Assembly (NCBI GenBank): GCA_037833965.1
Contig: AP031356.1
Span: 4,920,501-4,984,500, forward strand
Length of the DNA: 64,000 bases
Direction: 5' to 3'
Source of the DNA: Marchantia polymorpha subsp. ruderalis
Taxonomy: Eukaryota; Streptophyta; Marchantiopsida; Marchantiales; Marchantiaceae
Part shown: positions 1-64,000 of the stretch, piece after piece
Layout: each line of letters begins with the position of its first letter
How positions within the stretch are numbered: position 1 is the stretch's first letter
Notes under the pieces: model-generated
Databases searched by the model: none
Seen by the model: the letters and a program-made list of their open reading frames with translations, nothing else
Told to the model about the DNA's origin: nothing
Translations under genes and position numbers: made by a program

Positions 1-1270
1 TACTGTGATGATGCAAGTGCAGATATGATCGAGGGAGAGCAACTCAGTCTGTCAGATCGACCCCCGTCTCGTTGTCTCCGATGTTTGGCAGCAAGTCCGA
101 TAATAATGCCGGACAGACATGATAACAACTCCCCCCCATTTCCCCCCGAGCCAAGACTAGCGATGGAGATCCATGCAAGACCGTAATCCCCGAATCTGCA
201 TTTCGACCGTCGGATGGCCATCGGCCCGTCTGCCCCGAAGCTGAAGGTGCGTCGGAGTCTTGCCTCGGTCGTCGACTCGTTGCCTGTACATGAAGACCAG
301 AGCAGGTCAACTTGGCCAAGGCACGCGGACCCAGAGCAGACCGAAGGATTGGAGAGGCTGCAAGAGTGAGCCCAGAGGGCCAAAAGGCCAGGCCGCTGGC
401 GACCGCCGCACTCGGGACTCGGGACTCGCGGCGCGGAGCCGGATAGGAGAGAACCGCAAAAAGGCGGAGGACAGTCGGAGCGCTTGTCCTTTAGCTTCGA
501 GCATGTGCAGCCGAACGTGGAAGGAAGGCCGTGAACTGGAGGCTCGACGTTTCCCGTCCTTTCTATGGCTAGCGACCGAAGCCTTCCCGCCGGTCTCGGG
601 CGGGCATCACCGGTCACTTTCTAATCACGGCGAGGAGGGAGAGCAGTGCACTGACGGGACGCGTGAGTTGCCGACGTCTTGGGCGGACGGAGGGCGGCTC
701 CTGAGTGGCGCCCTGGGTTCTCAGTTCGTTCGTGCATCGTTCCGCTCGGCGCCTCTCGGGCAGCAGTGACGGGCCACTTGGCGCCGTCCGATTGCTCTGC
801 TAATCGTGTTCTCTGAACCCGCTTCCCACTAATTTGGAGCGGAGTCAGGGTGAAGTGATGGCCGAACTCCCAGCCGCGCAAGTCCGTCAGGTGCAGAACT
901 GGGTAATGAATGTCCGAGGGTGTCAGGTGATTTGCTGCGAGGTGGCCACTGACCATGGTGCTCATTGGACGCAGTTCGAGACTGGACTCGTCAAGGAACT
1001 AGGGTAGGATAAAGTCGCTACCCTATCCACGTAGAGTCTGAGGGTGAGCAAAGCATGGGCAAACTTTCCATCTGCAAGTTGGACATCCTTCACAGATCCG
1101 ACATAGATCCTCGAGGGGTTGAGTGTATTATTTATATTGTAGTCCACCACAGTAGTGAACCATGGTTGAATCTGAGCTTAAACGATAAAATAACATCTTC
1201 TCATCTGAGGAAAAGGTTTCAATATGAGTTGAATTTTATCCTGGTGAAAAATTCAATGATTATGTGAAAA
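1..1270. other. unassigned GC-richer segment
   Basis: The first kilobase is GC-richer than the following 2.5 kb and has several short overlapping open frames on both strands, the longest 169 codons. None shows a recognisable domain, and their amino-acid make-up (Arg, Ser and Pro rich) is what GC-rich non-coding DNA gives in any frame. It could be an untranslated exon or promoter of a gene lying to the left. I cannot assign a product. Confidence 0.3.
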
Positions 1271-3780
1271 TTACATATGCAATACAATGCTACAGAAAAA
1301 CCTCTTCATAATCACAGTTTGTCCGGAGCCAGTTCTGTCCGCACTTTTCTGTACTTCTATCTTGTTATAATGAGGAAAAAAATCGATGCTTTGAACTTAG
1401 AAACTGGAAAACTGTGAAGACAAACACTATAAATCTTCGGAATATTCTCCACCCCACCGATTATAAGCATTCGTACTAGATATTATAAAATTTCATAAGT
1501 ATTGACGTAATAACCTGTAATTTTTTGAATGACACAGTGTTTATGTTTTAAGAAAAACATCGTAAATATAAATATTGAAAAATCTCTAGAAATAATTCCT
1601 TAGTTTTAATCAAAATATGACGATCTATGATTGTAAGAATATGAATACCTCATCAACTAATATTATAGATAGGAAAAGCAAAAACCATGCAAAGGATTCA
1701 AAGCCACCGTCAACATAAATTCACACTCAAAGCCAAAGTAAGCGCGGTTGAAGATATGGTTATTAGTTCTCTTACTCATGAAGTTTTTTGAGGAGATCGT
1801 CAGTCATCTTCGTGGTGAGTAAGTGTGGTGGCAATATTTCCAAGAAAAGCAATATGTAGAATGATCATTTATATGTTCCCCTAACATTGGAGTCATATAT
1901 ATGTATTTATTTATTTATTTATTTATATTTATATAAACACACACGAGGTTTTTGAGATGGAGTAGGTTTTAAATTCAAGCTAAAAGACGAAGGGGGTGAT
2001 ATTTTCATTTTTGAATCCAGCCTATCTTTGTACTTCCTCGGCTTTCAATCTAATTGAACTAGATTTAGCACAACCCCATGAGGTTTGAAATATTAGCTAA
2101 CCCTGAATTAGAGACCTGGAATGTCTCACTCTTGTAACCATTTCTTCTCTAATAATCTTCAATATACAAGCATGATGATCAAAGTGATAAAAAAATTAAA
2201 TAAATGTCTCATGTTACCTGCAAGCCGTCAAAATGATAAGTGAATAAAACCTTGTAGATTATACATCTTCCTTTTATGATTATGTAACAAAGTCATACAG
2301 TTGTGTAATGGAGATAGCTGAAAAAAAATATGCCTTGCATTATGGCACCCTGGTCTATGATTCCACGAATATCAACTAGGTGAAGATGAGATCTCATTAA
2401 CAATACAGTCAGCAGTAGATATCGATACATATGTTGTAAACCTGAAGGTTGTTTCAAGAAGTATGCAAAAAGTGAAAGTCTCATAAAGTACATACATATT
2501 TTTTAATTTCTATAAGCAATGTAATATGATGTCTTCTAGCCGTAAGGTACTAATGATAACGAGATGTGGGTGATGTATGGATTGAGGAGGCTAGTATATA
2601 TCGATTGATTGTTGTATGTATTATATTTATTAAATTGCAGCAAGTAATCATGCTTATGCAATCTTCAAGAAAATAATTTAAATAATTTATTAAAATTTAC
2701 AAATATATTAAAAAAATTGAACACGAAAATTTCATGTCTACTGAAAAAACATTCATATAATCTACAAAAAAATACAATTAAAAACAATCAATCTTGCTAG
2801 ATTTTACATCATGACATGCTAGCACTGAATCTCTAAGTGTACTTATTATTCAATGTTCAAAGCAACAGATTCCATCATATAATAAAATTGTAAACTAAGT
2901 AATATGAAATTTTTTCAGATAGATAAAAATTTATTATCATAAAGTATACACACATATATTGAATAATTTAAAATAAAACAAATCTGGCTAAAACACCAAA
3001 TTTTTGAAAATTGAATATAAAAAATTATAATTATAATTTTCAGTATTATACTATACAGAAATTTCTAGCTTTAATCTATAGCAATTTTTCTATCAAAAAA
3101 ATTTCCATTCAATTTTAAAATTCATCTAATATTGGATTTGTGTAAGAAACCTTTAGTAGGTTTATTATAAATCTTCTAAAAATTTTAACAACATTTTGAG
3201 CACAATAATAAATAATTCATGATAATAAAAAAATGAAGATTTATTTTTATTCCATGATAATTTGTTGTACACTTTGGTATTTATGATAAAGATTAGGGTC
3301 ATGCGCAATGTTTTGCAGGCTCCCAGGCAGCATTTTCTACAACTTTTTTTTCTAGAGAAGAAGTCTACTTTGTGGAAGAATGTGGGTTTTAGAAAGTGAG
3401 AGTGAAAAAAACCCGATGTGCTTTAAAGAAAAGCGAGAGCCAATTAAATCGGGGAATCAACATACACTTCTAAAGCGATAGGAGGGCTTAAAAAATGCAT
3501 CGCATTATTAAAGCAAATGAAAAGTGCACACCCAAAACTTTAACATGGATGGATTTCAGTAATCCAAATCCCCCACAGAAACGGAGCATCAAGTGCGTAC
3601 TTACTTACTCCCGGTGGACGCATCGGGTGCCATAATGAAAGTGAGCAGGCAAGGCCCTTCGATATCGTGTCGTGGACCTGCTACCACTGAACAGCGTAAA
3701 CTTTATTTAGACGAGGGACTAAAGCAAGAATGGGCCACGAAGGGTCGCGACAGCGCATGCGATAAATTGATTTATTCGGG
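1271..3780. other. AT-rich intergenic DNA
   Basis: This is strongly AT-rich with short TTTA runs (about 1,900-1,930) and no open frame of convincing length. I see no LTR, terminal inverted repeat or coding remnant that I can name. It separates the GC-richer left edge from the antiporter gene. Confidence 0.5.
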
Positions 3781-3925
3781 CCATGGGTGAGCTAGCGGAA
3801 GAACTGTGGCTGCTGCGGCGGATGGGGCTCATTGTCATTGTCCGTGTCCGTGGCGCTGGCGCAGTCGGAGTCGGCTCGGGGACAGTGCAGTCGAATCGGC
3901 GGATGCCGCTGGGACCTGCTCTGCT

Positions 3926-3933
3926 CTATATTT
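3926..3933 (+). promoter_or_regulatory. candidate TATA box of the KEA-type gene
   Basis: CTATATTT lies in a GC-rich surround about 430 bp upstream of the proposed ATG at 4360. Position and context fit a plant TATA box that would give a long GA- and CGA-rich 5' leader. There is no transcript evidence here. Confidence 0.3.
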
Positions 3934-4359
3934 CATGCTCGACAGCGGAATCGGAGCTTTTGGTTGTAGGCCCTGCCGCTGCTCCGTACTGCTGCACATG
4001 GAGCCGGAGGGCGGATCGTAGGCAGCAGATCAGATCGACGAGTGCTTCCGATATCGGCGACGACGACGACGACGAGCGCTAGATTGCTCGTCCGCTCGCT
4101 CGCTCGCCTTCTCTTCCTCGACGACGACGATAGCCGCGCGCGCGAGCGAGCTTTGGTGCGATGGAGACCGGTGGGCCGTAGGAGGCTGTGTTTCTCTTCT
4201 CTCGAGCTGAAGCGGAGGCTGGTGGAGGAGGAGGAGGAGGAGAAGAAGAAGAAGGTTGTGGTGGTGCGAGTGGTTCTCATTTGGCAATTGGGCGAGGAGG
4301 AGGAGGATTTAGGAGGAGGAGGAGGAGGGGAGGAGAAGCTTGAACAGGGTGCGCCGTAC

Positions 4360-7300
4360 ATGGAGGTGGGAGCTGCCGATGGGTCGGCTTCTTCTGCTTC
4401 ATCATCATCTTCTTCTTCTTCGTCGTCTTCGTCTTCGGCTTCGTCTTCGTCTTCGGCTTCGTCTTCGTTTGCTTCTTTTGTCACGTCCTGCCCGGAATTG
4501 TGTTCTGTAATGCAGAAATCGAAATGCTCTGGCTCCGCATCCTCCTGCTCCTCGTCCCGCGGGTGGAAGTATGTGTCGCTGGGACTTGTTCTTCTTTCGT
4601 GCTCCTCGTTGCTGGTCGCGACTTCTCATCGGCACGAGTCCGGATTTCGAGTTGCGTCGTCTTTGGATACCTCGTTTGCCTCTCTTGCCAACCTCTGGTC
4701 TGTCTTGTGGCGCTCTGAAAGTGAGATTCCTGTGAGAATTCTCGATCGAAGGCAACTGGGCCAAGTGGAGGACGGTAGTGCGGCGTCGATCAACAATGTG
4801 GGGCATGGGGCTGGTGGAGAGAAGGAATTCGATGTGGGTTTCGACAAGGGTGAGTCCAAGGTGACCTCTGAGAGTGCGGAATATGAGAGTGTAACGTCGA
4901 TCCGGAATGTAGGCGATGGCGACCACGCTCGGGGGATGAGCGCTGGAGATGGTGGTATTGAGAAGGAGAGAGTTGAGGGGGCAGATGGAGCCGAGCACAA
5001 TAGGTCCAGTGAAACCGACCTCAAGGCCGTCGAGCACACGGCAACCACGGGAGTGGAGAAGCTCCTGAATAGACTGGAGGAGGATGTAGTTCAGGATGAA
5101 GATGGGCGATTCAACAAGACAATATCCGCCCAAGAAGGTGTACTCGAAACTGTTGCTCGAGTGGGTGGACACTCGTTTGATGAAGAGGATGAGTCCAACG
5201 AGTCTGGCTCCGATACCTCGACACTGGAAAGCGAACAGGACAAAGGGTTGGAATCGGTCAAAGTTCAAAATACTGCTCAGGAAGATGTGGGGAACTTTAC
5301 GGACACGAGGGCGAAAGATCTTGCTGGAACTGAGTCGACTTGGCTGGACATGTTCACGCGAGAGTCGGAACAGCCTCGCAATGTGGAAGCACCACCGGAG
5401 GCAAAAAACGCCTCGGTTACACAACAGCAGAAGAAAAATGCCACTCGGATCAGGCCTTTTGAAGAGAATGCAGGGTATCACCAAGTAGAGGATGTGCCCA
5501 GGTTAATAGATCGGGAAGATAACGAGTACGTGATCAGCAATCCAGGGAAAAACCGGATGAAGCTTCAAGAAGATCTCACGTTGATCTCCGACATCATTGT
5601 AGTCATCGTTGCCGCTGCTTTTGGAGGAACGATTTGTGGCTTGCTGGGGCAACCTGTCATACTCGGCTACCTGGCCGCTGGAATGGTTGTTGGACCAGGT
5701 GGCCTTCACCTTGTTCACGAACTGGTGCAGGTTAGTGCTGCCATTTTGTTTCTAATCTGGAAACGCTGCATCTCGTGGTCAAGCCAGCCAGTCACTCCAG
5801 CCATTTTGCTTCGAAGCGATGGCAGTAGCCGTCTGTGTGCCTTGCAAGTCTACATCGTTGTTGTGGAGAGTGAATTAGATGCAGGCTGTTTGCCGAAAAC
5901 AGCGAAAACACAATTCATATTTTAATCTGTATTGTTCAATTGCTGTTAATTTCAGGTCGAGACTTTGGCTCAGTTCGGGGTCGTCTTTTTACTCTTTGTT
6001 TTGGGAGTGGAGTTCAATCCCGGCAAGATGCAGGGCGTGCACGGTGTGGCGCTGGGAGGTGGGTGCCTCCAGATCGGCGCTGCAATGCTCTTAGGAGGGC
6101 TACTAGGCTCGTCAGTACCTCAAGGTGTTTTCATCGGTGAGTACGCGTCTTTCCATGGTCCTAGAATGGGCCGATGAAGCCATCCAGTGCTGTTCGTTCT
6201 GCTAGGCCCCAGAACTCTCGGCAGGGTCGTGCACGTTTGCCTCCGTCAGGAAATTGAGGTGTTTGTACTGTTGTAAATCAGAATCGAGTGTTTGCTTAGC
6301 TTGACTGGTATTTGTATTTGAGGTGCAGATGATGTGGTGTGCATCATATGCATGCAGGGGCGTTTCTGTCCATGTCCTCGACCGCAGTCGTTGTCAAGTG
6401 CTTGATGGACTCTAAGATGGGAAGCACAGAACATGGGCAGGTGTGTAAATTCTACTTACTTGATTTATATTTGTCTTCTAGGAATTTTTTTATTTCGGAC
6501 CATCTCGACCGTCCGACCTTCATAATTAGGTCACTGTCACTCGTCAGTTGTCATTGGAGGCGATAATTTTCAGAGAACGATTTTTAAGTTATTGCCGTGC
6601 AATCACGTGGACTTTGCTCACAACTAGTGGTCCCAAATATTACTGTTTCCCTGCAGATCATGCTGGGAACTCTGATCCTTCAAGATTGTGCTCTCGGACT
6701 TCTTCTGGCGATTATGCCGGCTCTTGCTGCCAAAGGCAGTGGTATAATCACTTTCGCTGTTGCTCTTTCAAGAGAGGGAATGTTGCTGCTGGCGTTCTGT
6801 GCTGGCGCATGGGTCGTTGCAAAATACTTCATTCCTCGCTTTTTGCGGTCTCTTGTGCAGCTAACGAAGTTCAATACAGAACTTTATCTCATAGGGGTTA
6901 TCGGAGTCTGTCTTCTTCTAGCACTGATAAGCCAGAGCTTGGGCCTCAGTCTAGAAGTGGGAGCGTTCGTCGGAGGACTGGTTTTATCAGGTCCTCTCTC
7001 TGCTTTTCTGAAAGTAGTGAATTTCATTTATACGATTTTTGTATCTTATCAACTTCTGCTGTCAGTTATTTCGTTGAGCAACAGATGGCTACCGAACTGA
7101 CAAATCCAGATCTTCTTGCTGTTGCAGGAGGAATACATACTGAGAGAACCCTACATCAGGTCGAGCCGATCCGGAACATATTTGCTGCTCTATTCTTAGC
7201 ATCCATCGGGATGGTCATGCATCCGATCTTTTTGTGGCAACATAAAGATATTCTTCTTGCGTCTCTGGCCGTTGTCTTCTTCGGAAAAACTTGTCTATTC

Positions 7301-8108
7301 GCCGGCGTGGTATGTTGGCCTTGCTGACTCTGTAGTTGAAGAAAATAACATTCACAAGTATGTAAAGAGTCTGACAAAACGCGTCCTCGACTTTGTTTTG
7401 AGGGTCAAATGCTCGAAACTAGCAATATTCTTTCATTGCTTCAGTGTCTTTCCGAAGCGTGAGGCAGTAGTTTTCCGTGACGTTCGTTGGTTATATAGGT
7501 GCTGATGCTTCTTTTGATTGCAGGTTCGAGTTTTTGGATATGGTGGGAAGACCTCCTTGAGTGTAGGCATTGCTTTGGCACAAATCGGAGAGTTTGCGTT
7601 CATCCTCTTGAGCCGAGCTCAAGGCTTGGGTTTGGTTTCCAAGAAGCTATATCTGTTGCTAATGGGTACGAGTGCTCTTAGTTTAGTCCTCACGCCGTTC
7701 GCCTTCAAGATTGTGATTCGATTGATGTCAGCTGGACAACCAGCCTTCCGCAAAGGAGCGTTAAAACCTGCACACAGCTTCGGTGTTCAGAGTTTGCAAG
7801 TTAATAAAGGGCATGTAGACCCCCCAGTGAGAGGGCAGGATATTGCTGAACCTCCCTTCTGGTCATTGACGAGTCCGAGTAGTGCTATTACTGAGATCAA
7901 GACCAAGGACAGTGATGAGCCTTTGCGCATTTTCAGCGAACCGGAACAGCTGGTGGAAATACGGGATATGGAGGATGGTCGGGGAGACTATACTTCATCA
8001 CCTGCGGGACTGGTGCTGCGGAGACCGTTACACCACGTCGTCAATGGGAAGTGGACCGAATGGAAGAAGGAATTAGAAGAACATGAAGTAGATGACCATA
8101 GGAGATAG
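4360..8108 (+). CDS. K+ efflux antiporter, KEA4/5/6 type (CPA2 family)
   Basis: Six exons can be joined with intact GT-AG borders and phases: 4360-5730, 5956-6136, 6358-6440, 6657-6990, 7128-7309 and 7524-8108, giving about 911 aa. The start is the first in-frame ATG. The frame stays open upstream to 4042 but only through a GTG. The N-terminus has a Ser tract from TCT/TCG repeats, a hydrophobic signal-like segment (YVSLGLVLLSCSSLLVA) and a long acidic, low-complexity lumenal-type region. From about residue 410 the Na+/H+ exchanger fold begins: GQPVILGYLAAGMVVGPGG, then AQFGVVFLLFVLGVEF, SMSSTAVVVK, LQDCALGLLLA, QVEPIRNIFAALF and AQIGEFAFILLSRA. These motifs match plant KEA4-6, which exchange K+ for H+ in endomembranes. 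There is no C-terminal nucleotide-binding KTN domain, as expected for that clade and unlike KEA1-3. The tail is short and charged. Family identity is firm. The exact membrane and ion preference are inferred. Confidence 0.9.
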
Positions 8109-10216
8109 GGATATTATTTTTTCGGTGTACTTTCTATCGTAGTCATCTAGCTCCACATTATTATGCTTAGCAATCCTGACAAAATGGTGTTATTCACGCA
8201 CCCCGGGACAGCTAGAGATTACTCAAAGGGGCACTTCAATTTTGAAATGTACATGATCCTTGAAATGTGAATATTAGACAGAAGGGTAACAGAGCCACTT
8301 AATTCACAACTTCATTGTTCGAGTTGCAACAATTTTGTACCGAATGTAAGCGGAGTACGTCCTGTTCTACTATGACCACTATGACTACAGTTTGTACTTT
8401 GAATGTGCTCTTGACTATCTAACATACGATTTTCCAATCGGTACCTACCAAGTTTCTGTTATCCTGTTTCCTCATTTCTCATTCCGCTTGTGTCCACAAA
8501 GACATGCGCCAGGAAGATCTCGATGAGCTTCGTTCTTCGAGAATAGAATCTGATCTATACGTGGATAACATCGTCATGCAGAATGCGGCTCACGGGTCCA
8601 ATGTTGCGCGGAAATGGAAAGAGTGAAGTGTTTTAAATCCAGAGAAGTATAAGTATCGGGATGGGAAAGTGAGTTTCTCGGTTTCGTTTTGATATAGCCT
8701 GATTTAATCAACAGAGGTTTTTATACCGTAGTCCTTTGTTGCGTCTAACTCGACCAGGAACGGGATTCGTTTGGGGATAACTGATGAAAATTTAGCTAGT
8801 CGATGTAAATTGAGCACCAAAGCTGCGCCCGGGAGAAAATTAAGTGTGGCAACTCTTTCTCCTTCTCCAGTATTATCTAAGCGGTCGAAGCCGTCGGCCA
8901 GTGATTAAATTTTTTATCTGGGACTTGAATGTAGTTCCGAGTTATTAGCGGGTCCACACGAGGGGCAATAGCCCTCTCGTTTCCTGAACCTAAAATTGTG
9001 GGCGAAGATTTTCTTGGCCTTATGGGCCTTTGGTTTGTATTTCTCTGGAATACTTAGCCATCGATCGGTCTTTTAGTCCTCGCCACTTCTTTTGCCAAAA
9101 TCCCCTCGTTAAAACTGTGTGGGTAGTAATTTTTTGTTCATTACTATCCTATGCAAAGATTACTCCGTCGCACAGTATGTTTATTCGTAGAATTAAACCA
9201 CTATAAGCAAGGCAGGCTGTTATCTGATTGCATCCTGACTGAAGACTGTTACGAACAACATTATCTTTCAGCACCAAAGCATGACGCGTAGATAACAAAT
9301 TTGTAATCGTCATTTTGAAGATGGTCAACCGTGAGAGGTCATCTGTACAGCTCAGTTATGGCGCAATTCACGATTGCCTTCGTCATTCCCTAAATAGCCA
9401 TGTAGTAAATACTAGGGTAGACATCCAGTTGAGTCCATACCGGATTCAACAACGGAAGACGGCACAAGATTGTGGCCGTTATAATGAATCTTGGTTATAA
9501 TATAAATGCCTTCCAATGGGAGGAGATCCAATACACAATACCACTGCTCAAAAATTCGAAATCCATATCCAATGTCAAAAACATAAGTATAGAAATCCTG
9601 AAATACTGTAAATATCCTAGCCAGAAGATTTATTCAGTCATTCATTATTCAAGTTTAATACATCTGATTTACTAAATGAAATTTTTTAAGCAAGACTCTA
9701 GTTCAATCATGTGATCTTTTGGCTACGCTGTCCATGTATGCTTCACTGCACACAATCGTTTGGTTCGTTTGTTAATTTTGATAAATATTCTTTGCATATA
9801 ATTGTGCTCGGTAAAAATTTGAAATATGATTTTCATCTAGATCTAACTGCAAATACCACCTACCTTAAGTTTTATCAAAAAGTCATAACTCACATTGTTA
9901 TTATATGCATGGAGATTCCACAATTATTATTGTATCATGGTAGAAAAAATCTCACTTTGTATAGAGTGAGATAATGCATTATTGAACTCATATTCAATAC
10001 ATAAATATAGTGATACGATACACATGTGTTCAGTTAATACCATATTAGTAATCCTTTTAACTAACGTAGCAGTCATGTCATAAATCTAGATTTAATATGT
10101 ATGTATTCTTATACCCCTCTCTCAACAAATTTCTTTAGTGGAGATTTGTTGTATAGAGAGACTACAAAATATCATCTTTTTCAATAATCTAATCTCATCA
10201 AATTTATAAAGTAATT
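8109..10216. other. antiporter 3' region and AT-rich spacer
   Basis: The first few hundred bases are probably the 3' UTR of the antiporter. From about 9,500 the sequence turns AT-rich and grades into transposon debris. Short frames near 9,315-9,974 show no domain. I see nothing else I can support. Confidence 0.4.
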
Positions 10217-12220
10217 TTAACAAGTTATTGGATTCCGTAGTCTATAAATTTTCACATCATTAGCATATTTATAAAAATGGCATTTTTTGGACAGAATATC
10301 CATTTTGATCTTATTTTTCTTAAATATAAGATAATAAATTGTACAACCAAAAATTCTCAAACAATTATGATCATCCATCCGTTTTTGAATCAGTTCAAAT
10401 AGTGTAAAAAACTTGATTGCATTAGAAGTGCATATCAAATATAATATCTTATTGACAGCTTGAGCCAAAATTCATCTGGTAAACGAGATTGTCTCAACAT
10501 TTTGCACAATTTTTCCAACACTTTTAGATTGAAACTCTCAAATATTGAGGTTTGATTGTGAAGTATAAACTTGTTGAGAGAACAAGTAATCTCCTTTTGT
10601 TTGTAGTAATAACAACATCTTTTATAAATATTTAATTTATTATGTAAATATCTCACCGTATGTCCAATTTTTGTCTAAACTTGAACATAATAATATAATA
10701 ATAAATTAATAATTATAATTAATTTATAATTATTTACATATAAATTTATTATTATTATTATGTAAATATCTCACCGTATGTCCAATTTTTTTCTAAACTT
10801 GAACTTTTCAAATTTGAAGAGTTCTTGATTTTTGTATGAAAATGTAAATCAACATTTTCCTTAAGTAATCATCAATAAAAGATCTATCTTTTTCAAAGAA
10901 TGAGACTTTTGAAACGTATCTTCATATATCATTATGTACATTGGAATTTTGGTTCTAACACAATAAACTTGCTTATGATGTTTGACCATAACACAATGTT
11001 CACAAAACTCTAAATCAACTTTGACTATGCCATTAATAAACTCCTATCAACAAGTAGTGTCATGTATCTATTGTTTATGTACTAGCCAAGAACGCTATAC
11101 ATCATCAATTCAAACTCAAAATATAACAAAGTTGACTTTATCACAAATATTAATGCACTCTAGCATGTACACATTTCTTTGTTTGTGATCCATAAAATAA
11201 TTTTACCTCCTATTTTCATTTCATTTCATCCTAGAGTTTCACTCAATATTTTGAATCTAGCCTTCAAAAAGAAATGAAATTTTTTTCTCAAGTATAAATT
11301 CATCTTGACTTAATGTACGTTAGAATCTTTCAAACATTTGAAACCTTAACCAATAATGCAATATCTTCAATACTACAAGATGTATCATTTTTCATAACTG
11401 AACCACTTAATATTAAAGTAGTAATAAAAAATTCTCTAATGTTACAAATATGAAAAAGAAGTATTGTCTATTATTTATAAATTATCAACATTTCTTGACT
11501 AGTTGTAGAATACATATCTCTAGCATCATCAATGATTTTTTAGTAAGTTACACTTCTTAATATCAAACTCTTGAATCACATTGATTAAAGTAAAATCAAC
11601 ATATTTGATCTTCATTCGAGAGTGCTTTTTGACGTGTCCACTCTTGTCACAAGTCTAACAAATATTCATTTTACTTTCTAAAAATTTGATCATATACTTG
11701 GATCTATCATTAGATCCAAAACGCTTGTCATCTTCTTTATTATGTGAATATGACAGACCTCAAATCACATTAAGTATCTTATAAAAAAATCACACCATCA
11801 TTTTTTATGTAAATCATCAATCAACACACTTGATAGTGATTGATTGTAGTCAAATAATAAACTCAAAAAAATGAAAAAAAAAAATTCTTTTATCAATTAT
11901 TTTTTTTTCAGGATTCAAAAACAATGACAAGATCACCAAATGCATACATTTGATCTTGGATCTTTATGTCAGAGACTTTCATCTTGAGATTCATCAGCCT
12001 CAAGATGCATACAACATGTTTAACAATTGTGTGCAATGAAACTGTCATTCAAGAATCTTAAACAACAATGTAATTTTGTCACATTCATCCACTTGCTTCA
12101 TAGTTTAATATTATAAATGCAATATTACGATACTCATAGCTTGCATTTTGAGCTCAATGAAGTCGTCGTTATTAGATGTGGACAATTTTGGCCTCAACAT
12201 CTTGCATAAATCCATATTTT
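10217..12220 (-). mobile_element. decayed Ty1/copia retrotransposon, gag to integrase
   Basis: Reverse-strand reading shows a copia polyprotein in pieces. Around 10,217-10,468 the integrase end reads AVNKILYLICTSNAIKF and then HNCLRIFGCTIYYLIFKK, matching the conserved 'Y.IN..P.....LRVFG' block. At 10,435-10,656 comes the preceding 'FWLK' segment. Near 11,630-11,685 there is a damaged gag zinc knuckle (CDKSGHVKK) with a stop inside it. Near 11,950-12,200 gag-like residues occur. Stops and shifts are frequent, so it is dead. A ~50-bp direct repeat (about 10,637 and 10,758) breaks the integrase core. The gag end is cut at 12,220 by the next LTR element, and AT-rich DNA after 15,225 may hold the rest. 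Confidence 0.8.
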
Positions 12221-12473
12221 TGTTAAAGTTAACTCTGGTTAAGGAGTTAATTGAGGTTAATCGCATATGTAGCTATTTATAGCATAAAATGGTTGACTAC
12301 CTTGAGTATATATACCCTAAGGGTGGTAAAATATTTCTCACTTTAAGCAGTATACTCTCCGTGTTCCTATTGTATTCCTCCGTGGATGTAGACCTTGAGG
12401 ATGAAGCATGTTTTACGTGTGTCTATTGTGTTTATCGTGTTGTTGGTTTGCTCAGTTGATATTTACCGTAAGA
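12221..12473 (+). repeat. 5' LTR of the small LTR element
   Basis: It begins TGTTAAAGTTAACTCTGG, contains TATATACCC and ends ACCGTAAGA, two bases before the primer-binding site. It aligns with the 3' LTR at 14,993-15,225 with many substitutions and one length difference. The element is therefore old or was assembled from divergent copies. Confidence 0.75.
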
Positions 12474-12599
12474 ATTGGTATCAGAGCGGTTCCGGTTTGG
12501 TGTCTGTGTATCTATTGTGTTTATCGTGTTGTTGGTTTGCTCAGTTGATATTTACTGTAAGAATTGATATCAGAGTAGTTCCGGTTTGGTGTCTATGTC
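12422..12599 (+). repeat. 89-bp direct duplication spanning LTR end and primer-binding site
   Basis: The segment starting TCTATTGTGTTTATCG recurs with an 89-bp period. The first copy carries the intact TGGTATCAGAGC. The second carries a mutated TGATATCAGAGT. Both are followed by GGTTCCGGTTTGG or a close variant. Confidence 0.85.
12476..12487 (+). other. primer-binding site (tRNA-iMet type)
   Basis: TGGTATCAGAGC lies 2 bp after the 5' LTR. It is the standard plant LTR-retrotransposon site complementary to the 3' end of initiator methionine tRNA. Confidence 0.8.
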
Positions 12600-12859
12600 A
12601 CAGTGTTTTTGTGACGGTTTTCTAACAAGTGACGTTCTTTATGTGACAATATTTGACGGTTTTCTGCAAAGTGTAGGGTTTTCACTGCAGACTGAGCTTT
12701 TTCTTGTCGTTGACAGGTTCCTTGACGATCAAGGAGAGAGTGTTCGATTCGAGCTCGTCTGTGTAGGTTAGAGAGCTGACTGAGAATCTTTAACATGAGT
12801 TAAGGGTGAGATCGTTAAGTTACCTCTGTATGTTATTACTCCATTTTGTTATGGGAATA

Positions 12860-14761
12860 CAATAACTTCCTTCTTAAGTACACATCCGTTTAAGTATGCA
12901 TCCCGGCTAAGTACGCATATTTTTCCCAAAAAGTTTGGGTTCAACATTTATTGGGCAAACATGTCACGAATTGTCATCTAGCGCAGGTTTTGAAGTTTCC
13001 TCTTCTTAACATTGACACAGACGGCATGTTGCTTACTCTAAAATGCTTCAAATGATTTCTTCATATCATCAAATGCTTCATTAGCTTTGATTTGAACATC
13101 AGGGCATAGAAGCTGATCCTCGATGTCAAGAACCTGCTTATAGAGTAATTCAAACCCTTGGAACTAGATGCCGATTTGTGTTTCAACATTCTGTTCAAGC
13201 GGATTAACTTCATCATCGTCATTATTTTCCGCGGGTTCAGCAACTTTTATTGTTTCTAGAAGCTCTTCCACATCCTCCAAAACCGCAGCCGCAAATGCTT
13301 CGCTGTTCTCATCGTCAGCATGAACGAAGTCATCGATTTCAAGCGACTCAATGATCAAATTCAATGCTTCAAAAGCCTCCATGATTTTAGCATCGAGGTC
13401 TCCGTCATTGCATTCGTTCTCGGCTTTAAATTGTTTTGGCATGAGTTCAGCCTTTTCAAAAGCATTTTTGATCGAAGCTTGAGAAACAGAATCCCAGGCT
13501 TCTTTTACGTAATTTGCAGCATCTAAAAGTTGTGTTGCATTCCCATAAAGTACCCCAGCAGATCCTCGCCGAAGTCTTCGACCTTGATCTTTTTTACGAG
13601 CTTTCACGTCGTCGTCAAGTTGGTAAAAGTCGAGAACGTCCTTGAGATACAAATACTTATAGCGTTTCTTCAGAGCTGCGATAATTCCCATATCGCAAGG
13701 TTGCTTCCAGCTTGTATAATTTGGGGGAAAGAACATTACGCGAATGTTGTCACGTTCGAAGCTTTGGAAATGGCCCGGAGCATTATCCATCAGCAAAAGA
13801 ACTCTCCGCCATGTTCGCTTCTTCACTTCTAGGAAAAACACTTCATTGAACCACTTCCAACCGTTTTCTACGTCCATCCAACCTTTTGTCTGATTAAAGT
13901 AAGGTACTGGCCACTGCCGATCCTTAATGCAAACTGGTTCTTTCGGTTTTCCGATTAATGAGCATGGAACTTTGTGTGACCCTGTTGTGTCGGCACAAAC
14001 GATAAGCGAAACTCGATCTTTTGATTTCTTTTTGCCCCTTGTCGTAGAGATATAATCGCCCGGCATAAGAAGACTAAATCTTGGAAGCAATCGAAAAAAA
14101 GGACCTGTTTCGTCCATGTTGAAGATATTCTCAGAGTCGTATTAAGCTATAATCTCGTACAGTTCTTCCAAAGCTACTAACAACTCCGGGTCGTTCTTGT
14201 TGACTTCTGCGCCTTCTCCATGAAGAAGCATTTTTTCAAACCGCGCCTTACTCTGAAACGGCTTAACCATTGCCAAGAAGCCTTAAAGTCAGATTCTGGA
14301 ATTGACAAATCCGATGCAATGCTTTTCGCTTTGGCCATGGCAAGGGATGGAGGTACATGGAGACTGGCTCGACGCATGCTATGAATTCAGCAATAGAGCA
14401 TATCTTGAAGCTCCGTGAATCGTCCAAATAAAGCTCAAAACGTCTCCTCTTTAGCTTCTTCCGTTAAAAGAGCATATCGGGCCATGATCGCCTCACGGTT
14501 CTCCCAAACCTTTCTGATGGCGCCTTCACTAACACCATATTCTCTTGCTAAGGTTCTCTTACAGAGAGAAGACGTCTTGCTCAGCTTCGAGATAATCTCG
14601 CAGCGTTGCGACTCATTGAGACGCTTTCCATTCGAGTTCTTCGACATGAGAGACAAATGCAAGCTGATTTTTGGAAGTGCACAGTCTAAAGTACGCACCT
14701 ACCGGCTAAGTACGCACAAAGCGTTCAGGTTCAAGTTGCGTACTTAAGCGGGAGGCTATTG
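12860..14761 (-). mobile_element. pogo/Tigger-like DNA transposon
   Basis: A 1,902-bp element is flanked by TA on both sides (12,858-12,859 and 14,762-14,763). It has imperfect terminal inverted repeats of about 25 bp: the left end reads CAATAACTTCCTTCTTAAGT and the right end, on the opposite strand, CAATAGCCTCCCGCTTAAGT. Subterminal AAGTACGCA-like motifs recur inside both ends (for example CCGGCTAAGTACGCA) and could be transposase sites. TA targets and a DDE/CENP-B-type transposase define the Tc1-mariner/pogo superfamily. It sits inside the non-autonomous LTR element and on the opposite strand. Confidence 0.9.
13164..14647 (-). pseudogene. pogo/Tigger-like transposase, broken
   Basis: Reading from the ATG at 14,647, the product has a pipsqueak-type N-terminal helix-turn-helix (LNESQRCEIISKLSK, YGVSEGAIRKVW). 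A CENP-B/Tc5-type helix follows (FKASWQWLSRFRVRRG). The DDE domain comes last: NMDETGPFF (first Asp), LLLMDNAPGH (second) and PPNYTSWKQPCDMG (third). It ends in an acidic tail. The gene is disrupted: two in-frame TGA codons lie between the two helices (about 14,433 and 14,385, both one transition from CGA), a frameshift lies in an A-run near 14,230, and a TAA lies just before the DDE block near 14,140. The DDE part stays open for 317 codons. The protein is most likely not made. Confidence 0.88.
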
Positions 14762-14763
14762 TA

Positions 14764-14992
14764 ATAATATAGGTAAGAGAGGTGACTTATACACCTTAAC
14801 ACGGGTTAAGATGAGATTGTTGAGTTACCTCTGTATATTATTATTCTATACTGTTATGGCTACTGCTTAGTTCTAGTTAACTCTCGTTTAAAGAGTGGCC
14901 TTGAATCAGGATTCTGTCTAGAACTTCTCACTTAGTAATAATGTAGGTTAGAGAGGTTACTGAGACTCCTTAACGCGAGTTAAAGGGGAGAT
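14764..14992 (+). repeat. tandem polypurine-tract modules before the 3' LTR
   Basis: Related units of about 172 bp, each with a GTTAAG/GTTAAA purine run followed by GATTGTTGAG, start near 14,766 and 14,938. A truncated unit lies at 12,762-12,857, before the pogo insertion. The last one abuts the LTR. The same arrangement recurs at 43,076-43,430. Confidence 0.7.
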
Positions 14993-15225
14993 TGTTGAGG
15001 TTAACTCCGGTTAAGGAGTTAACCGAAGTTAACCGCATATGTAGTTATTTATAGCATAGAATGGTTGACTACCTTGGGCATATATACCCCAAGGGTGATA
15101 AGAAGTTTCTCACTTCAAGCATTAAACTCTCTCAAGTGTATCCCCGTGAGGATGAACCACGTTATACATATGTCTTATGTGTTTATCGTGTTGTTGATTT
15201 GTTCAGTCTGAAGTTTACCGTAAGA
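14993..15225 (+). repeat. 3' LTR of the small LTR element
   Basis: It starts TGTTGAGGTTAACTCCGG, holds GGCATATATACCCC and ends CCGTAAGA, directly followed by the ATTTT target duplication. It matches the 5' LTR at 12,221 over its length with a shorter middle. Confidence 0.75.
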
Positions 15226-15230
15226 ATTTT

Positions 15231-17400
15231 TAGCTTGCACTACACTTATCTCTTTCAAAGAAAATAATCATCATCTTCATTGTACTTCATCATTTCATAT
15301 CACTCTCTACCATATCTATCATATCTCCCATCTCATTGTCAAACACTTGAACTTGCCCTTTGTGTGACTTGAAGAAAAATGTGTGTTTTTTTATTCATGT
15401 GTAGTTGACTTCAACGTTGATTTTGAAGTAGACCGAATCAAGTCTTGGAGCTAAAAAAATTTTCTATGCATAGATCAAACAGGGTTTAATTAATTTGAGC
15501 TTACTCAAAATTTGAATTTTTTTCAACAAAATTTGATTTTCATCTATTACAGGATTTATATTTGATTTTTAATTTGATATATTTAACCAATAAGTAATAA
15601 AATTAAACATTCTAAACATCATTAAGAAGAATTAACTTTAATTTAGATTTAAAATTTGATTTCATGATGTAGAGTATATATATTATTTTGATCTTAAATG
15701 CCAACATATATTATTAATTCAATTTTTATATTACAATTAATAGTATACAATATTTAACAACTCAAAACTTGAGAGTCAAAACCAAATTATACATAAATTT
15801 ATAAATTTAGATCACATCAATTGGTATTGTATGCTTCTTATCTTTAATGAATAAATAATAATAAAATTATAATCTCACATAAGTATTAGATTTATATTCA
15901 TGCAGGTTGATTTGAAAAATAAAACTTCAAGAAGTTTTCTCTTACTATCATGAAAAATATAATTTTTATGTAATATTTCATCATTTAAAACATAATTTAC
16001 ATGCAAATGACATGATAGTCATTTTGAAATGTGAATGCAAAGAAGATACATATGCTGAAAATTTCTCATATTAGTAATTACATTATATATCTTATTTATA
16101 GAAATGATTTTGAACCTAATTTATATTCCAAGGAAACTTAAATAAATAAAATAAATAGATGTATTTTCATAAAACAAATAAAATTGAATCAAATAAAGTT
16201 AACTAATATTAGTGTTTGATCCCAATAATTGTGTTTCATTTTATTTTATCTTCACTACAACATCATTATGACAGAATATTATATCATATTTAATGAATTA
16301 TAATCTATATACAATACAGATCACAAAATTCCAAGCAATAAGATGATGAAAGATCTTGTGACAAAAAGTTTTTAAATGTTGCAAAATTTTTCTAAATTAA
16401 TATCCAAAGATAATCATTTTAGATTAGAAAAACAGTAAAACAAAAAATTGTAGCTGAGTCATTTGAAATCGTCAACTGCGTGAAAAATAGTGATCATTGT
16501 TTTATGTCACAATTTTACACAAAATTTTTGAATTCTTCTTTATGTTGGCACATCATCTATGTCAACGATAATAATCTTAGCACATTCTAACTTTATTATA
16601 TATCATAAACAACATGGCATATGGAACGCCTTATACACATGTTGATTAGCTAACTAGCTTTACAAGCATATGAAGAAGAACGATATTAATCTGATGAGTT
16701 GTTGGGTTGGGCGAATATGAACCTGTCAAGGATTTTATAAAATGTATCTGCTGGTTTCTCATGTCAAACTCATCAGTAATAATTGTCGAGCAATAGTAAC
16801 AAAGTTTGTGTAGGCTAGCATATCTAGATAGTAAATTACATATCTTCAACTATTTGAATTGTTATCAAGAACTTAAATATGAGCATCTTTATCACACAAG
16901 ATTATAAGCAAAAAAGAATGTTGGATTCACTTGTGATTGATGAATTCTCATTTTAGATCAGACAGTATGTATTCAAATGTATAGTTAGTTCACTTGGCCA
17001 AAGGTGGTGTTGTGGAACAGAAACCAAGTGGAAGCCAATCATATGTACGTATGAATATTTATTTATTCTATCTAAGTCACAGGAGAGAGATATCTCTCTT
17101 CTTCGGCAGTCTCTATGGTCATGAGCTGGCTTTGTTTCCAGTCTTTCTGAACATCATTGACGCTATCAGTGTTTTACAGGAGAAGTTGTACACCATATTC
17201 AAACGTACGAGGCAATTACCAAATATCGTCATTTGACCTACCGCCCTCTCTATGCAGCCTGTTTTCTGGTCCTAGCACAAATTGCTTCCTCAATCTTCTG
17301 AGGCTTTCTCCTCTAACGGACTGATGGGTGCGTGCATCATGTTTACATTATTTCGTGGACACGAGTTATTATAATCAAAGTGATGGGCAAAGTGTTACGA
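15231..17400. other. AT-rich spacer
   Basis: The DNA is very AT-rich with no supported coding region. The first few hundred bases may be the 5' end of the copia element cut at 12,220. From about 16,990 composition becomes more balanced, and short frames (for example 16,994-17,236) show no recognisable domain. Confidence 0.4.
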
Positions 17401-17484
17401 GACCAGAATTGGTAATGACTGGCTGGATCCCATTGACTTCAAAGCAGTCTGAATACAATGCAGATATGGTGAAGAAGCTGGCAG
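17401..17484 (+). repeat. inverted repeat, left arm (84 bp)
   Basis: This segment matches the reverse complement of 18,055-18,138 with about seven mismatches by eye. On the plus strand it can be read as RPELVMTGWIPLTSK... within a 71-codon frame, and the partner reads similarly on the minus strand. It may therefore be a duplicated exon fragment of an unidentified gene. Confidence 0.85.
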
Positions 17485-18054
17485 ACGAAATTGGAAGATC
17501 AGACAGTGAATTGGTTCATTACATCCTCAATGAGAATGAATAAATATGTACCTCGTCGTAAGAGGTAAAGCTACGATAAAGTTGTGCTTTACGCGTTCGA
17601 GTTGCCTGAGTTACCGGTAGCAAGTTTCCAGCCTGGGGATAGTGTATATTAATTGGCTTTTCACACTGCCTACGCAACCATCTCTCCACAAAAGACATTT
17701 GCTATGAAAAGAAGAGACACCTTCTGCTGGCATACTCTCAATTTCTTCTCGACATTACTGGGAAAAGGCCAAAATTGGTTCGCAAGAAAAGTCGGGCACC
17801 CTACTTCACCAATATTGACTCAATTTTGCATTCCCGGCTCAGAACTGAACATCCTCGAATTTGTTAGTAGTACGAACTTGAGAATTTATGTGCAATATGT
17901 GAGTATGGCGGGGACTATGGGGGAAAATTAGATAAGGGTAGCCCCTTCGCGTTTCATTTAGACCTCCGTTAGTTCCAATTTCCATGGTTATGCGTGCTGG
18001 CATTTCTGGATATAACAGCGTTCAGAACAAAAATTTTCAATCGAGTGTTTCTTC

Positions 18055-18138
18055 CTGCCAGTTTCTTCACCATATTTGCATTGTATTCACACTCCTTTGA
18101 AGTCGATGGGATCCAAACAGTCATTACCAATTCTGGTC
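18055..18138 (-). repeat. inverted repeat, right arm (84 bp)
   Basis: This is the opposite-strand copy of 17,401-17,484. The two arms are about 570 bp apart, so a transcript across the region could fold into a long hairpin. The spacer holds one 92-codon frame without known domains. Confidence 0.85.
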
Positions 18139-19052
18139 GCTTTAAAACATTGATTAACAGCAAGAGAGAACAAAGGTTTGAATCCTCAATTGTAGATACT
18201 TCTGTAGGCTAACAAAGCAGGCGAAAGAAAGGAAACAGAGTAGGGAGTGTTGATCTGCTTGCAGACAGCAGACATTTCAAGCGTGAGGTTCTTGACAGAG
18301 CCGGAGCACAACAGGAAATCCCAAAACTTCATCGAGGAAGCTGTCGATCATTTAACTGCACATAAAGGGCTTGCATAAAATCATTCATTACACTTTACAG
18401 GAATGTTCACATCCCCTGAGACAAGTGAATCTTGCTCAAATGAGGACTTTTCTAAACAAACGGGAGCAATGTCAGTCCCCCAGGTGACTTGCACCTCCGC
18501 TTGGGCTAGGCAGCTCAGCTTCTAGCGTGATTACATCTATACTGAGCGGACTTCCACCCAAGCAACAATAAGCTCTACCGCGACTTCAGATCAATTGATT
18601 ATAGACATGAAAAGAATGAGAATATCCAGGATGGGAATATTCTTGTGGGCTGTTGCGGCTTTGTTCGTGAAAGTGAACACCATTTCACCCAGAGCCTTGA
18701 ATCGTCTCCAAGTAGTGTAAATCATCAAAAATTTGCAATTGATCATTCTGTACTGGGATTCAGCTCCAGAGGACAGTCTTGAGAAGGCCCCTCCGCTGCG
18801 GGAAAGGCTAATCTGCTCGACTGCCCTTTCTTCCTTCCGGCAGAACTGACTGGCGCACGCGGCGGATCACTTAATTGTTCATGCTGGAGTATCCGACGTT
18901 GAATGACTTTTGAGAGGCAAACGCCTAAATAGCAAGCCTTCTCGTGGGTGCTTTCGTCGGACACATATAGAAGCTAGATCGAGGGTAAGCACAGCAAAAT
19001 GTCAGGCACGACTTCCAGTAGAGACGAATTGCTGCGCTGCGGAACAGGCTAA
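18139..19052. other. bZIP 3' region, no separate gene seen
   Basis: The sequence has balanced composition and short frames without domains. The part nearest 19,052 is probably the 3' UTR of the minus-strand bZIP gene. Confidence 0.35.
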
Positions 19053-20466
19053 TTAATGTAGCATATCAGGAACCATTGGCTGGGAATAGGGAGAGTGATG
19101 ACCAGATGACATGCTTCCGAAAGGGACAGGATCCAAATGGCCAGTTTGAAGACCAAGAGCGCGCAATCCTCCAGGATGTTGGGATGCAGTGTGGTGCAGT
19201 CGCTGCAACTGTCTGGACAGATCCATCGCATGCGACCTGAGCCTTTGGTTCTCATCTGTGAGAGTTACGTAACGTTGAGAAGCAATAGAATACTTGGTCA
19301 TCATGTGATTGTTCTCGGCCCTCAGGTGCGCAACCTGGGCTCGCAACTCATCGAGATGCTGCTGCTTCCTCAGGCGTGATCTCCGTGCAGACTCCCTATT
19401 CGACAGCATGCGCTTTTGCTTCCGTTCGTCGACTCCGCCTGCGTGCTGATCGTCGTCGGAGGTGGAATTTGACGGTGGCAGAGGATCGGGAGCGTCTCCC
19501 GAGCTCGCCTTCCCCGTCGTGCCTTTTGATTCCCTCTTGGCCCCAAAAGGATAATGATCAGCTTCGGGAGCAATAATAGAGGGTTTGACATCCCCGGCGT
19601 CTGGTTCCGAAGAGTAAGACGACGAACTTCCTTCCAACTGTCTGTCTCTTCCAGTCCGCTTTACTCCATCCGGTTGGTTCTTGCCGGACTGCTGTACTCT
19701 GGACTCTGCCACCACTCTTTGCGAGTCCCTGTCTGCAAGAGAATAATTTCCGAGGGCACGTGGTAAGTGCGAATCAAACCCCAACCCTGTACGAGATAGC
19801 TCGCAGCCTACCAAAGACAGGTGGCTACGACCTCCAAGAAGGCAATCTGTCCAATTTAGCGTGCGGAAGACAAATCCCATGGAAGGAATTAAAGCCAGTA
19901 ACGAATAAAATCATACCGGCTCTTGAGCATTTTCATCTGGCGAGTGGAAAGAAGTTCTAACAGCCAGAGTCTAATATGGAAACAGAGAAGAACCACATAC
20001 CATTCGCAATACTGCCAGCCGACGAATGGCTAAGAGGTGGAGGAGACGAAGTTCCATTCGTACTTCTTTCCTTACACTCTGCGTTGACTGCAACAGAAGA
20101 AACAGACGAAGATGCCCCGCCTTCAGCAATTCTCGAAGCGTGAGGAACGGGGGCCTGAGGAGCTGGAGCCTTGGCAGAAGATGAAGCAGCAGCTGAAGAC
20201 GCACTCGGATATGGTGCTGGAGGGTCATTAGACCGAGGAGTACAGGACGACTGAACATTTAGTTGCCACAAAGGTGCGAAGAGGTCGTCCACGGACGTGG
20301 CGCGCCGCATGGTATTGGACATCATAGCTTCCCCTTTCTTGTTGTTACTATTGACCCCGTCCGTCTCATCTCCTTCTCCGCTCACTTGCTCCATGGCACC
20401 CATCCTGCCTGCTTTCTCGATCTTGAGCTTCTCTGCCTCCCTCCGCGTACCTAAACTCTCCACCAT
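19053..20466 (-). CDS. bZIP transcription factor, group S-like
   Basis: Two exons (20466-20001 and 19732-19053, minus strand) join in phase 1 across a 268-bp GT-AG intron to give about 381 aa. The start is the first in-frame ATG, at 20466. Internal Met codons 20-40 residues later are alternatives. The N-terminal half is low complexity (Ala/Ser/Pro rich) with a TSVDDLFAPLWQL patch. The bZIP lies at about residues 257-336. Its basic region DERKQKRMLSNRESARRSRL contains the invariant N-x7-R/K spacing. The leucine zipper runs through LDELRAQVAHLRAENNHM into YVTLTDENQRL and LSRQLQRL. The long zipper with 'Q.YVTL..EN..LR' is typical of plant group S factors (bZIP11/53 type), which bind ACGT-core sites, often as group C heterodimers. 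Unlike angiosperm S1 genes I found no sucrose-control uORF in the leader. Confidence 0.88.
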
Positions 20467-22100
20467 GCGAGAAACTGAGACCTCCTGACACTCACTGCGA
20501 CGACTCACTCCTCTTCACAATATGTACAAAGCTTCTAACTTCAGACTTCCAACATCACATCATTCTCTCGTGTTCACCGCTTCGACAAACGCACACTATA
20601 CACCGAGTCTTCTCAAGATCTCACGAACTCCACTGTCTACCGCTCCACTTCACCCCGACGTGGTCAAATTTCTTCCACCACCTCCCTCACCTCGAGGACT
20701 ATCTCGAAATCAGGCAATCGACAAGAGCGGACTTCGTGTGGCCCTCTCTCATCTATCGAGAGAAACGCTAGCAGACTCGGCGCAGCAGGCAGTCGGAATC
20801 ACAGACGACGACGAGAGAAAGAAGAGAGAGAGAGGGAGAGAAATCGAGAGCAATTGGGTCGTCGACGATCTCGGAAGGCGAGATGCTTTCTTTGCTTGGG
20901 TGCGGGAGCGCTGCAAAAACGCGACGGAGAAGTGAAAGAAATTGCGAGGGACGCGAGAGTACTTGAGGACGAGGCATCGCTCGCTCGCTCGCCGTGTGAA
21001 CGAACGAGGAGGCGCTTTTCTGTTGGGCACCAGAGACGCGCGACTATTTTTGCGCGACCGGTTGACTGGATGGCATGGATATAGAACCGGATAAAATCTG
21101 ACACCAGCTATTGTAGCCGCGCTGCCAATTCCACACAACCGTGTTGTCAGATTATCTCGTCCCGCGCCCGCCCGCGCCCGACCGTGCGATGCCCAGATCG
21201 ACGGCCATTACAAAATGTCTGCGCGCAAAGTAGCGGGAACTCTGAAGTGAGCGCAACGGCGCTTCGTGGCCACTAGTTTGGAGGGAGCCGCCAGTTTTTC
21301 GGCCTCGCGCGACGGGCGCCGCGTGTTGCCGGAGAGAGGGCTTGTCCGAGCTGGATATTCGCGCTCCTGTAGGGGGGCTTTCCCAACGAACTTTCGGAGC
21401 TCGCCTGCGCGCGATACAGTGACACTCGGGCCACAGGAAGATTCTGGATATTGTGATCTGAAAGCTGGCGCCCTCCCTCCTCTTCGTAGACCTTGACTCT
21501 CTCTGTACGTACCGGCTCCATGTACGCGCCTGGCATTTTGAATTATTTCCGAGGTCCATGCACCCATCATGTCATGTCCATGTACCGCCCTTCCCGACCT
21601 TCGCCTCCCGGCCCGCCCGGTTGGCCCTCGCCGCCCTCGTCGCGCTACTTGCAGCCTCGTCGGATGCCAGCGGGCTGCCTTCGGTCACCTCTTCCTTGCA
21701 CCGAAGACCGATCCTCCATGCTTTGACCTGCCGATCATCTCCGGCCGAAGATCGGAGTCGCAGTGTGAACTCGTGTTTTACGTTCGGGTTCGGGAATCAT
21801 TCTCGGTCGTGTCGCATTGCCAGGTGGACGTGTTATGGCAACCTGTGCCATGTATGGATGCGGGGGACGTTACATCTCGGGAGCGGGCTTGCAATCTGCT
21901 AACGGAATCAAGCTTTTCCCGGTGCGAACATCAATCCATTGCGCTGCTGTACAGTTGCCGGAAAGCTATTAAACAAACAAATCCAAGGCACAGTACCGCA
22001 CACAACGGTCAAACTCTGGATCATGATACATTGCCGCACATTTTTCATGAGCTTTTGGCAATCGGACTTCCATTCGTGTCGAAGCTATAGTACATTTGCT
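20467..22100. other. bZIP leader/promoter region and unassigned GC-rich DNA
   Basis: This GC-rich stretch upstream of the bZIP start includes a GA-rich run near 20,820-20,845. Frames of up to 173 codons on the plus strand (21,500-22,090) overlap each other in all phases and show no domain. It is likely the leader and promoter of the bZIP gene, and possibly of a divergent transcript. I cannot support a protein. Confidence 0.35.
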
Positions 22101-24528
22101 TCCGATCTTAGAATCTGGATCTGAGTATTCACACTATATTCAGGGCCTTTTTTATGTCACTCGTATGTTTCTCAAAAATCTGAAAGCCTATCACAATCAT
22201 GTCAAGCTATAAATTGCTCCGCATAATTCGTCTCTGGTAAGATACAGTAGTTATTCTGTACATAAAAGTCAAATTCTAAAGAAGTCTTTTTTTTAGCAAC
22301 AACTTTATCAATTAACTTCGCAAAGGAAACAGCTGGTATAATAGCAACAAAATTTGCATGCACTTTCAAGTCATATATAAATAAATCCAAGGGTACATTT
22401 TGAAGTTAGATATCACTAGTGTCAATATGATAAAGAGAGTACTTTATTGTACTTGAAAGAATTGCCATTTATAAAAAAACATCTCACATTGACATTATTT
22501 TACTTTGAGAAAACTTGAGCATTTCACTCTTGAAGACTAACTTGAATTTTTTGTGACGTTAAACTTCAGCAGTTTTTTACACTTGAATATATTGAGATCT
22601 TTCAAATATAAAACTAGAAATCTAAAAGTGATATCTCTCTTCAAACTTCAACCTAAGAAGTATTTTGAATCTATTATGCCATCACAACACCGTCTAAAAT
22701 TTTATCTATATATATCTTTTGATCATGTTGTGTATCAAAGTACATTTTGTAGATATAAGTAAATTGTATCCATTACATATATCAACACGTATCCAATGAG
22801 TATAGTTACATGTGTTGACGATTAATTTTTCATAATCAAGATTTCAATCAAATTTTAATTATCTTGTCATAATATTTTATATTCTAAAATTGTGTGACAA
22901 CATAATTTCTAAATATGAAAAAAAAATCAATGCAATTAAATTCATGAGTCATTATAATCTCACAATCCTATATTTTTTAAAAATCTTTTCTTTTATTTTA
23001 TTTCCAATTTTTTTCCATTCATCTATCCTGAATATCCGGAAAATGGATTTTTTTAAATATTTATCATATATCATAAATCTTGCTTGAAAATTAATAATTT
23101 TTTGTTTTTTTGATTCATTTTTAATATATAAATCAAATCAAACATCTTATTTTTTAATGGAACTATCAAAACATCAAATATGCATATCTTGTATCAAAAC
23201 CTTGTATATAAATTAGTAAAATCAGTTTTGATATTTAAAACTATTCTTGAGTTATATAACATTATTAAAAAATGAATGCCGAAAATTCGAAAATTTCAAA
23301 AATACCTAATTGGTTCAATCAATTTTATCAATAAAATGAAGAGTATTGTACTGATTCTTAGTAGGCACATCTAACTTGACTGTAATATTTAGCTTAAACC
23401 ATTTAATAACAAAACATTAGAAAATGTAAAGAATTTTTTTAAATTCTGTTTTTTTAGTTAAAAGACATATTAATCGTATTTCAGAATGATCAAGATACAA
23501 CTATTGAATGTTGATCGCAACTGAATAAATTAATAGCGAATTTAAATCTTCTGTCATATTTACGTACACATCTACTTCATATCAATTTCAATAAGGTAAT
23601 CTTTCAGCTCCGAAGCAAGCATTGTGTGCATTAGACTCCAACTTCATAAATTATATTTATCATCTTAACAAAACACTAGTCTTTTCGTTATCTTCATTAA
23701 GCTTTTGTCATTTTTTATCAAAGCTTTTAAATAGATTAAGTGTTGATGCGTGACATCATCTTAGCTCGTCCAGGTGAAATAAGATAGTTTTGCTACTTAA
23801 ACATGTTCAAAGGTGATGTATGTCATCATATCTTGATATGATAGTATAAAAATATGATTTTATGATTATTACATATTTCTTGAATCAACTAAAGTTTACT
23901 ATTATTCCAAATAAATATACGTGTATTTTTATATATATTCAAGATAGAATATAATGAAAATATCATATATCATTCTTTCATGAATCATTTGATATAAAAA
24001 AATTTAAGAGTAAATTTACAATTAAAAAATAGGCATCCTTGGATTATTGTAGCTCAAAATTTTGATTAGTTCCAAAATTTACATAGTTTTTTTGCGAAGC
24101 ATAATCATAATATTGTAACAAATTGCTTGAATTGAGCGAACATGTCTTGATTGACCAAAAAAAACTGGATTATGTAGTTTGACAAGCATTATGATATTTC
24201 TAGAGAAGAATGCAAGGTTCTTCAAAAAATAACTTATTATTATTGATGACAGATGAAAGAATTTTATTTATTATTTTAATTTATTTATTTAATTTATTAT
24301 TATAAAATGTTATGAAGTAAAGGAGTGTTTTTCCAACAATAAAGAATTGAATGATGTTCACAAAATAAGAGGTAAGTGTGTAAAGCTAAATTTCGGACTT
24401 AAAAATCATAGAAGTTTATATCGAACATCTTGAATATCGATACTATGTTCCAAAAGCTCATGCACAAAACTGAATGCGCTCATGAGGACAAGTGGACAAC
24501 AAAAAAAGTAGTGAAGGCCCCATAGATT
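22101..24528. other. AT-rich intergenic DNA
   Basis: The DNA is very AT-rich with long A/T runs and only short frames. No transposon ends or coding remnants were recognised. Confidence 0.5.
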
Positions 24529-24530
24529 TT

Positions 24531-24888
24531 TTGCTACATGAGACAAACTATTACAATGATCAACCCTCAATAGTAAAATATTTCATTCAGCACCTAACAT
24601 ATGTCATCCAACACTAAAATTGGAGAGATTTCAGGGCAGATCTGGAGGGTTTGTTCTATATCTCTTTTGAGGAATTCGGGTCGTATGATCTCTCCTCTAA
24701 TTTTTAATTTTGCTACATGAGACAAACTATCACAATGATCAACCTCCATTAGTAAAATATTTCATTGAGCACATAACATATGTCATCCAACACTAAAATT
24801 GGAGAGATAACAGGGCAGATCTGGAGGGTTTGTTCTATATCCGTTTTGAGGAATTCGGGTCGTATGATCTCTCCTCTAGTTTTTAATT
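24531..24888 (+). repeat. tandem repeat, two units of about 179 bp
   Basis: Two adjacent copies begin TTGCTACATGAGACAAAC (24,531 and 24,710) and end with ATGATCTCTCCTCTA. They differ at only a handful of positions. They have no coding content. They could be a local duplication or part of a satellite or transposon end. Confidence 0.85.
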
Positions 24889-24889
24889 T

Positions 24890-27300
24890 TTTCTTTATCC
24901 GATGAGGTTCATATCAGGCATGTGTACAGTACTGCATGTTGGCTGGTCCCAGCCTAAACAATTCACAATGCCCACAGCAATCAAGTTCGAACGATCCAAG
25001 TTGGAGTGCATTGCTTTCTCACGGCAGAAAACTGTCATTGGCCCCATCTGATCCTCGAAGGAGCAGTAGCTCCTTCCCAAGAGTGAACCTTGCTTGCGCT
25101 CTGTTTGGTCTCAGAGTCTGAGGCCTAGTGGCCGCAAATAGCTGACAACTGTAAAGGACCCTCGAAACCACCTGGTGCATTGTAGCGGGAAGAAGTTAAG
25201 AGATTCAAATAAAATATTTCTGTCCACTGCACCTACACACCCTGTATCACACACAGGACAGTGTAGTTCTCAAATTATCCACTGCACTGTTGCAAATCTC
25301 TGTGCAGCAAAAGAATATTATATGCAATTTAATGAATAGATTTTATCTGGTACAGTATTCATACAGTTGACTGGAAATACGTTGTGTTTCTCACGTGATA
25401 ATTATTCTCCGAAATCACAACTGACAAATGTCCAAGTGGTTGTCGTCTGAAGCAGGGAGGTTCATGGACTTTGCTCCGCAGTTATATATTTCTTCTCATA
25501 TCTGCAGTCTCGGACTCTAGCAGAGTAGTTTTCTATTTTTACCGAGCCTCTCGTGGGCCCAAACAGTGGACCATAGCCGTCATGCAAACTTTACACCAAA
25601 AGATTAGACTTGTTTGTTTCACCCCCGTCACTGTAAAAGAACGATAGTTTGACAGTCCCGCGTCATGGTGTAATCAATGTGCAGATCGGTGAGATCCAGA
25701 CAGACTGGAAGAAAAAGCTTGCATCTTGAGATCCTTGAGGCCGGCTTCACTTCTTTTGAGAAGACTTCTGGCTTCTGAATTGTAGATCATGATCTACAAA
25801 AGCTTGGAATATTGCTGGCCCACAATGCCAATGGAATTAAGGTCTCAGATGCAACTTCTTCCGAAAGTCATTTCGAACCCGGACTAGAAAACAAGACCTT
25901 AACAACAATAACAAGGAACCAGATTTTTTTGAGGCCTGCGGGAATGAAATCTGGAGTTGTTTGGACCCGCGACTTGATGCTGGAGAAAAGTTTGCTCCAA
26001 CTTCATTGACTATTTCATAATTCGGTAGGAAAGGTTGGTTGCAGACCCGAATGTATAAACCTCTCGGACTTTTTTTAGTATCATGTGGCGTATGTTGGCT
26101 CATTACGTTATCGTAGCAGGGCCAAAGGGTGTGACCGCATCAACGGCATCGTTCCCTCGGCTTGCATGCATGCATCAGTGATTCGCCCGTCTTCCCTCCC
26201 CTTCCCTTCCCTTCCCTGTTTCGCTTTCGCTTGAGGTTTCGGTTGAGATGGAGTGACGTGAAAATCCCGAATATTCCGCAACAATGGTTTTGCCACCAAG
26301 TTGTGTAACCCAGTGTGTCACTTAACCAACAACCCTCTAGAGAAACGTATTTGAAAGGTTTCTCCAACTCTCCCATAAGACCAGTTTGGAAATAGTTTCA
26401 ACCAGCAGCAATTCACGTAAGACCAGTAATGGCAGCACTCTACTAGCCTCAACATAACCACCTCAGAGAACTTGGACCTTCATTCCATAGTCGATATACG
26501 AGATTTAGAACATTAATGAGAGTGATGCTATAAAGAGAAAAGTGAAAAGAAAAACAAAGGGAATATTATCTCTATATCCACAATGGCTCATTAGTAATGA
26601 GTCATTACCTTCCCATGGGACAGTAACAGAGCACATGATCCGTTCGGTTCGTGCATTATAATGTGCCCATCCTGGAAATGCGTGTGTCTGTTAGATGGAA
26701 AGACATTCATGTGTGTCGGGTGACATCCTCGTGGTTTGAGTTGGGGATTGATCTGCCGATGCTGAGCACCGGAGACTCCAAGTCCAGAGTTCAAACATAC
26801 TCTCTCTCTCTCTCGAGTGGGGGTAGATCGACTCCACCATGGCGGCTGGGTGCTACATGTCGAGCAGTGGATCTCGCATGTGGTATGTAACGAACTCAGA
26901 ATTGGAAGTGTACGAAGCTTTGATCAACAATCCGGGCCCTGCTCGCTCGTAGAGTGGACTATTCGCATGATTAATTTTAGAAAAAGGAAGGAGTCGAGTG
27001 CCGACGAGAGAAGCAATGATGTCGAGAGAAGAGCTCAGAATTGGGGAGGGAATAATGCTCAGGTCGTGTGGCGACAACGACGACCGACGACCGACAGACG
27101 AGGCTGCTGCTGCTGCGATGCGATGCGATGCTGTGGGGGAGGAAAGTAGGTGGGGTCGAGACGAGAGAAACATTGTCAAGGAAGTAATGAACCTCGAATC
27201 GCCAAACCGCTGGAATGTGCAATTGTTGCGGAATGCCGGTGGAAGAGGTTGGATTGTTCTTGTAGGAAGTGAGAAGCGGCGTGGCGGCCAAGAAACCCGA
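24890..27300. other. unassigned spacer
   Basis: Composition is mixed. Small frames (61-150 codons) occur on both strands without any recognisable domain. A C/T-rich tract (repeated CCCTT, about 26,190-26,218) and a short CT run (about 26,803-26,815) are present. I see no gene I can support. Confidence 0.35.
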
Positions 27301-30300
27301 TCCATTCCATTGGAGATGGAACTGGAACTGGCGCCGCCTTGAGGCTCGAGGGAAGCATGGTCTCAGAGTCTCGAGCAGTCCATGAGCTAGCAGTCGTAGT
27401 GTCTTGTACCCCTCGCCTCGCTTCGCTTCCGTGTACCCCACGGCTCGACCCGCGGACCCTACTTCGGCCCACTGACACCTGTCGTCGCCCCTGACTTTCC
27501 CTCCACGAGCCTCCTACTCTCTATCAGGAAGGAAAGCAGACGCATCGACGGATGTCATGCTCCCACGTGCCTTCGATCCGGACCGACCGCGACTGCGCAA
27601 GAGCCCGAGCTCGAACCACGTAACGGAAAGACGGCGGGGATGCTCATCGATCGACGTCCCGCAAAAGAACTCTCGATCCATTGCCCGCCCGCCCGCCGAC
27701 TGCGAACCTTGTACCGCGCGGGATCACAGCGAAAAGTGAACCATGTGGTGAACCTTGTGGGCGAGCGAGCGAGCGAGCGAACAGGCTGCCGCCGGTTCAG
27801 AGCTCCCGGCCAGCCAGACCCGGACTCTCTCTCGAGGATTCGAGAACCGGGGTCAGACGGAACGTTTACCCCCACTCTCTCCTCGGATCGACAAGGCAAG
27901 AGAGAGAAGAGGGATCAGAAGGAACGTTACCCTCCCCCCACACTCTCCCCCCTTCCTCTGATTGACGAGGCGAGAGAGAGAGAGAGAGAGAGAGAGAGTT
28001 ATTGAAGCATGGACGCCAGCACCTTCACGTAATAATGCGATGATGCAATTGGCTCGATCGAGAGAGAGAGAGAGAGGGAGGGAGCATCCGTGGTCATGAC
28101 GCACGAAGGGACGGCACGGCACGGAGGGGCGAGGGGCGAGTGTGGAGGAATGTCGACAGAAGGGGGGATGGTGAAACCCGTGGGGTGGGTTAGGGTGCCA
28201 GACAGACGTCAGTGGGAAAGGGCGAGAAAAGTAAAGAGGAAAGAGGAGAGAGTTGTGGTCAGAGGACTTGGGGCCTCGTACAGACCTTTATGGATCGCTG
28301 CCAGACGTCAGACTCTGCAGAGCCTGGAGCGCTGCCGCAGACATGCGACGCTGCGATGTCGGGCATGTCTCCAATTGTCTCCGTGGTGCGGATCCAGGTT
28401 CGAGACCTCCTCCTCCTCCTCCTCCTCCCCCTCCGACTGCTCTGCTCATTCTGCGCATCATTCATTCATTCTCGACGAGCTATCACTAGGCCACTGAGTA
28501 GCGCGCCTAGGGCTAACCCCATGTTGTCGTCGCTGGACTACTCCGGCAGCCGTCTGTCCGTCCGTTCGTCTGTCCGTTCTACTTCCGTCCGTCGCGGCCG
28601 AGCGAGCGATCATGATGGGCTCTCATGGCGCTCTGACCTCCAGCTGGACCTCCACCAGTTTCTGTTCCGCGCGAGGACGGACGTGATCCCGAGCAGCTGT
28701 ACCTTCCTCCCGCGACGGTCGCAGCCCTCTCGAGGGACATGAGGTCACATGTCCCGGCTCTGTCCCTGGGACGAGGAGGCCCGGAATCAGGTACACCCCG
28801 CTCATCCACCTGCAGCGGACGTGCTGGCGACTGCAGTCCATGGAGACGAACGGCGACGACTCCAGAGTCCGAGTCCCTCCGTCCGTCCGTCCACGCGAGA
28901 CCTCGGTGGATGGATGGATGGATGGTAGCTGGGTCTTCATTGCCGGATCTAGAGCCACCAGTCGACGGACGTGTGCGGAGTAGGCGGATCGCCCTGTCAG
29001 CCCTCGACAGAGGCCCGGTCCCCATTCCTACATGGCCATCGTATAATACAGTGGTGTACTTTTGCGGCCACGAGGGCGGGCTCGAGGTCCCGATACTGTA
29101 TAGAGTATATATGAGGAGAGAGAGAGAGGGAGAGAGAGAGAGGGAGAGAAAGTGGATAAGGTTTACAGTCAGCCTTTGGCCACGATGGAAGGTCAGACGG
29201 AAAGCGGGCAGAAGACACGGTGGGCCAATACAGGCCGGCTGCCCTCCATGATCCGGAGGTCCGCGCCAGTGGCATGCCAGCTTGGGTCGAGCTGATTGGG
29301 CGGGCAGGGCAGGGCAGGGCAGGGTAGGGCAGGGCAGGGGGCAGGGTTTAGGAGGGGAAGGAAGAAGAAATAACGGCGTAAAACATGAAGAATGTTGGGG
29401 AGGCTCGCGGCCCTTCAATGGAGGCCGAACCACTCACTACCAAGAAGAGTGGATCACGACTTTACGAGTAATGACGAGACTGCAAAACAGCAGCAACAGA
29501 ATATATCTACACAATATGAACAAAAATGCTCTTGCCTCCACGACACTCGACACATGTCCTTCCGTGAACGCCCTCCCCTCGATCTCAAGCGCATCCACTC
29601 GTCTGCGACTCGCCCTCCTCTCTTATTCTATGCCCGAAATGTGTGTGGTCGTGTCCTGCCCTGCCCCCCGGATTTCCTTCTCGCCTCTTCCTGCAGCTGT
29701 TGTTGCAGCAGCTCGTCTTCTTTTCCTTTCCTTTCCTTTCCTTTCCCTTTCCCTCCCCGCTTTGCAGAAAGAAGCAGCGAAAAGCAATCTTTCAGCGAAA
29801 GCAGGAAAAACTGCCCTCCCGGTCTCGAATCGACGACCAGAATCTGTAGGACATGACCGACGCCAGCAGCGTCCGTGGGCCTCGAGGTCTCTCTCCATCT
29901 CTCTCTCTGTCTCTCGTCAACACTTCCACAGTGGCGACTGACTGACTGACTGACTACTTTAAGCGTTCGTCGCATTGGCAAACATGCATCCTCCTCCTCC
30001 TCTGCTGCTGCTTGATATTTTCCCCGTCCAACCCCATGGCCTGCAAAATTGTGTAAATTATTCCGCTCGGGCCATGGTCCTCGTACTCACGGACGGCATG
30101 AGCTTGCTGCCGCTGCGACGTCTTCATCGGCAAAAGAGATCGAGGCGTCGAGTATATAAAATAGCAGCAGTAGCAGCAGCAGCAGCCTCGGAAGTACAAG
30201 AGATCGTTCCGAGCCTTTTGTATCCGTGGGAGGGCGAGGGACAGTTATCGATCTATTTTTATCTGATCGTCAGACAACTAGCATCTGTTGACAAGACAAC

Positions 30301-30700
30301 GCGACTTTCTGCGCAGCTTGAATCTCTCCCATTAAATTTAGCAACCTTTCGTTTCCAATTTTGCGTGAATATCAATAATATGAAGTGGATCAGGTCAACT
30401 CGAAGCAGGGCATGTCGGCCATCGAGACATGATCATCGACGGCCCGTTTCACCGTCACCCTTTGTCGCCGTGCTCGGCCAGTCCTCTCTGGGCATGTATT
30501 GTACTACTTACTACTTCTACTGCTCTCGTGGGTTCTGGCTCCTCGCTCTGGCGTGGCCTTCAAGTCATTCTCGCAACTTGTGTATCCTCTCGCTCTTAAT
30601 TCCATACATTTATTCATCGACTGGCGTCAGTTTCCACTCACGACCAGGTGCTTCCCAACGCGCACATTGCTGAAGGAAGTTGATGGGCGACATCTCCTTC
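27300..30700. other. GC-rich, microsatellite-rich region without a supported gene
   Basis: This region carries GA runs (about 27,970-28,000, 28,055-28,080 and 29,115-29,150), GCGA repeats (27,760-27,780), GGAT repeats (28,905-28,925), a GGGCA array (29,298-29,347), CCTTT repeats (29,720-29,750) and GACT repeats (29,937-29,955). Open frames up to 284 codons exist but are mirrored on the other strand and dominated by repeat-encoded residues. It may be promoter or untranslated-exon sequence. Confidence 0.4.
29298..29347 (+). repeat. GGGCA array, potential G-quadruplex
   Basis: There are at least seven GGG runs separated by two-base CA or TA spacers, with one GGGGG. This exceeds the usual four-run requirement for a three-tetrad quadruplex with short loops. 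Confidence 0.7.
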
Positions 30701-33700
30701 TCTCCCAATGTTGGATCTCGGTCTTCAGTTACCTCCTCAGTTGTGACTTGCACTTTCCTTGATCTTTAACCTGCTGGCGGGTCTACACTTTCCACTTACA
30801 TGTAACGCAAGCTGATTATGATCCTTCTGTGATTCCTACCTGGACTAAAACATCCCATACCAGACCCCACCCCTTTCCTCAGCTGTAGAGATTTTGAAGT
30901 GTGGTTACAGTACTTCCAGTTGGAGAGAGGTTCTTACCTTGTGATGGTTAATCTTCTCCCCTAGTGCAATCAATGAGGTTGGGCCTGACCTCATTTCATG
31001 ACTTGGGAGCATCGAGAGCCGTGAGTTGCTAGATTCCGAATCGAGGTTCCAAGCTCCAACCGAACCCAAGTGGACTGCAATTCACCAGGTCCCAGTTGCA
31101 CATGCACCGAGTACCCTTGACTCAAACCGTGTGGGATCGATCATGTGCGTGCCACACTTGCATCCGACTCTCGATTGCTCCCTACGGTATGGTGCTTCTA
31201 TGTTCCGATCAAATTTTGGTCGGAGACATCGACTTATGACTGCAGAGTTTACCACTAAGAGATCTCAATGGGGGGATAGAGTTCATGTCCTGGGAGGTGG
31301 TCGGCAAGTGCACCCGTTCAAACCTGCGACCTGTCTTTTCCCCACGGGAGCACAAGGTGTGGAAATAAATCGCTGAAAAAGTGCAATCATCAGCGGCCCA
31401 TAGTTTGTTGTTTCCTCCACCGACCAAAGCTCGATATCTCGACGTGGTGACGGTCGGGATGTAAAACTCGTGCCTTCTCATGAGAAACGCAGGACATCCT
31501 TAGAATCGAGCGAAGAATCTCGGATACCACACGAGCTTCAACTTGAGCGCCCGAGACCTTTGTTAGAAAGAAAGAGATTTCGCACCGACCACGTTCGGGA
31601 CCTCGACCTGTCGAAAGTTTGCGATCTTGCCTTTGCTCCGAGGCTCAAGCCTCGGAGAACTTGACTTCCAAGTTCTGCAAGCTCTAAGAGATTTTCCTCC
31701 TCGATGACCGATCGCTAAACGAGGAATAAATGCACGCGGGTCGTAGGCTCGTAGATCGCACACTAGAGCAATACAATACAGTAGAGAGTGAGAGAATGGA
31801 AGCTTTAGAGGCACGAACGAGGGAGCAAGTGGAAAGATGGAATTACTGCACAACTGTTTCCTTTTAGGGTCACCTTTCGTAAGACGAGCGCACGAAATGT
31901 ACACGAGATACGACAAGGAGGGGAGCGCTTAGGCCACGAATGAGACATGTCCTGTACGGGAAGCGACAGTCGGTCATCGCTGTGCGGCCCCAAGCATGTC
32001 AGATCACGTTAACGACAAGTCCAACAACTTTCTCCGGATCAGAAAAGCTGCTGCGCGAGACCTTCTCCTTTCGTAGAGCGCAGCGGGAAGCATCTCCCAA
32101 TCTTGGACCGGTCTGTTCCCACAGTTGTTGCCGGCAGGCAGGATTATCCATTGCTGGATTGATTCATCATTGAAAACACTGAAGGCTTTATTTCTACTAC
32201 TTCTACTGCTGCTGCTGCTATCGTCGTCCGTGGGATGCGATGCACCCAATCCACTCGTGGTTCTGTTCCGTGGCTTCCCCTGCCACTGAAGCTCTCCCTC
32301 CTCCTTCCACGGCAGTTTCTGCCACGGGCCTGGGGGCGTCGATGTTGGAGGCAGGCTCTGTGTGAGTGAGTGAGGATCGATGGACGACGAAAGGATAAGT
32401 CGGAGGGGGAGGGCGCACATCGACGACGACGCCACCTGCTCGCTCTCCGACTCGAATGAACTTTTCGGCTCGCCCCATTTTAATATTGAGAAATGCTCTG
32501 GCGGAATCTGGATCGTCATAATGGCGGTCGTATTCGATCGCATTCGATCACGGACCTGCAAGAGTCTGGGAACATAGCGCACAAACAAGTGGGTCTGCAA
32601 CGACGAACGCGATTCGCTCAGCACATCTGCAAGTGCTGCGCTCCCAGAACCTCCGTCTCCCTCATCTCGTTTCGGACTGTGCTTGGAAGTTGGCACAACC
32701 ATACACCAATCTCGAGGTTGGAGATGGCGGAGGGACGGTAAGTTGTGGTAAGCACAGGGTGATGATTCGTACAAAGTTTCGCTCCGCGAGCCCATGGAAT
32801 TCACATATTTTGAGACCGAGGTCTGCCCGGAGCAAGGGGAGGTGGGGCCTGAAAGTCGTTTCTGCCATGATGGAACAACCTCACACATACAACATAGATG
32901 GTGACGATCGACCATTCATGCTCGAAAAGTAAGCCTTCCTTATCCTTCCCTAATCCGTCACCTTGTCGTCGACTCTGACTGCTCTTTGCGATGGGAAAGG
33001 CGTACGGAATTCTCCTCCCCCGTGTTGACGAAGCCTACTCCTCCCCGGCGCTTGTGGATTGTGATTCGCCCTACCATGTACCTACGCTTCGCTCCCTCGG
33101 CGAGTATAGCTCCGTACTCTGCTCGAGTCATGTCGGAGTGTGAGTTCTTCCCCAAGGCTCGGGGTCGGTGCATGGATTCAACACTGGGTTTGTCTTCTTC
33201 CTCCCCGCTTTCCGACTTCACGCAATTCCTGATGAGTTACATCATCATTCCATCTGGTGACTGTCGGTCACCCCTGCGTGCAGGCCGCACAGAGGATGAT
33301 TGTGGCGTTGCGTTCACTGCTGCCTTAGATCGCTGGATAATCTCATACGATCCGCACGATTAGCCACATACTTCTCATGGAGGGCCTAGACTTCGGTTCC
33401 GCTGTACTGGTGTACTGGACGTTAGTTGACCCCCGACCATTGGAAGACTTCGGGGGAAGAGATTCTCTCCTTCGTTCTTAATAGTGGAACTTGAGTAGAG
33501 TAAAATACAAGAGATCTTTCATATTTCGGGGTCAACCGGACTTTTAAGTTCCAGTGTGACCTTCAACCATGGGCTTAGCAAAAGAAAGCGTACAACTTTC
33601 ATGTCCAAGCCTGGCTCTACTCATTTAACAGAGGCAGAAGTCAAGGAAAACACAGTTTTAGATTAGTAATGAACTTGTGCGGACACGCATTTCAGCATCA

Positions 33701-35006
33701 ACCGTGACCATGTCAAACATGTCCAATGGGGTCTAGAACATTCGAGTAATCCACAATGAGCAAATCGCGTAACATTTGAAGAACCTCTCGAGTCCCAAGG
33801 GCACATTCATGGCGTAGAAACTGGGATCACCGAAGCATGTACCAATTACATCCGTCCTACAACTTCTGAAGATATGAGTCCAGACACCTACGAGCTTCGT
33901 CCGCGTTGGGGCCAGTCTGTTCTAGAGATATAATTGTGTGCTTTTCATAGAGCTAGAAGCTCGGCTTTCAAGATCAGCAACCTTCTCGGTTTGTCCTCGA
34001 GTCCCAGTGAAACCTAAGCCCTAGTCCTGGACATCCAACGAAATGGATCTGTTAGTCTCAGACCAAAATTTCCCCGGGGTTATAACAATTTCGCGATAAC
34101 CCTGTTAGTCATCTCATCCCTTCTTCTCCTACTTCAACCCGTCAATGACAGCCATCTTAAACGACAAAACCAACAATTTATCCAGAGGTCGTAGATGGAA
34201 CCCCGTGATCTTGACTGCATCTCTGTAGGATTTCCGTTCTATTTGTCTCATCAGACACGATTAGTTTAAATCAAATGCCTACTTCACAAGTATGAGGGCA
34301 GATGAATGCCTTGCCTGATGGATAAAACATCTCTGCGTTGTCCAGATGACACTGAGCCCTCTGAGTCCAGTCCAGGAGAACGTGCGCGCGAACAACTCCA
34401 CAATGCATGGCCAGTAAAACTTCCACCATGGAACGCCAGTCGATCGGACCAGGGCACTGTCCACTGCTCCATCAGGAACTCATGGTATGGCAATTGAAGT
34501 CGTTGCGCAACAAAGCAACAGCACACCGACTGATGGCCATTAATCGTGAACATGTGGTAACATACTTACAATGGAGTCGGACAGGGAGGGAAAGAACGTA
34601 TCTCCTGTCAGGGGTACAACTAGTCTTAACATCCTTGCCGGTACATGTCGAGAAAACACCAGCGTTCTCGATTGAGATCATCAAGTGTCAGACATGATCC
34701 AACCTGCTCGGCTGTACCCACATGATAACGTCTACACAGAAGAGAAATGATCGAGTAAAACTAACAAAATGAAGGTGGTCTTTTCTCCGGTACTTGACGA
34801 TTTGTTGGACCACTTCCACTTCATCACAGTCTGCAGACCCGTGACAGAGGCTTGTAAATTGACGGCCGTGTAAATTTCCCCGGGAATATTGGGATTCATT
34901 TACTTGTGCAGACATGATTCTCTCCTTGGCCATACCCATATCACTTCTTCCACCTTCCCTGAGACCCATCATTATAAAACAACAAGAATTTTTCGGTAGA
35001 ATTCAA
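30701..35006. other. unassigned spacer upstream of the SPT2 3' end
   Basis: Apart from the 303-codon frame reported separately, I see no supported gene. Composition is near average and frames are short. The last part, before 35,007, is probably the 3' UTR of the minus-strand SPT2-like gene. Confidence 0.35.
32004..32915 (-). CDS. hypothetical protein, 303 codons, doubtful
   Basis: This is an uninterrupted ATG-started frame in the 30.7-35 kb spacer. The product is Ser, Pro and Arg rich with no signal peptide, membrane segment or known domain. A poly-Ser stretch (TDDDSSSSSRSSR) is encoded by a repeat. Length is its only support. Codon use does not separate it from the surrounding GC-rich non-coding DNA by eye. 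It is either a lineage-specific gene or a chance frame. Confidence 0.2.
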   Translation of the reverse strand: MVDRHHLCCMCEVVPSWQKRLSGPTSPCSGQTSVSKYVNSMGSRSETLYESSPCAYHNLPSLRHLQPRDWCMVVPTSKHSPKRDEGDGGSGSAALADVLSESRSSLQTHLFVRYVPRLLQVRDRMRSNTTAIMTIQIPPEHFSILKWGEPKSSFESESEQVASSSMCALPLRLILSSSIDPHSLTQSLPPTSTPPGPWQKLPWKEEGELQWQGKPRNRTTSGLGASHPTDDDSSSSSRSSRNKAFSVFNDESIQQWIILPAGNNCGNRPVQDWEMLPAALYERRRSRAAAFLIRRKLLDLSLT

Positions 35007-38000
35007 TCATCTATCTGTCAGCTTGCGCTTCTTCTTCAGTTTCCTCAGCCTCTCTTGTTTCTCTTCTTCTTCTATTAAAGCCAACTCCCGCTCGTCTTCC
35101 AACCTCGCCTCTCGAGCACTGCATCATCAGAAAGACTCCAGTGAATACAGGACCATTCATACTTCTTGTTTCCCCAGCATCAAACCTTATCGAAGCATAA
35201 AGAAACGGAAGGCCAAGATGAGCAGCCACAAATGTTACTTATGGTGGTAGGAGAATGAACAAAAATCCTACGGTCTGTGGTCTACGGAATCACAGGTATA
35301 AACAGAAACCCACCTTTTCCGCTCTTCCGCTTGAATAGTTCGAAACCCGACCTCCATCGCACGGTCATCTAGATCATCTTCTCCACGATACTTACTTGGA
35401 TCATACCTGATGACACAAAGACAACAGCATGAAAATTGCAATATCAACAATTCTGCTCTTCCGAATTATGGGATACTACACAACACAACCAACTAGGCTG
35501 CACGAGGAAAACATTAACTAGTAAGCCGAGTTCAATAGGGAATGATCCTCAACACAAAAAAAAGTCTTTAGTCTTGAGATCACCACCCTGGTGTATGGTA
35601 AAGTTCATATTGAATTCTGTGATTTACCACATGCAAGCATGCTCGTCTATGAGAGAAACTCAGCTGTGAGGAAACGCATGTTTCTTTTCTCAAGACTGGG
35701 GATGTTCATGGCACAAAAATAACTCTGTGAAGATCGCTACTCTAGCATGATCATAACACGACTATAGCCTCACAAATTGGGATGTGCTGCAAAGAACAGA
35801 CTGATTTGCGGCAGTGGTCATCATCTCACCATTCCTCGCCCGTCTCACAGAGATTAAGGTAATGATTTTCATACTTGCTATAAACGAAAGCAAAACCCTC
35901 CAAAACAGTAAGTTCAAAATAAACATATTAATCTTTAAGCCACCTGAAGCGCGTTCAAATATTGTGACATGCAGAGGTGGAGAACAACTGTAGGCTCTAA
36001 AAGATCCAACGCGGGCCACTTGAGAGAATTACCGGAACATTTTCCGAATCATGTTTGAAACTTGCGTCTGATCCTCGTCATCGTCGATGAATGAATCGTC
36101 GTCATCCTCCTCCTCTTCCTCCTCCTCGTACATGTCTCGTCTCCTGTTAATGTTGTTAAACTTCTTACGAGGACGCTCATCTGATTCTTCGCTAGGGCTG
36201 CGAGCTCTCCTACGATTAACATCAACTTTCTTGCGCGGCCGCTCATCTGATTCTTCACTTGGACTACGTGCTCGCCTGCGTCCTACTTCATCACGTCGAG
36301 CTTCATCTCGTCGCGGATCTCGTCGCGCCTCGTCCCTACGCGGATCTCGTCGAGCATCATCGGCATATTTCGGCTTGTGACCAGCAGGAACTGGTCTAGC
36401 GGCAGGCTTTGCGGCGGGCCTTGACAGCAAGCTCTGAGGCAATAAACACAAGTTCAGTACTTATGATTCAAGTGCCAATTTAGAAGACTTCACGTGAATT
36501 TTGAAGAAAGGCCGCAACATTGCGCCATGGAAGCATAGTGCAGGCTGCACAAAATAAATTACTTTCATTCCGTTGTTAAATCAAATGCACGATTTGCTTG
36601 AAGATAGGCATATGACATAAACGACATGCGCCTTCTCAAAGGTTGTACTCGGAACTTTCGAATTAGATATAAGCGATAACTTAGACCTCTAGAACAAAAA
36701 CCACTCATTTCCTTCCAAGGGAAGATATAATGTAACGAGAAGAATAATGATAATAACCAGAAGGACACCGACAAAGATGCGTCTTCTTAAAGGTTGTGCT
36801 CGCATATTTCCGATTGGATTTAAGCGATAAAGTTAGACCTCTAAGATAGAACAGAATCCACAGCAAAGACCACGCACTCATCTCCTTTAAAGGGTAGATA
36901 TGATGTAACGAGAAAACTCCGACAAAAAGCGAACAACTGGACGTCCATTGAGAAACCTCAATCATGCCGGTCTCGTCTTAAAATTTAGAACATTTATATA
37001 CACCCACCTGCCTTCCGGCTTGAGAGGCCGGCAACTGTCGTCTTGCGTCAGCTCCACCCGGCGACCTACCAGAAGCGCTTGCTTGACTTCCTTTCTTCAA
37101 AACTTGTGAAGATCCCGGACGTCTCTCAGATGCTTGTCCCATACTTGCTCGTCTGTCTTTGGACTGTGACAGTCGCCGGTCTGAAGCCTGAGCTGAACTT
37201 GAGCTCAGACGTCGATCTGAATCTTTCACAGCTGGTCCACGTCTGTCCGACGAGCTGTGTTTCCCACCATTAGCTGTCGGTGACCCAGCCACAAGTTTCC
37301 TCATAGTTGCTTCTTTCCTGGAATCCTCTCTTCTAGGATCTGGGCGGCCTGATCCTGTCGAGTGTGTCTTGCTCGACGACGGCTTTCCTGCACTCGATGG
37401 CTTGTGTTTGCTCACGAGAGCTGACCGATCGGTTCGATCAGGAGGGCGACGAGCAGCTTGCCCAGATGCAGACCGAGAAGGTGTTGAGGGTTTCGTTTGC
37501 GAAGGTTTCGCTTGAGGCCTGGAAGAAGAGGGCCTGTTGTCACCAGGCCTTGATCCTTGACTACTCTTGACAGGCACAGGTGGTCTTCTAGCTGGTGTAC
37601 CGCTGGGTGCTGATTTGAGAGACTCACGCCTCACATCAGTTCCTGGCATACAGAATCAGCCACGATTAAACTACTGTTCTTTTCTCACTTCTGATGTGCG
37701 TAAATAGAACTAGACATCTTACATATCCAAGGGCATTCCCGCGCTTGATAAACAGAATGCCGTGGTTCTTTTACGATAGTGAGAGAAAAAAACTGATATA
37801 CCAGGTTTTGCAGACGTAGCAGCCTTTTTCTCTGCTTTCGGAGGCAAGGGAGTATCTTCGAAGAGGAATGCGTAGTCACGAGCCTCTCTCAGTTTCTTAG
37901 CTTTAAGTGCAGCCTGCAGTAACAACAAAATGTAAAGAGTTGCAGTGCGTCCAGGAAAATATTATTTTACTGGATAAAAGACACTCATATAATCATATGA

Positions 38001-40069
38001 TGGTTGACATCACTTCAACTGTAACCCAAGAATACTATTTTCATCAACAAGTATATTTTGTCCAGGCCTTTGTATAGATGCAATTACGAGGAAATTGAAA
38101 AACAAACACTCAGTAAACACTGACTTCAGAAAGCTGAAGTCAGCACCGATGACCAGCGGTTTTTCATTAATTAAGCAGATGTACTCGTTCGTCTGTCTCT
38201 TTCGTTACATCCAGCCCCTTGACTGATCGGTGCTGATACGAAGAGATCGGGACAAAGAGAAAAGGAGATAGACATGAAGAGAAAACAAGAAAAGACTGCT
38301 TGAAAGTGAAGTGAGAGTCTCTTATGTAGTGGTATTGTTCCCAGTTTCCCAAAATGTAGTGGTAGTGGTTCATTATTTCAAGATGTCAACCAATCTCATG
38401 AATCGAGGATCAAGAATCCTTACTCATACCCGCTTGCACTATATTTGTGCACTAAATTTTTTGAAAAAATATAGTGCAAACGATCAATTACGTGAAGATG
38501 GGATTGTAACCATTTCCTCCCGAAGGTCGGAGAGATCACATCCGAAACCCCAAGACTCACGAAAATTCCAAACGCCACAAGATAACCGGAAAAGGAGCAA
38601 TATGCCTACCTCGTCTATGGGCTTCGGCTTGGGCATTGGCTTCTTGTCCTTACTTGACTTCCCTGCTGCCAGACTAGCTGCATGTTTTTTACGCTCTGCC
38701 TGCACACGCGTTGAAGTTCTGTGAGAAATCAAGCAGACAGCCTTATCATGACCATCCCGAAGATGGCCAGTAACTATGCTGAAAAACATGCCAGCAAAGT
38801 CTGACGTGCATGACTGACCTCCTTATTGGCCCTAGCTTCTCTGGCTGCCACAATCTCTGCTTCTTGCCGAGCTCGAGCTTCTTCAATGATTCTCTTCGCC
38901 ACAACAGGTTGTGACGGCCCAAAGAACGAACCAAAGCTGCACCCAAAAATTTCCGTCACAAACAAGTTGTACCAAGAAAAAGCGATCTGCCGGAGCAGAA
39001 GAAGCAAACTTACAGCTGTAATAACAGTCACTTCTGTTTCAAGCTAACAAAAAAGGCAAAGACAGTGGTTGGATCAGACTCTTATACTGTATCCTGCACA
39101 CGTAATATAGCCGGCCTAAACAATTTAGCCTTCGTTTACTGGTAATAGAGGAAGCCCAAGAGCTGGCGATTTTCATACAGCAGACATCTGACGACGAATG
39201 TGATAAGAAGTGCCAACCCTGGGTGACAAAAACAGCTCAACTTCCTTCTCACGCAATCAACTACATGAGATGTATACATTTGGAGGAGTAGGAAGAGTAC
39301 AGCTTCAAAAGCTTTACCTACGATCGTAAGGTAACTTCTTCTTGTCTTTAGAAGAACCAGCTCCGGCATCGGCCTTACTAGAGCTGCCTCCGTTGGCCTT
39401 GCTTTGGCTCTTGGATTCCGTCTCCCTATCGCCATTGGCATAAAATCCATTTTTCCCTTTAGTCAGTTTCTGGCGCTCAAGCTCCTTTAGCCTGCTCCGA
39501 CGATCATGGTAGTCCCTATGACGTTTCCGACTCCCTTCGTCATCATCGTCATTGCCACCCCTGTCATTGTCACGGTCCCGACCTCGGGAATCGACATCAT
39601 CACCCGAAAGGAGCCGAGAGTAATCCCGATTTTTACGTAGGTACTCCTATATAACCAAACGACTATAGTGTAAGATAAGACAGCTGCAGGCTGCACGATC
39701 AAGAACAAACACTAGGGCATGCCGAAAAAAATTATAAAAACCTGGTTAGAACGAACTGCACTGACCTAATTCACATTACCCCTCGGCAAAACCAATTGGA
39801 ATGTATTCTGTAGATCAGCACGTAAGACGACAGTACGACACAAATCAAGGACCATACAAGCACGTAAGAGGCTTCCATAAAACCTTGGCCACAAAGTCCA
39901 CACCAAAAGTGCTCATGGGGGTGTAGAGAGAGTGTTCTGCTGAGCGAGATGCATCCCAAGAGCTGACATTACCTAAGTGATAAGAGAAAGGCTCCAACAT
40001 AAAATATATGAACAATTGCTAGAAAGAAAAATGATTTGATCAACTCACGGTCTTCTCGTCCTTCCACAT
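35007..40069 (-). CDS. SPT2-like chromatin protein
   Basis: Nine exons (minus strand) join with correct phases: 40069-40049, 39646-39318, 38936-38819, 38699-38610, 37913-37802, 37642-37008, 36433-36033, 35406-35314 and 35118-35007, giving about 636 aa. The start MWKDEKT in a 21-bp first exon is the least certain part. Plant SPT2 landmarks follow: LPYDRSFGSFFGPSQPVVAKR, a KKHAASLAAG basic stretch, and ALKAKKLREARDYAFLFEDT. A long basic Ser/Arg/Pro linker and then an acidic stretch (YEEEEEEEDDDDSFIDD) lead into the diagnostic C-terminal SPT2 block: MIRKMFRYDPSKYRG, AEERKSAREARLEDERE and RLRKLKKKRKLTDR. SPT2 proteins are nuclear histone H3-H4 chaperones that act in transcription. The linker contains two adjacent near-identical RRRARSPSEESDERPRKK units and repeated ARRDPRRDE. 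Family assignment is firm. Function is known from yeast and animal relatives. Confidence 0.9.
38434..38479. repeat. 13-bp perfect inverted repeat in an SPT2 intron
   Basis: The arms TTGCACTATATTT (38,434-38,446) and its complement (38,467-38,479) enclose a 20-bp AT-rich loop. It lies in the intron between exons 4 and 5 of the SPT2-like gene. Confidence 0.8.
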
Positions 40070-40236
40070 TTTGAGACGATCTCAGAAACAGGAAGTCCAA
40101 TTCCTCATCTACACAAAAGTTCACGACCAATTCTCCGCTTTCCTCATCCGGACCGCGTGAGGCGAGAGGGCGTGCACGCAGCGTGCGTTGTCCACTCCAT
40201 ACGATGAAGCAACGAGACCACCTGCTCATCAAAGCT

Positions 40237-40245
40237 AAACCCTAA
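40237..40245. promoter_or_regulatory. telo-box upstream of the SPT2-like gene
   Basis: AAACCCTAA lies about 170 bp upstream of the proposed start. Telo-boxes (AAACCCTA) are common in leaders and promoters of plant housekeeping and chromatin genes. A function here is inferred from position only. Confidence 0.45.
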
Positions 40246-42823
40246 GTGCACCATTCTCCACAATTTTGCCACTACAAACACCACCTGGAGTCCGCGAAAG
40301 CATTCGGTTACCTCCGCAGCTTCACGACCTCGAGCTACGGTGTGCCCACGCACGAACGATGCCGACGGGGGCACCAGGAACACTGGTCGGCATACAAAGG
40401 CCAGCAATCCTCTCCCTCCATAGCTGACACCCAAAGGAGTAGGACACCATGCGCAGGTCGCATAAGAACACTTCTCTCCTCCTCCTCCTCCTCTCCACCT
40501 CTTGCATCTCCGCTTGTGGAGGAAGCCCGTCCCGCTATTGGCACTTGGAGACGATCATTTGCGTGCCAAGGAGCCTCTCAGTAGACTAACTTAGCAGCTC
40601 CCCTATTATAGTGCTCCACAAGCCTCCGGCGGCTCTTGCAGCTTCCCCCACTTGGAGGGAGCGGCCCATTCCTTCGTTGGAGTTCTCCACCCTCTGCGCT
40701 TGCGGCTTTTCTCCTTACCGTAGTCCTTGGTTCGTGTACCTACCGCGAGAAGCCGTTCTCAGCGGAAGAGCGAAGGAGCTCCTCTCAGAGAATCTTGTGC
40801 ATTACAAATAGAACTTATCCTGTACATTTTGACTTTTTATGTACAACTTGACTTCTCATGGGGTCTTACTCTGTTTTCGTTACTTTACTTTGTACCACTT
40901 TTTAGGGTTAGTTCCTCCATGAAGAAGTTGTGCACAGCAATGTCTCCATCCAAACAAAAGAACTATCTACACACGTAATGGTCGTTTTCAGTACCGTTAT
41001 AAACGTCAGGGATACTACTTCTGTGTTGGAGGGGTTACTTAAACCCTCAAAAGTACTTTGATCACGATATTTAGTGTCTTCATCATCCGTTCACTCATGA
41101 ACTAGATTGTCGTTATCTACTATGATTGCAGACATGAGTTACGATAGAAAGCTTGTAAACCAGTCTCCCGAAACAAGTTTCCTTACTTTTCTTCTCTATT
41201 CGCAATCTGATTGTTTTTATGATTATGTTCGTGCTCAATATTTTTCAATTTATAATTTTATGATAGTACTTACAAGGTAAAAAAATCACTTATAATTGTC
41301 GTAAATTAATGTTGTGATATGGTCTAAAAAGTTGTTATCATTTTACACTACCATAGTATATGTATAGTATTAAACATATTGTGATATAAAAACAAAATAG
41401 AAACACAAAGTGCTATCCAAATTTAATTTCAAGGAAGACAGGATTTATTTGAGCTAAATAAATTATTAATAATATATTGAAAATTATATCCTAATATCAA
41501 TTTTTTCGGAATAACTAATCAAGCAGTTGAAAATCAATTACTTGAATTTGTTTGAAGACACATTATTAACTATATCAAGTTCATTACCACAATTTAGTTT
41601 ATAAGAATAACATGAAAAGATCATATTTTGATTTTTGAAGCTTAATTTGGATCTGATATGTTTATACATTAAGCAGAGAATTGATCAATTGCATGGTGTA
41701 AAGATAAATTTATAACAAAAGAATTTGAAAGAAAATATTAAGTAGTTGATGTGAGTGCATATATATTACTTAGGTATACCATGCAATTGATCAATTCTTT
41801 AAATAAATTTATTTATTTATTCATTCATTTTTTAGCAATAACCATAAAATAGCAATTGTCATGAAAAAAATGCAAATTTTCTTAATTATATACTTAATTG
41901 TTAACGATTCATGAATACATAAATAAATTATTTTATCATGCAGTTGGGATTTGAATCACATATGAAGATTAATATATAAAGAAACTATAAAATCAGATAA
42001 TTTATCACATTATAGAAATAAATAAATGATATATCATTTTGTATATATTTCTTCTTTTTAATATATTAAATTTTCGTCATTTTTAAATTTGACACATTTA
42101 AAAATATAATTCAAAATTTTATCTATTTTCTTATATTATATGCAAATATAATAATAATAATAATAATTTATATCCGTTTTATAGAAACATTCATCAATTT
42201 ATATATTTAGCTTAAATATTATCTTGATACATATGCTGCTAAGTTGAGTTATTTACAAAGAAATGAAATAACTGGCTACTTGCTTTTTGGTGGATAATTG
42301 TATAAAAAATAAGATACAAATAAATCACTTGTAATTTTTACTTTATCAACATAAATTCTTGAACTCAATTTCTTTCTTATTGCTTTAATTAAAATCTAAA
42401 TGTAAAGAATATCATGTTACAGAAATTTAGATTTAACAATTGTAAGAAAATTTTGATCAATTTGATATTATATTTCGTACTCTATATATAATTGCATGTG
42501 TCAAAAAATGTAATCTTGAATATAAATTAATCTAAATGCTATTTATAAAACCTAAGATCATTGCAAGTGAAAAATTGAAATATTTTCAAATATCATGTTC
42601 AATGATCTAGTATTTTCTTTTTAACAAAATAAATCTATGAAATTTTTCTTTTCTTTTCTTGTTTGTGTAATGTATGCAATAATATAAAATCTCACTTTTA
42701 TATCTTAAATAGATGAAACAATTTATGCTGAAAATATTATATAATAAATTATTATCAATCAAATGTAAATTTAACTTAAGTGAAAGTACACAATAGAATT
42801 GATGAAAAAAAACTTAATGGTTC
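40246..42823. other. SPT2 promoter region, then AT-rich spacer
   Basis: From 40,246 to about 40,900 the composition is balanced and probably holds promoter and leader sequence. After 41,200 it is very AT-rich up to the copia LTR. No coding region is supported. Confidence 0.4.
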
Positions 42824-43075
42824 ATTCTAACAATAAAACTTGAGATCACAATGAACAAACCAACAATACAAGAAAAACATGTATAACCTGATTCACCTTT
42901 AAGTACTACGTCCACAGAGTGATACACTTGAGAGAATCTACTAATTCATGTGAAAAATAACAACAATGCTTGCAGCACAGAAGCATGAGTATTATATATA
43001 CCCGACATATGTAACCAATATCAATTATAAATAGCTACACATGACGTTATTCATTAACCAAAATTAACCTTAACA
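42824..43075 (-). repeat. 3' LTR of the decayed copia element
   Basis: On the minus strand it starts TGTTAAGGTTAATTTTGG at 43,075. It contains GTAGCTATTTATA and a TATATAATAC region, then CTCTCAAGTGTATCACTC, and ends near 42,824 with TGTTAGA. These blocks align in order with the LTRs at 12,221 and 14,993. The lower boundary is approximate. Confidence 0.65.
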
Positions 43076-43430
43076 ATATACTCTTTAATTCGCGTTGAGT
43101 AGTTTCAGTAATCTCTCAAACCTATATTATTATTTTGCGAAAAATTCTAAACGTAAACCTAAAACAAGGTACTATTTAAACGAGAATTAATTAGAGTTAA
43201 ACCATCGCCCTAACATGATAAAGTAATAATATATAGAGGTAACACAACAATCTCCCTCTTAACTCATGTTAAGTAATCTGAGTTAACTCTCTAATCTGTA
43301 ATATTATTCTGCGGTAAGTTTTAGATGTAAACCTAACACAAGTAACTCTTTAAACAAGAATTAAGTAGAACTAAACCATAATCATTATATAACAGAGGAA
43401 TAATATATAGAGTTAACTAAAAATCATATC
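43076..43430 (-). repeat. tandem polypurine-tract modules
   Basis: Two units with a period of about 174 bp each carry a purine run followed by an LTR-start-like TTGTT: GTTAAGAGGGAGATTGTT (minus strand, near 43,247-43,268) and a decayed TTAAAGAGTATATTGTT (near 43,073-43,090). The layout parallels that at 14,764-14,992. Confidence 0.7.
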
Positions 43431-44796
43431 TTTCGTGCTCCATATGTACAACTTGCATAGTAGCACAGTGTTGCCTAAGACTCTTCAAAGCAATAATTTT
43501 GGTCAACGCATTACATGGATTGAGTTTTTACCGTCAATCTTGACTAGCTTAATTGTTTTCTCAAACATTGCTTGTCCAATAAAGTGATACATGATGTTAA
43601 TGTGTTTCACTTTGCTATCCATGACTTGGTTTGCAATCAAATGTAAAGCACTCTGGCTATCACAATGAAGATTGACCAAACCCTAAACAATCTCATCTTC
43701 ATGATAAGACTATTCAACCAAATAGCTTACTTTGCCGCTTCGGCTGCTTCCACATACTCAACTTCCGTTGTTGATTGAGCTACGCACTTCTGCAAGGTAG
43801 ATTATCAAATAAGTCTCCACCGCCAAGTGTAAACACATATCTAGTTATATATCTTCTTTTGTCTAAATCTTGTACGTAGTCAACATCAAAGTAACCAAAC
43901 AATGACTAGACATTGTTTAATAATAATAATAATAAACTTCAAACAATAAGCCATAATTCACCGTACTTTTCATATATCTCAAAATTCATTTCACTACTTT
44001 CCAGTGAATTTTTTCTAGATTCGACATGTACTTGCTCACCTTCTCCATTGCTAGAGCAATATTAGACCTAGTGCACGTCATTCAATACATGATGTTGCTT
44101 ACGGTTTGTTCAGAGGCAACACATGACATTCTTACTTTCTTCACAACATCCGTAGTACATTGAGCTCCAGATAGTTTTAAATGTGATGGTAGAATAATCC
44201 ACACTACTTTTGAATCGGCCGTGTGGAAATTGTCAAGTATACTACAAACATATTTGCCCTGAATCAACCATAACTTTTTCTGTTCAAAATTTCTATAAAT
44301 ATCCATGCATAATATACTCTTTGATTCATCCATATCCTTCATCTTAAATGAAGACTTCAGGTGACTCTTGCATTCATCAACATCGAATTGGTTCTTTGTC
44401 AAGATAAATATGTCGTCAACGTAAAGTACCAAAATAATGAGATTGAACGATTCATCATTCAACTTTTTCATGTAAACACAAGAATCATACACGCTTTGTA
44501 GAAAACCTTGTGCTTTCATAAACTCATCAAATTGTGTATTCCACTAGCTAGACGGTTGTTTCCGTCCATACAGTGATTTCAACAATCTACAAATCACACT
44601 CTTTTAGCCTTTGACCTCAAAGCTAATTAGTTGTCTCATGTAGACTGCTCTAAATATCCATAAAAAATGCTGTAACCACATTCATCTAGTCCAAAACAAG
44701 ACTAAATATTGCGACTAGTGCACATATGAGACAAATTGTAGCATACTTTGCTACAAGCAAAAAATAATTGTTGTAATTCACATAATTCTTTTGTGT
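43431..44796 (-). pseudogene. copia reverse transcriptase/RNase H, decayed
   Basis: A 145-codon open piece (44,082-44,519) holds the YVDD catalytic motif and flanking residues (GFLQSVYDSCVYMKK, NLIILVLYVDDIFIL). Downstream, in other frames, the RNase H motif STTEVEYVEAAE is readable. Upstream, residues such as AFFMDI correspond to the 'KTAFL.G.L' block. Stops separate the pieces, so no full product is possible. Confidence 0.8.
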
Positions 44797-44801
44797 AAAA
44801 C

Positions 44802-45221
44802 TGTAACACTAGGGTTTAGAGAGAATTTCACTCGAAGATAGAAACGTAAACTCTGAAGATGAGAGATACCAACAATGGTTCTCCTCTCCCTTATATAGCT
44901 CTCACCAACAAGTACAAGGTGATAAGATCTAATCCCCACCATCCATACCACTCCTAGTGGATGGATGACGTGGCGGATAACCCTAACAAGCACACGGATC
45001 GCTGACGTGGCGCACCCAACTAACACACTAACTAACACACTCAATCCTTACCTACAAGCACACGGATTGCTGACGTGGCACTGTCAACTAACACATCCAC
45101 TCTGTACCTACCAAGTGCGCGGATCGCTGACGTGGCAGCTATGACTAGTGCACACTAAAGTATCTACATCAATATTCAGAGTAACCTCTACTTTAGTTCT
45201 AACTAACTAAAGATGGTTACA
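44802..45221 (-). repeat. 3' LTR of the chromovirus
   Basis: It is 420 bp and identical by eye to the 5' LTR at 50,444. In element sense it starts TGTAACCATCTTTAG and ends CCCTAGTGTTACA. Confidence 0.95.
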
Positions 45222-45237
45222 AACCTCCCTCCTTTTA
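45222..45237 (-). other. polypurine tract of the chromovirus
   Basis: The minus strand reads TTAAAAGGAGGGAGGTT directly before the 3' LTR, the expected plus-strand primer. The pol stop codon TAA (45,237-45,235) overlaps its start, so coding runs to within 13 bases of the LTR. Confidence 0.85.
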
Positions 45238-48200
45238 AGATGCAACGTCCTCGTTGCACATACGTTCAAACTCCTGAACTATCAAAGGTGCATTTGCTAA
45301 ATTTTTAGCTGGTTCCCAAGTTGATTCATACGATGGATAGCCTTTCCATTGAATCAAATACTCTACTTTGGGATATTTATGACCTCGAATACGTTTCTTG
45401 AGTATCTTTTCTACCTCAAACTCCTCATGATCTGCTATCAAGGTTGGAAGAGGAGGTGGTGCTGGTTGATTGGTGAATTGTTTTGGTCGTGGTACATGTT
45501 TTCGCAATCGTGACACATGAAATACTGGATGTATTTTCATATGTGACGGAAGTTCCAACTTGTATGACACTTCACCAACACGCTTCAAAACCAAAAATGG
45601 ACCAATGTACCTAGGGTTTAACTTTGGTGTTCCTACAAGAGACAAATTCGTTGTAGATAACCAAACATGATCTCCAACCTCAAAAATCACTTCTCTACGA
45701 TGAGCATCGGCATGCTGCTTTTGCCGATTTTGAGCTATCACCAACTTCTCCTTGGCCTGATGTAGTCCTCGGTGAATATGCTCCATGAATTCGTTGACTG
45801 CTGCAACTTTGGTCGAAAACTCCTCTCCTTTCGGAAGTCTCATCAAACTTGAAGGAGTTATCGGATGAGCTCCATACATAAGAAAAAATGGAGACACTTT
45901 TGTGGATGCATTAACAGAATTGTTATATGCAAATTCCACAAGTGGCAAAAGGTTGTCCCACTCTTCTTGCTCTTCTAATGTGAATGCTCGTAGCATATCC
46001 TCTATGGTTCTATTTGCCCTCTCAGTTTGTCCATCAGTTTGAGGGTGATAGGCCGTTGACATTGCTAGTTTTGTTTTGAAAAAACTAAACAAAGTTTTCC
46101 AAAATAAACTAGTGAAGTGAGTACCTCTATCCGTGATTAACACTTTGCTTAAGCCATGATTCACAAAAACTGCGTCTAGATACAATTGAGCTAGTTGTGG
46201 AGCTGTTACTGTTTTTGTGGTTGGCCTGATGTGAATCATCTTGCTCAATTTGTCCACAAAAACCACCACTGAATCATGTCCTAACGAAGTCCTTGGTAAC
46301 TCACATACAAGATCCATGGTGACATGTTCCCACCGCTGTTCGGGAATAGGAAGAGGTTGTAATAAACCCGCTGGTTTTTGATTACTTGCCTTGTTTTGTT
46401 GACAAGCAACACAACTTCGAACGTAAGACTCCACATCCTCACGTATTTTGGGCCAAAAGTACACTCGTTGTATACTCTCCACGGTTTTCTCCACTCCCAC
46501 ATGACCTGCAATGGCTGTATCATGACTTTCTGCCAAAATCATTGTGCGCAAATCGTGATCTTGTGGAATCCATATACGCTGATTGTAAAACGCCAAACCT
46601 CGAGATTTCTCTGCCTTTCCAGTTTGTAGTGCTCGAGTGATCTCTTCATCCTCCTTTGTGGCTTGTGACATCTTGCTCCACCAATCCGCCTGAATTTTCA
46701 CTTCTGCAACATGATTCAAACAAGGCATGCGTGTGAGAGCATCTGCAAGTTGCTTCTTTCCCTCCACGTACACAATCTTCATGTTGAAGCGTTGACGCCA
46801 CTCTGCCCATCGAATTTGTCGTTTGGACAGATCCTTCTGAGTTTCCAAATAAACCAAGGGTTTATGATCAGTCTCCACCACAAACTCCTTATCACCCAGA
46901 TAATGCTTCCAATGTTTGGTTGCCAACACGATAGCTAACTCCTCCCGTTCTGTCGTGTGATAATTTTGTTCCGCCGCCACCAACTTTCGAGAATAGAAAG
47001 CAACTGGATGCCATCCATCCTCCCATTCTTGTTGAAGTATGCCACCTACTGTTGTACCTGATGCGTCAGTGGCCAACTTGATAGAACGGTTAGGATCATA
47101 CCACTTGAGAATAGGTGCGTGTAACAAAGCATCTTTCAATGCTTGAAAAGCTAACTCTTGAGCTGTTCCCCATCTCCACTTCTGACCTTTCCCTAACATG
47201 GAAGTCAAGGCCTGAGCTAGTCGAGCAAAACCTTTCACAAATCTACGATAGAATCCAGTGAGCCCTAGAAAACTCTTCAATTGAGTTTGATCCTCAGGTG
47301 CTATCCATTTCTGAATGGCCTCTATCTTCTCACTCATCACTTGGATTCCTGTAGCTGTAACTCTATGACCCAAGTAATCTACTTCTGACTTGCCAAATTC
47401 ACATTTTGAAGCTTTGGCATACAATTGATTGTCTCTTAAAACTTGAAGTACCTCTCGTAAATGACTTCTATGATCACTCAAAGTTTTGCTATACACCAAT
47501 ATATCATCTAGAAAAACAATGACAGATTTATCTAGATAAGGGCGAAAGATATCGTTCATCAATCCCATGAATGTAGCTGGTGCATTAGTGAGACCAAAAG
47601 GCATCACCAGATACTCAAAGTGTCCATACCTAGTACGAAAAGCTGTCTTGTGAACATCTTCATCTGCAATTCGAATTTGATTGTAGCCGCTTCTCAAATC
47701 TAGCTTGGTGAAGTACTTCGCTCCTTGAAGTTGATCAAACAAATCATCCATACGAGGTAATGGATATTTGTTTTTCACCGTTTGCTGATTCAACCCGCGA
47801 TAATCGATACATAGTCTCATGGATCCATCCTTCTTCTTCACAAAGAGTACTGGAGCTCCATAAGGTGAAACACTTGGCTGAATGAATCCCTTGCTCAACA
47901 TCTCCTCCACTTGAGCTTTGCATTCTTCCAATTCGTTTGGAGCCAAACGATATGGAGCTTTGCAAGTTGGTGTACTTCCAGGTATCACCTCAATCTTGTG
48001 ATCAACTCGCCTCTTTGGTGGTAATCCTGCAGGTAGATCATCTGGAAAAACATCTTTATACTCCATAAAAATGTCGTTCAAGGACTCCGGGATGTAAGGT
48101 TTGTCCGTGGACCCAATATCTCTTATAAGTCCAAGGAAACATACATCATCTCTAGAAATGGATGCTGTACCCATCACAAAGAGGGGTAAATTCCTATTCT

Positions 48201-48708
48201 GAGATCTAATTCTATCTCCATAGATCTTCCATCCGCTACTTGTAATCACTTTTCTTCTCCAATCTACCTTCGGATTATATTGTTCCATCCATGGCATTCC
48301 AAGGATGACATCATACCGAGCTAAACGAATTACTCTCCATTCAATGCTCTCCTTGTATCTACCTATGGATAATTCTACACTCCGTGGTAGTGTTTCTATC
48401 ACTTCAGTTTGCCCGTTTGGCAATTCAACTTCTTCACTCACGTCCTTCATCAACATCAAACCTAACTTCATAGCAACACTCCTTGATAGAAAATTCTCAG
48501 TTGCTCCAGGATCAATTAAAACTCTCACCTTGTGTCCTTCCATGAAACCATCAGTGACAATGAGTTGAGCTTGCTTCTTACTCCTTCCATGAGCTCCCAA
48601 CCATTGCTTTCTTCCAACCTCGCCTTTTCTTCGCTTTGTAGAACCAGTAAGGCCGCGAGGCAAGATTACTGGTGATCTTCGTTTCCCGAAACTGCTTCCT
48701 CCACCTCT
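45235..48708 (-). CDS. pol: chromovirus Pol (protease, RT, RNase H, integrase, chromodomain)
   Basis: This open frame lies in the -1 phase relative to gag, beginning after a TGA at 48,711-48,709. It has no ATG near its start. Using the slip site at 48,687-48,681 the fusion with Gag would be about 1,531 aa. Domains in order (residues counted from 48,663): protease with [10 protein letters not shown] (about 50), reverse transcriptase with [23 protein letters not shown] and [10 protein letters not shown] (about 230-400), RNase H with [14 protein letters not shown], and a HHCC integrase zinc finger (H..GH...C..C). Then come the integrase catalytic core with [19 protein letters not shown] and [14 protein letters not shown], and finally a chromodomain ([32 protein letters not shown]). 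The chromodomain places it among chromoviruses, whose integrase is thought to be steered to heterochromatin. All catalytic residues I can check are present. Confidence 0.95.
48617..48687 (-). promoter_or_regulatory. gag-pol -1 ribosomal frameshift signal
   Basis: On the minus strand the heptamer GGGAAAC (48,687-48,681) sits exactly in gag phase as G GGA AAC, a canonical X XXY YYZ site. After a 7-base spacer come an 8-bp stem ACCAGTAA (48,673-48,666) / TTACTGGT (48,650-48,643) and a second pairing of its loop, GCCTCGC (48,661-48,655), with GCGAGGT (48,623-48,617). This is an H-type pseudoknot. The gag stop TAA lies within stem 1. A -1 slip places ribosomes exactly in the pol frame. Confidence 0.85.
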
Positions 48709-49829
48709 TCATACTCTATCCCCTCCATATTGTTGAACGGTCGTCGCTGCATGGGCCGTCCTCCTTGTTGTGTCGGCCGAACTCGACAAAACTTGGCTAT
48801 GTGACCCATTCGTCCACATGCATAGCATTGGCGATTGTCACGAACTCCAGCTCCTCCTCGAACCATTCCATTATTTGCATAACCTTCTTGCAAATTTGGA
48901 ACTCCTGGTCGCCTAATCTCACCTCCAAATCTTGGTGGTGGTCCTCTTGTTGGTGCAAAACCTTCTCTACGTCGAAGGTTTCCCAACTTCATCGGTGTTG
49001 GACCAGATGGATCTCTAAAATTGCTCACTGGCTCACCGTGTGTGACACCAAAAGCACCTGAAATTCGTTGAGCAATTGCGATTGCTTCATTCACAGTAGA
49101 TGGATTGCTTACCATCACCTCCTTTCGAATTCGATCTTTCAAGCCTCGTTTGAACACGTCCAAGGCTTCAGCTCCACTCATATCCATGATAGATACTTGA
49201 AGATCACGAAATTCTTCAATGTACTCATGAATACCTCCTTTCTGCTTCAGATCCCACAACTTCATTCTTGCAGTTTGAAGAGAATCCACCGCTTGAAAAT
49301 TTTGCAGAAGTCCTTCCTGCATTCCACTCCACGAAATGGTAGCACCTCGTTCTGAAAGCATTCTCTCCCATGTTGTGTACCATGTGAGAGCCTTATCCGT
49401 AAGATAAGATCTCATGAACATTCCTGCAATATAATCAGAAACATGAAAATGGGATAAATGAATATTCATCCTCATAATCCATCCCTCTAACACTCCCATT
49501 GCTCTACTCCCTTTGTAAGCTTCCACCTTACAGGATTTTCCCATTCGAAGCAAAAGATTTGCTTGATCTTCAATCTCTTGAAGACGTCTCCTATTTGCCT
49601 CTGCTGCATCAATAGGAGTTGGTTCTGGCTGAACTTGGGAAGCTTGAACTTGAGGTTCAACTTCCATCTCTCCAACTCTCTCTCTATCTACTTTCTCACT
49701 CTCTAATGCAAAGATTTTATCTTCCATGGCTTGCTGCTTGGTATGCCCATCTACTATCGCTTTTCTCAACTCCTTCATCTCCGCCATGATTGCATTGAGA
49801 ACCTCACCCATATCAATTGATGTTCCCAT
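48666..49829 (-). CDS. gag: chromovirus Gag
   Basis: This 387-codon ATG-started frame begins with a coiled-coil-like charged N-terminus ([19 protein letters not shown]). The retrotransposon capsid region (Retrotrans_gag type) follows, with [22 protein letters not shown] and [16 protein letters not shown]. It then has a Gly/Arg/Pro linker and a single CCHC zinc knuckle [14 protein letters not shown] before an acidic end. Gag builds the cytoplasmic particle that packages the element RNA. The frame ends at TAA (48,668-48,666), five codons after the slippery heptamer. Confidence 0.95.
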
Positions 49830-49846
49830 GCTTTTTCACACTCCCT

Positions 49847-50101
49847 CTAATACAAAGTGAGTATAATCATTATGTGACCTCTCAACAAAGGAGTCACAAA
49901 AGGTGCAGGTGACTCTATCACAGCTCTATAGTACTCCTCTCCATAATTCCTCACAAGAAAATCTCTCCATATCCTCTTCTGTCTATATACTGTTCTAATC
50001 TCTACATAAGTGCTGAATCGAACCAGGACAGGTGGTTCGCGGTTCAAATCCATGAAACAATTAGTATAGAATGTATATAGTACAATCCCAAGTCTCTCCA
50101 T
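49847..50101 (-). CDS. small leader ORF 2 of the chromovirus
   Basis: An 84-codon ATG-started frame ends 18 bases upstream of the gag ATG. The peptide has basic and aromatic residues (VEIRTVYRQKRIWRDFLVR) followed by NYGEEYYRAVIESPAPF. It resembles the peptide of the preceding small ORF (shared pattern D/E-I..., F/Y-LV, G, R-V/V-I-ES..P, P). No family is recognised. Its start overlaps the end of leader ORF 1 by 41 bases in another phase. Confidence 0.45.
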   Translation of the reverse strand: MERLGIVLYTFYTNCFMDLNREPPVLVRFSTYVEIRTVYRQKRIWRDFLVRNYGEEYYRAVIESPAPFVTPLLRGHIMIILTLY

Positions 50102-50279
50102 AAGTAACTATTGGAAGAATCAGTGGCACTCTTGACTCCATCACTCTAGTCATAAAATCTGCACCCCAACAAGCCACAAGGTACATCCGAAAATGATGTT
50201 TCTCCATGCAACGAAGGTGAATATCGAATAGGTTAGGAATTGGCCAGTGCGGTACTGGATTCCTGTCAATCCCGTCCAT
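50061..50279 (-). CDS. small leader ORF 1 of the chromovirus
   Basis: A 72-codon frame starts at the ATG at 50,279. The frame is open a little further upstream but without ATG. The peptide contains FDIHLRCMEKHHFRMYLVA and WGADFMTRVMESRVPLIL and aligns end to end with leader ORF 2, as if one had arisen by duplication. The ATG follows a TTTTTGCAG that looks like a splice acceptor, with a GTGAGT donor-like site about 100 bases upstream (50,383-50,378). No known domain. Confidence 0.45.
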   Translation of the reverse strand: MDGIDRNPVPHWPIPNLFDIHLRCMEKHHFRMYLVACWGADFMTRVMESRVPLILPIVTYGETWDCTIYILY

Positions 50280-50430
50280 ATCTGCAAAAACACAATGTCC
50301 CCCTTCCACCTCTCTCTACATGCAGATGAATGACCTCTGCCAACCTCTATACACTCTCAAGACTACACTCCATCATCACTCACTTGCTATTCCATGAGGG
50401 GTAATCCACACTCAAGGAAAGAGCAAGGTC

Positions 50431-50442
50431 GCTCTGATACCA
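50431..50442 (-). other. primer-binding site of the chromovirus
   Basis: The minus strand reads TGGTATCAGAGC one base after the 5' LTR, complementary to the initiator Met tRNA end. Confidence 0.9.
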
Positions 50443-50530
50443 TTGTAACACTAGGGTTTAGAGAGAATTTCACTCGAAGATAGAAACGTAAACTCTGAAG
50501 ATGAGAGATACCAACAATGGTTCTCCTCTC

Positions 50531-50541
50531 CCTTATATAGC
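50531..50541 (-). promoter_or_regulatory. TATA box of the chromovirus 5' LTR
   Basis: The minus strand reads GCTATATAAGG, a strong plant TATA match. It lies downstream of the TGACGTGGC cluster and about 90 bp before the primer-binding site, as expected for a U3/R boundary near 50,505. Confidence 0.7.
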
Positions 50542-50607
50542 TCTCACCAACAAGTACAAGGTGATAAGATCTAATCCCCACCATCCATACCACTCCTAGT
50601 GGATGGA

Positions 50608-50778
50608 TGACGTGGCGGATAACCCTAACAAGCACACGGATCGCTGACGTGGCGCACCCAACTAACACACTAACTAACACACTCAATCCTTACCTACAAG
50701 CACACGGATTGCTGACGTGGCACTGTCAACTAACACATCCACTCTGTACCTACCAAGTGCGCGGATCGCTGACGTGGC
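50608..50778 (-). promoter_or_regulatory. four TGACGTGGC bZIP-type sites in the LTR
   Basis: TGACGTGGC occurs at 50,608-50,616, 50,645-50,653, 50,713-50,721 and 50,770-50,778 (plus-strand coordinates), 70-240 bp upstream of the TATA box in element sense. The core ACGTGGC is an ABRE/G-box-type element bound by plant bZIP factors. The 3' LTR carries the same set. Confidence 0.75.
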
Positions 50779-50868
50779 AGCTATGACTAGTGCACACTAA
50801 AGTATCTACATCAATATTCAGAGTAACCTCTACTTTAGTTCTAACTAACTAAAGATGGTTACAAAAAC

Positions 50869-52150
50869 CTCTAGCCACCAACCTGGCTTTGAAGATTTTT
50901 GCCTCATCTCTTGTTGGATTATCTTTCAGCTTGTACACCCATTTGGAGTCAATGAGTGTGTTGAACTTTAAAAAGTTCAACTAACTCCGAAGTCTTGTTG
51001 TCAATTGGTGATTACATCTCTCGCTCCATAATAACATTCCAGTTAAGATTCTTGATCGAAGCTTGAGCTTCTTTGTATGAAGAATGTTCACCTTCTAAAA
51101 TTAATGCCATATCATCATCATACTCAAAATCAAGATCACGATCTTTGAGAATGGATGAATTTGCCCATACATCAAATCTCTCAAGAGCTCTACTAGGACA
51201 TTGTGATTTCCTAGTAGACGTTTCCGTTTGAACTCTATCGTCTGGTATTGTTGCAATAGGCTCACAAAAGATAACCGTCTGTAGTTCCTCGAGAACTCGC
51301 TTCATATGCATCAGTGTTCATTCTTGTCACAGATAATTAGTATAGAATGATCAAACTTTCCCAGAACAACATACATGAATAAAAGTTTTCCCCTGGTGAG
51401 TACGGAGAGACATAAAACTCTTTCATTAAATCATGCTTATTGAAAAAAACATCTATACTAACAATCACCTTACATGCAAATTGATCCCATAACCAATAAA
51501 CTTTCACTTCACTAGTTATACAAGAAAAGAAATGTCGTTTTCTTGGATGTAATATCTAATTGAATCCTATGCTACTAAGATGTGAGTGTATAAACAATTC
51601 AACCAAAAATTCTCAAACAACTATAATTTGTTATTCGTTTATGACTCAATTCAAACGTTGTTGAGAGATTGAATTCACTAGAAGTAAAAAGATTTACCAA
51701 ATAAATTGCGACGTTGACAGTTTCAACCCAAAATTCTTTAGTTAAACCTGATTGATTCAGCATAATCCGCACTTCTTCAAGACAGTTCAATTGAGTCTTT
51801 CAAAAATAACGTTTTGTTGTGAAGTATACACTATTGCGATTAATCGCTTTCTCTATACAATAACTCTGAAATTTCTCGCTAGTATACTTGCCACCATTAT
51901 CTCATTGTAGATATTTCACCTTGTTTACACTCTGAGTCTCTTGTATATGTTAACTTTTGAAAATGAAAACACTTCAGACTTGTGGCTGGTTAAGAAAACA
52001 TACCCACAAATAAATGTACTAATCATCTAAAAAAGAAACATATAACAACTTTCCAAATAGTGAGTAAACATGAGAATGTCCTCAAACGTCGCTGTGTACA
52101 TGCTCTAGTATTTCAGTGATACAATATTCATAAATAGCATTAGCTTAACT
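50869..52150 (-). pseudogene. copia integrase to RT start, decayed
   Basis: This is the right-hand part of the split copia element. Readable minus-strand pieces are DNGGKYTSEKFQSYC (integrase core, near 51,880), the FWVETVNVAIYLVN...NYSCLRIFG segment (51,599-51,790), a linker with SRALERF (51,012-51,311), and KWVYKLKDNPTRDEAKIFKA directly beside the chromovirus insertion. Stops and frame changes separate them. Confidence 0.8.
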
Positions 52151-53587
52151 AGTTAATATATTTTTCTCATTAAAAAAAGATATATACCGAAGACTGGAAT
52201 GCTATACATAAGATATCTTTACGCGATATATAGTAAAATGATATTCTTTATAAATGCACTATATGAACAAAATAAAATTTTTGTACAACATCATAATGTA
52301 ATCGTTTCCAAAATAATCTTTCCACTACAAGTTTTGTGTTATTAGACTTATTTGTTTTCACAACCCAAGATAGTAATCACAATTGTTTTAAATGAAATTT
52401 ATTAGTACTCCGATTATCTTAAGTCTCTTACTAGATATAAATATTTGTTGCATCGTGTTGGACATTAATTTTTATCTTCGGATATACATTTGGAAGTCTT
52501 TTAAAAATTCATAGTTTTCTACCAATTAATTCTAATATTGATTAATTTTTTAATATTCATCATCAATTTTGAGAAAATCAGATTACGTATTAAATAAATA
52601 TTTAATACTGTGTTTTTTTCAAATATTGAGGTAAAGTAAAAAAGATGTGAAGTTTTTAAAGACAAGCCTATCATATTTACTATGTAAAAATTAGATATAT
52701 ATGTAATTTTCTCCCGAAATGTGCCTTCATTACTTCGTCTTACCACTTTACCTTAAATCCTGTACATAACGGGGTCTTACAAGCTATAATTATTTTTGCC
52801 ACGATCATCACCTAGCTAACAAGGTTAGCGGCAACGCACGCCTGTACTGCAAATTGAAAGACAGCCGCTAAGCCATCAACTAAAACAATAATGTTGCAGC
52901 TCTTCGGAAACTCGAGTACCTTCTCGATGTTTGAAGCTGCAGCGTTCGTTGACTCAACAGCACACAAACAAGATACAGTTCATTAGTCAATCGACAGCTC
53001 TCGAAGTATGAAGGGAAACTGCTTATGTCACACCAGTCAAAGAAAGCCGAAGACACTTGCTCGGATTTACTTGAGACGACAACATCTTCAACCCCAGGTT
53101 GATCTTCAACGTGGGGGGTTGAAGATGTTGTCGTCACAGGTGAGTGGTTGATTACATGTAATACAAAACTAGAGGGCAGTACTGTACAAGTCAAGGATTT
53201 GCGATCGTCGCATGCGAAAGACCGCAGCCCTATTAGCTCGAGGGTGATACTTATGAAGATACAAAAGTTTGCTTCGGAAGTGAAACAAGATGATAAATTC
53301 GCCAGTCCTGTCGACCGGAGAAGTCATCAATTCAAAATCTCTTTTCTTCTGGGCTGTATTCATAATTCGAGGACGGCTTTCAGAAACAGATGTACAAGTC
53401 CGACACTCAAGAACCTGTTTCGTATCATTACAACTGAAAGAACACACCTAAACGTCTCTACGTCACGGCAAATCACTGGTCGAAGCGGTCCAGTGACAGA
53501 AGAGCTGAAAAGGAAGCAGTCGAGGGTCCATTAGTACGCCACAATTCAGTCAGAGTCCATCGTGAGGAGTCGTCGAGGGCCACGAAT
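52151..53587. other. AT-rich spacer, then 3' flank of the lectin kinase
   Basis: To about 52,750 the DNA is AT-rich and probably contains unrecognisable copia sequence. After that composition is balanced. A 128-codon plus-strand frame at 53,148-53,534 has no domain. A perfect hairpin is listed separately. Confidence 0.4.
53075..53135. repeat. perfect 21-bp inverted repeat (hairpin)
   Basis: The arms 53,075-53,095 and 53,115-53,135 are exactly complementary over 21 bases (left arm begins GACGACAACATC). They are separated by 19 bases that themselves can pair as GTTGA/TCAAC. The hairpin lies about 450 bp beyond the stop codon of the minus-strand lectin kinase gene. Confidence 0.9.
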
Positions 53588-55741
53588 TTAAGATGTCGAA
53601 TTTGGTTCGGCCGAGAGGTAGATCGACGGCAGTGGCGACTCCGAGAGACTGGTGGCATAGGGGTCTACCGAATTAGAATTGGAAGAATTGGAAGAATTGG
53701 AAGAATCAGAGGTTCGGGACGGTGGCTCCGACTGGGACGAAGTGTGGTCGTCAGTCGGGGCTCTGGGAATGTCGTAGCCCCACCAGCTCGAAGGAAGCGG
53801 AGGCAGCGAGGAGATGGGAATATCGCCCTTCAAGAAGCCTTGGACCTGGCGCATGGTCGGCCTCTTGGAGGAGTCCGGGTGGCAGCAGCAGAGGCCCAAC
53901 GTCAACATGGTGGTCATTTCCTCGACGTCGAACCCTCCGGCGCGTTGCAGCGCGGGATCGGCCGCGCGCAAAAGGTCGCCCTCGTTGTGCAGGCTCCACA
54001 CCCAGTACACGAGCCCTTGCTCGCCCGGCAGCTCCCGGTCAGCCGGCTTCTTGCCGCAGGCGACCTCCAGCGTCAAAGCCCCGAAGCTATACACGTCGAT
54101 CTTCACCGTGGCCACGCCCGTGATCGTGCACTCGGGCGCCATGTAGCCCACCGTGCCGGCCGGATTCGTGCTGTAGTGCGTATCGCTTTTGTCGTAAGAT
54201 CTGGCCAGCCCGAAATCCCCCAACCGCGCATTGAACTCCTTGTCGAGCAGCACATTGCTGGACTTCACGTCCCGATGCATGACGGTGAGCCCGGGCACCC
54301 CTTCGTGCAGAAATGCCAGCGCCGCGGCCACGTCGCTGACCATTCTCTTCCTCCGCTCCCAGCACAGCGCCTCGGCGTTCGAGCCCTTCGCGGGGAACAG
54401 CAGTTCCTGCAGCGTCCCGTGCGGCATGTAATCGTAGACGATGTAAAATTTGCCCTCGTCGCAGCACCATCCCAGCAGCGGCACGAGGTTCTGATGCAGC
54501 AGCCGCCCGATGGCCTTCACTTCCGACTCGAATTCCTTGCGTCCAATTTCGTTCGACGTTTTCATGCGCTTGACGGCGATCAGTGACTCCTCACAGCTCC
54601 CTTTCGCGTCCCCTTTGCGGAGCTTCCCCTTGAAGACGATGCCGAACTTTCCGCGGCCGATGATCGAGTCCGGCTTGAATCCGTCCGTTGCCGAGACCAG
54701 ATCTGCGTATGAGAAGGCCCGAGGTCCGCACAGATGGTCCAGATAGACGGCCGACAAGTACGTCGGCAGCCCTCGGTCCACCTGGACCTGCACCGTGCTG
54801 CGTTGCCGAGTGCGGCAGAAGATCCACACGGCGCAAACCGCGACCGCGACCACGACTGCGGAGGCGAGGCCGACCGCCAACGAATAATACCACGACCAGA
54901 CGTAACCACAGGCCGACGGAGCGCCCCAGAGATCGACCGGCGCCCCCGTGGCATCGAAGGCCCAGTCGAAGATGGTGGGCTGCGAGAGGCTCGAGTTCGC
55001 AGGGCCGGTGGATGCCGAGAATCCGACGTACCGCGGCTGCGAAAGCAGAACTGTGAGGTTCACCACCTGGCTCAAACTTGCTTGACATGGCTTCCGGCGA
55101 TCCTTGCTCACTCTGACCTGGACCTCCGATGTGTTTCGATCGTAGTCGACCCAGGCGTACGTGGTCTCCGTGCTGTCAGACGTTTGAATGTCCGGCGTCA
55201 CCTTCGTCGTCAGCGAGGTCATGCTGTCGAGATTAATTCCAACGTGAGCGCGCGGCGGGTCGTCGAAATTCACCTCCTGCTTCAAGTCGAACTCGACCCC
55301 AAAGTTAAGGCCCGTCTTCACGCCGTTGGTGGACTCGTTCAGCCAGCCCATGAACCCGTAGCCCTCTGCCGCCGTCGGAACGTACGTGGCGTCCGTGCCG
55401 ATGATGAATACGAACCCTTCACCGTTCAGTTGCTGGCTCGTCAGGAAGTTGAAGCTGAACGCCGTGCTGAACGACTGCGCCGGCGAGAACTGAACGGCCC
55501 GGTTGTACATGCAGCGGCCGGTGACGATGGACGACAGGCTCGACGACGGCGGTGTGAGGCACATAGATATGACGGAGCTGTTCGGGGGTACTAACGACGC
55601 GTTCCCCGTACAAATAATATCGGTCGAGCTGAAATTCGTCGTGGCGGCTGAGAATGTAAAACTTGTATTGCTATTACTGCTCGCGGAAACCACGACCACC
55701 ATATAAAAGGCCACCAGTGCAATTATGGATTTCGTGCCCAT
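53588..55741 (-). CDS. L-type lectin receptor-like kinase
   Basis: A single-exon frame gives 717 aa from the ATG at 55,741. That start gives a textbook signal peptide (MGTKSIIALVAFYMVVVVSA) and a strong context (G at -3 and +4). An upstream in-frame ATG at 55,807 would add 22 residues. A legume-lectin domain follows (SFNFLTSQQLNGEGFVFII, FGVEFDLKQEVNFDDPP, HVGINLDSMTSL) with many N-glycosylation sites. Next are one membrane span (SLAVGLASAVVVAVAVCAVW) and a cytoplasmic Ser/Thr kinase: IIGRGKFGIVFKG, IAVKRM, MHRDVKSSNVLLD, LGDFGLARS and GTVGYMAPE. Gly-loop, Lys, HRD and DFG residues are present, so it should be active. The Ser/Asn tail comes from a GGAAGAATT microsatellite. Such receptors sit in the plasma membrane and act in defence or stress signalling. 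The ligand cannot be told from sequence. Confidence 0.95.
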   Translation of the reverse strand: MGTKSIIALVAFYMVVVVSASSNSNTSFTFSAATTNFSSTDIICTGNASLVPPNSSVISMCLTPPSSSLSSIVTGRCMYNRAVQFSPAQSFSTAFSFNFLTSQQLNGEGFVFIIGTDATYVPTAAEGYGFMGWLNESTNGVKTGLNFGVEFDLKQEVNFDDPPRAHVGINLDSMTSLTTKVTPDIQTSDSTETTYAWVDYDRNTSEVQVRVSKDRRKPCQASLSQVVNLTVLLSQPRYVGFSASTGPANSSLSQPTIFDWAFDATGAPVDLWGAPSACGYVWSWYYSLAVGLASAVVVAVAVCAVWIFCRTRQRSTVQVQVDRGLPTYLSAVYLDHLCGPRAFSYADLVSATDGFKPDSIIGRGKFGIVFKGKLRKGDAKGSCEESLIAVKRMKTSNEIGRKEFESEVKAIGRLLHQNLVPLLGWCCDEGKFYIVYDYMPHGTLQELLFPAKGSNAEALCWERRKRMVSDVAAALAFLHEGVPGLTVMHRDVKSSNVLLDKEFNARLGDFGLARSYDKSDTHYSTNPAGTVGYMAPECTITGVATVKIDVYSFGALTLEVACGKKPADRELPGEQGLVYWVWSLHNEGDLLRAADPALQRAGGFDVEEMTTMLTLGLCCCHPDSSKRPTMRQVQGFLKGDIPISSLPPLPSSWWGYDIPRAPTDDHTSSQSEPPSRTSDSSNSSNSSNSNSVDPYATSLSESPLPSIYLSAEPNSTS

Positions 55742-55870
55742 ATCGAGGCCACGAGGTCTCACCTCGTTCCATAAGTCGATCAGTTTGCGTGGCCCTCGTC
55801 CGACCATCGGCAATCAATCAGCCCAGGTGTTTCCTACACCTCGTGATTTCTCAGCTGCAGGGCTTTGCGT

Positions 55871-55876
55871 CTTATA
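55871..55876 (-). promoter_or_regulatory. candidate TATA box of the lectin kinase
   Basis: The minus strand reads GGAATATAAGACG about 130 bp upstream of the chosen ATG. Transcription from about 30 bp downstream would include both candidate start codons. Confidence 0.4.
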
Positions 55877-55879
55877 TTC

Positions 55880-58800
55880 CTCCTGAAATTTTCTCGATTG
55901 TCGCTTCTAATATCCCGACCGATCTAAACTAGCTAGCTGCCTATCGATCCACCATGATGCTCGATCCGGTGCTCGCTCGATCAGCAAATTTCTCAATGTC
56001 GTCTGTCACAACTCTCGGCATGCTGCATCTCCCTCACTTTCAGCCCAGATACTCCCTAAACAACGAGACGTCGACGGATCCAAATCTCACCTGCATCATA
56101 ACCTTAAGTGTAAATCTGTGTCCACCGACACAGGCTTCATATTGAATGACTATCCCGGCGAATAGAATAGGTCGGGGAGCCTATATCAGGCGCACCACAC
56201 CTTCTGCTATTCAAGGAATCCGTTCCCGCGAAGGTGTTGATCGTTGGTACTTGGTTCAGATCATCCACTCGATCTCAGGACGAGGCTCGACATTCTCAGC
56301 TGGATTCCATCTTTACCGACCTGTTTTGCCCATCGATGTCAACCTCGTAGCTCTCAGAAAATTAGACCTTCACCAAAGTCGTCTGGAACGAAAGGGGATG
56401 TGAAGATTACACATGACTCGACAGAGAAAGCCTGATAGAAAGAGAGAAAGGAGGCAGAGAACAATTGTAGTCGGAGACATCTTCGGTACCAAACAGGAGG
56501 AAATATGACACAAGGTTCTGTTTGTCCGATATCATGTAAATGGCTGGCCCTTGAGATCTTTCGGAGGGCTTTCTCTTTTAACCTTGTGCTGACTCCTCTG
56601 GGAGTCGGGAGTGCTCAAAAGGTGGCTTCCGGGAGCAGCCCACGGACATCAGATGTCCGAATGCGATGATGGATTTATGCACTCGGAGATCAAGGAAAGA
56701 GAACATTGGTGACCAGTGGCCAGTACCAGCTGTATGTTCTGATCGGGCTCAGGTGCCAGAAAAAAGTTTAGAGCTCTCAAGGCCGGCCCCACAAGACGAA
56801 GAGCTTCACTTTGATGGAGAAGCCTCAATGCTACGTCAAGCTCAACAATATTCGTTGATTACACGCACGTTCACAGCAGCTGTATTCCAGGAGACCAGGT
56901 CCGAAGTGCCTATTGGGCATACGTCTCATCATGTCATATGTTTGATGCATAGCAGGACTCATTGTATCGAAGGGATGATCCTCCCATTATTCTTGTTGAC
57001 CGAGTTTTCCTTACGGCCTCTGTTATCGTACGAGCCGAACCGAGCTTGCCTTTGAGATGCCTTCGGAGAACTTAAGGCATGAACATTGCTTGTCGGTAGA
57101 GCAAGCACGTACAAGCCCGTCCCAGCTTGTGTTCGAGAAACGAAATCTTTATATGAACAATGATCTTATGGTGGAAGTGCACAATATTACTTCTAAATGG
57201 AGGCCGCTTTTCTCGAGGCTGCTATTTTCCGTACAGAAACTATATCACGCACGAGTTCTCTCACTCCCTCGCTTGAACCTCCGACCTGGCATGCATCACA
57301 ACCCGAACACCAGAACAATGATCCAACCGAGCTAGAGTTCATCAAAGGAGTTTCAGAGTTACTGCAGGTATCATTGCCTGGCTGTATCTGAAGGTATACG
57401 GTACCATATGAAACATTACCATCCCTAGACTGACAAAATGCATCTGAAAACTGTCCTAACAGTGAGATAATTGTTTACCGCTTAGCGATTATTCAAGGAA
57501 GAACGAGAGTTGAGAGTTGAATGTTGAATTTCTCGGTACGAAATGCCGACAAGTTCATGATAGAGTGATAGATACCCGGTGCAAGTAGTCGGTGACAGTT
57601 TTAAACTTCAATTTTTTGGCTCAGCGGGTACTAAAATTTGCTCTAATTGCGAAAGGAAATCCTGGACTACTCTTTTGAACAAAGATGACCATAAAACAAG
57701 TAACTGTCACGAGTCAAACTAAGTTCATCAAAGATTTGAAAATCTGGCCGCCAAGCTTACGGGAGCAAAATCAGTTTCATCTCTGGGGTGGTTGCTTCCT
57801 CGGGCTCAGATTCGATCAAACGAAGTAAAATGTAGTAAAGCATCATTAACCTATCCATGGGAAAGTTTCTTCCGATCTTTCTGCAGGGGACGGGACGCAG
57901 AGAAAGTTAAAACTTCTCCGACTGTTCAGGAAGTTCCAAGCATCACAAGAGTAAGCATCTCTGTGACTGCGTGCAGGAGCCACGTACTTCTCAGTTCCAG
58001 CTGCATATCGCTCTCATGTGTTCACCTTCGACGTCCTGTGAGTAAGACGTACATGGGTCGGCAGACCTCGAGGACAAAGTTCACCAGACTCAACCGGTGA
58101 CTTCCATGCCATGAGGGCCGCTACGTAAGAGACTTTTGAGCAAATGCTGGCGGCTGTGAGATGATTGGTCCCATTTTGTTGAGTATATATTCGAATGGTC
58201 TCTTGGAGAAACTCCCTGAAAAATGTCGGGAATAGGAATGCAACGGTTCTTCAATGTAGGGGTGGAAGCTAGTAGCTATAGCTCACATAGGTAGATGGAG
58301 GGAGCATGTTATGATCAAGGAAGCGCAGCAGGAGCGAAGAGAGATATTCACACTATCATCACACATTCACCTCACCATACCAGCCCTCAGACGTATCTAG
58401 TGGTCTCAACATATTCATCGTCAAATATGTCCACAAACGGATCCATTCACATCATCTATGTCTCTTCCCATACTATTTTCTATATTACTTGCTATTTACT
58501 AGTGATATATTTGCAGGGTACCTATGTACATGGTGAAGTTTACCTTGACCGACACTTCTGTCACAATTTCCAAAGGTCCACACCTAGTCGCTATTGATGC
58601 ACTCGACTCAGTACATACCCTGATACATGATCAACCGGGGGCATGAATGACTCCGAGTTGAAAATTCACGACGCCATCCATGGCTCTACACTGGATATAC
58701 TCTATGGAATGTGCACCTTCGAACATTCAACGCCTTTACCGAAACGTATAGCTGAATGACTCTGGCAGGTCCATTAGAGTCCAATTATCCTCGTCGTTGT

Positions 58801-59332
58801 TGTCACCTTATTCTAATTCTCCTTCTTCTGCTCCTCCGTAGTTGTTTTGTGCTACTTAGTCTTGACAATTAATTCTTATCAAGAACCTTTGTTTCAAGTA
58901 TAAGCAAAAAAACAAATGTTAGTCAACTCTAAGTATAGTGGGATTAAAACTTGTTTAAGAGTATTTTTATATATGAAAGTACAAGAATTGTGAACAAGAT
59001 CTTTGGATACAATCTTCAATTATTCGAAATCATTAACCATGTTAAAGCATAAGAGAAATTTAAAAAAAAATTTGAATAGATGTGGTGACTCAATAACGCA
59101 TAATGAACTAGTTAAGATGCACACATGAGTATTCATTGGGTACGTTCTAGATCTATATTGAGATCATATTAAACAATTATGAATATATTGATATGATTAA
59201 AAAAAATCATAAACAACTACTTCATGATTGCAAGTCATGAAACAAGGAGTATAATTGAAAATCTATAGACATGATCATGGTACAACCTGTAACGAGACGA
59301 CTTGGATGGTAGGTTTGAAAACCTACGTAGCC
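55880..59332. other. spacer without a supported gene
   Basis: Composition is balanced to slightly AT-rich. Frames of up to 129 codons (56,666-57,055) show no domain and no consistent exon structure. I see no repeats or transposon ends worth naming before the tandem duplication at 59,333. Confidence 0.35.
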
Positions 59333-59522
59333 CCAATGCCCATGCACATCTTCGGTTCCACCTTCACTAGAGAGCTGAGCAACGGAACTGTGAAGGTGGA
59401 TTGAAGTATCCGGTACTTTCTGTATACCCAATGCCCATGCACATCTTCGGTTCCACCTTCACTAGAGAGCTGAGCAACGGAACTGTGAAGGTGGATTGAA
59501 GTATCCGGTACTTTCTGTATAC
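59333..59522. repeat. perfect 95-bp tandem duplication with internal hairpin
   Basis: Units 59,333-59,427 and 59,428-59,522 are identical. Each contains an 11-bp inverted repeat, TCCACCTTCAC and GTGAAGGTGGA, around a 22-base loop. The duplication is not a multiple of three. Confidence 0.92.
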
Positions 59523-61170
59523 GTAAACAATAGGATTTATGTAGCCATTGGCAAATTTCTTTTATCTTGCATATGCTATTGATTATCATTTCTGATTGAC
59601 TGCTAATCGACCTCGAAAACTAAAAAATAGAATTGAAGCTTTCTACTGCCTAATCCCAATCTAGATGGGACGCGAATCTTTCGCTGTTCTGAACAGATCT
59701 TACTCACGGCAAGGAGTTGTTCTTAGGTGGAGTCGCTACCACTAAAACCAGCGAGTACAAAAGACTCATTCTTTATTACTCACTCGAGAATTCCTTCGAT
59801 GAAAGATAAACAAGATTGTGAAACTTTCTGAGGACATATTTCCTGAAGCTAATATCTTTGTATATATCTGTTTGGAGTATAACAACGAGGTCATTAAAGC
59901 TTCGTGCAGTAGGCTGGGCCACAGACAGAAAGCAGCAGTGCTGCGATGGGTAATCCGGTCAATTCTGTTACCAGCATGTAGAAGAAAGGAGATGATTAAA
60001 CGATTGGTGGGACACACCGATGTCGGCATTCGTCGACAGAGTTTTGTCTATTGTGTTGTTTGCCATCTTGCCTAGTTTAACAATATCCTGCACACCAGAT
60101 GTGTAAAATGGGTTATGGTTATGAGGAGACGGAATAAAAGCCCGAGAACAACCTACTGTTGTTTCCTACCTCCAGAACTTGGCCGCTTGTCTTCATATAA
60201 ATCCGTACGTTCGCTGGCTGCCTTTGACCTGAAGAAAAAAATCACCAAGTCGTCAAATTGGGTGCCGATCTATGCACCGGCCACACCCGCTGCACTTTGG
60301 GTAGCACTGAGAATAAAATTTTGTTATTTCTCTAGACTGCAGCCTTAGGAATTTGGGGCGCGAGGATCTTTCCTCAGCATCAGTTTGTTCCCATAAAGCA
60401 GAATGACATCTTCATCGTGATTGAGACTTGATTCTTGTAATAACCAGGCACATGAAGTCGACAATACTGTGGTGACATTCCGGCTATTCGGTGGCTGCAC
60501 TTTCTGATCTTCACGATAAGCGCCGTCACAGGACCAGGCCAGGAAATCAACTTCGTGATTCCCTGAGTCTCGGAAACTAGTACCCTCCTCGATGGCAATT
60601 TCGTGTTCCGAGAACAAAACCGCAATCTTTTCCACGCGAAGTGCGATCACCATTCTCTATGAAATCATTTCTCGAGGTCTCCCTACAGCTAAAACATTCA
60701 AAGAGTAATCAGAGTGCTGACTTTAACGATAGTACAACCTTTCTTCGTTGGTCTCAGGCAGATCCAGTGGCCCGAGCCCCGTCGACTCTGGATCGTCGGA
60801 GGCTTTGGCTTTATGCAGTGTGTACGCGAGGATCACCGAGAGTTCAGAGGCAAACGATGGTTGAAAATGTTCGGCCCTTCTTCGACAGAAGCTGCTGCAG
60901 ATACAGCGCGTCCACGCTGGCAAGGCTAACGACGTGAGTTGGTACTAGAAGACATCCCGGATCTTCAGGGGACTGCGTACGTGTACGGCGATCTCGATCG
61001 CATGCAGCTAACGTGGACGCCGATTCGAGCGATTCGAGCGAGCGGCGGCGCAATGGCACAATACGCACTTACGTACGAGGTGAAGGTCCCGGAGTATAGC
61101 ATTCAAGCCCGGGTCGGCATCGAGCGCCTCGACTGCCACAGCCGCTCTCATCGAACATCGAACATCCCCG
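59523..61170. other. spacer and leader of the NTF2-like gene
   Basis: Short frames (59,818-60,075 plus, 85 codons; 60,345-60,653 minus, 102 codons) have no recognised domain. The segment nearest 61,170 is presumably promoter and 5' UTR of the plus-strand gene that follows. Confidence 0.35.
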
Positions 61171-62127
61171 ATGGAAAATCCAGCACTTGAAGTCGGCCAT
61201 GTGGTGCGCGCACTCGTGAAGAAACCGACGTTTAAGCAGCAAGCTGATGCCATAGAGAAGTATTTTATGCCGGATGCCACCTTCTACCACGTATACGTCA
61301 ATGTCTACAAGGGCCACGGCGCGTTGATTGCCCTGTATCAGTACGCCATGTTCGTTGCCAACTATCAGGACGTCATCATCAGAAGTGTGATCTACGATGC
61401 GGAGGACAATTGCGTTGGAGTCCGCATGACTGTCATATGCAAACCGTGGCTTCTGCTCTGGCGCTCACTCAAACTAGAATTGTTCACCCACTTGGAGCTC
61501 AGCGATTCCCAAGATCCGGTACTGTGAACTATTTCTAAACAGTTTCTCTGGATAATCATTCATGAAAGATAGTACTGAGTGGCTGTTATATATGCTGTCC
61601 ATCTTATTCTCACAAGTTGGGTTTTGTTCTCTCGTTGGCTCCAGTTCTGAAACTTCTCTGATTGACTTGAGAAGGTGAGATGAGCCTGTAGAGCGATTGC
61701 ATTTAGAGCAAGCTGAGCCTGCTCCGTGGTTCATGCATATACATGGTAGGTTGGGGACGGCAACAACCGATGAAACCATTTTTAGATGAGGGTTGATGAT
61801 GATGATGATGATGAGCTCATAAAGTTTCTCTGTATGGTTTTTTAGAGGTCCGGCAAGACGATCAAGAGGATCAAATCACAAAAGGATTACTTCATCCGCG
61901 ATCCTCTTATTCAGCTCATTCCGATAGTGGGGCCAATTTATGATTCAGACTCCGTCAAGTTTGTGCTCGGCACACTCTTGACGGTGGCGTTTCGTGTAGC
62001 TCAAAATGCCTACCTCATGATGGTGCCCAAGACAGTGCAGAGCTGTGCTTTCAGCTTTTGGAAGAAGTTTCTTCTATCACCGCCCATGGAGCAGTGTCAC
62101 TCGTTTCCGACCAAGATGCCCCGATAA
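61171..62127 (+). CDS. SigF-like / NTF2-like family protein
   Basis: Two exons (61171-61518 and 61846-62127) join in phase 0 across a 327-bp GT-AG intron to give about 209 aa. Exon 1 resembles the SnoaL/NTF2-like fold of the plant and fungal SigF-like family: HVVRALVKKPTFKQQADAIEKYFMPDATFYH matches the helix and 'Y..PDA.F.HP' start, followed by ALIALYQYAMFVANYQDVIIRSVIYD and a hydrophobic strand region. Exon 2 gives SGKTIKRIKSQKDYFIRDPL, corresponding to the 'G.Y.I..Q.D.....L' block, then a hydrophobic C-terminal segment (LGTLLTVAFRVAQNAYLMMV), possibly membrane-associated. Biochemical function of this family is unknown to me. The exon join is supported by matching phase and family layout. 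An additional 5' exon is not excluded. Confidence 0.7.
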
Positions 62128-63371
62128 TTCCTGTCTCTGTCGAGCTTTTCACTTGTAAAGACTCTGATTGCTGAAAGTTGAGTTTCTTCTGGACGTTTGT
62201 GTGTAGAGTTATCCTGTGCATCGGCTATTTATATGCCCAGAGGATAACTGTACGCGGTTATCCTTAAGGTGCTACTAGGCATGCTCCTGAATTGTGAACG
62301 TCCTATGTACAAGGTAATACAAGTTTTTGAAGTGAATATTATGGAAATGCAGGGATATTCACTAACTGCTCTCTATAACTGATGTACTTTCTTTTCGGTC
62401 GTATTTAACATGTTTTTCCTCTGCAACATCTTGCAATGTCCAGCGTAACTCAAGTACAATTCCATCACATAACATTTGCATCATACGAAGCATGCATTGA
62501 GGGTAAAACAGTCAGAAGCTAGATTGATGTGTATAATGGCTTGTTCACGAGAAGCCTGCCTGCTGGGATGAGGACCAGGTTTTCGTATGCAAGAAAACAG
62601 CTACGTATCGTTCTGCGCACGATTTAGCTCAGACTTACGTGCAAGGAATGCAAAAAATATTGTGGTTAGATCAGGAATGGTTCCAGACAAAGAACTGAAA
62701 TGATGAATATGATTTTGTGACACATGAATATGTAGCTTAGAAAGAGTTACTTCCGAATATTTTTTAGTGCTAGTAACATTGAAGGAAACCTCAGAAATGT
62801 GACGAATGATGGTCAAAACTATCTAATACATTGTTTCAACACTGGAAAAGACTTGGGAGTATGTTTGGTGAACTATTTTTATTGACAACGGCCTGCCCAG
62901 AGACAGCGTCTGTGTTTGTAGTGTCTATACAGAATTGATCATTCAGGGGTAGGGTCTATTTGCTAGAGGATCACATAGTGTAGTTGATACCTGTCTATTC
63001 ATTCAGCTTCTTCGTTTGCAGACTGGAAGATACTGGAGACAATTATCTGATCTATGTAATAAACCTGCTTAGCTAGTTCAGGGCCGTCAGCTAGATTGTT
63101 CGTCTAAGACTGGTAAAGGTTTGGAAGCTCTCGACATGATTACTGCTGACCAAGCTCTCCATCTGCTTAGTGATCCTGTAGCCACATAAGTGTCGTGACG
63201 ATGATTTCCCTATCCCACAAATATGGTGCAAACGAGATTTTGCAGATATCCTAAAGATTCAGCTCAGCTCATTCAAAGCCCTGAAAACTACGGTTTACCT
63301 AGCTAATGTGTAGAAACTTGGGGCACGTCTGGTAAATTGGCAGATATATTTTGTTTCGGAGAGGCTGAGAT
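62128..63371. other. spacer between convergent genes
   Basis: This is probably the 3' UTRs of the plus-strand NTF2-like gene and the minus-strand polyubiquitin gene. No coding region or repeat is supported. Confidence 0.4.
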
Positions 63372-63461
63372 TCCACCTCGGAGACGCAGTACCAGATGCA
63401 GAGTCGATTCCTTTTGGATGTTGGATGTTGTAGCCATGTTCCTTCCTCAAAGGGGGAATAT
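63372..63461 (-). pseudogene. dead terminal ubiquitin repeat
   Basis: Directly beyond the polyubiquitin stop, in the same frame, the minus strand reads GRNMATTSNIQKEST and then [11 protein letters not shown], clearly the last third of a ubiquitin unit (compare [14 protein letters not shown]). The unit's start is the ATG TAA ATA TTC at the gene's stop, equivalent to MQIF with Gln turned to stop. The middle of the unit is missing, and a second in-frame stop (TGA) precedes the remnant. Confidence 0.88.

Positions 63462-64000
<539 letters not shown>

Follow-up and report, generated by a model that had tools for sequence, protein, structure and literature searches.

A probable -1 frameshift site between gag and pol of a recently active liverwort chromovirus

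Results

The window, a stretch of 64,000 nucleotides from the genome of Marchantia polymorpha subsp. ruderalis, carries on its minus strand a complete LTR retrotransposon (Table 1; all positions are those of the window unless a contig is named). The 5-bp target site duplication AAAAC is found on both flanks of the element and a purine tract precedes its 3' LTR; we take the primer binding site to be of the initiator-tRNA-Met type. In a profile search Gag matched the capsid domains PF19259 and PF03732, with a CCHC knuckle (PF00098) just below its cut-off (20.2 against 20.8 bits). In the pol frame RVP_2, RVT_1, RT_RNaseH, Integrase_H2C2, SH3_Tf2-1 and Chromo scored above cut-off, whereas rve stayed under it (26.3 against 32.6 bits). 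Protease, RT, RNase H and integrase follow in this order and the chromodomain is C-terminal: the element is a chromovirus (Ty3/gypsy). An earlier reading of the bare sequence (the first-pass annotation) had described it as a young, intact plant-chromovirus copy, and this is confirmed by the open gag and pol frames, the full domain set and the identity of both 420-bp LTRs, from which the young age follows.

The protease active site reads Asp-Pro-Gly-Ala-Thr (48499-48513, minus strand) and thereby differs from the usual Asp-Ser/Thr-Gly; a degenerate pattern for the protease motif gave 0 matches. The chromodomain retains aromatic residues at the HP1-cage positions. PMC6317226 reports such a motif for a significant share of elements in Tcn1, Chlamyvir and Galadriel alone. 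No Rfam family reached its gathering score within 44700-50900. Neighbouring ORFs, all on the minus strand, encode a DDE_1 transposase (13164-14117), a bZIP factor (19053-19880) and a legume-lectin receptor-like kinase (53588-55813), with the element about 2.7 kb downstream of the latter.

Table 1. Features of the element and of its gag/pol junction, in window positions
Feature	Position	Strand	Basis
Whole LTR retrotransposon (chromovirus), 6062 bp	44802..50863	-	identical LTRs, target site duplication, domains
5' LTR, 420 bp, TGTAAC...GTTACA	50444..50863	-	sequence identical to 3' LTR
Stretch after 5' LTR with primer binding site TGGTATCAGAGC	50414..50443	-	tRNA-type
gag ORF, 387 aa	48666..49829	-	ORF list and Pfam domains
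pol reading frame, offset by -1 from gag, with protease, RT, RNase H, integrase and chromodomain	45235..48708	-	domains searched in pieces
Slippery heptamer G_GGA_AAC, in gag phase	48681..48687	-	sequence, frame check
Spacer, 7 nt	48674..48680	-	between heptamer and stem 1
Stem 1 5' arm ACCAGTAA, gag stop codon inside	48666..48673	-	pairing
Stem 2 5' arm GCCTCGC, within stem 1 loop	48655..48661	-	pairing
Stem 1 3' arm TTACTGGT	48643..48650	-	pairing
Stem 2 3' arm GCGAGGT	48617..48623	-	pairing
3' LTR, 420 bp	44802..45221	-	pairwise identity with 5' LTR

The first-pass annotation had placed GGGAAAC exactly in gag phase, strand unstated; it lies there on the minus strand, as an X_XXY_YYZ heptamer read in the phase of the upstream ORF. 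Gag continues with GAA GAT CAC CAG up to its stop codon TAA (48668-48666). In the pol frame the last upstream stop is at 48711-48709, so that this frame is open from 48708 on, and both frames overlap around the slip site over 43 nt (48708-48666), with pol at -1. This relation had been stated correctly, and the 24 bases given between the start of pol and the heptamer apply when counted from the stop codon; from 48708 the distance is 21 nt. The 8-bp stem said to begin seven bases past the heptamer and to trap the gag stop is present with 8 of 8 Watson-Crick pairs, and its loop does pair over 7 bp further downstream, although one of these pairs is G-U. Together the stems can form an H-type pseudoknot with a loop 1 of 4 nt, a helix linker of 4 nt and a loop 2 of 19 nt. 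Stop-codon readthrough was rejected as a route to Pol, since the gag and pol frames differ.

The element strand holds 9 canonical heptamers, 4 of them in gag phase (388 gag codons). Only the one at 48687-48681 falls in the overlap; for the other three the -1 frame shuts within 2, 23 and 3 codons. At a rate of 3 per about 387 gag codons, roughly 0.09 in-phase heptamers are expected by chance at the 12 in-phase starts of the overlap, and the heptamer alone is only mildly surprising. A perfect-helix pseudoknot at 5-9 nt spacing that is equally good or better was found at 3 of 618 positions in the rest of the coding part (one every 7 nt) and in 18 of 3000 dinucleotide shuffles. The structure is thus present above chance at a typical distance from the heptamer, though a nested competitor fold exists, and the product of both rates gives a joint chance of the order of 0.0005 for heptamer plus structure.

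Pseudoknot-free folding of the region is unremarkable (z -0.70, with 51 of 200 shuffles as good). The nested minimum free energy structure (-17.6 kcal/mol) contains the stem 2 pairing and excludes stem 1. Taken as duplexes, the two stems have energies of -9.1 and -11.5 kcal/mol, and an initiation term of about 4.1 is contained in each value; with these terms removed and a pseudoknot penalty, taken as about 9.6, added, the pseudoknot totals about -19, slightly better than the nested structure. Both folds are therefore plausible.

We searched the genome (241.47 Mb; of its 9 contigs one has 5.6 Mb and the other eight have 24-33 Mb each) for the 71-nt signal, which occurs with at most 3 mismatches at 310 places (149 forward, 161 reverse; 0 for a reversed-pattern control). 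At least 100 of these are exact (100 of 100 among the matches listed, on contigs C1-C6). This high copy number implies that the split-frame element has multiplied recently. Four signal copies in the same orientation (G000:C3:30250916-30267891) are spaced by exactly 5635 bp, close to the 5642 bp that the present element measures once one LTR is subtracted, which looks like a tandem array with LTRs shared between elements.

With two diverged relics as queries a graded series of copies was obtained, and 71 of 88 loci passed the site filter; those dropped were L072 and L046 (large insert), L025 (unmatched at the site) and 14 others for which no match was listed. After subtraction of 7 same-place duplicates and 2 identical sequences, 62 distinct copies were left. 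The sample is non-random, as copies were picked through similarity to the window, similarity to the two relics and pattern matches. The interval between the CCHC region (48800) and a point just short of the protease motif (48520) has kept its length in 41 of the 62 and is altered by a multiple of three in 9, so that the -1 relation is preserved in 50 of 62 relatives. The other 12 carry frame-altering indels of eight different values, and in 7 of the 62 the net change joins the frames (+1 twice, -14 twice, -17 twice and -23 once). Given the 50 split relatives and the eight indel lengths, the split frame is the state of the family and not a lesion.

Sorted by identity, 8 of 8 copies (above 98.5%), 11 of 11 (95-98.5%), 15 of 27 (90-95%), 4 of 12 (80-90%) and 0 of 4 (below 80%) contain the exact heptamer. 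The first-pass annotation had named two outcomes that would speak against a frameshift signal, intact relatives devoid of the heptamer and an in-frame gag-pol consensus. Neither occurred: all 19 copies of at least 95% identity have the exact heptamer, and no fused form prevails.

In most of the diverged copies changes are spread about evenly over codon positions and stops are frequent, with the exception of L034, which has a third-position excess; for this reason we regard the older copies as neutral relics. A search for a second active sublineage through L034 gave no sibling closer than 93% among 40 scored matches. Neutral decay was simulated for the 62 copies with CpG-aware substitution rates specific to each copy. 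Changes in the heptamer come close to the neutral expectation (42 against 46.4). For stem 1 we counted 41 changes in the 5' arm (34.3 expected) and 30 in the 3' arm (37.0 expected), for stem 2 33 (59.7 expected) and 38 (47.5 expected), respectively. Pair counts set gaps aside, and the gap placement of L077 across stem 2 is ambiguous. On this basis stem 1 keeps 437 of 474 paired cells (432.6 expected, P 0.26), whereas stem 2 pairs are kept above the neutral level (376 of 409, 361.2 expected, P 0.0075). In a letter shuffle of the 62 copies the kept pairs were matched by 76 of 500 shuffles for stem 1 and by 4 of 500 for stem 2.

Compensatory changes between related copies had been proposed as a check of both stems; among the copies within this genome they lend no support beyond chance. 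Double compensating changes number 12 against 10.0 expected for both stems (P 0.3) and 5 against 3.09 for stem 1 alone (P 0.2), in copies that are mostly neutral relics of one lineage. Covariation neither proves nor refutes the knot, as the relics are unselected and a single active lineage is visible among the sampled copies. Parsimony on the comb-like tree likewise gave no separate measure of constraint in the source lineage: changes in the source merge with hypermutable C to T and G to A decay, and codon positions show no clear contrast. For this reason we made no use of the small number of internal changes (2 over 8 columns) in the 3' arm of stem 1.

One relic, L042 (G000:C3, near 555644-556069), keeps 15 of 15 pairs through 4 double changes, one of them C-G to A-T (P 5e-5 for this copy, about 0.003 after allowing for 62 copies). 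When the stem 1 hairpin of L042 served as a search pattern, L042 itself was the only match. Since the copy is decayed, both of its frames being interrupted by stops, and the hairpin search yielded this single place, we do not count it as selection; chance, or a hairpin-templated correction of the arms, are possible alternatives.

A YIDD-type RT pattern has 283 matches in the genome, which do not all belong to one family. One of these loci, L089 (G000:C1:334465-336565), holds a C-5 cytosine DNA methylase segment (PF00145, E 9e-7) at 180-494 and, about 1 kb downstream, RT-like motifs at 1506-2099, with stops between the segments. Pfam gave no match for the one RT segment scanned nor for 498-1313, the RT being judged by motif alone. 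L089 is possibly a case of a methyltransferase carried by a plant retrotransposon.

Discussion

Programmed -1 frameshifting is very probably the right explanation of this junction, which would serve as the site where a chromovirus with recent activity recodes gag into pol and makes Gag-Pol. Frameshifting accounts best for the phase and layout, for a heptamer that is the sole one opening into pol, for a pseudoknot that is rare by chance, for the high copy number and for the split frame in 50 of 62 relatives; in addition, PMC5009743 names G_GGA_AAC as one of the -1 heptamers at which mammalian ribosomes shift most readily. The H-type pseudoknot would hold ribosomes translating gag with G_GGA_AAC in the P and A sites, where the two tRNAs could slip back by one base. 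A minority of ribosomes would then go through the gag stop (inside stem 1) in the -1 frame and produce Gag-Pol, and the remainder would read four further codons, stop and release Gag; the site would in this way set the ratio of Gag to Gag-Pol. Counted against frameshifting are the unremarkable nested fold, which competes with the pseudoknot, the neutral decay of the heptamer, the 5' arm of stem 1 with changes above expectation, and the lack of a compensating excess. Overall the mechanism is a known one in an unusual host group and its functional reading likely. With moderate confidence we lean towards a pseudoknot-stimulated gag-pol frameshift that one liverwort chromovirus lineage has kept through its whole visible history.

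The stimulator might instead be a nested hairpin formed by the arms of stem 2, or stem 1 by itself, with slippage at the same heptamer and the knot being incidental. We consider this possible but doubtful; as it is a variant of the best explanation, the odds of the two overlap. It is favoured by the nested minimum free energy structure, which does without stem 1, and by stem 1 showing an excess neither of compensating changes nor of kept pairs. Nonetheless, stem 1 starts at exactly 7 nt with full Watson-Crick pairing and the joint structure is rare by chance, whereas the retention of stem 2 pairs fits nested and knotted models alike.

It seems improbable that Pol is made by another route, through a spliced messenger that lacks the gag stop or through termination and reinitiation at the first pol-frame ATG 3' of the gag stop (48543). 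The former has precedents, as EVADE and BARE1 (PMC12786077) and Ogre (PMC6317226) set Gag and Pol by splicing. For the latter, an ATG situated ten codons before the protease active-site Asp would retain most of the protease. Both routes are weak here, because reinitiation would have to get past three out-of-frame ATGs that precede 48543, and no donor/acceptor pair joins gag to pol in frame (at crude cut-offs); moreover, they leave an in-phase canonical heptamer with a correctly spaced pseudoknot unexplained. Still less probable is a chance arrangement, with a functionless signal in copies that another family mobilises in trans. The neutral decay of the heptamer in relics and the presence of another abundant Ty3-like RT type in the genome would fit such a scenario, but gag and pol of this copy are open with all domains present, and a joint chance of the order of 0.0005 argues against it. 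That the split frame is a lesion, with a one-base change in this copy of a fused working family, is scarcely credible: frame-joining changes are few and take four different values, which gives little support, and the junction is common to the 310 signal places and to most relatives.

According to a 2003 survey, as relayed in the 2016 review PMC5009743, pol is at -1 in 28 of 51 animal elements, and only two plant types have separate frames, both at +1. In plants, most groups of LTR elements encode a single fused polyprotein and some possess two ORFs (PMC6317226); splicing is one of the means by which plant elements are known to set an excess of Gag (PMC12786077). Among the literature matches listed, drawn from a collection with few subscription papers, no title announces a -1 site between gag and pol for an LTR element of plants, so that such a report may exist. 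If our reading is true, the gap left by the 2003 survey would be filled, and the fused-frame habit of plants would not be universal among chromoviruses. A recently multiplied plant element with a classical -1 slip site would also be a natural setting in which to measure -1 frameshifting in plants, and would let one ask whether the fused frames of plants replaced an older, retrovirus-like arrangement.

The retroviral gag-(pro-)pol layout consists of a tandem-slippage heptamer and a downstream structure. Retroviral and animal Ty3/gypsy -1 sites share with the element the type of heptamer, its phase, the spacer, the pseudoknot, the position near the gag stop and pol at -1; the element differs in that its host is a land plant. 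Plant sireviruses are of the Ty1/copia type. Like the element they have separate gag and pol and a conserved stem-forming motif, but their pol is in the +1 frame (PMC5009743). PEG10 is a domesticated Ty3/gypsy case of -1 frameshifting (PMC5009743).

Among non-seed plants, SM-Tcn1 of Selaginella, a chromovirus of the Tcn1 clade, resembles the element in having two ORFs and a chromodomain (PMC2864245). It measures 5.7 kb with 440-bp LTRs and over 200 genome matches, and its description in section 6 of that paper is silent on the relative frame and on any frameshift signal. According to the same source no primer binding site was found in SM-Tcn1, and the majority of the Tcn1 clade is without a tRNA primer site, self-priming being predicted (PMC6317226); in the element, by contrast, a tRNA-type site directly follows the 5' LTR. 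SM2-Galahad (Galahad clade), also from a non-seed plant, shares with the element a tRNA-Met primer site, a 5-bp target site duplication and a chromodomain, but has one fused Gag-Pol ORF (PMC3350952) where the element has split frames.
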